DNA from: a virus
Length of the DNA stretch: 46,121 nt
Reading direction: 5' to 3' (one strand)
Virus record (IMG/VR): IMGVR_UViG_3300036945_000495
Coordinates: 1 to 46,121 of that record
Shown here piece after piece: positions 1-46,121 of this stretch. The position numbers were made by a program, and so were the translations under genes. Below the pieces are notes generated by a model. That model had not been told where the DNA came from. It worked only from the letters and a program-made list of their open reading frames with translations, and did no database searches. Numbering within the stretch: the stretch's first letter is position 1; every line of letters starts with the position of its first letter.

Positions 1-127
1 CCTTTCATATAAGCTCTTGTTTCTACACCTAAAGGCAAAGCCATTCTTGCGCATTCAGGAGCTACACCGTCTTTTAAAAGATCGTAATATTTTGCTTCAC
101 AAGCGACGGCGTTTCTAATGAGTCCAT
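1..127. repeat. Terminal direct repeat, left copy
   Basis: Bases 1-127 are identical to 45995-46121. An exact 127-base repeat at both ends is what a short-read assembler leaves when it walks round a circular or circularly permuted molecule, since 127 is a common k-mer length. The unique genome is therefore 45,994 bp. It lies inside thyX and is unlikely to be a biological terminal repeat. Confidence 0.9.
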
Positions 128-506
128 CCGTTTCCTCCTGTAGCCTTTCCCCGCTTCCCTGTCGGTTCGTAGATGCTTTAGAACGTGCTTCAAGGTGACT
201 CCAATCCATTAATCCTCCATCCTTCCCTACAGGCGCGTATCGTTGCGAAAATTCCTGAAAATCAAAGCTGTAATGTCTAAGTATTTGAGCCATAATCGCT
301 CTTGAAGTATGAATCTCTAAAGTCATATCTACCATAGAGAAAACGCTCCAATGTCCGTTAATTAGACAATACTTTAAAAGCTTAAAAGCTGTATCATGAT
401 TGTCTTGATTTTGTGGAGAAGTAACCCTAGCTTGATAAGCTATAAATTCTTCCGCTGTCATTTGTTCTATCGGTTTTGTAACTGCTACTAATTTTGGGGA
501 TTTCAT
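1..506 (-). CDS. thyX: Flavin-dependent thymidylate synthase ThyX, N-terminal part (gene continues across the circular join)
   Basis: Makes dTMP from dUMP using FAD and methylene-folate, for phage DNA synthesis. It starts at ATG 504-506 (MKSPKLVAVTKP...), runs off the left edge and resumes at the right end of the window. Joined across the 45,994-bp circle it is 246 aa, a usual ThyX length. The signature RHRX7S is present as RHYSFDFQEFS followed by QRY, so the third residue is Tyr instead of Arg. The preceding SRAIMAQIL helix and the downstream LPLGVETRAY and AQKEHRLLAQ stretches also fit the family. It lies within the leftward nucleotide-metabolism operon, just downstream of a 56-aa gene. Bases 120-250 are visibly richer in GC than their surroundings. 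Confidence 0.93.
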   Translation of the reverse strand, partial: MKSPKLVAVTKPIEQMTAEEFIAYQARVTSPQNQDNHDTAFKLLKYCLINGHWSVFSMVDMTLEIHTSRAIMAQILRHYSFDFQEFSQRYAPVGKDGGLMDWSHLEARSKASTNRQGSGERLQEETDGLIRNAVACEAKYYDLLKDGVAPECARMALPLGVETRAYMK

Positions 507-510
507 GGTG

Positions 511-681
511 TTAATCTTTTATAAATTCATTTGTTATACTTTTTTGGCATAGTTCTAATACAGTGACACTGTTAGAATCTATTTCAATTTTTACATGAGG
601 ATGACATTCATTATTTATAAATTCGATTAAAGGTTTTGACATTTCTAAAATTATTTCAGATTGTCTTTTAGTTATATTCAT
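511..681 (-). CDS. Small hypothetical protein (56 aa)
   Basis: Starts MNITKRQSEIILEMSK and contains HPHVKIEIDSNSVTVLE, a compact mixed helix/strand pattern without cysteines or membrane segment. Its ATG overlaps the stop of the upstream HAD gene as ATGA (678-681), and it ends 4 bases before thyX, so it sits tightly inside the leftward operon. That spacing is the main support for it being real. Function is not recognised. Confidence 0.7.
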   Translation of the reverse strand: MNITKRQSEIILEMSKPLIEFINNECHPHVKIEIDSNSVTVLELCQKSITNEFIKD

Positions 682-974
682 TCTAAATTATCAATTAAAG
701 GTTGTCTGATAGTTTCAGGCATATCGTCAATCCATATATCAACTTTATAACCTGCTTTTTTACATGCTATATCTTTTAGTTCTTTTCCACAATATACGAT
801 AGATATTTCAGTTGGTAAATAGAATCTATCCATATCATCGCTAAATTCGGTTCTACCTGTAGCAATAATAACATTATGATATTCTATAAGATAAGTATAT
901 ATGTTAAGCCATAGTAAGCAATCCGCTGTCCAAGTATTATCAAAATCTATAGCTATTGTTAGTTGCTTAGACAT
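678..974 (-). CDS. Small HAD-superfamily phosphatase-like protein
   Basis: A 98-aa protein with HAD motif I near the N-terminus (IDFDNT: Asp10, Asp12, Thr14), a motif II-like Thr in ATGR near residue 40 and a motif IV-like acidic pair in WIDDMP near residue 83. It lacks a large cap domain, like the minimal phage HADs that act as nucleotide or polynucleotide 5'/3' phosphatases. It lies between a MazG-like pyrophosphohydrolase and thyX, so a role in nucleotide metabolism is likely. The substrate cannot be read from the sequence. Start ATG is at 972-974, five bases downstream of the MazG stop. Confidence 0.8.
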   Translation of the reverse strand: MSKQLTIAIDFDNTWTADCLLWLNIYTYLIEYHNVIIATGRTEFSDDMDRFYLPTEISIVYCGKELKDIACKKAGYKVDIWIDDMPETIRQPLIDNLE

Positions 975-979
975 GATAT

Positions 980-1615
980 TTAATCTGCTATAACTTGAAC
1001 AGTTTCACCGTTAGATAGATTTTCGAGTTTAACTGAATAAGTTTTATTTAAATCAGGATTAGCTTCAAACTCTACACCTTTTTCTACCATTAAATTAGCA
1101 AATTCATCCGATTTATCAACCCTATCCTTAGCCGCTTGATCCGAGTATTTAAATCCCTCATATCGCTTTGCTAGTTTGTTCATATTGTGTTCTTGCACGT
1201 CTTGCCTTGTTTTAGCAATTTGACCAGCAAAGAAATCAATCCAGCCTTTAATATTTAGATATACGTCAACTAGATCTTTTGTATTTAGTTCTTGTTCGTA
1301 AAAAACATGACGTTTAACAGTCTGAAAAAGCAATTGCATAGTTTCATGAACACCCATCGGAGTATATTTTGCTAATACAGGAATATGTTCTTCGTATCCT
1401 ATAATTAAAGCTTCTGTATAGAATAACATATCACCTAACTCTTCTAGTTGATTTTCTTTGTCAATTTTATTAACTGCTAATTTATACTCAAAAAATTCAT
1501 CTGCTAGACCATTGCTTGCATGTAATAGATTACATTTACTTTCAGTTAGACTAGCAAGAATTAATCCCGGTGCTTTAGTTAAAGCTAATACCATTTTTTG
1601 ATGTTGTGTTTGCAT
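980..1615 (-). CDS. MazG-like nucleoside triphosphate pyrophosphohydrolase
   Basis: A 211-aa all-helical protein. The metal-binding acidic pattern of the MazG/dUTPase-like superfamily is visible as E40xxE43 and E59LGD62. Further on, KRYEGFKYSDQAA matches the C-terminal segment common in phage MazG-like proteins. Such enzymes hydrolyse (d)NTPs to monophosphates plus PPi and tune the nucleotide pool; here it is linked to HAD and ThyX genes. The frame stays open upstream to 1720, but that extension runs through the tRNA-Leu gene. The ATG at 1613-1615 (MQTQHQKM), just downstream of the tRNA, is therefore chosen as the start. Confidence 0.8.
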   Translation of the reverse strand: MQTQHQKMVLALTKAPGLILASLTESKCNLLHASNGLADEFFEYKLAVNKIDKENQLEELGDMLFYTEALIIGYEEHIPVLAKYTPMGVHETMQLLFQTVKRHVFYEQELNTKDLVDVYLNIKGWIDFFAGQIAKTRQDVQEHNMNKLAKRYEGFKYSDQAAKDRVDKSDEFANLMVEKGVEFEANPDLNKTYSVKLENLSNGETVQVIAD

Positions 1616-1646
1616 ATATATTATTTTATTTGTGGGGAAAATGAAG

Positions 1647-1726
1647 TGCCTCCAATCGGACTCGAACCGATAAGCTTTCGCGGCAGATTTTAAGTCTGCT
1701 ATGTTTACCAATTTCATCATAGAGGC
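1647..1726 (-). tRNA. tRNA-Leu (anticodon UAA)
   Basis: Read on the minus strand it folds as a class II tRNA. The 7-bp acceptor is GCCTCTA/TGGAGGC with discriminator A. The anticodon stem GCAGA/TCTGC encloses CTTAAAA (anticodon TAA). There is a long variable arm and a T-arm with GGTTCGAGTCC. No CCA is encoded. TTA is the commonest Leu codon in this genome, so the tRNA plausibly supports phage codon use. Confidence 0.93.
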
Positions 1727-1735
1727 GTTAGAAAG

Positions 1736-1897
1736 TTATTTAATTAGACCTTTTTCAAGTTTACTTTTACAGCTATTACAGCAATCAACCCAATGATAAT
1801 TATATCTATCATATTTGTTACTTATACTTACACTTGTTCTATTACCTGAATCAAGTAAACAATAACATTTGTAACATCGTTTTTTACCTTTAGCCAT
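1736..1897 (-). CDS. Small Cys-rich zinc-binding-like protein (53 aa)
   Basis: Starts MAKGKKRCYKCYC and later has DCCNSCKSK. The two Cys clusters (C8xxC11 and C40xxC43, with extra Cys) are arranged like a small zinc ribbon, and the ends are lysine-rich, which suggests nucleic-acid binding. It is placed between the two tRNA genes in the same leftward transcript. The function is unknown, and no longer in-frame start is evident. Confidence 0.6.
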   Translation of the reverse strand: MAKGKKRCYKCYCLLDSGNRTSVSISNKYDRYNYHWVDCCNSCKSKLEKGLIK

Positions 1898-1915
1898 ATA
1901 ATTATAAATTAAAAG

Positions 1916-1988
1916 TAGGGGATAACGGATTCGAACCGATAACCTAGGGATTATGAGTCCCCCGCTCTAACCATTGAGCTAATCCCCT
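1916..1988 (-). tRNA. tRNA with CAU anticodon (tRNA-Met or tRNA-Ile2)
   Basis: The minus strand folds as a class I tRNA of 73 nt. Acceptor AGGGGAT/ATCCCCT is followed by discriminator A. The D-arm is GCTC/GAGC, the anticodon loop is CTCATAA (anticodon CAT) and the T-loop is TTCGAAT. The T-stem has one T-T mismatch. No CCA is encoded. The A1-U72 pair and variable loop do not decide between elongator Met and lysidine-modified Ile2; the latter would read ATA codons, which are frequent here. Confidence 0.9.
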
Positions 1989-1994
1989 TTTTAG

Positions 1995-2071
1995 TTACCG
2001 TTAGTTAAGACTCTCAATCGTCTCAATTATTGTTAGTTTTAGTTGTTATTTACAAACTTAACTAACGGTAA
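1995..2071. repeat. 15-bp perfect inverted repeat with 47-nt loop
   Basis: TTACCGTTAGTTAAG at 1995-2009 is exactly complementary to 2057-2071. It lies between the CAU tRNA gene and the end of the SSB frameshift extension. In the leftward transcript it would form a hairpin just upstream of the tRNA. No T-run follows it, so it does not look like an intrinsic terminator. An RNA-processing or regulatory role is possible. Confidence 0.7.
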
Positions 2072-2081
2072 AATTGTTTTG

Positions 2082-2794
2082 TTAGAAAGGTATATCGTCA
2101 CAACTAATGCAATAATCCCAAGCTCCTTCAAAGTGATTATTGCAATCAGGTGTTAGACATTTCTTTAGCCGTTTCCCATTGGTTGACCTTGTTGTGCCAT
2201 TTGGTTCTTGATCCAATCAGGAACATCGTTAGCTTGAGGTTGTGCTACAGGTTGTACAGGCTGAAATTGTTGCACGGGTTGCGCCATCGCCTGATATACT
2301 GCCATTGGATCAACTACAGGTTGCACGGGTTGAAATGTAGGTTGTGCTACAGGTTGGAATTGTTGCACAGGTTGAACCTGTTGAATGACAGGTTGATTAA
2401 CTACAGTCTGTTGACGAATAGGATGAATACCCATAACTTCATTATACTTACCGTCTGGAGTTACAGTTACCTCTAACTCGAATTGGATGTTATGAAGTTG
2501 CTGAGTATCTTGAACTTGTAGAACACCCACCGCATGACAAATTGCGCTAAATCTACCACGTCCAATTTCAACTGCTTTAGCAGATGTATTTTCCCAATTC
2601 AAGTTAAACATAATGTTTCGCCCGTGATTATGACCACCGTTAATAATACAATTAAATTCGATGATTTTTCCCGCACCGTTAGCAGTAGGTTTAAGCTCCG
2701 ATTTAGCAATATATACATTATATTTTCCTGCTTCAACTGGAGATAACCCCGCGTTAGGTGTAACTTCTTGAGCGTTAAAATTAATACTAGCCAT
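2082..2794 (-). CDS. Predicted -1 frameshift product of the SSB gene, with Cys4 tail ending DDIPF
   Basis: Just before its stop the SSB frame reads ATG GGA AAC GGC TAA. G-GGA-AAC is an X-XXY-YYZ slippery heptamer (2171-2177 on the minus strand). A -1 slip continues as RLKKCLTPDC...DYCISCDDIPF and stops at 2082-2084. The added 28 or so residues hold two Cys pairs (CX4C and CX2C), as in a zinc ribbon. They finish with DDIPF, the acidic Phe-ending tip that in cellular SSBs binds partner proteins and that DUF669 proteins often share. AAGG lies about 9 nt upstream of the heptamer, like the dnaX stimulator. A 10-bp stem lies 26 nt downstream, further than usual. A real one-base indel in the assembly is the alternative. 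Confidence 0.62.
2108..2144 (-). other. 10-bp hairpin inside the SSB frameshift extension
   Basis: On the minus strand TGCAATAATC (2144-2135) is perfectly complementary to GATTATTGCA (2117-2108), with a 17-nt loop. The stem begins 26 nt downstream of the GGGAAAC heptamer. That is further than the usual 5-9 nt spacer of a stimulatory hairpin, unless a pseudoknot using the AAAG just after the stop codon brings it closer. Listed as a candidate stimulator only. Confidence 0.4.
2165..2794 (-). CDS. DUF669-type phage single-stranded DNA-binding protein, zero-frame product
   Basis: A 209-aa protein starting MASINFNAQEVTPNAGLSPV. Residues 1-125 resemble the DUF669 family, phage proteins that replace or act like SSB and are usually encoded beside a recombinase ATPase. 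Residues 125-200 are a low-complexity Gln/Pro/Val linker built from short QPVQ-type repeats, similar to the flexible linker of SSBs. In this frame the protein ends GQPMGNG, without the acidic Phe-ending tip; a -1 frame extension supplies it. The upstream neighbour is the Sak4-like ATPase, which supports a recombination/replication role. The start ATG follows an A/T-rich leader without SD. Confidence 0.82.
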   Translation of the reverse strand: MASINFNAQEVTPNAGLSPVEAGKYNVYIAKSELKPTANGAGKIIEFNCIINGGHNHGRNIMFNLNWENTSAKAVEIGRGRFSAICHAVGVLQVQDTQQLHNIQFELEVTVTPDGKYNEVMGIHPIRQQTVVNQPVIQQVQPVQQFQPVAQPTFQPVQPVVDPMAVYQAMAQPVQQFQPVQPVAQPQANDVPDWIKNQMAQQGQPMGNG

Positions 2795-2815
2795 ATATTT
2801 ATTTAGTTTTTATTG

Positions 2816-3604
2816 TTATTTTGTTTGTGTTTCTAACAGAGCAGTCATAAAACCGCTCCAAGTCAATTCGCTAGGTTTTTTAATACCATAACGATTCTTT
2901 GCAAGATAAGCCTGAGAGGTTTCATAATGCAAAAATCTTTTACCTGTTTCTACAGCTCTATGACGCTTTTCGCCTTTTTCTGTTGCTTTTGTAGTTTCAG
3001 TTTCATTAGTAAATTTTTCGATCATAGCAAACGCTATAATATCGGCCCATTCTTTTAATAGTTCTAACGAACCATTTTGACCTTTAGGGCTATATAGCTT
3101 CATAGTCCATAAATCGTAAGGTTCTCCTAACGGATCATTAAAGAGAACTGCTTTTGTGTGACAGGTAATATTAACAAACTTACCCATACGATTGATACGA
3201 TCTAACTGTGTTAGAATTTTATTCCATTCGTTAAGCATTTCACCATAACCAGCACCATAACCACCGTTACATTTAGCGACTGAAGTTTTAGCATATTTTT
3301 TACATAACCAATCGCTAATTAATTGTTCTAACCAATCGGCACTATCTACATTTAAAGTATTATATAAGTTAGGGTTTTTCTCTGCATAGTTTAGCATAGC
3401 TTGGAATTCTTCATAAGTTTCTAACCTACTTTTACCCCTAACAACTAAAGCTCTACTGTGCAAACCCTTTAGACCTTCTTCACAAGGTAAGAATAAAGCT
3501 CCCGGTGCTCCATTAATGAAAGTGCTTTTACCTACTCCCTCGCCTCCATGAACTATCATTTTAGGAGGATATGCGTTATATGTATCTTTTATTTCCGGTG
3601 TCAT
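2816..3604 (-). CDS. Sak4-like RecA-fold ATPase (AAA_24), single-strand annealing recombinase
   Basis: A 262-aa P-loop protein. Walker A is GGEGVGKST (residues 20-28), followed by LPCEEGLKGL. A Walker B-like strand with an acidic pair occurs in NTLNVDSADW, and a CHTKAV sensor-like segment is near residue 150. This layout matches the AAA_24/Sak4 group of phage ATPases, which stimulate annealing together with their SSB, encoded next to it here. Its ATG overlaps the stop of the 39-aa membrane peptide gene as ATGA (3601-3604), indicating coupled translation. A general DNA-repair ATPase is the alternative. Confidence 0.8.
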   Translation of the reverse strand: MTPEIKDTYNAYPPKMIVHGGEGVGKSTFINGAPGALFLPCEEGLKGLHSRALVVRGKSRLETYEEFQAMLNYAEKNPNLYNTLNVDSADWLEQLISDWLCKKYAKTSVAKCNGGYGAGYGEMLNEWNKILTQLDRINRMGKFVNITCHTKAVLFNDPLGEPYDLWTMKLYSPKGQNGSLELLKEWADIIAFAMIEKFTNETETTKATEKGEKRHRAVETGKRFLHYETSQAYLAKNRYGIKKPSELTWSGFMTALLETQTK

Positions 3605-3720
3605 ACAAATAAAAGTATAGTGATTAAAATTAAAACAGCGGCTAAAACTAACTTATAGTTTTTAGATTTATTTCTTTTAAGCTGTTTATACGAAGTGTAG
3701 TTAATTAAATATGTGGACAT
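3601..3720 (-). CDS. 39-aa single-pass membrane peptide
   Basis: MSTYLINYTSYKQLKRN is followed by a hydrophobic stretch (YKLVLAAVLILITILLFV) that reaches the C-terminus. The basic residues before the helix predict an N-in orientation. ATGA overlap with the recombinase gene supports it. Function is unknown. It is one of four tiny membrane proteins in this genome that overlap or abut neighbouring genes. Confidence 0.62.
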   Translation of the reverse strand: MSTYLINYTSYKQLKRNKSKNYKLVLAAVLILITILLFV

Positions 3721-3724
3721 TGGT

Positions 3725-3892
3725 TTAATAAGTATGAACTTCCGCCATAATTCTATCACGTTCCATTTGTCTAACCTTTAGTTCTTGATCTGCTTGGCTA
3801 GGTAGCTTTTGAGCGTTCTTTCTATACTCAGTCCATCCGCATCCAGACCAGTATAATTTAGGTATAAAACGAGTAATTATATATTGCTTCAT
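3725..3892 (-). CDS. Small hypothetical protein (55 aa)
   Basis: MKQYIITRFIPKLYWSGCGW, then a charged helical half (KNAQKLPSQADQELKVRQME). No recognised domain. It sits in the leftward early operon, 4 bases upstream of the 39-aa membrane peptide and 22 bases downstream of the 71-aa gene. The ATG at 3890-3892 is the only reasonable start, and the tight packing is the main support. Confidence 0.6.
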   Translation of the reverse strand: MKQYIITRFIPKLYWSGCGWTEYRKNAQKLPSQADQELKVRQMERDRIMAEVHTY

Positions 3893-3914
3893 TGGTTTAA
3901 CAGTTAGAGTTTAA

Positions 3915-4130
3915 TTAGATATATCCACTAACTACTTTATTAGTTATATGAACTACCGTGCCTACCCCATCGGGCAAATTTGATTTCATATCTTCATTCA
4001 TACCGTTTAAAATAAGAGATGCAAACCTGTCAAGAGGTGTATGATTTTCACTAAGCATGGTTTGAGTTGCTAATTTGTTAAGTATATCAAGAGTATCTTG
4101 ACCTATTCCTATTATTAGTTCACTTGTCAT
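3915..4130 (-). CDS. Hypothetical protein, first gene of the leftward early operon (71 aa)
   Basis: MTSELIIGIGQDTLDILNKL, with a short conserved-looking SLILNGMNED segment. No cysteines and no membrane helix. As the most upstream gene of the leftward transcript it is next to the divergent control region and is likely expressed early. Function is unrecognised; the helical N-terminal half could be an oligomerisation or small regulator fold, but that is guesswork. Confidence 0.65.
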   Translation of the reverse strand: MTSELIIGIGQDTLDILNKLATQTMLSENHTPLDRFASLILNGMNEDMKSNLPDGVGTVVHITNKVVSGYI

Positions 4131-4266
4131 TTTTTGTTACAGTTATAACTCCTTTGCTGCTGACAGGCACATTCTGAAATGTCAGATGCGACGAAGCAAG
4201 CCCTTTTTACATTTTTGTCAAAAAAAAATCGACAGGTGATATACCATCTGGCAGATTCGTCTCGCC
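4131..4266. promoter_or_regulatory. Divergent early control region with operator-like palindromes
   Basis: These 136 bp separate the leftward early operon from the rightward Cro-like/primase genes. TCTGA-AATG-TCAGA lies at 4173-4186, ATCTG-G-CAGAT at 4246-4256 and TTTTTG-T-CAAAAA at 4212-4224. The TCTG/CAGA half-site recurs as TCTG-A-CAGA at 7279-7287. A possible rightward promoter is TTGTCA (4215-4220) with TATACC (4240-4245), but its 19-bp spacer is long. The arrangement fits operators for the adjacent small HTH protein. The assignment is inferred from position and symmetry only. Confidence 0.5.
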
Positions 4267-4434
4267 ATGCTTGAAGCTGTCTTGAAACTCCTTGAAAATC
4301 AGTCACTTACGGAAATCTCTACTAAAACAGGGATTTCATATTTTTGGCTTAGAAGAGTTAAGAAAGGTTCTGTTAAAAGTCCAAACCTAAAACGGTTAGA
4401 AGTTCTCTATGATTACTTGCAAAAACTACCATAA
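4267..4434 (+). CDS. Cro-like helix-turn-helix regulator (55 aa)
   Basis: A minimal XRE/Cro-type DNA-binding protein. Helix 2-turn-helix 3 is visible in LTEISTKTGISYFWLRRVKK (residues 14-33), followed by GSVKSPNLKRLEVLYDYL, the usual fourth and fifth helices. It starts at ATG 4267 after CTCGCC and overlaps the first 26 bases of the primase gene in another frame, so the two are co-transcribed. Position in the divergent region beside palindromes suggests it controls the early transcripts. No CI-type repressor or integrase is seen, so it need not imply lysogeny. Confidence 0.78.
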   Translation: MLEAVLKLLENQSLTEISTKTGISYFWLRRVKKGSVKSPNLKRLEVLYDYLQKLP

Positions 4435-6667
4435 TATACCGCAAGAATTAAAACTATTAAAACAATGGGTTTGTTGCAATGACATAAAAACAAAATTACC
4501 TTTAGATCCTAACACCTTAAAAGTTGCTAGTGTAGATAACCATAATACATGGGGAACCTATGAACTAGCAGTTTCTAGGAATACAAATTGTATAGGTTTT
4601 GTTTTTACAGATAAAGACCCTTATTGCGTAATTGATTTAGATGATAAACCCGAAAACCCTGCTAGTGTAGAACAAAGATCTTTCTTTCAAGCTATACTTA
4701 AACAATTTGATACCTGTTATACTGAGATTAGTCAATCGGGTTTTGGAGTTCATATAATTTCTAAAGGTCCGATTTTTCAAGGTTGTCGTAAAGGCAATGT
4801 TGAGTTGTATAGTAAAGACCGTTACATGATCTTTACAGGAAATGTTTTAGGTGAATTAAAACCTATAGAGGATGAATCAGAATCTATTATAGGACTCCAT
4901 AAATTTCTATCCGCTAATCGGACTGTCACGCCGCTCCTATGGCTTCCCGCTACAATGCCGGATAATGAGGTTCTACGCATGGCAGGAGAAGCGCGAAACG
5001 GATCAGGGGTTAAGTTCCAAGCTCTATGGGCGGGTGATCCTGCAATCATCGCAGAGTTGAATAATGGCAACGGGGGACAATCAGAAGCCGACAATTCTCT
5101 TTTATCCCTTTTATCTTTTTACAGTCAATCAGACGAACAAGTTATAAGACTATTTAGACAATCCGCTTTAGGTAAGCGAGAAAAAGCATATAGAGATGAT
5201 TATATCCACAATAGCCTTGAAAAGATTAGAGCTAGCTTTAAGAAACCTGATATAGATCTTTCTCAGTTAGATAAAAATTTAAAAGAAGCTCAAAAAGAAT
5301 CTGTAACTAAAGATTCTTATATTGAATATCCGCCGGGATTAGTTGGAGAAATAGCCAAGTATATTTTTGCTACTTCTAAACGTCCTGTTAAAGATATTAG
5401 TATAGCCGCTGCAATTGCTTTAATGAGCGGTATAACACAAAGAGCTTATAACATTTCAGATACCGGATTAAATCAATATATAATTCTTATAGCCGGAACA
5501 GGTAGAGGTAAAGAAGATGCGGGACAAGGTATTGATAGATTAGTAGCTTCTTGCAGGGATCAGTTAATGCAAATGGGCACAATGTCTATAGTTGACGATT
5601 TTATGGGACCGGGTATATTTTCAAGTGGTCAAGCTATAGGTAAAGTTTTAATAAATAAACCCTGTTTTTTAAGTGTTTTAGGTGAGTTCGGTAAAACTCT
5701 TAATAGCATGACAGGTGTTAGAGCTGACCCTGCTTCAAAAAGCATATTAAAAGTTTTACTAAATGTTTATAACAAATCAGGTTTTAGTAATTACCTTAGA
5801 GGAACTGTCTATAGTGATTCAGAAAAAAACATCGGAGATGTTAAATCACCTAACATAACCATATTAGGCGAAGGTGCTACAGATACATTTTATGAAAGCA
5901 TGGATCAAGAAAGCATTGCAGATGGGTTAATTCCTCGCTTTTTAGTTATCGAATATAATGGCCCTAGAGTTCCTTTAAATGAGTTAGAAGATCTAACACC
6001 TCCTCCTTCTTTAGTTGAAAAATTAGTAAATCTTTTTAAAGTCTGTTATATGACCCAAAAGAATGAAAACTTTTGCGCTATAGGTAGAAACTCAGAAGCT
6101 CAAAAACTACTGAAAAAATTTGGGACTGAATGCGATGATTTTATTAATGCTAGTAACAATTCAGTAGAAGGTGAGTTATGGAATAGAGCGCATTTAAAAG
6201 CTTTAAAGTTATCAGGTGTTTTAGCTATAGGTGTAGATTCTAACAATCCTATAGTAACAGAAGATATTGCTAGGTGGTCAATTCATCTTGTAAAACTAAC
6301 AACTAACAATCTTGTAAGTAAATTTACTTCTGGAGAAATTGGAAAAGGTGACACTAAACAAGATCATGACTTCAAGAAAGCTATTATGTCCTATATTGAA
6401 ATGACACCTAAGAAACGAAGGGATAATTACAATATAGCAGAACCATTATCAAAAGTAGAAGGTGTTATTCCTTATACATATCTTAAAAAGCATCTAAGGC
6501 TTAGATCTTCTTATAAGAATGATAGAAGAGGATCAACACAAGCCTTAGATGCTGTTATTTCTAGAAATATTAAAGATGGAACTTTAATAGAAATTCCAGC
6601 CGATCAAGCGTTTACCTATTGTATGACTAAAAGCACAGTTTATACTTTTGGTCCTGAGTGGCATTAA
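4409..6667 (+). CDS. PrimPol-type primase fused to a DUF3987-like helicase domain
   Basis: A 752-aa replication protein. The N-terminal primase-polymerase domain begins NIPQELKLLKQWV, with catalytic acidic motif IDLDD near residues 75-79, SQSGFGVH (109-115) and a following ELYSKDRY/FTGN segment. SEADNSLLSLLSFY and LFRQSALGKREK (about 225-258) form the conserved linker domain. From about residue 307 a DUF3987-like ATPase starts, with P-loop AGTGRGKED (362-370) after LNQYIILI. It should unwind the fork and lay primers for the phage polymerase. Bases 4915-5095 are richer in GC than the rest. Its stop abuts the stop of the convergent gene with no gap. Confidence 0.87.
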   Translation: MITCKNYHNIPQELKLLKQWVCCNDIKTKLPLDPNTLKVASVDNHNTWGTYELAVSRNTNCIGFVFTDKDPYCVIDLDDKPENPASVEQRSFFQAILKQFDTCYTEISQSGFGVHIISKGPIFQGCRKGNVELYSKDRYMIFTGNVLGELKPIEDESESIIGLHKFLSANRTVTPLLWLPATMPDNEVLRMAGEARNGSGVKFQALWAGDPAIIAELNNGNGGQSEADNSLLSLLSFYSQSDEQVIRLFRQSALGKREKAYRDDYIHNSLEKIRASFKKPDIDLSQLDKNLKEAQKESVTKDSYIEYPPGLVGEIAKYIFATSKRPVKDISIAAAIALMSGITQRAYNISDTGLNQYIILIAGTGRGKEDAGQGIDRLVASCRDQLMQMGTMSIVDDFMGPGIFSSGQAIGKVLINKPCFLSVLGEFGKTLNSMTGVRADPASKSILKVLLNVYNKSGFSNYLRGTVYSDSEKNIGDVKSPNITILGEGATDTFYESMDQESIADGLIPRFLVIEYNGPRVPLNELEDLTPPPSLVEKLVNLFKVCYMTQKNENFCAIGRNSEAQKLLKKFGTECDDFINASNNSVEGELWNRAHLKALKLSGVLAIGVDSNNPIVTEDIARWSIHLVKLTTNNLVSKFTSGEIGKGDTKQDHDFKKAIMSYIEMTPKKRRDNYNIAEPLSKVEGVIPYTYLKKHLRLRSSYKNDRRGSTQALDAVISRNIKDGTLIEIPADQAFTYCMTKSTVYTFGPEWH

Positions 6668-7204
6668 TTAAAAAGTAGGATTTCCACATATCCATTTCTC
6701 AGTTTCGCATCGAATGGGGTAAAGTCCATTCGATGCTTTTTTTATTTCTTTTATATCAATTATATTTTGTTTTCTTTTTAAATCCTTTGCCGATGTTGCA
6801 TACATAAAACCCATTTCTTTTATAATAGATATAACTGTATCTCTGTCTTTAGAATTGTTAAAATATATTTTTGATTTAGGTGTTATTGTTAGACTGTTTT
6901 CAGATCTATTGTAAACTTTATCGTCTTTCTTACAAATGTTTTCAATTGTTAGATTATTATAAGATCCTATAAATGTTAGATTAGGTAATTTATCTGTGAT
7001 ATAAGGATGATACAAATAATATATAAACTGATGACATGATACGACATATTGTTTTAAATTTATCTTTATAGAAATATACCATCTGTTTTGTAGTTTTTTA
7101 AAGTGTTTTCTATCCTTTCCGTTTATATCTAAAAATTCTTGAGTGATAGAATTATATACAATATGTTCTTTTATTATTTTGATGTTTTCGATTGTGCTGC
7201 TCAT
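6668..7204 (-). CDS. HNH-like protein lacking the catalytic His/Asn core (degenerate)
   Basis: A 178-aa basic protein. It has the general layout of phage HNH homing endonucleases: a NUMOD-like N-terminus (NSITQEFLDINGKDRKHFKK), a strand-rich part ending YVVSCHQFIYYLYHP, then GSYNNLTIENICKKDD. In active HNH enzymes the segment before NNxxENL carries DH-N; here it reads LTFIGSYNN, without the catalytic His-Asn pair. The C-terminus (about 120-175) may be an additional DNA-binding part. It looks like a free-standing, probably inactive or repurposed homing-type insertion between primase and late genes. The family assignment is tentative. Confidence 0.5.
   Translation of the reverse strand: MSSTIENIKIIKEHIVYNSITQEFLDINGKDRKHFKKLQNRWYISIKINLKQYVVSCHQFIYYLYHPYITDKLPNLTFIGSYNNLTIENICKKDDKVYNRSENSLTITPKSKIYFNNSKDRDTVISIIKEMGFMYATSAKDLKRKQNIIDIKEIKKASNGLYPIRCETEKWICGNPTF
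6707..6743 (+). terminator. Rho-independent terminator after the primase gene, embedded in the convergent CDS
   Basis: GCATCGAATGG (6707-6717) is perfectly complementary to CCATTCGATGC (6726-6736), with an 8-nt loop and seven T residues after it on the plus strand. It lies 40 bases past the primase stop. The same bases encode residues near the C-terminus (ASNGLYPIRC) of the convergent minus-strand gene, so this is an overlapping terminator. Confidence 0.85.
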
Positions 7205-7458
7205 GACGGAGGGAGGATAAAGGATAGGAGGATACAGTCAAGCGGTATCTTTTCTCATGGGCTAAATTAATAGGTTTTTCTGACAGAGTGCCGTTTTAGT
7301 CTGTCTTTTGCCGACCTTCTATCCCCTTTTTTCTTTATATAAGATAGAGGATACAAGGATACAACTTTTGACTTTCCTAGGCTTTCTGAAAATCTAATTT
7401 CTTATTAATTCTCATTCAATTTTAATACAATTCTTATATTTTATATAGGTTATAGAGG

Positions 7459-7540
7459 GGATAAATAAAGGGGTAAAAGACAGGGATAAGGATAGGGGAT
7501 AAGGGGATAATAGGATAAAGGATACTAGGAAAAGAGGATA
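7459..7540 (+). repeat. GGATA direct-repeat array (8 copies in 82 bp)
   Basis: Copies start at 7459, 7484, 7490, 7497, 7505, 7513, 7520 and 7536. Five consecutive intervals are 6-8 bp; the others are 25 and 16. All have the same polarity, and the strand is almost free of C. Five more copies occur at 7215, 7222, 7230, 7349 and 7357. Spacing shorter than one helical turn differs from typical 11- or 22-bp iterons. Confidence 0.7.
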
Positions 7541-7627
7541 CAAGGTGTAATGGTAATAATTTAACTATAGATTGCAAAATTTGAAACTAAAGATACTTTA
7601 TCAGAGCGCAAAATGTGGAAATCCCTC

Positions 7628-7655
7628 TTGACTTGATTCTGCATAATAGTAAACT
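7628..7655 (+). promoter_or_regulatory. Candidate promoter of the nuclease/terminase operon
   Basis: TTGACT (7628-7633), a 16-bp spacer and TAAACT (7650-7655) precede the ATG at 7665 by 9 bases. Transcription would then start almost at the start codon, giving a very short leader without SD. This is a sigma-70-style reading, and the host sigma consensus is unknown. Confidence 0.4.
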
Positions 7656-7664
7656 TTTCCCGCC

Positions 7665-8051
7665 ATGAAACATATTAAAACTAAACACCCTGATTCTATA
7701 ATTCAAAATATAAAGTCTGCTAATCAATGCTTGTCATGGTGGTTAATACATTCATATCTTTACTATAGATTAGCTTCTCCTGTTATAAGTGATAAGGACT
7801 TTGATACTCTGACAAGTTGGTTAAAAATGTCATGGGATCAAATAGATCATATACACAAACATCTTGTAACTATAGATGATTTAAATGCTGGTAGCGGATA
7901 TGCTATAAGTTATCCGTTAATGGTTCAATCTTGCGCTAATCGTATATTAAGAAACATCGAAGAAAATAAAGTTTCAAGTCCGATTAAAAAAGTTGCAAAA
8001 TCCACAATTAAAAATAAAATCGCCGCTGAATATGATACCCTTTTTGGTTAA
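7665..8051 (+). CDS. Conserved-looking hypothetical phage protein (128 aa)
   Basis: A helical protein starting MKHIKTKHPDSIIQNIKSAN. The LYYRLASPVISDKDFDTL segment (about 33-49) resembles the motif at the N-terminal domain Ia of NAD-dependent ligases (Tyr-Tyr...Ser-Asp...Asp), but no adenylation domain follows. The rest has one Trp-rich amphipathic region and a lysine-rich tail. It is the first gene of the late rightward operon and overlaps the nuclease gene slightly. A role near DNA packaging or replication is inferred from position only. Confidence 0.65.
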   Translation: MKHIKTKHPDSIIQNIKSANQCLSWWLIHSYLYYRLASPVISDKDFDTLTSWLKMSWDQIDHIHKHLVTIDDLNAGSGYAISYPLMVQSCANRILRNIEENKVSSPIKKVAKSTIKNKIAAEYDTLFG

Positions 8052-8487
8052 AGCAAAACTAGCAGAAAAATACGGTGAGTCTTTTGATTTACCTTCTAAC
8101 ATTAATTTGCTTAGACCTTATGACGAAGCTTATAAGGGAGACGAGCATGATCTACAAAAAAACTTTTTTAAATACCTTTCAACTTACTACTTACAAAATC
8201 CTTATTTATACTTATTTCATGCTATTCCTAACGGTGGAACTAGAAACAAGATAGAAGCAGGTAGATTAAAAGCAGAAGGTGTTACAAGTGGAATACCAGA
8301 TACATTTTTACCTATACCTAAAAAGGGTTATAATGGTTTATACATAGAATTTAAAACTAAAAGAAATAAACCTAGTGACGATCAAAGAATCATGATGCTT
8401 ATGTTAGATTCACAAGGTTACAAGGTTGTTTGTGTTAATACGTTAGAAGATTCTTTGAATGTTTTTGATAATTATATAAATGGATGA
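8032..8487 (+). CDS. VRR-NUC domain nuclease
   Basis: A PD-(D/E)XK-type VRR-NUC protein of 151 aa from the ATG at 8032. Family hallmarks in order: EHDLQKNFFKYL, FHAIPNGGTRNKIEAGRLK, EGVTSGIPDTFLP (catalytic Asp), then YIEFKTKRN (the E-x-K catalytic pair) and a Gln-containing helix (DDQRIMMLML). Such phage enzymes cut branched or single-stranded structures and usually lie near replication or packaging genes. An upstream TTG at 7993 would add 13 residues but overlap the previous gene by 59 bases, so the ATG is preferred. It overlaps the small terminase gene by 8 bases. Confidence 0.85.
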   Translation: MIPFLVKAKLAEKYGESFDLPSNINLLRPYDEAYKGDEHDLQKNFFKYLSTYYLQNPYLYLFHAIPNGGTRNKIEAGRLKAEGVTSGIPDTFLPIPKKGYNGLYIEFKTKRNKPSDDQRIMMLMLDSQGYKVVCVNTLEDSLNVFDNYING

Positions 8488-8809
8488 CGACGATATAGAT
8501 ACTTCAGGAATACCTGATTTTGCACCTAACCCTAAATGGGCGAAAGGTCCACCTACAGTCTCAAAAGCTATAAATGCTTTTGACGATATTTATATTCCTG
8601 AAATAACTAAAGATACAGTTATTAGTCAATTATATATAGAAGCTGTTGATAGAACTTCTAGGAACCAAGCTGCTAGAGTTAGAGCATGGGAATTAATAGC
8701 AGAGTTAAAAGGTTGGAAAGATAATGAAGAAGATGATCTAATTGAAGAAGATAATCTAACTCATGAAGAAATAGCAAGTATAGCAAAAGAATTTAATACT
8801 ACATACTAA
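8480..8809 (+). CDS. Terminase small subunit-like protein
   Basis: A 109-aa acidic, helical protein. It has an N-terminal extension (DDDDIDTSGIPDFAPNP), then TVISQLYIEAVDRTSRNQAA and RVRAWELIAELKGW (about 50-85), the pattern of phage small-terminase/DNA-recognition subunits encoded two genes before TerL. The C-terminus (NLTHEEIASIAKEF) is another helix. It would bind the packaging site and recruit the large subunit; the GGATA array about 1 kb upstream is a candidate target. No classic HTH is obvious, so the call rests on helix pattern and position. Confidence 0.65.
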   Translation: MDDDDIDTSGIPDFAPNPKWAKGPPTVSKAINAFDDIYIPEITKDTVISQLYIEAVDRTSRNQAARVRAWELIAELKGWKDNEEDDLIEEDNLTHEEIASIAKEFNTTY

Positions 8810-8810
8810 C

Positions 8811-9011
8811 ATGGCTATAAAAATTAAAATCGAAAACGGAACTATACCAGAAAAATGTTTTGATCTTTTAGTAGCATACAAGGAACATAAAGATGAATGT
8901 ATATTTTGCACCATGGCAGAAATGAATCAGTTAGATTTTAAATGTTATTGTAAAGACGGGCGAGCTATAATAAAAGAATTATCAGAACAACCTGAAGTAA
9001 GTGCTGTGTAA
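8811..9011 (+). CDS. Small Cys/His-rich protein between terminase genes (66 aa)
   Basis: MAIKIKIENGTIPEKCF, then YKEHKDECIFC and FKCYCKDGRAIIKEL. The cluster H-x3-CxxC...CxC looks like a zinc-binding site. It lies between the candidate small and large terminase genes with a 1-base gap on one side and abutting the TerL start on the other. A packaging accessory role is a guess from position. Confidence 0.6.
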   Translation: MAIKIKIENGTIPEKCFDLLVAYKEHKDECIFCTMAEMNQLDFKCYCKDGRAIIKELSEQPEVSAV

Positions 9012-10496
9012 ATGTTAGAAAATATAACAGAATCAAAGAAAGCTTTAAAAGTCTTGCGCTACCAGTTAGAGCAAGACTTTTTAAGTTTTTGCCGTTACTT
9101 TTTTAAAGAGGTAATGGGTGATAAAATGATTATATCAGAACATCACAAACTGTTAGCAAGAACCTTAGAAGATGTATATAATGGAAAGATAAAAAGGCTT
9201 GTTATAAACATGCCGCCGGGATATACTAAAACAGAGTTAGCTGTAGTTCATTTCATTGCATGGTGTTTAGCTAAAAATCCTAGATGTAGGTTTATTCATC
9301 CTACCTATTCTAACAATTTAGCGTTAGAAAATTCTACTAAAGTTAGAGATATAATAGTTTCTCCGCAATATCAAGCTCTATGGCCCACTAAACTTAGAAC
9401 TGACACTAAAGCTAAAGGTGCTTGGAAGAATAAAAAGGGTGGAGGTTTACAAGCTAGAGCGGCAGGGGGACCGATTACAGGTTTTAGAGCGGGACAACCA
9501 GAAGAAGGTTTTAGCGGTGCTTTTATAGTAGATGATCCGATTAAACCTGATGACGGTAATCGGGATATTATGGTAGAAAAGATTAATAACAGATTTAACA
9601 GTGTTTTTCGTTCTCGTCTAATGAAAGAAAGCGAAACACCTTTAATTGTTATTATGCAAAGGATTAGTGTAAAAGATCCAAGTGCATTTCTTTTAAATGG
9701 TGGAATGAATTGCAAGTTTCACCATCTTAATTTACCTGCATTAATAGACTCTAAAAAGAAAAGAAAAGAATATAGCCACGCTATACCTATTCCCCATAAC
9801 TTACCAGATGGCCCATTGTGGATATACAAGCATAACTTAGACGAGTTAGAAAATTTAAAACAAGCCGATGTTTATACATACTCTGCACAATACGATCAAG
9901 ATCCCGCACCGTTAGGAGGTGGTATATTTAAAGAGTCATGGTTACGATACTATAAATTAGGTTCAATTATACCTGAATATAGATTTATAACAGCCGATAC
10001 AGCTCAAAAGACGAAACAAGTTAATGACTATTCTGTTTTACAATTATGGGGGGTGTTAGAAGGTAACATATATCTAATGGATCAATTAAGAGGTAAATGG
10101 GAAGCTCCAGAACTTAATGCTAATTTTAACGCTTTCTGGTCTAAACATTATAACCCTACTTCTACAATGGGAAGATTAAGGTGTGCTTATGTAGAAGATA
10201 AAGCAAGCGGAACTGGATTGATTCAATATATAAGAAAGCAATCTTTACCTGCTATACCTATTAAAGCTATACAAAGAAATATTGATAAGTTAACTCGTGC
10301 GATGGATTGTGTCCCATACGTTGCAAGCGGTAAGGTATTCATACCAGAATCGTCAAATTTTACTCTTGACTTCAAGACAGAATTATTAGAGTTCTCCGGT
10401 GACATGACTCATTCTAACGACGATCAGGTAGATACTATGTTAGATGCAATAGATGTCGTATTCATGCCTAATAAAAAAGAAGCAGGAACTTGGTAA
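9012..10496 (+). CDS. terL: Terminase large subunit
   Basis: A 494-aa packaging motor. ATPase: Walker A variant INMPPGYTKTEL (residues 65-76) and Walker B FIVDDP (171-176), then a motif III-like VIMQRISVKDPS. RNase H-fold nuclease: ITADTAQKTKQVNDYSV (first Asp near 328), YVEDKASGTGLIQ (second acidic residue) and DDQVDTMLDAID near the C-terminus. This is the usual full length. The packaging mode (pac or cos) cannot be decided from the motifs; the terminally redundant circular assembly would fit headful packaging. The ATG abuts the stop of the upstream zinc-like gene. Confidence 0.95.
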   Translation: MLENITESKKALKVLRYQLEQDFLSFCRYFFKEVMGDKMIISEHHKLLARTLEDVYNGKIKRLVINMPPGYTKTELAVVHFIAWCLAKNPRCRFIHPTYSNNLALENSTKVRDIIVSPQYQALWPTKLRTDTKAKGAWKNKKGGGLQARAAGGPITGFRAGQPEEGFSGAFIVDDPIKPDDGNRDIMVEKINNRFNSVFRSRLMKESETPLIVIMQRISVKDPSAFLLNGGMNCKFHHLNLPALIDSKKKRKEYSHAIPIPHNLPDGPLWIYKHNLDELENLKQADVYTYSAQYDQDPAPLGGGIFKESWLRYYKLGSIIPEYRFITADTAQKTKQVNDYSVLQLWGVLEGNIYLMDQLRGKWEAPELNANFNAFWSKHYNPTSTMGRLRCAYVEDKASGTGLIQYIRKQSLPAIPIKAIQRNIDKLTRAMDCVPYVASGKVFIPESSNFTLDFKTELLEFSGDMTHSNDDQVDTMLDAIDVVFMPNKKEAGTW

Positions 10497-10501
10497 AATT
10501 T

Positions 10502-10606
10502 ATGAAAATCTCAATACTATTATTACTTTCGATACCAATAACTTTATTTATTTTAATAGCGTTTATATGTTTTACAGATAGAATTTTAATAGATACACAC
10601 AAATGA
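10502..10606 (+). CDS. 34-aa single-pass membrane peptide
   Basis: MKISILLLLSIPITLFILIA, followed by a short hydrophilic tail (CFTDRILIDTHK). It is essentially one transmembrane helix. Its stop overlaps the portal start as ATGA (10603-10606), which suggests it is translated and coupled. A membrane peptide between terminase and portal genes is unusual. No function can be assigned. Confidence 0.55.
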   Translation: MKISILLLLSIPITLFILIAFICFTDRILIDTHK

Positions 10607-11949
10607 ACATTCTAACAAATTTATATGATTTAGCAAGATCTAGCTTAGGTATGGGTATGACTCATAACGGTAAACGAGATACTTGGACTATTTTCGGTTA
10701 TCCTGATACTTTAGCAATTAAAGACTTTAGAGATAAGTATAAAAGAGGTGATATTGCTACACGTATAGTTGACGCTTATCCTAGTGAATGCTGGGCTAAT
10801 CCTCCTTTAATTATAGAAAACAAGAAAGAGCAAGATAGAACTCCATGGGAAAATGAAGTTGATATTTTGTTAGATAGTCTTGATTTTTGGCAAAAGATTA
10901 AAAAGTTAGATACTCTTGTTAATCTTGGAAGATATGCCGTTTTGTATATAGGTTTTAAAGACGGTAAAGATTTAAAAGAACCTGCTAATAAAAATACAGA
11001 AGCTATATTTTTAAAACCTTTAGCTGAAGATGTTGCGCATATTAAAAGTTACGTTACAGATCCACAAGATAAACGATTTGGTTTACCTGAAATGTATGAA
11101 CTAACTTTATTAGATGGAACGGAACTAACAACTGAAGTAAAAAGGGAAGTTCATCATTCAAGAGTTATTCATATAGCAGAAAGAACTCTTGATAAAGAAT
11201 ATATAGGTCAAAGCGTGTTAGAACCTATATGGAATAAACTGATAGACCTTGAAAAAGTTAGCGGTGGAAGTGCTGAAATTTTTTGGCTTAACGCAAGAGG
11301 AGGTATGTCGTTAGAAGCCGATGCAGATGCTGATTTAGGAAATCCAGAAGATAAGAAAGCTTTAAAAGAGGAAATTGAAAACTACCAACATAATCTAACA
11401 AGAGTTGTTAGAACTAAAGGTATTAAAATACAGGCAATAACTCAAAAAATAGATAGTCCAAAAGATCAATTTGATATATGTATAAGTATTATTGCAGGGA
11501 CTACAGCTATCCCAAAACGTATTTTATTAGGTAACGAAGCAGGGGAATTGGGAAGCTCACAAGATGAAACTAATTGGAGTAAACAAATTAAGAATAGACA
11601 AAAGAATTTTTGCGAACCTTTTATAATTAATAAGTTTATTGACTATATGATAGAAATGGGTGTTTTAAAAAAGCATTCTTCTACTAAATATAGTTGTGAA
11701 TGGCCATCTCTAACAAATGTTAGTGATAAAGATAAAGCTGAAATTGCATCTAAAAAATCTTCTGCTATAGCTACCTATGCTAATTCAATGACTGCTGAAA
11801 CTATAATTCCACCTAAACAATTCGTGGAAGAAGTTTTAGAAATGGAATACAGAGAAGATGAAATAGATGATATTATTAAAAGAGAAAACGAAGAAATTGA
11901 TAGATCGTTAAAAGAAAATCCAATAGTCAAATTACATGTTGCAAAATGA
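10603..11949 (+). CDS. Portal protein (DUF1073-like)
   Basis: A 448-aa protein at the expected place between terminase and head morphogenesis genes. The N-terminal half contains the DUF1073-type pattern: DTLAIKDFRDKYKRGDIATR, DAYPSECWANPP and LVNLGRYAVLYIGFKDG. The middle has KPLAEDVAHIKSY and SRVIHIAERT; the C-terminal half has KRILLGNEAGELGSSQDETN, the conserved crown/stem region of such portals. It would form the dodecameric DNA channel at one capsid vertex. It overlaps the Mu-F-like gene by 4 bases. No extra 2'H phosphoesterase (Acb1) domain is seen. Confidence 0.9.
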   Translation: MNILTNLYDLARSSLGMGMTHNGKRDTWTIFGYPDTLAIKDFRDKYKRGDIATRIVDAYPSECWANPPLIIENKKEQDRTPWENEVDILLDSLDFWQKIKKLDTLVNLGRYAVLYIGFKDGKDLKEPANKNTEAIFLKPLAEDVAHIKSYVTDPQDKRFGLPEMYELTLLDGTELTTEVKREVHHSRVIHIAERTLDKEYIGQSVLEPIWNKLIDLEKVSGGSAEIFWLNARGGMSLEADADADLGNPEDKKALKEEIENYQHNLTRVVRTKGIKIQAITQKIDSPKDQFDICISIIAGTTAIPKRILLGNEAGELGSSQDETNWSKQIKNRQKNFCEPFIINKFIDYMIEMGVLKKHSSTKYSCEWPSLTNVSDKDKAEIASKKSSAIATYANSMTAETIIPPKQFVEEVLEMEYREDEIDDIIKRENEEIDRSLKENPIVKLHVAK

Positions 11950-12758
11950 ACGATCCTACTAAAACTTTGATGATTCGTAATAGAGCGTCAAAAGAAATAG
12001 ATAGGCGATTTTCTAAGATCAGAAAATTCGTTAGAGACTCTATAAATATAGGTAAGCTAGTTGTTAATGTTAGTATAGTTGATCCTGATAAATATGTTTA
12101 TATGAGGGATCAAGATAAGATTCCTGAATTTAACAGAGAATTGCAAAAACTTATAGATCAAGAGATTTTAGGTCTAACTGATGGAACTATAAATAACGAA
12201 AACTATTGGTTAAATGTCCACATCGGTCAGGCTTATGACAAGGGGGCTAGAAAGGTCCGTATTGCGGCGGAAAGGGCTATTGTGAACCTCGCAAAGCTCC
12301 CTTTCTACTCACCCTTCATAAATCCCGCGCATGTCGAAAGAGCGGAGCTTATCTATACGCGCGTTTTCAATGACATGAAAAATGTTACAGATGTAATGAG
12401 GGGTCAAATGTCAAGAGTGTTAGCTGAAGGTATGCTAAGAGGTGAAAACCCTAAGAAGGTTGCTAAAGCTATGATTAATAGAGTCGATGCGATAGGTATA
12501 ACTAGAGCAAAGCTTATAGCTAGAACTGAGATAGTTGAAAGTCATAATCAAGCTAGTATTAAAGAGGCGGAACTACTCGAAAATGAAACAGGTGTGGAAA
12601 TCAAAATGCAATGGCTAACATCTATAGACGGTAGAGAAAGAGCTAGTCATAGATCAAGACATTTAGTTATATATAGTAGAGATGAAGCTTTAAGTAAGTT
12701 AGGTGAGCCAAATTGTAGGTGTTCGGTATCTGCATACATTGACATTGAAAAACTTTGA
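11946..12758 (+). CDS. Phage Mu gpF-like / SPP1 gp7-like minor head protein
   Basis: 270 aa. The central and C-terminal parts have the Mu-F signature: GMLRGENPKKVAKAMINRVD, RAKLIARTEIVESHNQAS (about 180-197), LTSIDGRERASHRSRH and the Cys-containing end GEPNCRCSVSAYID. These proteins bind the portal and enter the capsid as minor components. The ATG overlaps the portal stop. Bases 12225-12370 have distinctly higher GC and different codon choice (GCG, CGC, CTC) from the flanks although the frame is intact, suggesting a recombined patch. Confidence 0.85.
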   Translation: MNDPTKTLMIRNRASKEIDRRFSKIRKFVRDSINIGKLVVNVSIVDPDKYVYMRDQDKIPEFNRELQKLIDQEILGLTDGTINNENYWLNVHIGQAYDKGARKVRIAAERAIVNLAKLPFYSPFINPAHVERAELIYTRVFNDMKNVTDVMRGQMSRVLAEGMLRGENPKKVAKAMINRVDAIGITRAKLIARTEIVESHNQASIKEAELLENETGVEIKMQWLTSIDGRERASHRSRHLVIYSRDEALSKLGEPNCRCSVSAYIDIEKL

Positions 12759-12762
12759 TTTT

Positions 12763-12790
12763 TTGCTTGTGTTTCTATCAATAGTATAAT
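12763..12790 (+). promoter_or_regulatory. Candidate promoter of the capsid operon
   Basis: TTGCTT (12763-12768), a 16-bp spacer and a perfect TATAAT (12785-12790) fill the 61-bp gap before the protease/scaffold gene. The ATG at 12820 has GAGAG a few bases upstream, one of the few SD-like sequences here. This gap is one of the longer ones within the late block. Confidence 0.6.
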
Positions 12791-12819
12791 ATAAATCAGG
12801 AAACATTACGAGAGATCGA

Positions 12820-14151
12820 ATGAATCCTTTATTACTACTTGCTAACATAGCTCTAGCTTCTACTTCTAGCAGAAAAGATTTAGATGGAATTGAACACTTA
12901 GTTATACCTTGTATAGCTATAAAAGAAGGTGTTTTAAATAACATATTTTATTCAGCTAATGAGTTAGAAACTTTTGCTAATACATGGAACGGTGTTCCTG
13001 TGCCTGTTAATCACCCTTCAGATGAAAAGGGTTTGAATGTAACAGCTAATTCAGTTATATCTGAGAATAATGTAAATATAGGTAGATTTTATAATGCTTT
13101 TTGGGATTCTGATTCTTTATCTCTTAAAGGAGAGTTATGGTTAAATATACCTAAAGCCAAGAAGCTTGGTTATATACATATAATTGAAAAGCTTGAAGGT
13201 AATGAGTTAATGGAAGTTTCGACAGGTCTTTTTGGAGATACTGTAGAAAGTAAAGGAACTTATAAAGAAGAGTCTTACGATTATGTTATATCTAACATTA
13301 GACCCGATCACATTGCATTATTACCTGATTCTATAGGTGCATGTTCTATAAAACAGGGTTGCGGTGCTATGAGAACAAATGAAGATAAAACTAAAAAAGG
13401 ATTTTTCAATTGGATCAAAGGTCTATTTGTAAACGAAAAATCATTCGATCAAATCAGAGAAGGTATATATAAATCTTTAAAAGTTGAATTAGGCGATGAT
13501 AACTGGCCATATATTTTAGATATATTCGACCAGTATTTTGTTTACGAATTTTCTAACAAATATTTTCGTCGTAACTATACAGTTGACGAAACAGAAACAA
13601 TCATTCTTGTCGGGGAAAATATCGAAGTTCGGTTAGAACGAAAGTATGTTCCGGTAAGTGCTGAAACAATAATAAATAAACATACAATGAAACCAAAAAA
13701 GAAAGAAGCTATCATTAATGCTTTAGCAGTTGCCCTAGGTGTAGCCGCTACAGTTTTTGCAAATAGTGAAGATACCAAGTTAGAAGAAGCTGCTACTAAG
13801 CACGGATTTAACTTTGACGATGATGGAAACGAAGTTAAAACTAATTGCGGTTGTAATAAACCAAAAGAAACAGTTACTAACACTGTCGTTCCTATCTATA
13901 ACGGACTCAGTAACGAGCAAGCTGCTACACTAGCACGTTTGCAAGCTAATGAAGAAAAACGGTTAGATAAGAAGCGCGAAACGGTTCTTGCTACTAACAA
14001 AAATCTTACAAAAGAAATTGTTGCTACATTTAATGAAGATGCGTTAGACGCTCTACTTGTTAATGTTGATAAGTCTGTTGACTATAGTATTGCAGGTGCG
14101 CAACCTGTAAACAATGAATACAAAGCCCCATCGGTTATCCTTGGGGACTAA
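12820..14151 (+). CDS. Prohead protease with C-terminal scaffold region (DUF2213-like)
   Basis: 443 aa. Residues 1-180 resemble DUF2213-type phage maturation proteases: GIEHLVIPCIAIKEG, WNGVPVPVNHPSDEKG (His in a conserved loop), NIGRFYNAFW, and ELMEVSTGLFGD followed by NIRPDHIALLPDSIGACS. The middle (185-290) has few recognisable features. The final 150 residues are charged and helical with a CGCNKP cluster, and end KAPSVILGD, as expected for a scaffold processed during maturation. It directly precedes the decoration and capsid genes, so it probably assembles and then cleaves the procapsid. The catalytic residues are inferred, not certain. Confidence 0.78.
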   Translation: MNPLLLLANIALASTSSRKDLDGIEHLVIPCIAIKEGVLNNIFYSANELETFANTWNGVPVPVNHPSDEKGLNVTANSVISENNVNIGRFYNAFWDSDSLSLKGELWLNIPKAKKLGYIHIIEKLEGNELMEVSTGLFGDTVESKGTYKEESYDYVISNIRPDHIALLPDSIGACSIKQGCGAMRTNEDKTKKGFFNWIKGLFVNEKSFDQIREGIYKSLKVELGDDNWPYILDIFDQYFVYEFSNKYFRRNYTVDETETIILVGENIEVRLERKYVPVSAETIINKHTMKPKKKEAIINALAVALGVAATVFANSEDTKLEEAATKHGFNFDDDGNEVKTNCGCNKPKETVTNTVVPIYNGLSNEQAATLARLQANEEKRLDKKRETVLATNKNLTKEIVATFNEDALDALLVNVDKSVDYSIAGAQPVNNEYKAPSVILGD

Positions 14152-14175
14152 TATAACATATAAATATAACATATA

Positions 14176-14616
14176 ATGAGTGCTCATAATTCTATTATTA
14201 TTTTAGGTGCTGGTCGTGCTTTGCAGTTTGAAAGCAAAGCAGGAGAAACTAACATTTTCCCCGGTTTGTTTGTTGAACAATCCGCTGCTAACACTTTTCT
14301 TCGTTCTAACGTAACAGGTGCGGGTGTAGATGGTCCCTTGATTATTGCTATTGAAAATTCTATCAATGGTAAAGATAAAGATACTGTTTATGCTAACGGC
14401 GAAACTGTTTACGCCCGCGCATTAGTTACAGGTATGGAAGTTCAATGTAAATTACCTGCTTCTGCTAGTGCTATTGTATTTAATGATATGCTTGAAATCA
14501 ATGGTGACGGGCATGTTATTAAACGTAATATAGGAGTTGCTAAACTTCGTGCTTTAGAAGCTGTCGATAACTCAGCGGGTGCTTCCCCTGTGTTTATCAT
14601 GGCGCGTGTAATCTAA
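14176..14616 (+). CDS. Capsid decoration/stabilisation-like protein
   Basis: 146 aa, rich in Ala, Gly, Val and beta-strand patterns: GAGRALQFESKAGETNIFPG, GPLIIAIENSINGKDKDTVY, ANGETVYARALVTGMEVQ and a C-terminal SPVFIMARVI. Size, composition and place directly before the major capsid gene match head-decoration proteins of the DUF2190 or lambda gpD type. It likely binds the capsid surface after expansion. The leader is A/T-rich (AACATATAAATATAACATATA) with no SD, as for the capsid gene. The name is by context. Confidence 0.68.
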   Translation: MSAHNSIIILGAGRALQFESKAGETNIFPGLFVEQSAANTFLRSNVTGAGVDGPLIIAIENSINGKDKDTVYANGETVYARALVTGMEVQCKLPASASAIVFNDMLEINGDGHVIKRNIGVAKLRALEAVDNSAGASPVFIMARVI

Positions 14617-14639
14617 TATAAATATAACTAAATAAGAAA

Positions 14640-15590
14640 ATGATAAGTAACGCAAAAAATGCTTTTGCCAGTGGTGGTAATTGCGCCCATTTAAACGAAC
14701 ATGGTTTACTTGTAGCGAATGCTACTTCGTTGCGCCATGACGATCAAATGTTATACGATACTGCTTTAGTAACTATCGCCCGTAAACGTCTTAAAATGAC
14801 TCAGCTTTTAAAAAGTAAAGGTCTAGTTAAGAATTTAGGTGGGTTAGGTGTAGTTCTTAGCATGTATGAACAAAGTGGCGATATGGCTGGAGCTAATATC
14901 TCTATGGACGGTCGCACAAGTGCTAATCAAGATAGTCTAACTTTTGCAGAAGTAGGAGTACCTATCCCAATCGTTCATAAAGAGTTTGCGCAAGGTGCTC
15001 GTCAACTTGCATCTAGTCGTCGTGGTGGAACTCCGTTAGATACAACTAAAATTGAAATCTCTACACGTATTGTTGCAGATGAATTTGAAACAATGATTTA
15101 TAACGGTGCCCCTTCTATCAATGTAGCAGGTAATACCGTATATGGTCTAACTACAGCTCCTAATCGTAACACAGGATCTATCACTAGCGCATGGGCTACA
15201 CCTGCTAACGTCTATACCGATGTTAAAGCTATGTTAGCGGCATTGTTTAACGATAATATGTATGGTCCTTATATCCTAACAGTGCCGAAAAATTATTGGA
15301 TTAATCTATCTGATGATTATTCAGCTAACAAAGGCGATAACACTATCTTAGATCGTATTAAACAACTTCCCGATATCGAGGATGTTGTTTGTGGAGATTA
15401 CTTGGCTAACTCTAACGTCGTAATGTTCCAAGCTACTAGCGAAACTATTGATATTGCAATGGGTCAAGATATTAGTAATATTCCTTGGCAAACTTCTGTT
15501 ATGGAAACTGAATATAAGGTTTTCATGGCAGGCGCTCCTCGCATTAAATCCGATAAAGATGGTAAATGTGGAGTTGCTCACTGGAGCTAA
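14640..15590 (+). CDS. Major capsid protein (HK97 fold)
   Basis: 316 aa, the usual size for an HK97-fold capsid protein of the encapsulin-like group. Recognisable: an N-terminal arm, DTALVTIARKRLKMTQLL (spine-like helix), GVPIPIVHKEFAQGARQLAS, RIVADEFETMIYNG, then PNVYT/AMLAALFNDNMYGPY and the C-terminal MAGAPRIKSDKDGKCGVAHW. The order protease, decoration, capsid fits a head module. Codons are more ordered (CGT, GCT, GGT) than in neighbours, as expected of a highly expressed gene. No Ig-like insertion is seen. Confidence 0.9.
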   Translation: MISNAKNAFASGGNCAHLNEHGLLVANATSLRHDDQMLYDTALVTIARKRLKMTQLLKSKGLVKNLGGLGVVLSMYEQSGDMAGANISMDGRTSANQDSLTFAEVGVPIPIVHKEFAQGARQLASSRRGGTPLDTTKIEISTRIVADEFETMIYNGAPSINVAGNTVYGLTTAPNRNTGSITSAWATPANVYTDVKAMLAALFNDNMYGPYILTVPKNYWINLSDDYSANKGDNTILDRIKQLPDIEDVVCGDYLANSNVVMFQATSETIDIAMGQDISNIPWQTSVMETEYKVFMAGAPRIKSDKDGKCGVAHWS

Positions 15591-15615
15591 TAATAAAATC
15601 TAACTAAATTAAAAA

Positions 15616-15879
15616 ATGTCAAAAAGAACTTATGTTATTAAATCAGGTAAGCATCATACACCTGAGCGAATCTATGTAACAGGCGATAAGATTGAACTAA
15701 CAGACGAAGAAGCAAAAGCTTTAGCTAACAAACTGATAGACCCTTCTAGTCTTGGTTTGAGTGCTGAAACTAACTCTAGTCTTGAAGCTGAAAACGAATC
15801 GCTTAAAGCACGTATAGCTAGTCTTGAAGCTGAAAACGAACAGTTGCGGGAAGCTATAGACGAAGACTCTGAGGATTAA
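15616..15879 (+). CDS. Small head-region protein with coiled coil (87 aa)
   Basis: The N-terminus (SKRTYVIKSGKHHTPERIYV) looks like a small beta domain. From about residue 50 there is a coiled coil with two near-identical heptad blocks, SLEAENESLKARIA and SLEAENEQLREAID, also duplicated at DNA level (15777-15799 and 15819-15841). It follows the capsid gene in the same operon and is followed by a terminator. It may be a head-tail joining or head-fibre-type protein; this is inferred from place and structure. Confidence 0.7.
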   Translation: MSKRTYVIKSGKHHTPERIYVTGDKIELTDEEAKALANKLIDPSSLGLSAETNSSLEAENESLKARIASLEAENEQLREAIDEDSED

Positions 15880-15902
15880 ACGAGTTGGATTGTGATGGCA
15901 AA

Positions 15903-15950
15903 GAGCGGGATAGTTAGCTAATCCTCCTAATTATCCCGCTCATTCTTTTA
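15903..15950 (+). terminator. Terminator after the capsid operon
   Basis: GAGCGGGATA (15903-15912) pairs perfectly with TATCCCGCTC (15932-15941), followed by ATTCTTTT. The 19-nt loop is rather large, but the GC-rich 10-bp stem and the T-rich tail, 24 bases after the stop, support termination or attenuation between the head and connector genes. Confidence 0.75.
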
Positions 15951-15955
15951 AATAT

Positions 15956-16330
15956 ATGTCTTATAATATACCAGCATTAGTAACAGATGATATAAAAGCA
16001 ATAGCTGATTTATCAGGTAATGACTTATCTGTTTTTATAGAAAACGCTGTTATATTAGTAGATGAATACTTGTTAGATAAATCTTTAAGTAATACCATAC
16101 TTAGACTAATAGCTAAAAACTTATCTGCTCATTTTGCTTTATTAAAAGAAGGTCAAATTAAATCTGAAACTATCGGACCTACTTCAACTACTTTCAATAT
16201 AACAACTGGATTAGGTCTTAAATCAACTACTTTTGGCCAACAAGCTATGTTTTTAGATAGTTCAAAAACACTAGCTAAGTTAGATGATCCTAACCGAAAA
16301 ATAAATAAACCGACTTTTGAAGTTCTGTAA
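15956..16330 (+). CDS. Head-tail connector, DUF4054/gp6-like adaptor
   Basis: 124 aa, mostly helical: ALVTDDIKAIADLSGNDLSV, AVILVDEYLLDKSLSNTILR, LIAKNLSAHFALLKEGQIKS. A C-terminal segment (TTFNITTGLGLKSTTFGQQA) is typical of phage DUF4054/gp6-type adaptors that dock under the portal. It is first of a run of overlapping connector genes (stop and start overlap by 1 base with the next). Position after the capsid gene and before the stopper and tail-completion genes supports the call. Confidence 0.75.
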   Translation: MSYNIPALVTDDIKAIADLSGNDLSVFIENAVILVDEYLLDKSLSNTILRLIAKNLSAHFALLKEGQIKSETIGPTSTTFNITTGLGLKSTTFGQQAMFLDSSKTLAKLDDPNRKINKPTFEVL

Positions 16331-16656
16331 TGGCTCTAAAACGTATAGATACTTTATTAGTTAAAAGAAAAACTGGAATTGATAGTTTTTCAAAAGATAC
16401 TCATGATGATGAAGAGTTAGAATTAGATGCAAGATTTAACAATGAAACTCAAATTGTAAAAGATGAAAAAGGTATCGAATTTTTATCAATGGCCACAATT
16501 TATTACGATCAAAATATCGTTTTAAATATAGGTGATTTAGTTAAAGTTAAAGATACTTCAGATGATTTTAGACCTATAAAAGCAATATCTAACTATAGAA
16601 ACGGATCAGGCACAAAGTTTTTAAACGTAGCTTATCTAAATGAGAAATCCAAATAA
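16330..16656 (+). CDS. Head-closure (stopper)-like protein
   Basis: 108 aa, beta-rich, starting MALKRIDTLLVKRKTGIDSF. The core SMATIYYDQNIVLNIGDLVK and VKDTSDDFRPIKAISNYRNG reads as a small barrel like SPP1 gp16/HK97 gp7-type stoppers, which seal the portal after packaging. The gene overlaps both neighbours (1 and 17 bases), consistent with a stoichiometric neck operon. Assignment is mainly by order and size. Confidence 0.62.
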   Translation: MALKRIDTLLVKRKTGIDSFSKDTHDDEELELDARFNNETQIVKDEKGIEFLSMATIYYDQNIVLNIGDLVKVKDTSDDFRPIKAISNYRNGSGTKFLNVAYLNEKSK

Positions 16657-17035
16657 CACAGCTTTTCTGAATAACCTTGCTAGAGCAATGAAGCAAATGA
16701 AACAAGGTGCTGTTAAAGGTGTTAGATTAGCTTGTGCCCATGTTAAAGTTGAAGCGCAACAAAGAGTTCCTGTTGACGAAGGTAATTTAAAAGCTAGTGC
16801 TTATACAGATGTTAAAGTAAATAAAGATGGTTGTGGAGGAACTGTTGGATTTACTGCTAACTATGCTGCCGCTGTGCATGAAAAACCAATGACTTTAAAA
16901 GGTCAAGATAGAAAAGGATCTAAAGGTAAATATTGGGATAAACAAGGGCAAGCTACTAACAAATTTCTTGAAAAAGCTATAGACGAAAATCAATCGGAGA
17001 TTTTACAAATCATACATAAAGCTGCTAAACTATAA
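16640..17035 (+). CDS. HK97 gp10-like neck/tail-completion protein
   Basis: 131 aa. The family pattern is clear: an N-terminal helix (NNLARAMKQMKQGAVKGVRL), HVKVEAQQRVPVDEGNLKAS, then GTVGFTANYAAAVHEKPM, a basic loop (GQDRKGSKGKYWDK) and a C-terminal helix (NKFLEKAIDENQSEILQII). These proteins join the connector to the tail. The ATG lies 17 bases inside the upstream gene; the end overlaps the next ATG by 1 base. Confidence 0.85.
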   Translation: MRNPNNTAFLNNLARAMKQMKQGAVKGVRLACAHVKVEAQQRVPVDEGNLKASAYTDVKVNKDGCGGTVGFTANYAAAVHEKPMTLKGQDRKGSKGKYWDKQGQATNKFLEKAIDENQSEILQIIHKAAKL

Positions 17036-17463
17036 TGCCGTTAGACATTACAAACTGGAAAACACCTGCTAATATTATAGCTAATATTATAGCAAATAAA
17101 TTACCTGCTACTTTTCAGTTAGGTGTTAATTTATTTGTGGGAATGTTACCGGATAAACCTTATGATTCTGTTAGTATTATAGATACAGGTGGAGGGGATC
17201 AAGATCCTATAAATTCTTTAGACGAAATAAGTTTTCAAATATATAGTAGAAATAAACTTTATCAGTTAGGTTATAACTTACAAAATCTTATAAAATCAGA
17301 ACTTCAAAGTATAGAAGAAACTACAATAGATTCTGAAACTGTATTGGGTATATGGGTAAAATCTAACATTGCTTTTTTAGGAACCGATAGCCAAAATAAT
17401 TCTCTATTTAGTTCTAATTACAGAACTATAATAAATACAAACAAAAACATAAATAGAAACTAA
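17035..17463 (+). CDS. Tail terminator-like protein
   Basis: 142 aa with alternating helix and strand: ANIIANIIANKLPATFQLGV, LFVGMLPDKPYDSVSIIDTG, ISFQIYSRNKLYQLGYNLQN. The fold pattern and the position between the gp10-like gene and the tail tube match the minor-capsid/tail-terminator family (lambda gpU-like), which caps the tail and contacts the neck. No enzymatic motif. The C-terminus is Asn-rich. Confidence 0.7.
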   Translation: MPLDITNWKTPANIIANIIANKLPATFQLGVNLFVGMLPDKPYDSVSIIDTGGGDQDPINSLDEISFQIYSRNKLYQLGYNLQNLIKSELQSIEETTIDSETVLGIWVKSNIAFLGTDSQNNSLFSSNYRTIINTNKNINRN

Positions 17464-17467
17464 TAAA

Positions 17468-17914
17468 ATGAGCGGACAAGCAGCGTATGTAAAAAAGTTA
17501 GAAGTTAGTGCCGATAATGGTGCTAATTGGTATAAATTGCCAGCGACTTCACCTAGCCTAGAAATTGGCGGTGACGTGTTAGACGATACAGAAATGGCTA
17601 CAAACGCGGGTTATCGTTCTCGTGTTCATGGTCTATCTGATTTTAGTGTTAGTGCTGATTCAATCTTTAAACCATTAACAGGAACAGCTCTAACAGACGC
17701 GGCTAGCGGTGCTAAAGGTTTTGATATTGTTAAAACTGCAAAGCTTACCCGTGCTACAATTAAAATGCGTTACCTACCTACAGGAAATGCAGACGCTAAC
17801 GGATTACAAGGTAATGTAGTAGTAGAAACTTTTGGACATGCTGGAGATGTCGGAGGTTTAGAAACTGTTTCTATCAGTCTTGTAGGTAATGGCGAATTAA
17901 CTTCAACGGATTAA
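17468..17914 (+). CDS. Major tail tube protein
   Basis: 148 aa. Strand-rich with SGQAAYVKKLEVSADNGANW, a conserved loop GYRSRVHGLSDFSVSAD, and ATIKMRYLPTGNADANG. The C-terminal VVVETFGHAGDVGGLETVSI and SLVGNGEL are typical of siphovirus tube proteins. Codon choice resembles the capsid gene, fitting high expression. The next gene is a longer paralogue sharing the DDTEMATNAGYRSRV-type core, so the phage has two tube-like proteins in tandem. Confidence 0.82.
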   Translation: MSGQAAYVKKLEVSADNGANWYKLPATSPSLEIGGDVLDDTEMATNAGYRSRVHGLSDFSVSADSIFKPLTGTALTDAASGAKGFDIVKTAKLTRATIKMRYLPTGNADANGLQGNVVVETFGHAGDVGGLETVSISLVGNGELTSTD

Positions 17915-17919
17915 TCTAT

Positions 17920-18636
17920 ATGAGTGGAGTAGCAGGATATAAAGCACAATTAAAAATAGGCGGAACACCTACTGTTTTTACAGATGAACCTTTATTAGAA
18001 CTAAGTGAATTTGTTTATAGAATAACAAACCCTATAAAAAGAGTTCTATCTGCTAATCATGAAGTTGTAATTGAAGACGACAATAACGATATTATAACTC
18101 CTTTAGCTATAAATTATTTAGAAGGTGTAATTTTACTAGCAGATCCCGGTTTTGTTTTACCTATAAGAATTTCAGGTAGATACATACCTTTATCTTTTGT
18201 AGGTGGATCTAAAGAATATACTTTAGAAATAGCAGGTGAAATACTAGATGATAGTGCATTTCACTCAGATACAGAAATAAGTTCCGGTTATAGGAGCAAG
18301 GTTCAAGGTATTCATGATGTTAGCTGTAGTTTTGTTAGATGGAATGATCTTAGTAATAACAAACTAAAAGAAGCCAAGTTATCTAAAACTCCTATCTTTG
18401 TTAGTATAAATCCCGGTGCATCTAAAACATTTATCAAAGGTTGGTTTCAAATAGAAACTGATTCTTTAAGCGGTGATATTGGATCATTAGAGCAAGAAGA
18501 TTTAAGCCTTGTATTATGTGGAAATAATACAAAAACTTATTTTAGTTATAGTTTTAATTATACTGATATTGAAGCACAAGCTTTAACAGAAAACGATTTA
18601 AAAAATAATTGGTTTCCTGAATATTATGTTAGCTAA
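17920..18636 (+). CDS. Second tail-tube-like protein (paralogue with N-terminal extension)
   Basis: 238 aa. Residues from about 110 onward repeat the pattern of the preceding 148-aa tube protein: EIAGEILDDSAFHSDTEISS then GYRSKVQGIHDVSCSF, against EIGGDVLDDTEMATNAGYRS in its neighbour. GDIGSLEQEDLSLVLCGN parallels GDVGGLETVSISLVGNG. Residues 1-105 are an added strand-rich domain. It could be a minor tube subunit at the tail end or a decorated tube variant. Its codons are like those of ordinary genes here, not the high-expression type, suggesting lower copy number. Confidence 0.7.
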   Translation: MSGVAGYKAQLKIGGTPTVFTDEPLLELSEFVYRITNPIKRVLSANHEVVIEDDNNDIITPLAINYLEGVILLADPGFVLPIRISGRYIPLSFVGGSKEYTLEIAGEILDDSAFHSDTEISSGYRSKVQGIHDVSCSFVRWNDLSNNKLKEAKLSKTPIFVSINPGASKTFIKGWFQIETDSLSGDIGSLEQEDLSLVLCGNNTKTYFSYSFNYTDIEAQALTENDLKNNWFPEYYVS

Positions 18637-18669
18637 TACATAAAAACAAAACAATAAACAACTCGAAAA

Positions 18670-19053
18670 ATGAAAGATAAACTAAGGGCATTGACGTTAG
18701 GAGCAAGTAAAAAATTTGAACGTAAATCAGTTGAAATTGAAGGTTCTATTTTTGAAATACGACAACCTACTTTAAAAGAACGAGGTATGTTTCGTAAAAA
18801 AGCCATGACTATAGGGCAAAATGATAAAGGAGAAGCTACTACAGATTTTGATATATTTGCTTTTCAGATAGAAGCTGTATCCACATTAACTGTTGTTCCC
18901 GGCACTGATGAAAGGGTATTTGAAGAATCTGATAGAGAAGCGTTAGAACAATGCCCTTGTGGTGGTTGGTTTGATACTTTAGCAGCTATAGCTAGCGAGT
19001 TATGCAATGTTAAAGACGCTGATATAAAAAAGGATGGAACGGCGACAAAGTAA
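18670..19053 (+). CDS. Tail assembly chaperone, short form (gpG-like)
   Basis: 127 aa. The N-terminus has an A-rich leader and KLRALTLGASKKFERKSVEI; the body includes FEIRQPTLKERGMFRKKAMT, typical of G-type chaperones that bind the tape measure before tube assembly. It lies between the tube genes and the tape-measure gene, where this protein is expected. Near the end the frame reads ATA AAA AAG GAT, a slippery site that lets some ribosomes make the longer GT form. The zero-frame product ends KKDGTATK. Confidence 0.85.
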   Translation: MKDKLRALTLGASKKFERKSVEIEGSIFEIRQPTLKERGMFRKKAMTIGQNDKGEATTDFDIFAFQIEAVSTLTVVPGTDERVFEESDREALEQCPCGGWFDTLAAIASELCNVKDADIKKDGTATK

Positions 19054-19187
19054 GACAAGCGGTTTTCTTTCTCGCTGAAAAATTAGGTAAATTTGCATGG
19101 GAGATAGAAGATATGCCATACAATGAGTTTATTGAATGGCAGGCATATTTTGAAATGCAATTAAAAGCTCAAAAGAAGAAAAAATAA
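18670..19187 (+). CDS. Tail assembly chaperone, -1 frameshift form (gpGT-like)
   Basis: The heptamer A-AAA-AAG (19026-19032) in frame allows a -1 slip. Reading then continues GWNGDKVRQAVFFLAEKLGK, FAWEIEDMPYNEFIEWQAYF and a lysine-rich end, stopping at TAA 19185-19187. The T extension is about 51 residues, has the size and amphipathic pattern of known T domains, and ends 4 bases before the tape-measure ATG. No other gene explains this open frame. The slippery heptamer is the same kind as in dnaX. Confidence 0.88.
19026..19032 (+). promoter_or_regulatory. Slippery heptamer AAAAAAG for -1 frameshift (G/GT)
   Basis: A AAA AAG in phase with the chaperone frame, 7 codons before its stop. The T frame opens directly after it. 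No strong downstream hairpin was identified by eye. Confidence 0.85.
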
Positions 19188-19191
19188 TAGT

Positions 19192-22100
19192 ATGGCAGGC
19201 GCATTAGATTTAGGAACACTATATTCAAAACTATTTGTAGATTATAGTGACTTAGCAAAAGCTGAAAAAGAAGCTATAGCTTTCACTTCTAAAACTAATG
19301 CGCATGTCGCTAAACTATCAGATGGATTTAAGAACACTGGTAAAGCTCTAACAGCTACAGTAACAACTTCTTTATCTGCTGTTACAGCTTTATCTTTTAA
19401 TGCTGCTAGAGAGTTTTCTGTAGCTTTCGCAGATGTTAAAAAACAAGTTAGTGATTTAAATGATACCAATATAGGTGATTTTGAAAAACAAATTTTAGAT
19501 GTAGGTAGAAACTCTCTTATAGGTGCTAAAGGTATAGCCGCTTTAGTTACTGAAGGTGGTAGAATGGGGGATCTATCTAAAGATGCGTTAGAGTTTGCTA
19601 AAGCGGCTGAACAAATGGCAGTAGCTTTTGAATTTGGTAATACAAAAGAAGGTGCTACAAAAGCGGGTGAAGTTATAGGTAAATTGAAAAGTCAATTTAA
19701 ACTAACTACTGCCGAAGTTATAGAAATGGGAGATGCTATAAACTATTATGCCGATACTACTACAGGTAGCGTTCAAGGTATTTTAGATATTATGGTTAGA
19801 CAAGGTGCTACTATAAAATCAGTAACTAATCTAACAAATGGTCAAATTGTTGCTTTAGCTACAACTTTCGAGCAACTTTCATCTAGCCCCGAAATAGCTG
19901 CTACAGCTATGAAAAACTTTACCTTGTCTCTAACACAAGGAACAGCTACAACAAAGTTAGGACAAGAGGCATTTAGAGCAATCGGATTAGATGCTGTGGA
20001 AATGTCTAAGATGATGAAAAAAGATGCCGTGGGTGGTATCAATGAAGTTTTAAAAGCTATAGGTAAAGTAAAAGATTACGAGCAATCCGGTATAATAAAA
20101 ACTCTTTTCGGTGAAGAATCTATAGGTCCGATTAGTGCAATGATAGGTAACGTAAAGTTACTAGAAACTAACATGCAAAATGCGGCAGATAGTTCAAAGT
20201 TTTTAGGTTCTTTGAAAAAAGAATGGGAAAGAGCTATGAACACCGATAACAATAAAATGATGTTAGCATTAAGTGCTTTAAACGTAGCATTTATTAATAT
20301 CGGAAAAGTTATAGTTCCCATAGTAGCTGATTTAGCAAGTAAGTTTTCTGTATGGCTAACATCTATAGGAAACCTTGATCCCGGTCTAGTTAAGTTAGGT
20401 CTTGTTATGGGGGTAGTAGCTGCTGCAATTGGACCGATTTTGTTAGGTATCGGTTCTTTCCTTGGAGCGGTTTTACCTGCCATAACAGCGGCAGGAGGCT
20501 TAACAGCAGCTTTAGCAGGATTAGGGGCTATAGCAGGTCCAATCGGTCTTGTCATCGCAGGGATTGCGGGTGCTGCTTATCTGCTTTATGAGAATTGGGA
20601 AACTGTTAGTGTATTTATAAAAGGAATTATAGATAAAATAGTATCTTATTTTAATACTTGGAAAGATAATAATTCGCAACTTTTAGCTGATATTTCTTCT
20701 AACTGGAACTCTTTTATTTCTGCTGCTGGCGAGTTATGGGATACTCTTTATAATTTAATAGGTAATACTATAACTAGTATAATTACTTCTTTAAATTCTA
20801 TGTTAGCTCCTATAGGTGGTTTGCAAGGCGCATGGGATTTGTTTAAAACAGGTGTAGGTATTGCTTTAACTTATATAGGTGAATTATTAAATTCATTCCT
20901 TTCAACTTCTACAAACGTATTAACTCAAGTAAACGATTTGTTAAAAAATATAAGTTGGGATAGTTTTAAAGAATTAGCTTTATCTGCTCTTAAATCTTTA
21001 GCTGCTTATTATACAGAATTAATTTTAGATACAGGTGACTTTGTTTTAAAAATTATAGCAGGTTTAAAACAAGTTCCAGAAGCTTTTCGTATTATATTTA
21101 ACGAAGTTGTTACATATCTTAAATCTATAAATTGGAGTCAATTAGGTTCTGATTTAATGACAGGTTTGAAGAATGGAATTATGAGCGGTGCTAAAAATGT
21201 TGTAGGTGCTGCTAAAGCTGCTGCTGGATCTATAACAGAAGGTGTTAGAGAAGCTTTTGATACTCATTCTCCTAGTAAAGTTTTTGAAGCTATAGGTGCC
21301 GATCTAATGGATGGATTAGGTATAGGTATAAATAGAAATACAGATCAAGCTGTTGCTCAAATGGTAGCTAGTGCTAACAGTTTGATAGGTGCTGCTAAAG
21401 AAAAACTTTCTACAGAACAAATCGCTAACAACTTTAAATCTTTTGAATCTAACATAATGTTAGATTCTAGTTTAAGCGACGGTGGAACTAATTATGAATT
21501 AGAAATTCAAAAAGAGCAAGCTTACTATACAAAGAGCTTGCAAATGTTAGAAGAAGCACAAGCTTTAAAAATAGAATCTATATCTGGATATGCTGCTATA
21601 AGAGAACAAATCGAAACTCGACATGCGGCTAATATAATGTCTATCAATAAAGAAGTTTTTTCCAGCACTAGAAATGCTTTAGATCAAACTCTAGCAGCTT
21701 TAGAACAATATGGAGGTAAGCAAAGCAAGATATATAAAGCTATATTTGCAGTTAGTAAAGCATTTGCTATAGCTGAAGCAGGTATAGCTATTGCTCAAAA
21801 TATAGCTAAAGCTTCTGCTGTGGGTTTTCCTTATAACATACCTTTTATTGCGGGTGCCGTTGCACAAGGTGCTGGTATAATGGCAAATATACAATCTATA
21901 GGTGCATTTAATAACGGAGGTTATCTAGCAACTGGTCAAGTCGGTATGGTAGGTGAAAAAGGTGCGGAACTTATATCAGGTCCGGCTAATGTTCTATCTA
22001 CACAAAATACAAAAGAATTGTTTAACTCTAAAGGTGGTAGCGGTGAAGTTATTAATAATATAATAATACAAAATCTTCCCGGTCAAACTGCTACTGTTAG

Positions 22101-22239
22101 TAAAGATAAAGATAACGCAACTATAATTCGAATAGCTGTGGATACCGCTAAAAAAGAGATTGCACATGAGGCAAATTATGGGGGCGGTGTAGTTGTTCCA
22201 GCTATACTTAAAGCAGGAGGTCAAAAACGTAGAGTTTAA
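19192..22239 (+). CDS. Tail tape-measure protein
   Basis: 1015 aa, the longest tail gene but one. N-terminal AGALDLGTLYSKLFVDYSDL is typical of TP901-like tape measures. It is followed by long helices (EFSVAFADVKKQVSDLNDTN; GILDIMVRQGATIKSVTNLT). A hydrophobic Ala/Gly block at about 400-465 (GLVMGVVAAAIGPILLGIGS; GAIAGPIGLVIAGIAGAAYL) probably crosses or enters the host membrane. SPSKVFEAIGADLMDGLGIG near 700 is a frequent tape-measure motif. The C-terminal region has FNNGGYLATGQVGMVGEKGA. No lysozyme or peptidase motif is evident. The gene sets tail length. Confidence 0.93.
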   Translation: MAGALDLGTLYSKLFVDYSDLAKAEKEAIAFTSKTNAHVAKLSDGFKNTGKALTATVTTSLSAVTALSFNAAREFSVAFADVKKQVSDLNDTNIGDFEKQILDVGRNSLIGAKGIAALVTEGGRMGDLSKDALEFAKAAEQMAVAFEFGNTKEGATKAGEVIGKLKSQFKLTTAEVIEMGDAINYYADTTTGSVQGILDIMVRQGATIKSVTNLTNGQIVALATTFEQLSSSPEIAATAMKNFTLSLTQGTATTKLGQEAFRAIGLDAVEMSKMMKKDAVGGINEVLKAIGKVKDYEQSGIIKTLFGEESIGPISAMIGNVKLLETNMQNAADSSKFLGSLKKEWERAMNTDNNKMMLALSALNVAFINIGKVIVPIVADLASKFSVWLTSIGNLDPGLVKLGLVMGVVAAAIGPILLGIGSFLGAVLPAITAAGGLTAALAGLGAIAGPIGLVIAGIAGAAYLLYENWETVSVFIKGIIDKIVSYFNTWKDNNSQLLADISSNWNSFISAAGELWDTLYNLIGNTITSIITSLNSMLAPIGGLQGAWDLFKTGVGIALTYIGELLNSFLSTSTNVLTQVNDLLKNISWDSFKELALSALKSLAAYYTELILDTGDFVLKIIAGLKQVPEAFRIIFNEVVTYLKSINWSQLGSDLMTGLKNGIMSGAKNVVGAAKAAAGSITEGVREAFDTHSPSKVFEAIGADLMDGLGIGINRNTDQAVAQMVASANSLIGAAKEKLSTEQIANNFKSFESNIMLDSSLSDGGTNYELEIQKEQAYYTKSLQMLEEAQALKIESISGYAAIREQIETRHAANIMSINKEVFSSTRNALDQTLAALEQYGGKQSKIYKAIFAVSKAFAIAEAGIAIAQNIAKASAVGFPYNIPFIAGAVAQGAGIMANIQSIGAFNNGGYLATGQVGMVGEKGAELISGPANVLSTQNTKELFNSKGGSGEVINNIIIQNLPGQTATVSKDKDNATIIRIAVDTAKKEIAHEANYGGGVVVPAILKAGGQKRRV

Positions 22240-22243
22240 TTTT

Positions 22244-22747
22244 ATGTCAGATATACAATTTCCTAATCACATATTACCGTATCCACAAATAGAATATTCT
22301 GAGGATAATGAGTTTTTTATAACATCTACTCAGTTTGAAACTAATTTAAGACAAAGACCTAGATATAACTATTCTAGGAATAATGTTAGTGTTAGCTGGA
22401 GATTTAATAGATTTGAATTTGACTTTTTTAAATCTTTTGTATCTCATATATTATTACAAGGAACAGAAAAATTTAATATATCTTTACCGGGATTAGATGG
22501 TTTTCCTATATCTGAAGTTTCTTTACTAAACGGCAAATATACAGTTACGAATGAAAGTTTCTTTTATTGGAGAGTTAGAGCTGTCTTAGTAATCGAAAAC
22601 GAAACACTAGCGGAAAAAGATCTAACAAGAATACTTTACGAGTTGACAGGTGGGACCGAATCACAGATTATTTGCTCATTAGAAAGTCTAAACGACTATA
22701 TAGAAAATCATTATGGTTTTTCAAACTTACTAACAAATTGTAATTAA
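22244..22747 (+). CDS. Minor tail protein (distal tail-like)
   Basis: 167 aa, strand-rich, starting MSDIQFPNHILPYPQIEYSE, with QRPRYNYSRNNVSVSWRFNR, FNISLPGLDGFPISEVSLLN and FYWRVRAVLVIENETLAEKD. It follows the tape measure, where distal-tail proteins are encoded. The frame is open further upstream inside the tape-measure gene, but the ATG at 22244, 5 bases after its stop, is the sensible start. Exact ring position at the tail tip is inferred. Confidence 0.68.
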   Translation: MSDIQFPNHILPYPQIEYSEDNEFFITSTQFETNLRQRPRYNYSRNNVSVSWRFNRFEFDFFKSFVSHILLQGTEKFNISLPGLDGFPISEVSLLNGKYTVTNESFFYWRVRAVLVIENETLAEKDLTRILYELTGGTESQIICSLESLNDYIENHYGFSNLLTNCN

Positions 22748-23398
22748 ATGCCATTACCTACATATACAACTTTAGCAGCTAAACTAGCGCAATTCTTTAC
22801 TGCTAGTGATAAGTCTCATGCTATAATAAATGGCGCTGATAATGAAACTGTAGAGACTGAAGCAGGTGATTTACCTACTATGGCAAAGGCTTTAAAAGAC
22901 TTTGAAGATAAATCAGTTAGATTTGATTTAGATCAAACTGATTTAAGCGAAGAGTTAAAGTTGCAGGCTAGAACTAACTGTAAAGCTGCTAGAACTCCAT
23001 GGGAAGGTGCATTCGATCCTAGAGAAACTCCCGTAGAAGGTGCGAATATTCACGACGAGTTCATGGATACTTCCGATAGTAATAACTTTAGATATAGATT
23101 TAACGGTCTTTCTTGGATACCGGAAGGATCTAGGATTCAACTTTCTGCTGCTATAAATGTATTTTCTATATATGGTGCATCTTCAGAATCAATTGCTTTT
23201 GATACAATAGGAGGCAATCAACCTTATTACGATTACACTTTAGATAAACTTCAATTGACAAGACCTGATCTAACACAATTATTGCTTGTGTTAGGAATAA
23301 GTTCATATACAGATCTAACGGAAGCAAATACATCTTTAGCTATCGGTAAAATTTATTATGATACAACTCTTGAAACATTAAACGTAACTACTGCATGA
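22748..23398 (+). CDS. Putative tail fibre-associated protein (216 aa)
   Basis: The N-terminal half (LAAKLAQFFTASDKSHAIIN; AGDLPTMAKALKDFEDKSVR) is helical; the C-terminal half contains NIHDEFMDTSDSNNFRYRFN and GLSWIPEGSRIQLSAAINVF, then TSLAIGKIYYDTTLETLNVT, a motif seen at trimeric phage fibre ends where short peptides list the model parameters of the fibre head. It overlaps the spike gene as ATGA (23395-23398). It probably links the tail tip to the spike. Recognition is moderate. Confidence 0.58.
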   Translation: MPLPTYTTLAAKLAQFFTASDKSHAIINGADNETVETEAGDLPTMAKALKDFEDKSVRFDLDQTDLSEELKLQARTNCKAARTPWEGAFDPRETPVEGANIHDEFMDTSDSNNFRYRFNGLSWIPEGSRIQLSAAINVFSIYGASSESIAFDTIGGNQPYYDYTLDKLQLTRPDLTQLLLVLGISSYTDLTEANTSLAIGKIYYDTTLETLNVTTA

Positions 23399-25470
23399 AA
23401 TATATTATACTATTACTTACTACTCTAACGGCATTTGGTCAACCTTCACTTGTTAATGGTGACGGTGGAGGTATATCTAATCCTTCTGCTTTTAAAAATG
23501 CTTTAAAAGCTGCTGGAAACCAAATTAGTTTTTATGATAGGTTTGAGGATATTTCTAGGTATCCAGATAATACGCTACTTACAACTAATGTTTCTTTGCC
23601 AAAATTTGGTAATGCTTGGAGAATCCGCTATAACAGCGACGTTACCAGCGGAGCTGCTCGGGTCGTAAACGGTAGGTTGCAAGTCTCCCGTGGTGGTGGT
23701 TACTATTTATCTGCAAATGTTACCCCTGAAAATCATTTAGATTTTTCAATGGGAATTGAATTTGTTAGAGAAGCAACATTTCTAACTGCATCGTCTAACA
23801 ATCATTTTACCCTAGCCATCGGTCAACCTGATTTAGTTTTAGCTGATGGTAGCGGGATTCAGATAGCTGGTAATCCCCATTTGAATTTTGATCAAAATGG
23901 AATAGCTACTACAACTATGTCGTTTAATGTTGCTGATGCAGTAGTTACATGCTCTTCTTCCACTGATATTTTCACCTCTTCTACTTCTAATAGTTTAGAA
24001 AATTATGATTATATTCAACTCAGTGGAACATTACCGACAGGTTCTTCAGCTTCATTGGGTTACTACGTTATTAAACTTTCATCTACTACATTTAAGCTGG
24101 CATTATCAAGGGCAAATGTTTTATCCAACACCTCTGTTGATCTGACTACGGATGGAGGTAGCATAAATGTCGCCAGACAAGCTGAATGTCTCAACCGACC
24201 ATACCACAACGGATATCATTCATGGCTGCCAGCTCAAACCATTTCTTACCTTTGCTCGCGCAGCGGCAATAACCTTGTAACCACTTACGCACACAACATC
24301 GTGTCGGGTGATGCGTTCACGCTTGAAGGCTCAGGGCTTCCGGCTCCGTTGCAAGAGCGCACGGTTTACTATGCGCTCTACAACAGCGCGAACAGCATAC
24401 AAGTTGCAGCAACTCCCGGAGGATCAGCAATCACGCTTACGACCGCAGGCTCTGCAAACCAGTTGATTCGCACCGTAAAAAGAGATGCGTTGAGTTCCAT
24501 TCCATACGGCAGACGATCAATCATAACTTTCAGAGTTCGGGGTGATTTCTTTCAAATCAGCCTAGAGGGTGTGGGGACCGTAGAATATTACTACCGAAAT
24601 CTAGCCTCAAAAATCCCGGCAAATATGTCGTTTTATTGGCAAAGTCCTCCCTCAAGTAGTTCAGGTGGAACATTCTCATCAACTTATTCACCGACTGCTA
24701 TTTGGGTAGATGCTCCTAAAATTGAAGAAGAGCATGTTAGACGTTTACCCGGTTATCTTGTAACAATGGTAGGTGATACTGACAATCGAACAAACCGGCC
24801 TTTGACAGTTGTGGATTCGAAAGCATCGGGACCTTATTCGCTAATGTGGCCTAACATTAAAAGTAAGGTTAGTTTAGGTGCAGGTGCTTCATCAATTGTT
24901 TCGATTGGTAATGTTAATGCAAATGTAGGCGGTGATATTTTTTCAGATGGATATTTAACTTTTAATCCGGGTTTTACTGAATTTAATTCTGCTAATCAAA
25001 AAGCATTTGCATCTGGAACATGGGATGCAATTATAGATACTGAAGTAGCATCATTATCAGGAAATTCAACTTCTTCGAGACATAACATACTTTGTATTAA
25101 CGGTCTAACAATAGGTAGTATGCAGGAATTTGATTTGTGTGGATACGGGGAAGGGGTAGGAACAAAGCAACTTTTAATCCGACTCAACAATAACACAGTG
25201 CTTACTACGATCTTTGATTCTGGTATTGCCTTAAACGGTCTAACGGTGCCTTGGACCGTCAAAATCCTCCGAAAATCAACATCTGCAAATTCTCATATAA
25301 TGTATGCAACAATGATATATAACGGAATTGTCATAGGTCCACAAAGAACTGTTGTCAACATGGCTACTGTTGACTACCACTATATGGAAGTTGTAATGAA
25401 TACCGCTGATGCTCGTGGGCTAGTCTTGGAAACAATAAAAGCAACATTACACCCTGTTAAAAGTAGATAA
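23395..25470 (+). CDS. Large tail fibre/spike-like receptor-binding protein, with signal-like N-terminus
   Basis: 691 aa. Begins MKYIILLLTTLTAFGQPS, which reads as a Sec signal peptide (Lys, hydrophobic core, AFG-Q), unusual for a virion protein, then NGDGGGISNPSAFKNALKAA. Two divergent copies of an FCCH-like fibre repeat are visible: GYYVIKLSSTTFKLALSRAN...SVDLTTDGGS (about 220-253) and YYALYNSANSIQVAATPGGS...ITLTTAGSAN (about 323-353). The C-terminal half is strand-rich (GDIFSDGYLTFNPGFTEFNS), consistent with a host-binding carbohydrate-binding part. Bases about 24180-24620 are far richer in GC than the flanks, marking a swapped segment. Confidence 0.72.
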   Translation: MKYIILLLTTLTAFGQPSLVNGDGGGISNPSAFKNALKAAGNQISFYDRFEDISRYPDNTLLTTNVSLPKFGNAWRIRYNSDVTSGAARVVNGRLQVSRGGGYYLSANVTPENHLDFSMGIEFVREATFLTASSNNHFTLAIGQPDLVLADGSGIQIAGNPHLNFDQNGIATTTMSFNVADAVVTCSSSTDIFTSSTSNSLENYDYIQLSGTLPTGSSASLGYYVIKLSSTTFKLALSRANVLSNTSVDLTTDGGSINVARQAECLNRPYHNGYHSWLPAQTISYLCSRSGNNLVTTYAHNIVSGDAFTLEGSGLPAPLQERTVYYALYNSANSIQVAATPGGSAITLTTAGSANQLIRTVKRDALSSIPYGRRSIITFRVRGDFFQISLEGVGTVEYYYRNLASKIPANMSFYWQSPPSSSSGGTFSSTYSPTAIWVDAPKIEEEHVRRLPGYLVTMVGDTDNRTNRPLTVVDSKASGPYSLMWPNIKSKVSLGAGASSIVSIGNVNANVGGDIFSDGYLTFNPGFTEFNSANQKAFASGTWDAIIDTEVASLSGNSTSSRHNILCINGLTIGSMQEFDLCGYGEGVGTKQLLIRLNNNTVLTTIFDSGIALNGLTVPWTVKILRKSTSANSHIMYATMIYNGIVIGPQRTVVNMATVDYHYMEVVMNTADARGLVLETIKATLHPVKSR

Positions 25471-25486
25471 ATATAATTTTAATTAT

Positions 25487-25744
25487 ATGTCGCACGAAGA
25501 AGAAAATACTTTTCAAGAAAACATTAACTCTCTAATAACTGGAGCAGTTAAGACAATTCTAACAACTCTTGTTCCTATACTTTTGATTTGTATAGGTATG
25601 TTAGTAACAAATCACTTTGAGCTTGGAAACTTAAAAGAGCAAGTCAAACAACTTTCAACCGAACACAGGGAAACAAGGGACCGTGTAGCAATCATCTGGT
25701 ATGTAGGTAAATATAACAAACAACAAGAACAAAGTAAGGAATAA
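25487..25744 (+). CDS. Small membrane protein with coiled coil, lysis-associated (85 aa)
   Basis: One predicted membrane helix (AVKTILTTLVPILLICIGML, about 20-43), then a charged coiled-coil tail (ELGNLKEQVKQLSTEHRETR). Placed directly before the holin-like and endolysin genes, it resembles hemolysin-XhlA-type accessory proteins in reverse order of parts, or a small holin/antiholin. It is the first gene of the lysis cassette after a 16-base gap from the spike. The role is inferred from the neighbours. Confidence 0.58.
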   Translation: MSHEEENTFQENINSLITGAVKTILTTLVPILLICIGMLVTNHFELGNLKEQVKQLSTEHRETRDRVAIIWYVGKYNKQQEQSKE

Positions 25745-25750
25745 ATATAC

Positions 25751-26320
25751 ATGAACAAAGAACAGACATTAGGATTAGTTAGAGAAATTCTAACAGCAAT
25801 TGGAGCTTTAGCATTTGCAAGCTTCACTGGATGGGAATCAATCGCAGGATTAATCATTTTAATATTTAGTATAGCATGGTCTTTTTATTATCATGAGGGA
25901 CTTGAAACAATCGGAACAGGTATTAGAAAGTTGTTATCTGTAGCTCCTGCCGTTGCGGTAGAGTTAGGATTATTATCTACAGAAAAAGCTACAAGTCTGA
26001 TAGCTCTACTTTTACCTTTGTTTTCAATGGTATGGAGTTACTTTATTAATGGAGATAACAAATTCAAACCTAACAATCTTGGATTGTGGATATTGTTTTT
26101 TGCTATGTCTTTTTTAGTATTACCTTCTTGCCAAAATTATCCTATAACTGGTAAATTATCCTATATTGATTCGACAACTGGAGCAAAGGGAGGTATTGTC
26201 TTTACACCTGATAAAAAACCTTCTGGATTTTTAAAAGTTCCTATTTATGATCCTGAAACAGGAAATCTAACAGGTTATACAGAATTACAAGTTCCTATTG
26301 AAACTACACCTTCTAAATAA
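25751..26320 (+). CDS. Holin-like membrane protein with C-terminal lipobox-type domain
   Basis: 189 aa. Hydrophobic helices at about 12-26 (ILTAIGALAFASFTG), 30-46 (SIAGLIILIFSIAW), 80-98 (ATSLIALLLPLFSMVWSYF) and 111-126 (GLWILFFAMSFLVLPS). The last runs into a Cys in LVLPSC (residues 122-127), resembling a lipobox except for Pro at -2. The rest (NYPITGKLSYIDSTTGAKGG onward) is a hydrophilic domain. The N-terminal part fits a holin; the tail looks like an attached or in-frame overlapping lipoprotein such as a spanin. It sits directly before the endolysin. Confidence 0.6.
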   Translation: MNKEQTLGLVREILTAIGALAFASFTGWESIAGLIILIFSIAWSFYYHEGLETIGTGIRKLLSVAPAVAVELGLLSTEKATSLIALLLPLFSMVWSYFINGDNKFKPNNLGLWILFFAMSFLVLPSCQNYPITGKLSYIDSTTGAKGGIVFTPDKKPSGFLKVPIYDPETGNLTGYTELQVPIETTPSK

Positions 26321-26872
26321 ATGAAACTTCCCTCTAAGTATAAATGGTTATTAAATATAGGTATTCTACCTAGAACTATTGAATTATCTATTGAATTGCT
26401 AGGAGTTCAAGAAGTTGTAGGCAAAGGTTCTAATAAAACAATTATATCTTGGAGAGATGATCTAAATCAAGAAGGTGTTAGTATAAAAGGATTTTCGGAT
26501 GATGATATAGCATGGTGCGGACTATTTGTTGCTTTTATAACATTCATGCGTAGAGGTGAATCTAAAGATGTTGTAAAAGATCCACTATGGGCAAGAAATT
26601 GGGTTAATTATGGTATAAAAAGTAAAAAACCATCTCTAGGTGACGTTTTAGTTTTTAAACGTAATGGAGGCGGACATGTTGGTTTTTATATAGCTGAAGA
26701 TTCTTTTTATTATCATGTTATCGGAGGTAATCAGGGTAACAGAGTTTCGATTACAAGGATTGAAAAATCAAGATTGTTAGAAGCAAGATCACCGATATAT
26801 AATAATAAACCTAATTCAGTAAAACCTTATTTAGTTTCTGCTAGTGGATCTATATCTAAAAATGAAGCCTAA
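26321..26872 (+). CDS. Endolysin-like peptidoglycan amidohydrolase/endopeptidase (TIGR02594/CHAP-like)
   Basis: 183 aa. The NlpC/CHAP-superfamily pattern is clear: DDIAWCGLFVAFITFMRRGE (catalytic Cys66), KKPSLGDVLVFKRNGGGHVG (catalytic His119) and FYYHVIGGNQGNRVSITRIE. TIGR02594-type phage enzymes of this size cut peptidoglycan during lysis. It follows the holin-like gene with no gap and precedes the VWA tail gene, so the lysis genes are embedded inside the tail operon. No signal peptide is seen, so export would rely on the holin. Confidence 0.83.
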   Translation: MKLPSKYKWLLNIGILPRTIELSIELLGVQEVVGKGSNKTIISWRDDLNQEGVSIKGFSDDDIAWCGLFVAFITFMRRGESKDVVKDPLWARNWVNYGIKSKKPSLGDVLVFKRNGGGHVGFYIAEDSFYYHVIGGNQGNRVSITRIEKSRLLEARSPIYNNKPNSVKPYLVSASGSISKNEA

Positions 26873-26874
26873 CA

Positions 26875-27945
26875 ATGCCTGATCCTTCACAATCTACAGC
26901 TTTGATCAGAAGTAGGATAACAAATCCTAAAGACGTTAGAGAGATTGAAACTATAGAAATAATACAACCTTCTGTTAGTTATCAGAACGAACAGTTAGAT
27001 ATTGTATTTGTAGTAGATGATACAGGTTCTATGAGTTCTGTCATAGAATCTGTAGTTAATTCTTTAACCAGTGCTGTTGAACAATTATCAGTTAGGTTTA
27101 GTTCTGTTAGATTTGGTTTAGTAACTTTTAAGGATCAAGATGAAATATATTTAGTTCCTAATTCATCTCTAAGATCGAAAGAAGAAATTGAATCTTTTCT
27201 AAATGCTATTGTTTCATCCGGTGGTGACGATACAGAAGAAGCGGGTTATCATGCTACAGTTAGAGCTTGTAACGAAATACTATGGAGACAACAATCTTCT
27301 GTATATAGATGTATTCTGTTAGTAACAGATGCACCTAGTCATGAAAGAGGATCTACTGAAGAAGAAGCTATATCAGCTTTATTAAACAAAAAAGTAAAAT
27401 TCTATTTTACGACTATATCAAGCGATACAACTTATGATAATTTAGCTTTAGATAGTGGAGGAGAACAAATACCCTATTCTTATGACTCTGAAGAATTTTC
27501 AGTTAGTCTAGTAGAAGCTCTTTTAAGAATAGAAACATATACCGGAAAAGATCCTATATATTTAGTAAATGACGGTTATGAATTTGAAGCTAAAACAGAA
27601 ACAGAATTAGAAGTTACATATTTACCTAGAGCATTTGATATAAAAATATCAGGTGAAGGAACTACAGGTGTTAGAAGTATAAACATTACTATAGATAACA
27701 CAGATTTACAAGTATCTAAATACTTGGCAAGTGCTATAAAAAATAACTTACCTATAGAAGTTGTATATAGATCATATTTATCTAACGATCCTGAATATCC
27801 ACAAAATGACCCACCTTTAAGGGTATTTTTGACAAATGTGGAAATCTCAGGTAACATTGTGGCAGGTGAATTAAACTGGATAGATTTAACAAACTCAGCT
27901 TTCCCTAACGCATACTATACAGAAGATAGATTTCCCGGTTTATGA
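26875..27945 (+). CDS. Minor tail protein: VWA domain fused to a DUF1833-like domain
   Basis: 356 aa. Residues 42-230 form a von Willebrand A domain: LDIVFVVDDTGSMSSV carries the MIDAS motif as D48-D-T50-G-S52, GGDDTEEAG supplies Thr120, and LLVTDAPS the Asp152. Residues 235-356 resemble DUF1833, the tail protein encoded beside gpK/J-type genes (RVFLTNVEISGNIVAGELNW ... NAYYTEDRFPGL). It lies between the endolysin and the NlpC-like gene, and its end overlaps the next start. A metal-binding adhesive module on a tail-tip protein suggests a role in attachment. Confidence 0.8.
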   Translation: MPDPSQSTALIRSRITNPKDVREIETIEIIQPSVSYQNEQLDIVFVVDDTGSMSSVIESVVNSLTSAVEQLSVRFSSVRFGLVTFKDQDEIYLVPNSSLRSKEEIESFLNAIVSSGGDDTEEAGYHATVRACNEILWRQQSSVYRCILLVTDAPSHERGSTEEEAISALLNKKVKFYFTTISSDTTYDNLALDSGGEQIPYSYDSEEFSVSLVEALLRIETYTGKDPIYLVNDGYEFEAKTETELEVTYLPRAFDIKISGEGTTGVRSINITIDNTDLQVSKYLASAIKNNLPIEVVYRSYLSNDPEYPQNDPPLRVFLTNVEISGNIVAGELNWIDLTNSAFPNAYYTEDRFPGL

Positions 27946-28322
27946 CTTGGTATAAAGATTATATAGGTTTAAAATGGAAAGAGGATTTCAATTGTTGGGA
28001 TCTTGTTAAAAAAATCTATTTAGATATATTGTCAATAGACGCTAAAACAGAATTTGATTCAGTAGAAAACCCGTTAGATATAATCTCTAACGAAACTAAT
28101 TTTAAAAACGGTCTTAAAAATTGGATTGAAGTAAATGAACCTAAAGAGTTTGATTTATGCGCAATGGGTAAAAACAAGATCATTCATCATGTCGGTTTGT
28201 ATATAGAACATTCTGCTATATTTCATATAACTAAAAACAGACCTGCTTGCTGTCAACTTATAAAAAGTCTATCTTCTGAATTTAAAACAATAAAATTTTA
28301 TCGCCATGCCTCTCGTATATGA
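27942..28322 (+). CDS. NlpC/P60-like tail peptidase (gpK-like)
   Basis: 126 aa. Catalytic pattern FNCWDLVKKIYLDIL (Cys18) and KNKIIHHVGLYIEHSAIFHI (His83, with a third polar residue after it). Length and order, between the VWA/DUF1833 protein and the gpJ-like gene, match lambda gpK-type tail hydrolases, which open peptidoglycan at infection. The gene overlaps the VWA gene by 4 bases and the J gene by 17. Confidence 0.82.
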   Translation: MTWYKDYIGLKWKEDFNCWDLVKKIYLDILSIDAKTEFDSVENPLDIISNETNFKNGLKNWIEVNEPKEFDLCAMGKNKIIHHVGLYIEHSAIFHITKNRPACCQLIKSLSSEFKTIKFYRHASRI

Positions 28323-31300
28323 AGTTACTGATGTTTTTAATCCTAAAAAAGAATTAAAAAAAACCGAAGTTGAAATAGGTTTTAATACAAAAGATTATTT
28401 GTTAGATGAAAATGCTAGTTACTATCTTTATGTAAATAACAGATTAATAGAGCATGAAACAAAGCTTCATGAAAAAGATATAGCTTTATTTATTCCAAAA
28501 GTAAAAGGTTCTTTAGTTATAGGTCTTATAGTTGCTGTAGTAATTGCGGCAGCTATTTATTTTTTCATGGATATAACCATACCTGCTTTAAATGGTTTAC
28601 CTGAATCAGATCCAGTATATACTTTAAAAGGTCAACAAAATCAACTTAAATTGGGTGAACCTATAGAAAGACATTATGGGGAAGTTAGACACTGGCCTAG
28701 TTATGCTTCAAGACCTTATAATCAATTTGTAGATGACGAACAATGGCTTTTTGCTTTGCTTTGTGTAGGTATAGGTTCCTATAATGTTTCAGATGTTAGA
28801 ATTGACGATACCCCTATAGGTAACTTTGAAAATGCCGAGTATGAAGTATATCAACCCGGTGAAAATGTAACTTTATTTCCTACTCATGTTCAAACATCTT
28901 CCGAAATAGGAGGTATAGAATTAATCGGACCTAATGAAGCGGGACATGATTGGAGTGGACCGTTTATAGTAGTTAATACTTTAAAAACTGCATATAGGTT
29001 AGAAATAGATTTATCTTTTAGAGCAGGTTTATATAGAACAAAAAATGACGGTAAATTGTCTAATAGGACCGTAAACGCTACATTTGAATATCGTAAAATA
29101 AATAATAGCGGTGATCCGATAGGAGATTGGATAACTCTAACTGAATTTTCAAAAACCTTAAAAACAGTTAATTCTAAAAGATATACTATCGGTGTAAATG
29201 TGGATTCAGGTAGATATGAAATAAGGGGTAAAAGAACTACTAACAAATCAGATGATTTTAAAATAAGAGACACTCTAACATGGGAAAGTGCTAGAGCGTT
29301 TATAAATACAAATCAGAATTTTGGAAATGTTACACTAATTGCTTTTAAATTGCAAGCAAGTAATAGTCTTAACGATAACTCTAATTCAAAATTTAATGTT
29401 AGAGTTCAATCAAAATCTTATAAGTATAACGGAACGTCTTGGAATATAGAAGTTACTAGAAACCCTATATGGGCTTTTTGTGATATATTACTATCAGATT
29501 ATGGTAGAAATCTTGCACCTAAATTTTTAGATTTAGATACGATAGTTCAATTAGCAAATGATATAGAAGAAGAGGAACTATATTTTGACGCAACTTTTGA
29601 TTCAAGAGGTAATATATGGCAAGCTTTGATAGATTGTTTAATGGGATCAAGAAGCAGACCTAATTTACCGGGAACATTAATATCTATAGTTAGAGATGTT
29701 GTTTTAACTATACCTACTTCTTGCTTTAATCCAAGTAATATATCACCTGAGAGTTTTAAAGTAACACATAATTTTGTTAGAGTTAGTGATAAAGATGGTT
29801 TAGAAGTAGAATATGTAAATGCTGATAGTTGGAAAAGAGAAACTGTTATATGTTTAATTGGTAACGATAGAGGTATAAACTTAGAAAAAGTTAGACTTAT
29901 TGGATGCAAAGATCGAAACAAAGCCTATCAATGGGGAATGTATCAAAGAGCATCTCAAATCTATAAAAAAACTAACGTATCTTTTACTACAGGTCTTGAA
30001 GGATCAACTGTTACTTTTGGCGATTTAGTAGCGGTTCAATATGATTTGTTACCTAACGATTTTGATACTATTCCCGAGCATACTGGTAAAATAGCTGAAA
30101 ATATATATTGGAACGATGATGATAATACAGTTATAACATTACCTTTTGCGCCTGTATTTGAAGAAGATGAAACTTATAGAATAGCTTTAAGTGATACGCA
30201 AGGTTTTATGCGCGGACCTTATATATGTTCACAAGGTTTAGACAATACTGTTATTGTAGAAGGTCAGTTAGATTTAAGTTATTTTGAAATGAACTCTAGT
30301 GAAGAGTTACCTAGTTATTTTTTCGGAATAACAGGAAAAGAAGTAAGTTTATTTAATATAATAGGTATAACACCGGGATCAAAATATGGTGAAGTTAATC
30401 TAACCTTATCACCTTATGATGATAGAGTTTTTGAATATTTAGATGATAATGCACCTGTAATAAATAACGATTTTCAAATACCCGTTACACCTTCGCATTC
30501 TATAGTAAATAATTTACAAGTAACAGCTTTAGCATATACTATATTACAAGTCCAAGTTACATGGGAATCTGCTATAGGTGCTTCTAGTTATTTTCTAGAA
30601 ATAAGTTATGATGGTAATGATTATACAAGAGTTTTACAAACTCCGCTAAACAATGCCATTGTGGATATAGATCCCGGTGAGATATGGATCAGGGTAGCCG
30701 CTAACGGGCTTTCTGTCGGCCCTTGGACTGTATGGACGGGTGAGGTAGGTATCCCGGCTACAGTGCCTTTCCAGCCTGACAAACCCGAGTTATCAGAACC
30801 GTTTGAAGGATCTAATTTGTATCTAACAACAAACGAGCATTCTCTAGCTACTTCTTATACTTGGAAAATTTCAATTTTAGATGATGCTTTGACAGATCTT
30901 GTTGAAATATCTTCTATTGATACAGATACACCGTTTTTAGTTTATTCTTCAGGTTTAGCTAAAGCAGATGCTTTGTTAGCTTCTGTATCTTTAAAAAGAG
31001 ATATAACAGCTACAGTTTTTGCTGAAAACTCGTTAGGTTTGTCAGAAGAATCTGAGATTATAGAAGTAACTAATAATTTACCTTCTGTTATAACAGGTTT
31101 GTCAGTAACAGAAATTCAAGATTTAACAACTACTAAAAGGTATTTATTTCAATGGGATAGTGCATTTGAAACAGATATAGAATCTTATAAATTATATGTT
31201 GATACTGTTACTGGATTTACACCTGATTTAACAAATCTAATAATTTCCACAAATGCAAATTCTGCCGAGTCAATACTAACTGTGGGAACAACTTACTTTT

Positions 31301-31371
31301 GGGTTATAGGTGTAAAAGATAGATGGGGTAATGAAATTGTATTAACAGGGGAACAAACATTTACAGCTTAA
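28306..31371 (+). CDS. Tail tip attachment protein, gpJ-like, with Fn3-like C-terminus
   Basis: 1021 aa. Near the N-terminus a hydrophobic segment (SLVIGLIVAVVIAAAIYFFM, about 69-88) precedes NQLKLGEPIERHYGEVRHWP, SRPYNQFVDDEQWLFALLCV and GSYNVSDVRIDDTPIGNFEN, which are typical of lambda J-family proteins. The centre is the baseplate-hub-like body (WAFCDILLSDYGRNLAPKFL; DFTIPEH-type strands). From about 735 there are three Fn3-like repeats. Bases about 30655-30790 are GC-rich relative to the flanks. The end overlaps, tail to tail, the polymerase gene by 11 bases. Confidence 0.87.
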   Translation: MPLVYEVTDVFNPKKELKKTEVEIGFNTKDYLLDENASYYLYVNNRLIEHETKLHEKDIALFIPKVKGSLVIGLIVAVVIAAAIYFFMDITIPALNGLPESDPVYTLKGQQNQLKLGEPIERHYGEVRHWPSYASRPYNQFVDDEQWLFALLCVGIGSYNVSDVRIDDTPIGNFENAEYEVYQPGENVTLFPTHVQTSSEIGGIELIGPNEAGHDWSGPFIVVNTLKTAYRLEIDLSFRAGLYRTKNDGKLSNRTVNATFEYRKINNSGDPIGDWITLTEFSKTLKTVNSKRYTIGVNVDSGRYEIRGKRTTNKSDDFKIRDTLTWESARAFINTNQNFGNVTLIAFKLQASNSLNDNSNSKFNVRVQSKSYKYNGTSWNIEVTRNPIWAFCDILLSDYGRNLAPKFLDLDTIVQLANDIEEEELYFDATFDSRGNIWQALIDCLMGSRSRPNLPGTLISIVRDVVLTIPTSCFNPSNISPESFKVTHNFVRVSDKDGLEVEYVNADSWKRETVICLIGNDRGINLEKVRLIGCKDRNKAYQWGMYQRASQIYKKTNVSFTTGLEGSTVTFGDLVAVQYDLLPNDFDTIPEHTGKIAENIYWNDDDNTVITLPFAPVFEEDETYRIALSDTQGFMRGPYICSQGLDNTVIVEGQLDLSYFEMNSSEELPSYFFGITGKEVSLFNIIGITPGSKYGEVNLTLSPYDDRVFEYLDDNAPVINNDFQIPVTPSHSIVNNLQVTALAYTILQVQVTWESAIGASSYFLEISYDGNDYTRVLQTPLNNAIVDIDPGEIWIRVAANGLSVGPWTVWTGEVGIPATVPFQPDKPELSEPFEGSNLYLTTNEHSLATSYTWKISILDDALTDLVEISSIDTDTPFLVYSSGLAKADALLASVSLKRDITATVFAENSLGLSEESEIIEVTNNLPSVITGLSVTEIQDLTTTKRYLFQWDSAFETDIESYKLYVDTVTGFTPDLTNLIISTNANSAESILTVGTTYFWVIGVKDRWGNEIVLTGEQTFTA

Positions 31372-33298
31372 GTCCCATTTCTCCTAACATTTGTTTTGTC
31401 AATCTGATATAATGTTCAATATCAACATCGTCTGGAAATCTATCAGGTAGAGTCATACAAGGTCTCGCACCTTCACTAAGGTTTACTTTGTTACCTGATT
31501 TAGCATATACAATAGGAGTATCTGTTTCAGTTGAATAATAAAACCTAACAACTTTGCCTAGATATTCTTCGTCTTTTATACCTCCTCCTGTTACTTTTCT
31601 AACACTTATAAACTGAGTTATATCCTTACATTCTCTAATTGTTATATCAATTGGAATACTCTTGCTTAAAAGGTTTTCAATTGCGGTTATACAAATACCG
31701 TTAGTCGGATTTTTGAAAAGTTTAGTTATACCCCATCCTAGCTTTTGCCCTTTAGACTTACATTCTAAGTCTGTCTTAACTGCCATATAGTCATTGACAG
31801 AAACACTAGCTAAACAAAAATATTCCGTTTCTTCAGTTTCAAAATTTGTTTCTAATTCCCATTCTTTAATTATAGAATCAAGTTCATCTTTTCTATTTTT
31901 AGGACATTTTATAACTACACCATCGGTATTTGCCGAAATTACAGATATACCTTTAAGCTCTATTTTTTCAATTAGATATAAAAGGCTTAATTGACCTGTT
32001 ATAGTAACTTGAATTAATAACTTAGGAGAATACAATATAGAAAAAGAGCTACCTAGTTTACCAAATGTTCCGTTAATAGTAATCTTTAAACTGTCTGCCG
32101 TTCTTTTATCTTTAGATCTTTTAGCTTTTAATCGTCTATCAACAAGAGTTCTGTAAACATCAAGAAAGTCTTTACCTAAATGCTCAGGATATAACTCATT
32201 ATTTAAAACAATAAAAGGATAATAACTAGCTACGTCTCTATCTATCAGTCTATGATTTTCATCGCAGAACCAAGCTTTGTTAGATTCTGTGCTATGTAAT
32301 CCACCTCCACCGATTTGATAAGTTGTTTGACCTATAGTAAATTTTAATTCTTTAACTTCATCCGGTATAATAACAGATCCTTGAAAGTCTAAATTAAATT
32401 TAGATTTTTCTATTATAGACTTTACATTTTGCAAAATACTTGTTTTAAAATTAAGATAATTAGGAGGATCATAACTACAAGCATAGAAACTAGGAAACTC
32501 TTCTTTTTGAGGTTTCTTTCCGCTTAATTTATATAGCTCTTTACCTATAACAGTTTCAGCAATTTGGGCATCTGATTTAGACCTAAGATCAATACCGTAT
32601 TGCTCACCTAAAGATTCTCTTAGCTCTATATCCTTCTTTAAGAATTTAAATATATCTTCTGTGCATTGCAAGTCATTAAAGCAATACCATCTAACAATTG
32701 TTATTTGCTCAGATGTTAGTTTAGCATCTACATTAAAAGGTAAATCCGCTAACTGTTTTGTATGTAATCTCGCACCGTATATTTTCAAGCTACCTGATAA
32801 CGGGCAAACTTCTATCAAATCAATATGGTTAGGTTTGAGCATTTTGCATTTATATTCTTTTAATACATTATACGCTCTTTCCTGATATACGATTATTTTT
32901 CTAGTAGCGTCATTTAAGATTTTTAAAGATGCACCTGATAAAGCTAAAGATAATATAGGAACATCGAAAGAATAACTATTGAAACCTACTATCAAATAGT
33001 TTTCTATTATCCATTTTATAGTAGCACAATCTAACTCTTGTTTCTCAGTCTTTTCAAAATATATGCACTTGCCAGAGTCAATAGATTTAAAAGCAACCAA
33101 GAAATAATTAGGATATATTTCAATATCAAAAACAAGTGTTTCATAAGTAGATTGCCACAATTCAGAACCTTCAAATACAGGTGGATTAAAAGCTATAGCT
33201 TTATCATAGTTAGGTAGATATGTTTTTTTAGGTATAACTTTTTTATGAGTAGATTTTATTTTATATTCGTCAAATAGACCTTCTTGGAATCTTTTCAT
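31361..33298 (-). CDS. Family-B DNA polymerase with 3'-5' exonuclease
   Basis: 645 aa, compact for the family. Exonuclease: Exo I FDIEIYPN (Asp58, Glu60), Exo II GFNSYSFD (Asp112), Exo III YCFNDLQCTED. Polymerase: motif A DRDVASYYP (355-361; Asp355), motif B KITINGTFGKLG (405-416; Lys405, Gly), motif C SANTDGV (Asp459). No protein-primed TPR insertions are obvious, and a separate primase exists, so the enzyme probably extends RNA primers with the clamp. It overlaps the Zn-ribbon gene as ATGA. Little space remains for a terminator between it and the convergent gpJ gene. Confidence 0.9.
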   Translation of the reverse strand: MKRFQEGLFDEYKIKSTHKKVIPKKTYLPNYDKAIAFNPPVFEGSELWQSTYETLVFDIEIYPNYFLVAFKSIDSGKCIYFEKTEKQELDCATIKWIIENYLIVGFNSYSFDVPILSLALSGASLKILNDATRKIIVYQERAYNVLKEYKCKMLKPNHIDLIEVCPLSGSLKIYGARLHTKQLADLPFNVDAKLTSEQITIVRWYCFNDLQCTEDIFKFLKKDIELRESLGEQYGIDLRSKSDAQIAETVIGKELYKLSGKKPQKEEFPSFYACSYDPPNYLNFKTSILQNVKSIIEKSKFNLDFQGSVIIPDEVKELKFTIGQTTYQIGGGGLHSTESNKAWFCDENHRLIDRDVASYYPFIVLNNELYPEHLGKDFLDVYRTLVDRRLKAKRSKDKRTADSLKITINGTFGKLGSSFSILYSPKLLIQVTITGQLSLLYLIEKIELKGISVISANTDGVVIKCPKNRKDELDSIIKEWELETNFETEETEYFCLASVSVNDYMAVKTDLECKSKGQKLGWGITKLFKNPTNGICITAIENLLSKSIPIDITIRECKDITQFISVRKVTGGGIKDEEYLGKVVRFYYSTETDTPIVYAKSGNKVNLSEGARPCMTLPDRFPDDVDIEHYIRLTKQMLGEMGLKL

Positions 33299-33477
33299 TT
33301 GTCAATTTTATTAAGATAATCCGCACGACAAAAATCATCTCCTGAATCTAATAATCTTAAAGCTCTTTGTCTGGTAATTTTAGAAGTTTTTGCAAGCTGA
33401 CAATACTTATCGCATGTATTAACTTTAGGGTTAAGATTAAAAACTTTAGCTCCGCAAATTATACAAAGTCTTTTCAT
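33295..33477 (-). CDS. Small zinc-ribbon protein in the polymerase operon (60 aa)
   Basis: RLCIICGAKVF with a second pair CDKYC gives a CxxC...CxxxC zinc site; the remainder is helical and basic (KITRQRALRLLDSGDDFC). ATGA overlaps on both sides link it to the polymerase and the clamp-like gene, so it is probably a replication accessory or DNA-binding factor. No enzyme motif. Confidence 0.68.
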   Translation of the reverse strand: MKRLCIICGAKVFNLNPKVNTCDKYCQLAKTSKITRQRALRLLDSGDDFCRADYLNKIDK

Positions 33478-34436
33478 TTCCTATATCCTACAATTGCGCC
33501 TCTTAGCTTATCGCCAAAAAACAAGTTAGCTTTACCATATTTAAAATCTATACTGTTTGCTAAAGGTTTTAGTTTTAAAAGTTGATATATGTTAAAATAA
33601 ATATTCTCTTCTATATCTAAATCAGGTATCTCTATACTCGCTTCAGGATCTTCATTTGATCCGTCTCCTGTCGCCAGTATCCCCTTGCTCAAGGCTAGCT
33701 TACCTGCTTCGTCTGTAAAGCGCGAAAGACGCTCTAAACCCTGCCAGAATGAATCTGGAAAGCTCCTAGGGTTACTCTCCTGATTCAAGACCTTGGAAAA
33801 GTCCGGTAGCTGGCAAATCATTAGTTTTGAGGCAATCCATCTTTCATCTTCATAAAAGAAAAATATCATATCATGACTAACTAAAATATATTCGATAGGT
33901 TTACCGTAACGACAAATTTCTTCTATACATTTTTTAGGTATGCTTATCGGAGGTAATTCGCCACCTATCCAATGTTCAACAAATACAATGTTATTTGTGG
34001 CAATAGCCGATTGACCTACAAACGATAAACAAGTAGAATATGATCTATCACTTTCATTTTCTATTATAGGTAATAACTTTTTTACACTATCTACAAAGTC
34101 ACTAGGTATATTATAACGAACACCTACAGGAATTATACTTGGAACTTCTTCAGTCGAAATACATTTAACTAGGCTTTTAAATTTACCTGATTTAACTCTT
34201 ATTTTATCTTTTTCAACTGTAATTGAAATAGTATCTTCGCAAGCTTCTATACATTTATGAAAATGAATAGCAGAAGGTGCTATATCTATATCAAGGTTAA
34301 TGGGACTAGATAAAGCGATTAGTCCATTATATGCAGTAACTCTTTTATCTTTTATAAGATAATGACATAACTTAGGAACTAAATCTTTTTTAGCATATCC
34401 GTTTTTAACAAATTTTAGAGAGTCTATTATTTTCAT
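33474..34436 (-). CDS. Sliding-clamp-like protein (DNA polymerase III beta-like)
   Basis: 320 aa. The layout resembles a phage beta-clamp: AKKDLVPKLCHYLIKDKRVT and YNGLIALSSPINLDIDIAPS, FKSLVKCISTEEVPSIIPVG, and domain-wise repeats near SIPKKCIEEICRYGKPIEYI and KLKPLANSIDFKYGKANLFF. Between polymerase and a winged-helix gene, it would tether the phage polymerase to DNA. Bases about 33655-33830 are GC-rich with different codons, covering DFSKVLNQESNPRSFPDSFW to GDGSNEDPEAS. Homology to clamps is recognised by pattern rather than motif, hence moderate certainty. Confidence 0.7.
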   Translation of the reverse strand: MKIIDSLKFVKNGYAKKDLVPKLCHYLIKDKRVTAYNGLIALSSPINLDIDIAPSAIHFHKCIEACEDTISITVEKDKIRVKSGKFKSLVKCISTEEVPSIIPVGVRYNIPSDFVDSVKKLLPIIENESDRSYSTCLSFVGQSAIATNNIVFVEHWIGGELPPISIPKKCIEEICRYGKPIEYILVSHDMIFFFYEDERWIASKLMICQLPDFSKVLNQESNPRSFPDSFWQGLERLSRFTDEAGKLALSKGILATGDGSNEDPEASIEIPDLDIEENIYFNIYQLLKLKPLANSIDFKYGKANLFFGDKLRGAIVGYRK

Positions 34437-34696
34437 GATTTAATTGATTCTAATAATTCTCTACCTTTATTTGTCAGGTTATGATATTTAGAAACGTAAG
34501 ACCCTTCTTGATAACAATAACCTTTATTTATTAATTGCATACAGCATTGCGATAATAATCCTCTACTGATCTTTAAAGGTTTTAACATATCTTTCTGCAT
34601 ACAAGCAGGATTTTTTTGTATGTATAACAAAACCCTAGTCGGATTTACAGCTAGATTATTATCCATTAATTGATTTAAAAATTGTAAGTGATCCAT
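34433..34696 (-). CDS. Winged-helix (MarR-like) transcription factor
   Basis: 87 aa. NPTRVLLYIQKNPACMQKDM then LKPLKISRGLLSQCCMQLIN forms the HTH, and KGYCYQEGSYVSKYHNLTNK the wing, ending GRELLESIKS. This is the compact single-domain form often found in phage early operons. It is the first gene of the clamp/polymerase operon and its promoter overlaps a GTTAG-N6-CTAAC palindrome, so autoregulation is plausible. It overlaps the clamp gene by 4 bases. Confidence 0.78.
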   Translation of the reverse strand: MDHLQFLNQLMDNNLAVNPTRVLLYIQKNPACMQKDMLKPLKISRGLLSQCCMQLINKGYCYQEGSYVSKYHNLTNKGRELLESIKS

Positions 34697-34701
34697 ACGC
34701 C

Positions 34702-34733
34702 GTTAGGTTATTCTAACAGGTTGAATTTGTCAA
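34702..34733 (-). promoter_or_regulatory. Promoter of the clamp/polymerase operon with overlapping palindrome
   Basis: On the minus strand TTGACA (34733-34728), a 17-bp spacer and TAACCT (34710-34705) point at the ATG at 34696, only 8 bases away, so the transcript would be nearly leaderless. GTTAG-N6-CTAAC (34702-34717) covers the -10 region, an arrangement suited to repression by the winged-helix protein just downstream. Confidence 0.5.
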
Positions 34734-34822
34734 GTCTCTAGTGTCATTATTTATTTGCGATAAGCAGACTCGAAATGACCTGTCAATTTTATTTTCAAAA
34801 TATTTTTATCCCCCTGTTTAAG

Positions 34823-34910
34823 CCATAAATAGCTCTTAAAGCCGCTCTAAATCTTTTTGGCTACTTTCTACCCGAAAAACATTTTAAAGAGCTTTAAGGG
34901 CTATTTATGG
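34823..34910. repeat. Long imperfect hairpin (88 nt) in the intergenic region
   Basis: The left arm 34823-34851 (CCATAAATAGC...TAAA) pairs with the right arm 34883-34910 over about 27 positions with a few mismatches and one short bulge. TTTTTGG and CCGAAAAA extend the stem inward. No ORF crosses it. It lies between the wHTH promoter and the terminator of the 240-aa gene, in the 271-bp gap 34697-34967. A structured RNA, cruciform, replication or regulatory element are all possible. Confidence 0.72.
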
Positions 34911-34913
34911 AAC

Positions 34914-34950
34914 AAAAAAGCCCCGTAAGGCTAAACCTTACGGGGCTTTT
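34914..34950. terminator. Strong bidirectional rho-independent terminator
   Basis: AAAAGCCCCGTAAGG (34916-34930) is perfectly complementary to 34936-34950 with a 5-nt loop. The A/T-tracts on both ends let it work in both directions. It follows the leftward 240-aa gene (stop at 34968) and would insulate it from the polymerase operon. Confidence 0.92.
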
Positions 34951-34967
34951 GATCCAATTCCCTCTTT

Positions 34968-35690
34968 TTACTTCGTTCCGGCCACTACAAGGGGAGTCTC
35001 TTCCGTCCCTGCCATGGTGTCGCTTTCCGCTTCAAGCTTGGCCAAGGCAAGCCTTGCTTCCTCGGCAAGTCCTATAGCGAGACGCTTCACGCCGTCGTCA
35101 CCTGTAATATCAGGCTTGCGACCGATGGCGAGCTTGACGCGCTCCGCTGCTTTGTCCCCATTACCATTGGCAATGATCTTTTCCGCTAGGGTTAGCCATT
35201 TCTTGCCAACGGGCTTTGAAGCTACAGAACCTCTAACACGTTTTTGTTCTGCTTTAAACGGGTTAGCATTTGCAATCTTTTGAACAATCTTTTTAACTTC
35301 ATCTTGTGTAAGAGCTTTCTCAGAGATTACACGGTCGATAAAATCCTTTGCAGATTCTTGTTTAACTTTCTCAGTAGCTTTAAAAGTTTTTTTACCTTCT
35401 ACGGCTTTATATCCGTTAATCTTGCCATCATTATCAACTGTGCAAATCACTTCTACATTTCCGACAAAAGACTTTAGATTGATTTCAAACTTTTTGCTAA
35501 GGTATTCTGCAATCTTATTGCGAACATTGATTAGGTTAGTTTGTAGATAATATTGAACAGCAGCATTACAGGCGATTTCTTCAGCTTTCTTTTGATCTGG
35601 GGTAAGAATGTTTTTAAGTTCCTCCAATGAAGATGGGACTTCATAAGAGATTGCCGAGATACCTGCGATTGTGACGAGTGCGATTTTCAT
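34968..35690 (-). CDS. Hypothetical Lys/Ala-rich protein (240 aa)
   Basis: Begins MKIALVTIAGISAISYEVPS, then helical, charged sequence (LTPDQKKAEEIACNAAVQYY; AEYLSKKFEINLKSFVGNVE; LTQDEVKKIVQKIANANPFK). No recognised domain. The first 20 residues are hydrophobic but lack a clear signal cleavage site. The 3' part (35000-35220) has much higher GC and CGC/GCC codon use than the 5' part, indicating a recent joining of two compositions. It is the last gene of the leftward accessory block, closed by a strong terminator. Confidence 0.7.
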   Translation of the reverse strand: MKIALVTIAGISAISYEVPSSLEELKNILTPDQKKAEEIACNAAVQYYLQTNLINVRNKIAEYLSKKFEINLKSFVGNVEVICTVDNDGKINGYKAVEGKKTFKATEKVKQESAKDFIDRVISEKALTQDEVKKIVQKIANANPFKAEQKRVRGSVASKPVGKKWLTLAEKIIANGNGDKAAERVKLAIGRKPDITGDDGVKRLAIGLAEEARLALAKLEAESDTMAGTEETPLVVAGTK

Positions 35691-35764
35691 TTTTTGTTTG
35701 TGTTATGTTGTTTTTGTTAGATGCCGTGAGGCGATAAAGAAATTTATGATATGTATAAAACGAG

Positions 35765-36511
35765 TCAACCAATTTTTTTCGTATTTGATCTTTTTCCGAT
35801 AGAATAATTAGAACCGTCTTTTTTGCCTATTGTGCGAGCATCGGTTCCGCCGCTAGCTCCCGATGTTCCTTGTCCCATTCTTAATTTTATTTTGTGTGTA
35901 AGGTATAACCAATCTTTTGCGCTTTCCTTAATCATAAGAGAAGTATTGTTAGATTTAATCATTAGAGCATTGGTCATTTCATCTCCTCTAAGTTTTAGTT
36001 TCTCTGTGTGATATGATTGTTCTAATCCTTCAATAAAACCTTCACAGTAAGAACCTCCCTTTTTAGAATAAAAGTTTTGAAACCTTATCATTGCCATCAT
36101 ATAGATTGCTTCTTGTAACTCAGTAAATAATTCAATTGCTATTTCTACTTCGTCTAAAGAACCATAAAAAAAGTAAACTGTAATTTTCTTGCTTTTGTCT
36201 AAACTATAAAAACCGTTTGTCTTATAGTAATCAATATTACCTATAAACTCTACACAAAAACTTGCTAGGTTCCCTTCCCATGTCGTAGAGTTTGAATTAA
36301 GGCATGAAACATAAGCGCGCGACATTCTAACATTTTTTGTAGGTTGACTAGATGTTAAATCAATATCGTCTCTTGTTAGATTATGCTTTGCCATAATCCT
36401 AGCAGCCATATTTAAAGCATTATCAATCTCGCCTTGGCTAGCCGCTCCATTCTCTGACAAGTTAATTAGTTTAACTAACTTAGTTTTTATATCTTGTAGT
36501 TCTGTTTTCAT
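35765..36511 (-). CDS. DUF2786-like protein (248 aa)
   Basis: The N-terminus has the DUF2786 pattern: KTKLVKLINLSENGAASQGE then IDNALNMAARIMAKHNLTRD. The rest, WEGNLASFCVEFIGNIDYYK, FYGSLDEVEIAIELFTELQE and a basic Gly/Ser-rich tail, is less conserved. Such proteins occur in many phages with unknown function. It is separated from the Ala-repeat gene by 3 bases and belongs to the same leftward transcript. Confidence 0.72.
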   Translation of the reverse strand: MKTELQDIKTKLVKLINLSENGAASQGEIDNALNMAARIMAKHNLTRDDIDLTSSQPTKNVRMSRAYVSCLNSNSTTWEGNLASFCVEFIGNIDYYKTNGFYSLDKSKKITVYFFYGSLDEVEIAIELFTELQEAIYMMAMIRFQNFYSKKGGSYCEGFIEGLEQSYHTEKLKLRGDEMTNALMIKSNNTSLMIKESAKDWLYLTHKIKLRMGQGTSGASGGTDARTIGKKDGSNYSIGKRSNTKKIG

Positions 36512-36514
36512 TAT

Positions 36515-37186
36515 TTAAAAAGGGTTAGGTATATATTGACGAATTAAATCACATTGAGCAGCCCAAGCAGCAGACCAAGCAACCTCAGCAGCAGCCCAAG
36601 CAGCAGCCCAAGCAGCAGACCAAGCAACCTCAGCAGCAGCCCAAGCAGCAGACTCAGCAGCAGACCTAGCAGCAGCAGCCTCAGCAGCCTCAGCAGCAGA
36701 CCTAGCAGCAGCAGCCTCAGCAGCCTCAGCAGCAGACCTAGCAGCAGACCTAGCAGCCTCAGCAGCAGCCCAAGCAGCAGACCTAGCAGACCTAGCAGCA
36801 GCAGCCTCAGCAGCAGACCTAGCAGCAGACCTAGCAGCCTCAGCAGCAGACCTAGCAGCAGACCTAGCAGCAGCCTCAGCAGCAGCCTCAGCAGCAGACT
36901 CAGCAGCAGAACATGGATTTTCTAACCAATTCTTTGCCGCTTGGATTGCTTCAAAAGGTCTTTTATCATTTTCATCTTTCCAATTAACTAAAGCTAATTC
37001 TGCAAATGCAATAGCTAATCTAACAGATTGTTCTTTTTCCAAGGGTTTATGTTTTTCTAAGATCCAAAATAACCAATCGGGACGTTTACAATTATTCCAG
37101 ACTTCCTCCATGGTTTCAAACTTTTCTGCATATTCTCTGCCGTCTTTACAAGGACTATATTTATTTATAAATTCTGTAGTTTTCAT
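36515..37186 (-). CDS. Ala-rich tetrapeptide-repeat protein with an immunity-protein-like N-terminus
   Basis: 223 aa. Residues 1-95 form a globular part: KDGREYAEKFETMEEVWNNC, KRPDWLFWILEKHKPLEKEQ, VRLAIAFAELALVNWKDEND. It resembles a putative-immunity domain found in several phage and bacterial genes, typically with Trp-rich DWxxWxL. From about 95 to 212 the chain consists of AAxA/S units with x = Arg, Glu, Trp or Val, which should form a long Ala helix. DNA of this part (36560-36905) is built of GCAGC-rich short repeats, prone to slippage, so copy number may vary between isolates. It ends QCDLIRQYIPNPF. Confidence 0.8.
   Translation of the reverse strand: MKTTEFINKYSPCKDGREYAEKFETMEEVWNNCKRPDWLFWILEKHKPLEKEQSVRLAIAFAELALVNWKDENDKRPFEAIQAAKNWLENPCSAAESAAEAAAEAAARSAARSAAEAARSAARSAAEAAAARSARSAAWAAAEAARSAARSAAEAAEAAAARSAAEAAEAAAARSAAESAAWAAAEVAWSAAWAAAWAAAEVAWSAAWAAQCDLIRQYIPNPF
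36560..36905. repeat. Ala-coding low-complexity tandem repeat
   Basis: Short units on the plus strand such as GCAGCAGACCTA, GCAGCCTCA and GCAGCCCAA recur in varied order. They encode the AAR/AAE/AAW repeats of the minus-strand gene. The plus strand also stays open here, but that is a by-product of the repeat. Confidence 0.9.
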
Positions 37187-37187
37187 T

Positions 37188-37277
37188 TTATATATTGTTT
37201 AGTTGTTGATACATTGAAAAGATAACTAAAGCTAACATCGCTAAAGCTCCTAGTATTATTGATATGGTTAGTTTCAT
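37188..37277 (-). CDS. 29-aa single-pass membrane peptide
   Basis: MKLTISIILGALAMLALVIF then SMYQQLNNI: one hydrophobic helix. It lies 1 base upstream of the Ala-repeat gene on the same strand and has a typical ATGAAA start. Short length makes it uncertain, but it resembles the other three tiny membrane peptides in this genome. Confidence 0.45.
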   Translation of the reverse strand: MKLTISIILGALAMLALVIFSMYQQLNNI

Positions 37278-37318
37278 ATAAATAAAATTGCGTCAATTTG
37301 ATATTGTGTTCGGGTTCA

Positions 37319-37486
37319 TCACAGTTTCGACGGGCTGGAACCTTCCGCAATGGCGTCCTGATCGTCTTGTGTCCAGATGTCCTCGAAATCCTCGGTGAAC
37401 GAGCAGATCGTCTGACCTTTCTCATCGGTGGTGGAGTAGTAGGTTTCACCGTTCTTATCGGTTGCGATTGTATATTTAGTTTTCAT
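37319..37486 (-). CDS. Small acidic hypothetical protein, GC-rich gene (55 aa)
   Basis: MKTKYTIATDKNGETYYSTT, then a Glu/Asp-rich segment SFTEDFEDIWTQDDQDAIAE. The gene is markedly richer in GC (ACC, GCC, TCC and CTG codons) than its neighbours, so it was probably acquired recently. Its start is overlapped as ATGA by the stop of the 48-aa upstream gene (37483-37486), which shows it is part of the leftward transcript. Another longer open frame in this region is a shadow. Function is unknown; its small beta-strand pattern plus acidic tail could be a protein inhibitor. Confidence 0.65.
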   Translation of the reverse strand: MKTKYTIATDKNGETYYSTTDEKGQTICSFTEDFEDIWTQDDQDAIAEGSSPSKL

Positions 37487-37629
37487 TGACTTATGGTGAT
37501 TAGTTTTTTGTTAGATGAAATCCAGAAATTGCTAGTATCATTTCTAACAAAAACAATAGTTGCATCGGGATCTAGTCTTGCCTCTTGTATTAAGAGGAAT
37601 ATTAGGTTTGCTATTTGTAGTGCGTTCAT
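37483..37629 (-). CDS. Small hypothetical protein (48 aa)
   Basis: MNALQIANLIFLLIQEARLD, then ATIVFVRNDTSNFWISSNKK. Helix followed by strands, no domain known. ATGA overlaps with both neighbours (37483-37486 and 37626-37629) give good operon support. Confidence 0.62.
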   Translation of the reverse strand: MNALQIANLIFLLIQEARLDPDATIVFVRNDTSNFWISSNKKLITISQ

Positions 37630-37784
37630 AATGTAAATATTAATCCGTTAGGGGTTACGATTGCTTCAGGTTTACTAGACTTGTCGAATTTATTAGATTC
37701 TTTAGCTAATACAGATTTAGGTTTTTCTGCTTTGATCTTTGCAAGATTGTTTCCGTAATATTGATTTACTTTTTTGGTTTTCAT
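37626..37784 (-). CDS. Small basic hypothetical protein (52 aa)
   Basis: MKTKKVNQYYGNNLAKIKAE, with Lys-rich sequence KPKSVLAKESNKFDKSSKPE. Probably disordered or nucleic-acid binding. The stop overlaps the next gene's ATG, and the upstream gene ends 12 bases away. Function is unknown. Confidence 0.6.
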   Translation of the reverse strand: MKTKKVNQYYGNNLAKIKAEKPKSVLAKESNKFDKSSKPEAIVTPNGLIFTL

Positions 37785-37796
37785 ATTGTGTATAGG

Positions 37797-38039
37797 TTAG
37801 GGGATTAAAAAGAAAGCATATTTAGAAACCATAGTTGTGTTAAACATTTCCCTTCTAATCCAGTTATCAGGTAGATCTTTTTCTGATTCATCGCTGGCAT
37901 GTTTAAAAATTGCATTTTCAGGCACGTCTTTACAATCGAAAGGAATTTGCATAGTTCCACCTTTCCACATTTGTCCTTTCATTAGTCCTAATGGTTTATT
38001 ATGTGATAAAACTCCGGTATTGAAATAAAAAGTTTTCAT
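37797..38039 (-). CDS. Hypothetical protein downstream of (TTAG)9 (80 aa)
   Basis: MKTFYFNTGVLSHNKPLGLM, then GQMWKGGTMQIPFDCKDVPE and DESEKDLPDNWIRREMFN. It has a strand-rich globular pattern, with one Cys, and no known domain. The start codon lies one base downstream of a nine-unit tetranucleotide repeat in its leader. Slippage would alter leader length and could change translation, which makes it a candidate phase-variable phage gene. Confidence 0.65.
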   Translation of the reverse strand: MKTFYFNTGVLSHNKPLGLMKGQMWKGGTMQIPFDCKDVPENAIFKHASDESEKDLPDNWIRREMFNTTMVSKYAFFLIP

Positions 38040-38040
38040 T

Positions 38041-38076
<36 letters not shown>

Positions 38077-38111
38077 GGGCTAGGGATTGAACCTAGCCAT
38101 TTAGTTATGGT

Positions 38112-39005
38112 TTAATCTTCTACAGGTTCAAAGGTTTTAGCAAGGATGAAATCCGCGCTCTTTTGAGCAAGAGCAGCGGCACGAAAGAAAAACTTGTTAT
38201 CACCTTTAAAGACTTTAAGCCAAGTAGCGAGATAAGCAGCGGAGTTTTCTTTGATAGTTTCTGAAATACCCGCTTGTCCACAAATGAAACATGCGGAAAG
38301 TTCTGCTACTAACTCTTCAAAGGCATAAGGATCAGAACCGAACGAAGCTCCATTATCAAAGTCTTTACGGGCTAGCCTGCTTGAATGTCCCGTGCTATGG
38401 GAAAGTTCATGAAACAAGGTGCAATAATAGGCTTGTGAGCTTTCAAAGGTTTTAAGGCTAGGCATTCCCACAATATCTTTGATCGGTGAATAATACGCTT
38501 TGCCTCCCTTGTGGATAATTTTTGGAGCTTGTGACATGTTATTCACAATTTGTTCGCAGGTGTCAATAACGTCATTTTCGTTATCAATTTCGATTTCCCA
38601 TTCGGGAAGATTCACACCTTCAGTTTGTGCGATGTTGAAAACTCTGTAATAGCGAAGCATGAACTTTTTTTCACTAGCGGGACACTCGCTTTCTCGTCCC
38701 TTATACTTAGCAGGAACAATCTTAGTCGCAAAAGTTACCATGGTTGACTTGCTACCTTTTAGAACCGTTCCGCCGCATTCTGTAACCTGCTTGTAAGTTA
38801 GAAAGATTGAATGATCCCAATTTTCAACCATGCAAGTCAGAGCTAACATGACGGAATTAGCCCCGCGATAAGCAGACCCGCGATAGTTGCGCGGGATACC
38901 TCCAATGGCTTGCCATGGTTTACGCCATGGGCAAACGCCTTTCTCTAAAAGCGTGACAAGTTCATTTGTAAGAGTCTCGTAAATGTCGAATGTTTTGTTT
39001 TTCAT
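38112..39005 (-). CDS. ArdC-like antirestriction protein
   Basis: 297 aa. The N-terminal ssDNA-binding domain (DUF1738) has FDIYETLTNELVTLLEKGVC, CPWRKPWQAIGGIPRNYRGS and RGANSVMLALT. The C-terminal zincin-like metallopeptidase domain has TLFHELSHSTGHSSRL (HE199-200 and His203, with further His207) and GSDPYAFEELVAELSACFIC (Glu in the third zinc position). ArdC proteins protect incoming DNA from restriction. It heads a run of small accessory genes on the minus strand. No truncation is seen. Confidence 0.9.
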   Translation of the reverse strand: MKNKTFDIYETLTNELVTLLEKGVCPWRKPWQAIGGIPRNYRGSAYRGANSVMLALTCMVENWDHSIFLTYKQVTECGGTVLKGSKSTMVTFATKIVPAKYKGRESECPASEKKFMLRYYRVFNIAQTEGVNLPEWEIEIDNENDVIDTCEQIVNNMSQAPKIIHKGGKAYYSPIKDIVGMPSLKTFESSQAYYCTLFHELSHSTGHSSRLARKDFDNGASFGSDPYAFEELVAELSACFICGQAGISETIKENSAAYLATWLKVFKGDNKFFFRAAALAQKSADFILAKTFEPVED

Positions 39006-39036
39006 ATAATTGGATTAGTTAGGGGATTAAAAAGTT

Positions 39037-39300
39037 TTAAGCAGGTAAAACGAAATTAAAACCGTTTGCCCCGGTTCCGTTATCAATAATTTCCATCCCA
39101 CGAGAAAGAGTTAAACCGTTCACCTTAGCAATTAAAACGATCTTACTTTGTTCCTCTTTAGTAAATTCGATACCGTAGGAGATAGGGTCAACTTTTATCC
39201 ATTGAACTCCGCATGATTTAGACATTGTTACACTTGCTTTAATACCAGCAACTTTTAAACGGTTGCGAACGTGCTTTGTCATTTCCTTGTGTGTTTTCAT
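39037..39300 (-). CDS. Small protein encoded next to ArdC (87 aa)
   Basis: Starts at the ATG giving MKTHKEMTKHVRNRLKVAGI, preferred over a TTG 11 codons upstream because many genes here begin MKT after an A-rich leader. The helix KHVRNRLKVAGIKASVTMSK, then CGVQWIKVDPISYGIEFTKE, resembles a group of small proteins encoded beside antirestriction genes. ARTEF-like annotations exist, but I do not assign a name. It could assist ArdC or bind DNA. Confidence 0.6.
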   Translation of the reverse strand: MKTHKEMTKHVRNRLKVAGIKASVTMSKSCGVQWIKVDPISYGIEFTKEEQSKIVLIAKVNGLTLSRGMEIIDNGTGANGFNFVLPA

Positions 39301-39375
39301 CGTTTTAATTTTTCTAGTGGTTTCGTCTGACAAGGAAAGTAATAAATGCTTATTTAAAGAGAGTCGAGAAAAAAG

Positions 39376-39576
39376 TTAAATTATTTTAAGACGTTCAAGC
39401 CTTGCCCATTCATAATAAACATCGCTTTTATGAAACTTATCGTTTTCAAAAGCAAATAATCCACAAGCTTCATAATGTCTTGCGTTTTCTTGTGGATTTC
39501 CGCCTTTAGGTAATCTAATAGGGGAATCTTCACTAGGGTTAAACTCTACTGTTTCAATTGGTTGCGTTGCAGTCAT
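39376..39576 (-). CDS. Hypothetical protein, first gene of the leftward accessory block (66 aa)
   Basis: MTATQPIETVEFNPSEDSPI, then RLPKGGNPQENARHYEACGL and a TPR-like helix pair FAFENDKFHKSDVYYEWARL. It ends LERLKII. No domain is recognised beyond the single TPR-like unit. The 494-bp non-coding region begins directly upstream, so its promoter should be in 39577-39700. Confidence 0.6.
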   Translation of the reverse strand: MTATQPIETVEFNPSEDSPIRLPKGGNPQENARHYEACGLFAFENDKFHKSDVYYEWARLERLKII

Positions 39577-39726
39577 GAAAGTAAATTAGTTTATTTCTTT
39601 TAGACCCACAAGAAAATTCGCACTTTTTACGAAAATAAATTTTCACCATTGAAAATCAACGACTTATGAACGCACTTTTAACAGTCAAGCTTATTTTCAA
39701 AGAATTACTGCGCATATTCTCTTAAA

Positions 39727-39750
39727 TGTTCCACGCTAGGCCGTGGAACA
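39727..39750. repeat. 9-bp perfect inverted repeat with 6-nt spacer
   Basis: TGTTCCACG-CTAGGC-CGTGGAACA. Too symmetrical to be chance in AT-rich DNA and not followed by a T-run on the plus strand, so an operator or recombinase site is more likely than a terminator. Confidence 0.7.
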
Positions 39751-39944
39751 CTGATAAAATAAGGGATTTCAACGCTAAGACGTTTAAAATCATTTCGAGG
39801 GTAGCCATAGCCAAGAACGATTAGGAGCGATTCTAGGGCCATTTCCGGCCCAAATAGAGCAAAAATCTGTTAGCAAGCTAAAAGTGAGAAAAATGAACGA
39901 TTTTTATTTAAGGTTTGTGAAATAAAATCATTTGAAAGTTTTTC

Positions 39945-39973
39945 TTGTCAGTCTTGACTAAAACCTTTTAAAT
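39945..39973 (+). promoter_or_regulatory. Candidate promoter for the 40071-40515 genes
   Basis: TTGTCA (five of six consensus bases), a 17-bp spacer and TTAAAT (four of six), about 90 bp before the first start codon. By sequence only. Confidence 0.35.
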
Positions 39974-40070
39974 ACGGATGGAGGGAAACGGGTTTATTTT
40001 TAGGTTAGCTTAAAAGATTTTCGATTTTTTTCTTGTAAGGTTTAAAAGTGTATGGTTTTATTTTGTCGTT

Positions 40071-40316
40071 ATGACTAAGCACACTTTCAATCCTGCAAAT
40101 CATCTAATCTCTAATGAGGTTTTAGCACAAGAATTTTCCGAAATGACAACATTGGAAAAACAAGCATTGTTTCCGCATGAAAGGGCAAAATACATTCGCG
40201 CAAAAGAGGATGCTGAAAAAGCTGTTGAATTTAACAATGATCCTTTTGGAGTTTTTAAAGCTTCCAAGCGTGAAATTAAAGAAGGAATTAATAACGATGA
40301 AGATTCCCGTTGGTAA
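40071..40316 (+). CDS. Hypothetical protein, rightward accessory gene 1 (81 aa)
   Basis: MTKHTFNPANHLISNEVLAQ, then helical EFSEMTTLEKQALFPHERAK, YIRAKEDAEKAVEFNNDPFG and an acidic end. It lies alone with the next gene in the opposite orientation to the flanking blocks, after the 494-bp region. Function is unknown. The start ATG is the first after a T-rich leader. Confidence 0.65.
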   Translation: MTKHTFNPANHLISNEVLAQEFSEMTTLEKQALFPHERAKYIRAKEDAEKAVEFNNDPFGVFKASKREIKEGINNDEDSRW

Positions 40317-40317
40317 T

Positions 40318-40515
40318 ATGAAAGCTATAATAAGAGAGTATTTGCAATTAAGTATTTTCTATTGGAAGATAGAAAAAGACGGAATTTCTTTGCATCACGG
40401 AAAAGCTGAAACGATTGAAAAAGCCATTTCGAATATTGAGGAAATTTCAAAATCTCATTCCTGCATTATCCCGCTAAATGCTACGGTAAGAGAGTATCAA
40501 ATTGATTTGATCTAA
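40318..40515 (+). CDS. Hypothetical protein, rightward accessory gene 2 (65 aa)
   Basis: MKAIIREYLQLSIFYWKIEK, then DGISLHHGKAETIEKAISNI. Starts 1 base after the previous stop (TAAT ATG). The frame is open further upstream but overlaps gene 1, so this ATG is preferred. Small alpha/beta protein of unknown role, ending before a terminator. Confidence 0.6.
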   Translation: MKAIIREYLQLSIFYWKIEKDGISLHHGKAETIEKAISNIEEISKSHSCIIPLNATVREYQIDLI

Positions 40516-40533
40516 TCCCTCGCCTAAAACAGC

Positions 40534-40566
40534 AAACCCTAGCTAGTTGATCTAGCTAGGGTTTTT
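40534..40566 (+). terminator. Terminator after the rightward island
   Basis: AAACCCTAGCTAG (40534-40546) pairs with CTAGCTAGGGTTT (40552-40564) around a 5-nt loop, followed by TT. Flanked by convergent genes, it may also stop the leftward operon ending at 40570, though the opposite-strand T-run is short. Confidence 0.82.
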
Positions 40567-40569
40567 GTG

Positions 40570-40848
40570 TCAACGTCCAATCGCGCCGGGGGTAGGTTGC
40601 AAACAAACGTCTTTAGGTAAATCTTCTTTATAATAGCAAGCAGTCCATCCCATTATAAATCCTTTTATTTTTTCATGATATATAATTATATCTATATCAT
40701 CTTTTGGATTTTGCAGAGGTCTTACCTCTATTAATTTAGTATCAACTTTATTTCTAACAACTGAAGAAAGAAATCCATTTTCTTCAAGTGCATAAAATAA
40801 AAATAAAGTTTCTACACTCTCAGGAAATTCTATAATAAATTTATCCAT
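40570..40848 (-). CDS. Hypothetical protein (92 aa)
   Basis: MDKFIIEFPESVETLFLFYA, then NGFLSSVVRNKVDTKLIEVR and GFIMGWTACYYKEDLPKDVC. Upstream TTG would add residues but overlaps the preceding gene, so the ATG at 40846-40848, inside the preceding stop region, is chosen. No domain recognised; last gene of the leftward early transcript. Confidence 0.65.
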   Translation of the reverse strand: MDKFIIEFPESVETLFLFYALEENGFLSSVVRNKVDTKLIEVRPLQNPKDDIDIIIYHEKIKGFIMGWTACYYKEDLPKDVCLQPTPGAIGR

Positions 40849-41017
40849 CTTCTTTCCATTTTTTATCAATTTCTAATTTAGCTAATACGTTTAAACCTAA
40901 TATAGTATGTTTTTCACTAGGTATAAATTCAATTAAAGTTTTTATAGCAGATTCTAACCTATACAATTCAAAATTGGGCTTTCTAGCTGCTATTTGTTTT
41001 GCTGTTTGTTCTTTCAT
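40841..41017 (-). CDS. Small hypothetical protein (58 aa)
   Basis: MKEQTAKQIAARKPNFELYR, LESAIKTLIEFIPSEKHTIL, ending EIDKKWKEDG. Short helical protein. ATGA overlap with the upstream Zn-like gene (41014-41017) and an 8-base overlap with the following start support it. Confidence 0.6.
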   Translation of the reverse strand: MKEQTAKQIAARKPNFELYRLESAIKTLIEFIPSEKHTILGLNVLAKLEIDKKWKEDG

Positions 41018-41247
41018 CTTTCTAATGTTTCTAGTGTATGATCTAAGGGTTTAGGTATTTGTATAGCGTGTATAGTTCCTAAATAACCTGTATTAACAGA
41101 ATACTTTTCCACAAAGAAATGAGAAGGGTTAACTGTAGATATTCTTACAGAATATAAAGGTAAAGGTATTTGTCTTTTATACCTAGAACAATCTAAAGAG
41201 TGTCCTGCTCTTAAATCCCTTTCACATTCTCCACATTCGATACTCAT
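41014..41247 (-). CDS. Small Cys-pair protein (77 aa)
   Basis: MSIECGECERDLRAGHSLDC has a C5xxC8 with later His/Cys, a likely zinc site. The rest (YKRQIPLPLYSVRISTVNPS) is strand-rich. Follows the helicase stop by 3 bases, so it is probably translated with it. A role near DNA processing is inferred. Confidence 0.62.
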   Translation of the reverse strand: MSIECGECERDLRAGHSLDCSRYKRQIPLPLYSVRISTVNPSHFFVEKYSVNTGYLGTIHAIQIPKPLDHTLETLER

Positions 41248-41250
41248 ATA

Positions 41251-42897
41251 TTAAAAAGGTTCGTCGTTTGTTTCACTTCCAAAAGCTGTATTTGTATAAT
41301 CAAAATCCATTATCTGAGCAAATTTTGTATCTAGTCTAACTCGTATATGAGTGCAGAAATAAAGCTCGTCGGTTCTCTGTAAAGCTTCTTTTGTATTTGT
41401 GGGTATATCTATACCTTGATCTATTGTTTTGCTAGCCTTTCTCCACCACTGTCTTGCTTTATGCCCTGTTGGTTCGGGATGCTCAAGACAAACCCAATGT
41501 TTAAAAAATCGCAATCCGCTTTGATAGGTTACGCAAATGCTGTCAGGTCTATCTTGTTTAGTATATAAATCATAAGTTATACCTATAACTTTAAAAATCT
41601 CTATTATGATTTCTTCTTTTCTTATAAGTTCATCTTGGCTTGCTTCAGATCTTATTTTTACAACTCTTGGAAACTCATAACCGCAATTAGAACATATTCT
41701 AACAGAAGCATGATTATACATACCGCAATTGTCGCAAATTTTTACAGGTGCTTCTCTTTTAACATCGCCTTTTTTAATTCTAGGAACGGGAATTATAGGA
41801 TCATTAATCGGCCCTAATCGTTTTGTATTAGCAGCGAAATCCATAACTAGACAATTCTTTTTTCCTTCTGCTGGTCTAGTGCCCCTACCCAACATTTGGA
41901 CCCACAAACTAGGCGATACTGTAGGTCTTAAAACTCCTATCATATCAATGCCGGGAAAATCTACACCTGTTGTTAGACAGTTATTATTAACTGCTGCTCT
42001 AATTTGTCCTGATTTCCACAATTTGAAATTCTCATTCCGTTCTTTGTTAGATAACTTTGAATGAATAGAAACACAAGATACACCATATTTATGATTTAAT
42101 AAACCTGCTATCCTGTCACAATGTTCGGTGCCTGTCGCAAAGATTAACCAATGTTTTCTGTCATAAGCTTGAACTATCATTTCTTCAATTGCTCCTGTTG
42201 TTATAGAGTCAATATTGAATCGTTCTTGCATTTCACTAACAACAAAATCACCGTTAATATGTAATCCCTCTACGTCTAACTCTTTTTTGGTTCTTAGAGG
42301 AATTAAAGGCGATAGATAACCTTCATCAAGTAATCTATTAAATGCAGCTATCCCTGTTATATCATAACAAAAATGAGTAAACAAACCGTCATTTGTTAGA
42401 ATACCTTGACCTAATCTGTAAGGCGTAGCTGTTAGACCTACTATAATTAAATAAGGATTATACCTTTTTAAATCTTCAATAAACTTACGATACATAGTCG
42501 AAGTTTTAGGACTAAGCAAATGAGCTTCATCTATCATTAAAATGTCTATCTTTTGAAAGATATTAGCTTTTTTATGTATAGACCCGATACCTGCATAAGT
42601 AATAGGATAACCGACATCTTTTCTATCAAGTCCACTGCTATATATTCCGGCAGGAGCGTTAGGCCATATACGAAGCAGAGTTTTATAATTTTGTTCTATC
42701 AATTCCTTGACATGGGTAGCCATTAAAATACGTTGACTAAAGCAATATCGTCTAAATATCTCCTGTATAAGTAATGCCAATACAAGGCTTTTCCCCGTTC
42801 CTGTCGGCATGGCTATAAGCGGATTTCCTATACCTCCATTAGCAAAGAAATCGAAAAAACTTTGCACGGCATCTGCTTGATAGTAACGAGGTTTCAT
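41251..42897 (-). CDS. SF2 DEAD/DEAH-type helicase with C-terminal zinc ribbon
   Basis: 548 aa. Motif I AMPTGTGKS (29-37), motif II DEAH (123-126), motif III GLTATPYR, motif IV-V YGVSCVSIHSKLSNKERNEN and LTTGVDFPGID, motif VI QMLGRGTRPAEGKK. After the helicase core the Cys pairs CDNCGMYNHASVRICSNCGY form a zinc ribbon, then a short domain ends the protein (WVCLEHPEPTGHKARQWWRK). Phage Rad25/UvsW-like helicases of this kind act in recombination and fork processing. The ATG overlaps the stop of the methyltransferase gene (42894-42897). Confidence 0.88.
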   Translation of the reverse strand: MKPRYYQADAVQSFFDFFANGGIGNPLIAMPTGTGKSLVLALLIQEIFRRYCFSQRILMATHVKELIEQNYKTLLRIWPNAPAGIYSSGLDRKDVGYPITYAGIGSIHKKANIFQKIDILMIDEAHLLSPKTSTMYRKFIEDLKRYNPYLIIVGLTATPYRLGQGILTNDGLFTHFCYDITGIAAFNRLLDEGYLSPLIPLRTKKELDVEGLHINGDFVVSEMQERFNIDSITTGAIEEMIVQAYDRKHWLIFATGTEHCDRIAGLLNHKYGVSCVSIHSKLSNKERNENFKLWKSGQIRAAVNNNCLTTGVDFPGIDMIGVLRPTVSPSLWVQMLGRGTRPAEGKKNCLVMDFAANTKRLGPINDPIIPVPRIKKGDVKREAPVKICDNCGMYNHASVRICSNCGYEFPRVVKIRSEASQDELIRKEEIIIEIFKVIGITYDLYTKQDRPDSICVTYQSGLRFFKHWVCLEHPEPTGHKARQWWRKASKTIDQGIDIPTNTKEALQRTDELYFCTHIRVRLDTKFAQIMDFDYTNTAFGSETNDEPF

Positions 42898-43655
42898 AGT
42901 TGATTAAACCTTGCAATTCCTTTCTCGAAATAATCAGTTTCTTTTTCGCAACAAATCCAATGACGATTTAAATTTTCCGCCGCTAGTCCTGTTGTTAAAC
43001 TACCGGCAGTAGGATCAAAAACAGATTGACCTTCATTGCTATATGTTTTGATTAGATACTCGAATAATTCGACGGGTTTTTGAGTCGGGTGAAAGTTTCC
43101 ATTGTGGCGATGGCTAAAAAATTGCTGAATGCTTCGCGGATATCTAAGCTCACCGGGAGTTTTTAGATTGTATCCGTCACCCATAGACTCTTGATGAACC
43201 GATTTACCCTTTCTCAAATTAGTTCGACCTATGTTAGATTTACCCTTATCGGATCTTTCTTGCATTTGTGGATTGTAGCAAGCTAAGACTTTTCCAGTTT
43301 TAAAAACTAAAACTGATTCGTGCTCTTTCATTGGTTGAGATTTTACGGCAGCAAAATTTGAACCAATATTTTTCTCCCATATCCATTCACATTGAAAACC
43401 TTTAATGTTAGACATGACAAGCGCACTTGTAAAAGGCTGTGAAGCAGTCAAAACAATTGCCGCATTCGTCTTTGCGATTCGATGAAACTCTTTCCATAGC
43501 TTATCAAAAGGTATCACAGTATCCCACTTACAAGCAGTAGTCCCGTAAGGTAAATCTGCCAAAATCATATCAATACAGTTATCAGGTAACATTTTCATTA
43601 CCTCAAAACAATCTGCATTATATGCCATCCCTAAATTTGTATTAAATGTTTTCAT
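42894..43655 (-). CDS. Site-specific DNA methyltransferase (N6-A/N4-C)
   Basis: 253 aa. Catalytic motif IV appears as ADLPYG (D34-L-P-Y-G), preceded by DNCIDMILADL. The SAM-binding region near the C-terminus is VFDPTAGSLTTGLAAENL, a variant of FxGxG with the usual NRHWICCEKE after it; this order (motif IV first) is the beta-class type. The target is not predictable. No cognate restriction enzyme is found in the genome, so it probably protects phage DNA. It lacks an N-terminal extension. The start ATG overlaps the preceding stop as ATGA. Confidence 0.85.
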   Translation of the reverse strand: MKTFNTNLGMAYNADCFEVMKMLPDNCIDMILADLPYGTTACKWDTVIPFDKLWKEFHRIAKTNAAIVLTASQPFTSALVMSNIKGFQCEWIWEKNIGSNFAAVKSQPMKEHESVLVFKTGKVLACYNPQMQERSDKGKSNIGRTNLRKGKSVHQESMGDGYNLKTPGELRYPRSIQQFFSHRHNGNFHPTQKPVELFEYLIKTYSNEGQSVFDPTAGSLTTGLAAENLNRHWICCEKETDYFEKGIARFNQL

Positions 43656-43831
43656 TGTAGTTCATCTATAACAGGTCTAGCCATAATCATATATTGCGCT
43701 GAATGAATAATTGATCTAAACTCATTTACATGATCTGGATGCAATTGATCTAATTTAATAAAAGCATCCCAAGCTTCTACTAATTTATCAACTACAAGTC
43801 TTTCATCTTTTGTTAGTAAATCACTTTTCAT
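43652..43831 (-). CDS. Conserved phage hypothetical protein (59 aa)
   Basis: Helical: KDERLVVDKLVEAWDAFIKL, QLHPDHVNEFRSIIHSAQYM, ending IMARPVIDELQ. The pattern (VEAW-AF-KL-xHPD--EFR--IH--Q--I-ARP) is common among phage early proteins. ATGA overlaps both with the methyltransferase and the membrane peptide. Function unknown. Confidence 0.75.
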   Translation of the reverse strand: MKSDLLTKDERLVVDKLVEAWDAFIKLDQLHPDHVNEFRSIIHSAQYMIMARPVIDELQ

Positions 43832-43899
43832 ATTTTTAAAATCATATAGACAGTAAAAAGTATAGCTAATATAAAAATTATTATAACTATATCGTTCAT
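43828..43899 (-). CDS. 23-aa membrane peptide
   Basis: MNDIVIIIFILAILFTVYMI then LKI: a single hydrophobic helix. ATGA overlaps on both sides (43828-43831 and 43896-43899) tie it to its neighbours in a chain of coupled genes, which makes an accidental ORF less likely despite its length. Confidence 0.5.
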   Translation of the reverse strand: MNDIVIIIFILAILFTVYMILKI

Positions 43900-44189
43900 T
43901 GCCTGCAACTTGCTAAAAGTTCTTTCCCTTTATCAGTTATACCATAGTATTTTTTACGTCTATCTGTTGTCGAATATTCTTCTATAAAATTTAATTTTTC
44001 TGCTGTATCTCGTATAGTAGTCATAGAAGCATTACTGAGATTTAACTCTTCGCTTATTTGTGTTAGAGTCAATTGCTCAGTTTCTACTAAAGATACCATT
44101 ATTAAAACTGATAAACTGATAGAATACTTCTGAAGAGTATTCTGCAATTTAATTAAATTTTCCGCTGAGTTCATAGTGTTCGCATCCAT
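43896..44189 (-). CDS. Winged-helix (MarR-like) protein (97 aa)
   Basis: LTLTQISEELNLSNASMTTI is the HTH, RDTAEKLNFIEEYSTTDRRK and KYYGITDKGKELLASCRQ the wing and end, as in single-domain MarR-type regulators. It overlaps the 3' end of the nuclease gene by 41 bases; using the second Met (44174) would shorten this. It likely regulates phage operons; the second of two such proteins. Confidence 0.78.
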   Translation of the reverse strand: MDANTMNSAENLIKLQNTLQKYSISLSVLIMVSLVETEQLTLTQISEELNLSNASMTTIRDTAEKLNFIEEYSTTDRRKKYYGITDKGKELLASCRQ

Positions 44190-45018
44190 AGATTAAATCT
44201 TTTTTTTCTAATTGTTTTTCTGTTAGTCCACATTTCCATTTTCCTTCTGGTAGCATAACAATACTTTCACAAGTTCTACAATTTTTTGCTATATGTTCGT
44301 TTAGTTGGCATATACCTTTATGATCGCACATCACACACTTATGAGATGATGGATTGTTAGTTATTTTAGGTGGTATTTCTTCACTATAGATAGCAACTTT
44401 AGTTTTATCTTCCAATGCAGGAATACAACTAGGATCATAGGGTATTAACTCAAAATATAATTTATCATCATTCTTATTAACAGAACAATATAATGCCCAT
44501 CTTAATCCTTTCTTGTGCATATACATTTGCATCTGATAGTAATGATCGGGCCATACATTAAAAATACCTATACCCTTACTAGATAGATATTTTTTGATCT
44601 TAGATATCCATCCAAATAACTTTTTAAAGTATTGATCGGCACTAGTTTTCATTTCAAGTAACATCCATTCATTAGGCATATCAGGAACACCTGTTATAAT
44701 ACCATCTAATGAACCTCCGAAATGTCCCTCGCAATCACTAAATCTAAACTGCTCGCCAGTGGTTGCGTCTATAGTATATAGTTCGCATCCAGCATCTTTT
44801 AACAGCTTTTCAAATATAGCTTCTTCCCTATGTCCGCGATTAAATAACCTAAGTAATCGGTTAGGTTTTTTAATATTGCTCGCCCATCGAAAATCATACC
44901 ATAAAGCTCTAACGCATTCTTTACCTATCTTGCTTGCTCCAAGGTGCATTCTCGGACCTTGCTCCATAGGTAAAGACTCTACCTTTTCAGATAGTAGCTT
45001 GGCTAGTATTGGTTTCAT
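44149..45018 (-). CDS. RecB/Cas4-like PD-(D/E)XK nuclease with Cys cluster
   Basis: 289 aa. HLGASKIGKECVRALWYDFR starts the domain; CEGHFGGSLDGIIT has the catalytic Asp105; MLLEMKTSADQYFK has the E122-x-K124 pair; HYYQMQMYMHKKGLRWAL is the QhxxY-type motif. The C-terminal Cys residues (HKCVMCDHKGIC, and C in KNCRTC) could form the Cas4/AddB Fe-S cluster. It would work as the exonuclease partner of the Sak4/SSB recombination set. It overlaps the DUF3310 gene as ATGA (45015-45018). Confidence 0.85.
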   Translation of the reverse strand: MKPILAKLLSEKVESLPMEQGPRMHLGASKIGKECVRALWYDFRWASNIKKPNRLLRLFNRGHREEAIFEKLLKDAGCELYTIDATTGEQFRFSDCEGHFGGSLDGIITGVPDMPNEWMLLEMKTSADQYFKKLFGWISKIKKYLSSKGIGIFNVWPDHYYQMQMYMHKKGLRWALYCSVNKNDDKLYFELIPYDPSCIPALEDKTKVAIYSEEIPPKITNNPSSHKCVMCDHKGICQLNEHIAKNCRTCESIVMLPEGKWKCGLTEKQLEKKDLIYGCEHYELSGKFN

Positions 45019-45449
45019 TTTAACGCCTCTCTTAAACTATCAACTGCTTCTTGTGCCGTTCCTTTATATGCCGGATGACTAACAGGAATATCGGTATTTT
45101 TAGGTATTTGATCTACAGGCCAAGATTCTCCACATACAGAACAATAAGTTCCTGTTTCTTGAAATATAGCTAAGTGATAGTTATCTAATATATGAGGAAT
45201 ACAACTGCTTAAATCTTCTTCTTTATGAGCATTACAATCTTCAATATATTTAATAGCTTCATCTAAACAATGCCTAGCTTTTTTTAGATCATCTAACTGT
45301 TTATCCGAGTCACCTTTAATTCTAAAGCTATACTTAATTGCATCTGCTCGCCTAGCATCTACAAAAGCATTACCGCTAGATTTCATACATTTTTGCAAGT
45401 CCCACGGTTGCAATCCCTCGCCATAATGTTTTCCGCCTGCTTCGTTCAT
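45015..45449 (-). CDS. DUF3310-like protein (144 aa)
   Basis: GKHYGEGLQPWDLQKCMKSS and ADAIKYSFRIKGDSDKQLDD LKKARHCLDEAIKYIED match the DUF3310 pattern (HY-G-Q--D..., -A-KY--R---K-----DL-KA--YL). DUF3310 proteins sit in phage nucleotide operons, and T7 gp1.7 is an example, a nucleotide kinase. The C-terminal part has a second Cys pair (YCSVCGESWP) that is not usual. The end overlaps the following ATG; the start overlaps the previous stop. Confidence 0.78.
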   Translation of the reverse strand: MNEAGGKHYGEGLQPWDLQKCMKSSGNAFVDARRADAIKYSFRIKGDSDKQLDDLKKARHCLDEAIKYIEDCNAHKEEDLSSCIPHILDNYHLAIFQETGTYCSVCGESWPVDQIPKNTDIPVSHPAYKGTAQEAVDSLREALK

Positions 45450-45763
45450 ATATCTATCATTGGTTGATCGTTTTCATCTACAAGGAAAAAACTACTAGGT
45501 AAATTCAATAAAGATCTTTGTATCCATAACTCGTCATTAGGTTGAGGACCGATGTTTAAAGACGAACTACCTTCATTTTTATTTATAACTAATTTCTTTT
45601 CACCTAACTCAAAAAATCCTGCTGAATATGGTTCTAAAAAATCACCCTGATTATTAGCTTCCATTCTAACTATTGAATGAGTTACATGATCGGGAAAAAT
45701 AACAGGTAACATTAAACTTGCATTATTAGTATCAAACTTAAATATTACATATTTTAGTTTCAT
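45446..45763 (-). CDS. Conserved-looking hypothetical protein (105 aa)
   Basis: Strand-rich: MKLKYVIFKFDTNNASLMLP, IFPDHVTHSIVRMEANNQGD, EPYSAGFFELGEKKLVINKN, ending LVDENDQPMIDI. The FPD-HS-V.. SAGF pattern is found in small phage early proteins of unknown role. ATGA overlaps on both sides. Confidence 0.7.
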   Translation of the reverse strand: MKLKYVIFKFDTNNASLMLPVIFPDHVTHSIVRMEANNQGDFLEPYSAGFFELGEKKLVINKNEGSSSLNIGPQPNDELWIQRSLLNLPSSFFLVDENDQPMIDI

Positions 45764-46121
45764 AATGTTGATTTTGTTATAGGTATTACACCTGCTTTAT
45801 TTTCTCTAAGTGCTTTAATCGTTTCAATCTCTTCATAAGTCAAATACATAGACTTACCATCTTCAACAATTTTTGCAATGTTAGGAAATACACCTTTGAA
45901 AATTTCAAACATTTCTTGTGCTAACAATCTATGCTCTTTTTGTGCATGTAAATCTAACCGTTGCCAAAAATAAGTAATCCAAGATCTAACACTACCTTTC
46001 ATATAAGCTCTTGTTTCTACACCTAAAGGCAAAGCCATTCTTGCGCATTCAGGAGCTACACCGTCTTTTAAAAGATCGTAATATTTTGCTTCACAAGCGA
46101 CGGCGTTTCTAATGAGTCCAT
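45760..46121 (-). CDS. thyX: Flavin-dependent thymidylate synthase ThyX, C-terminal part (continues from position 506)
   Basis: Carries the second part of ThyX: LPLGVETRAYMKGSVRSWIT, YFWQRLDLHAQKEHRLLAQE and MFEIFKGVFPNIAKIVEDGK, ending ITKSTL. The reading frame is the same as that at 1-506 when the 127-bp overlap is removed, giving 246 aa. Bases 45995-46121 duplicate 1-127. The stop overlaps the start of the 105-aa gene as ATGA (45760-45763). Confidence 0.92.
   Translation of the reverse strand, partial: GLIRNAVACEAKYYDLLKDGVAPECARMALPLGVETRAYMKGSVRSWITYFWQRLDLHAQKEHRLLAQEMFEIFKGVFPNIAKIVEDGKSMYLTYEEIETIKALRENKAGVIPITKSTL
45995..46121. repeat. Terminal direct repeat, right copy
   Basis: Identical to 1-127. 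See the left copy. Marks the circle closure. Confidence 0.9.

Follow-up and report, generated by a model that had tools for sequence, protein, structure and literature searches.

A putative programmed −1 frameshift in a phage single-stranded DNA-binding protein gene, with a conserved cysteine-rich tail and an acidic IPF tip in the second frame

Does a phage single-stranded DNA-binding protein (SSB) gene give one product or two? The question is raised by a gene in an IMG/VR virus record, the whole 46,121-base stretch of which was analysed here and is referred to as the window. The gene runs into a slippery heptamer just before its stop codon, and beyond this point the −1 frame stays open and encodes a short tail.

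The SSB gene and its second reading frame

The features at the 3′ end of the gene are as follows:

2165–2794, minus strand: DUF669 single-stranded DNA-binding protein, zero-frame product of 209 aa, ending P-D-W-I...QPMGNG and a stop
2165–2167, minus strand: zero-frame stop codon TAA, read from the sequence
2171–2177, minus strand: slippery heptamer G_GGA_AAC, in phase, read from the sequence; the same in a second lineage (loci L001/L034/L035)
2178–2191, minus strand: conserved stretch CAAGGTCAACCAAT leading up to the slip site, with AAGG in it
2082–2171, minus strand: −1 frame extension RLKKCLTPDCNNHFEGAWDYCISCDDIPF, 29 codons and a stop, with a Cys4 segment and an acidic D-D-I-P-F terminus
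2085–2099, minus strand: C-terminal DDIPF tip, from translation, resembling the bacterial SSB-Ct (DDDIPF)

The zero-frame protein matches PF05037 (DUF669) in Pfam with an E value of 7.7e-15 and PHROG 6015, 'single strand DNA binding protein', with an E value of 1.9e-36. In the AlphaFold2 model the SSB core has a pLDDT of 81, and its top match in the PDB is the ssDNA-binding protein PrgE (E 2.5e-5). By profile match and OB-type fold the protein is a DUF669 phage SSB. To our knowledge, ssDNA binding is known for no DUF669 SSB besides that of phage HK620. For the HK620 protein the binding has been reported (PMC5928155).

A P-x-W motif, VPDWI, lies 5′ of the slip site in the zero frame. DUF669 relatives that have no tail mostly stop shortly past P-x-W, as seen in Microcystis, Vibrio, Rhizobium, Alteromonas, Pseudomonas, Providencia and other phages. 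Because the window protein retains the P-x-W tip of its relatives, the 209-aa product appears to be a full DUF669 SSB rather than a truncated form. The initial annotation had described this product as ending without the acidic, Phe-ending tip. Such a tip is present only in the −1 frame, but the zero-frame protein carries a P-x-W tip of its own.

The sequence GGGAAAC starts ten bases 5′ of the SSB stop and is followed by GGC and TAA, leaving one codon between heptamer and stop; this confirms the canonical X-XXY-YYZ heptamer that had been proposed, in phase, at the 3′ end of the gene. On mammalian ribosomes few heptamers slip more readily than G_GGA_AAC, and the g-t gene of the archaeal virus HCTV-1 is listed as shifting at this site (PMC5009743). 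A point against the site is that an A-site AAC shifts less than AAG in E. coli (PMC5009743), although the phage may have another host. Translation of the −1 frame gives GKRLKKCLTPDCNNHFEGAWDYCISCDDIPF, and as originally claimed this frame encodes four cysteines and ends exactly at DDIPF (...CISCDDIPF, with the stop at 2082). Tandem slippage would create the junction ...PMGN-RLKK... and add 29 aa, for a predicted product of 237 aa.

Within the tail the cysteines form two pairs, C-x4-C and C-x2-C, which are conserved in both lineages and probably make up a zinc-binding knuckle. The tail gave no Pfam match to zinc-ribbon families at E values up to 10, and in PHROG only a weak match (0.28) to a family without an assigned function. 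The AF2 model of the tail was poor, with a pLDDT of 57.6 that is too low for use. A separate small Cys-rich ORF of 53 aa lies downstream of the SSB gene at 1736–1897 on the minus strand; it has no Pfam match and is 58% identical in the second lineage.

Conservation in a second lineage

Searching viral contigs with the SSB returned 25 loci. The closest belong to a second lineage (G002), found on the separately assembled IMG/VR contigs 3300046778_000032 and 3300049490_000046. The nearest loci, L001 and, on the other contig, L002/L034, show no differences over the stretch that was compared and are counted as one lineage. Identity to the window SSB is about 66–67%. In this lineage the −1 frame reads GKRIIKGNICLTPGCNRDTDSKMYKYCIHCDEDQIPF up to its stop and contains a homologous Cys4 tail, RIIKGNICLTPGCNRDTDSKMYKYCIHCDEDQIPF, with the end DEDQIPF. 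Common to both tails are the four cysteines, CLTP.CN, YCI.CD and the final IPF.

The two tails differ at 33% of nucleotides, and the indels between them are 9, 3 and 6 nt long, all multiples of three. Sorted by codon position of the −1 frame the differences fall 7/7/15, an excess at third positions, and pN/pS is 0.66. Under random substitution at the observed divergence, a tail amino acid identity this high is expected with P=0.004 and the retention of all four cysteines with P=0.010. Since the second lineage keeps the heptamer together with a homologous tail, since the indels are of codon length and since amino acid identity and cysteines are kept beyond random expectation, the comparison argues that the tail is translated.

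The slip site itself is conserved at the nucleotide level. Heptamer, phase and distance to the stop are identical in the second lineage, and CACAAGGTCAACCAAYGGGAAACG is nearly identical in both. Over the last 10 SSB codons, 8/9 third bases are the same in the window and G002, against 68/129 in the core. Conserved residues use the same codon in 11/13 cases from the P-D-W motif to the stop, compared with 39/84 in the SSB core (P=0.01). The test of synonymous conservation suggested by the initial annotation is therefore positive. At the heptamer, a Met codon (ATG) in the window is replaced in G002 by a Thr codon (ACG), with the first G of the heptamer preserved; ACG accounts for only 9.9% of Thr codons.

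How widely is this arrangement distributed? The viral contig collection was scanned for GGGAAAC-NNN-TAA followed by Cys-x4-Cys-Asn, giving 76 matches, among which the architecture was present only in the known relative. No third lineage with both heptamer and tail was found in IMG/VR, in the phage records searched or in one genome-contig scan, the last of which gave one distant DUF669 match, at the level of the SSB. A further wide pattern scan for a third lineage gave 0 matches, with a gap range that also missed G002. The tail was not found in phages by tblastn, nor in a scan of viral contigs, for which the query is too short for such a match to be confirmed. It is absent from the DUF669 genes examined, in viral contigs and 13 phage records. 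Homologues with the tail in frame, which the initial annotation had proposed to look for, were not seen among those sampled; the tail-less relatives stop after P-x-W. On the genes compared, the tail is an addition limited to the window and the second lineage among the DUF669 genes examined.

Several other explanations of this arrangement have to be weighed. The −1 frame could be a separate small gene whose translation begins within the SSB gene, at the TTG of position 2216, to give 44 aa in the window and 54 aa in G002, with the free Cys4/DDIPF peptide binding SSB partners alone. Both lineages have a TTG at matching positions and a frame that is open upstream, which would fit such a gene. However, TTG starts are rare, at 2/42 and 1/42 of the longer ORFs, and the −1 residues further upstream seem to be no more than a shadow of zero-frame conservation. 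A separate gene also leaves unexplained why the heptamer is conserved in phase a single codon ahead of the stop, rare ACG codon included. We consider a separate gene unlikely.

It is also possible that the tail is a relic, left when an ancestral fusion of SSB and tail, at first in frame, was put out of frame in the common ancestor, and now decaying. The lineage-specific occurrence of the tail, missing from DUF669 relatives, is compatible with decay, as is the pN/pS of only 0.66. Against this, the four cysteines, the IPF end and the codon-length spacing of the indels have been kept despite the divergence of SSB and tail given above, and an in-frame ancestor was not found in the relatives sampled. 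A relic is, in our estimate, distinctly unlikely.

A sequencing or assembly error, in which the real gene would be a single frame joining SSB and tail, could look alike in one genome if a base near the stop were extra or missing. In the diverged relative, too, the tail is out of frame at this heptamer, in two separate contigs and with tail indels that are all multiples of three, and an indel of this kind, which the initial annotation had named as the outcome that would overturn its reading, is very unlikely and is not borne out. Polymerase slippage usually needs a long homopolymer run, and although transcriptional slippage would result in the same proteins, the probability that it makes the long form is close to negligible, GGGAAAC having no such run and fitting the tandem-slip heptamer exactly.

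Programmed −1 ribosomal frameshifting is in our judgement very probably used by the SSB gene. Sequence comparison of the two lineages establishes the heptamer, its phase, the conserved −1 coding and the conserved tip.

Candidate stimulators and the capacity to shift

The initial annotation had pointed to two elements that might stimulate the shift, a downstream stem and an upstream AAGG. The first is part of a larger structure:

2082–2170, minus strand: candidate stimulatory RNA fold over the whole tail, including an apical 10-bp stem, 2144–2135 / 2117–2108

The perfect 10-bp stem, with arms TGCAATAATC and GATTATTGCA, is real, but it starts 26 nt 3′ of the heptamer, compared with the usual spacing of 5–9 nt, and does not hold up as a correctly spaced stimulator. 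Folding the whole tail gave a minimum free energy of −22.2 kcal/mol (z −3.0) in the window and −23.8 kcal/mol (z −2.4) in G002, more stable than 98.8% and 98.4% of synonymous recodings, respectively. A few compensatory pairs surround the conserved TGCAATA/TATTGCA core of the fold in these two sequences. The outer helix of the larger fold begins about 4 nt past the heptamer in the window and 8 nt past it in G002, and differs between the lineages, and other parts of the SSB gene, upstream, fold about as stably. Because the outer helix varies and comparably stable folds lie upstream in the gene, a role of the whole-tail fold as a frameshift stimulator is suggestive only.

The AAGG is likewise present, and conserved in both lineages. 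Its proposed role as a dnaX-like stimulator is doubtful, because Shine-Dalgarno motifs are not enriched upstream of the genes of either phage (3 observed against 2.95 expected, and 4 against 2.58). An element of this type is known from bacterial cases such as dnaX, but −1 frameshifting does not depend on it. Both phages have A-rich leaders without such enrichment, suggesting a host not reliant on Shine-Dalgarno leaders, for example Bacteroidota.

A second frameshift gene of a familiar kind is present in the window:

18670–19053, plus strand, with a −1 extension to 19185: tail assembly chaperone (PHROG 344), with an in-phase A_AAA_AAG at about 19026

The −1 extension of the chaperone begins KKGWNGDKVRQAVFFLAEKLGKFAW and the gene is conserved in G002 (81% and 91%). 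This is an ordinary lambda G/GT frameshift. In both phages the chaperone gene has an in-phase poly-A slip site and a −1 extension that is conserved, so −1 frameshifting probably takes place in their host.

Elsewhere in the window, 36515–37186 on the minus strand encodes a protein with long Ala/Ser/Arg/Glu low-complexity repeats (SAAEAAARSAARSAA...), and the opposite strand of this region holds an open Ser/Pro-rich frame.

In lambda-type G/GT, a −1 slip on X_XXY_YYZ near the stop adds a partner-binding C-terminal extension to a minority product (PMC5009743). The SSB gene resembles this system in that it belongs to a tailed dsDNA phage, has an X_XXY_YYZ heptamer near the stop and would gain a C-terminal extension. 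It differs in that G/GT serves tail assembly, whereas the window SSB would serve DNA replication and recombination, and its extension would be short, a Cys4 segment ending in a tip like the SSB-Ct.

The dnaX gene, which makes tau and gamma, offers a second comparison, as here too two isoforms of a replication protein come from one gene by −1 frameshifting. In dnaX the shift leads to the shorter form and a Shine-Dalgarno-like stimulator is used. In contrast, the shift in the window SSB would lead to the longer form, and use of a Shine-Dalgarno element is without support. The dnaX system is treated in PMC5009743.

A possible dose of docking tips

Both tails end in a free C terminus of acidic residues followed by I-P-F, CDDIPF in the window and CDEDQIPF in the second lineage. 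This resembles the bacterial SSB-Ct (MDFDDDIPF), likewise a free C-terminal acidic-I-P-F; the likeness is one of sequence, and the window tip sits on a DUF669 phage SSB and would depend on frameshifting. We drew the comparison of the tip with the SSB-Ct from two studies (PMC5928155, PMC10238739), the first of which concerns an SSB with a similar neighbour. The genes in the window that bear on tip partners are:

2816–3604, minus strand: Sak4-like (AAA_24) ssDNA annealing protein (PHROG 124, E 1.6e-38; Pfam AAA_24, E 1.7e-33)
41251–42897, minus strand: RadD-like helicase (NCBIfam RadD, E 4.5e-67, below its cut-off), ending ...NDEPF

The Sak4-like gene lies directly upstream of the SSB gene, and its orthologue in G002 is 68% identical. 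In HK620, the DUF669 SSB HkaK is also encoded beside sak4, and its NDYPPF tip is needed to stimulate Sak4 (PMC5928155). Deleting these six residues lowered Sak4 recombineering about 10-fold, and the authors compare NDYPPF with the DDDIPF of E. coli SSB (PMC5928155). We checked the HK620 sequence and found the tip in frame. The two proteins are thus alike in family, in their place beside sak4 and in an acidic tip ending in PF. They differ in that the HK620 tip is in frame on every subunit, whereas the window tip would be reached only by frameshifting and stands behind a Cys4 segment; unlike HK620, the zero-frame SSB of the window ends in a P-x-W tip.

The RadD-like helicase was considered as a receptor for the tip. 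E. coli RadD binds the SSB tip via Arg21, Arg49 and Arg145 (PMC10238739). The phage protein has Ala, Ser (beside a gap) and Ile at these positions, and we rejected it as a receptor that uses the E. coli pocket. Its orthologue in G002 is 85% identical and ends IDEPF. Of the helicases in other DUF669 phages (loci L083, L084 and L088), some end EIPF and others have no such end; in the phages with EIPF helicases the SSBs end PPWAR and a few residues. Acidic PF ends recur in this gene neighbourhood, perhaps with a common receptor. In one further phage (L082, G004) the RadD-like helicase is matched through one in-frame TGA, which may be an indel, an error or recoding.

How might the SSB gene work? 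We infer slippage in a proportion of ribosomes, with the following course. While Gly-tRNA is paired to GGA and Asn-tRNA to AAC, the ribosome would slip one base back onto GGG AAA, beside the stop codon and ahead of structured RNA. Most ribosomes would probably terminate at once and release the 209-aa SSB with the family's normal P-x-W end. A minority would slip past the stop and produce the 237-aa form (...QPMGN-RLKKC...), with its putative Cys4 knuckle, presumed to bind zinc, and a free D-D-I-P-F terminus. In mixed oligomers of the two forms the number of docking tips would thereby be limited, and these tips may recruit the neighbouring Sak4 annealase, host SSB partners or both. By analogy with the systems above, we put the chance that the tip has a recruitment role at about even. 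The fuller proposal is that frameshifting sets the dose of docking tips, most subunits coating ssDNA while a fixed minority bearing DDIPF on a Cys4 module recruits recombination or replication partners, and here too we see the arguments for and against as balanced.

The mechanism is a known one, and the gene is one for which full-text searches of the open-access literature turned up no previous account of frameshifting in a phage SSB, in agreement with the initial annotation. This would be the first SSB gene to use programmed frameshifting. The C-terminal tips make SSBs into hubs, and the number of tips per assembly is usually probed with engineered mutants. If the proposal is true, a phage in which translation fixes the ratio of tipped to untipped subunits would offer a natural experiment on tip dosage, and programmed frameshifting in dsDNA phages would reach from the virion-assembly genes into the replication and recombination module. 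It would also mean that functional C termini are missed by ordinary gene callers.
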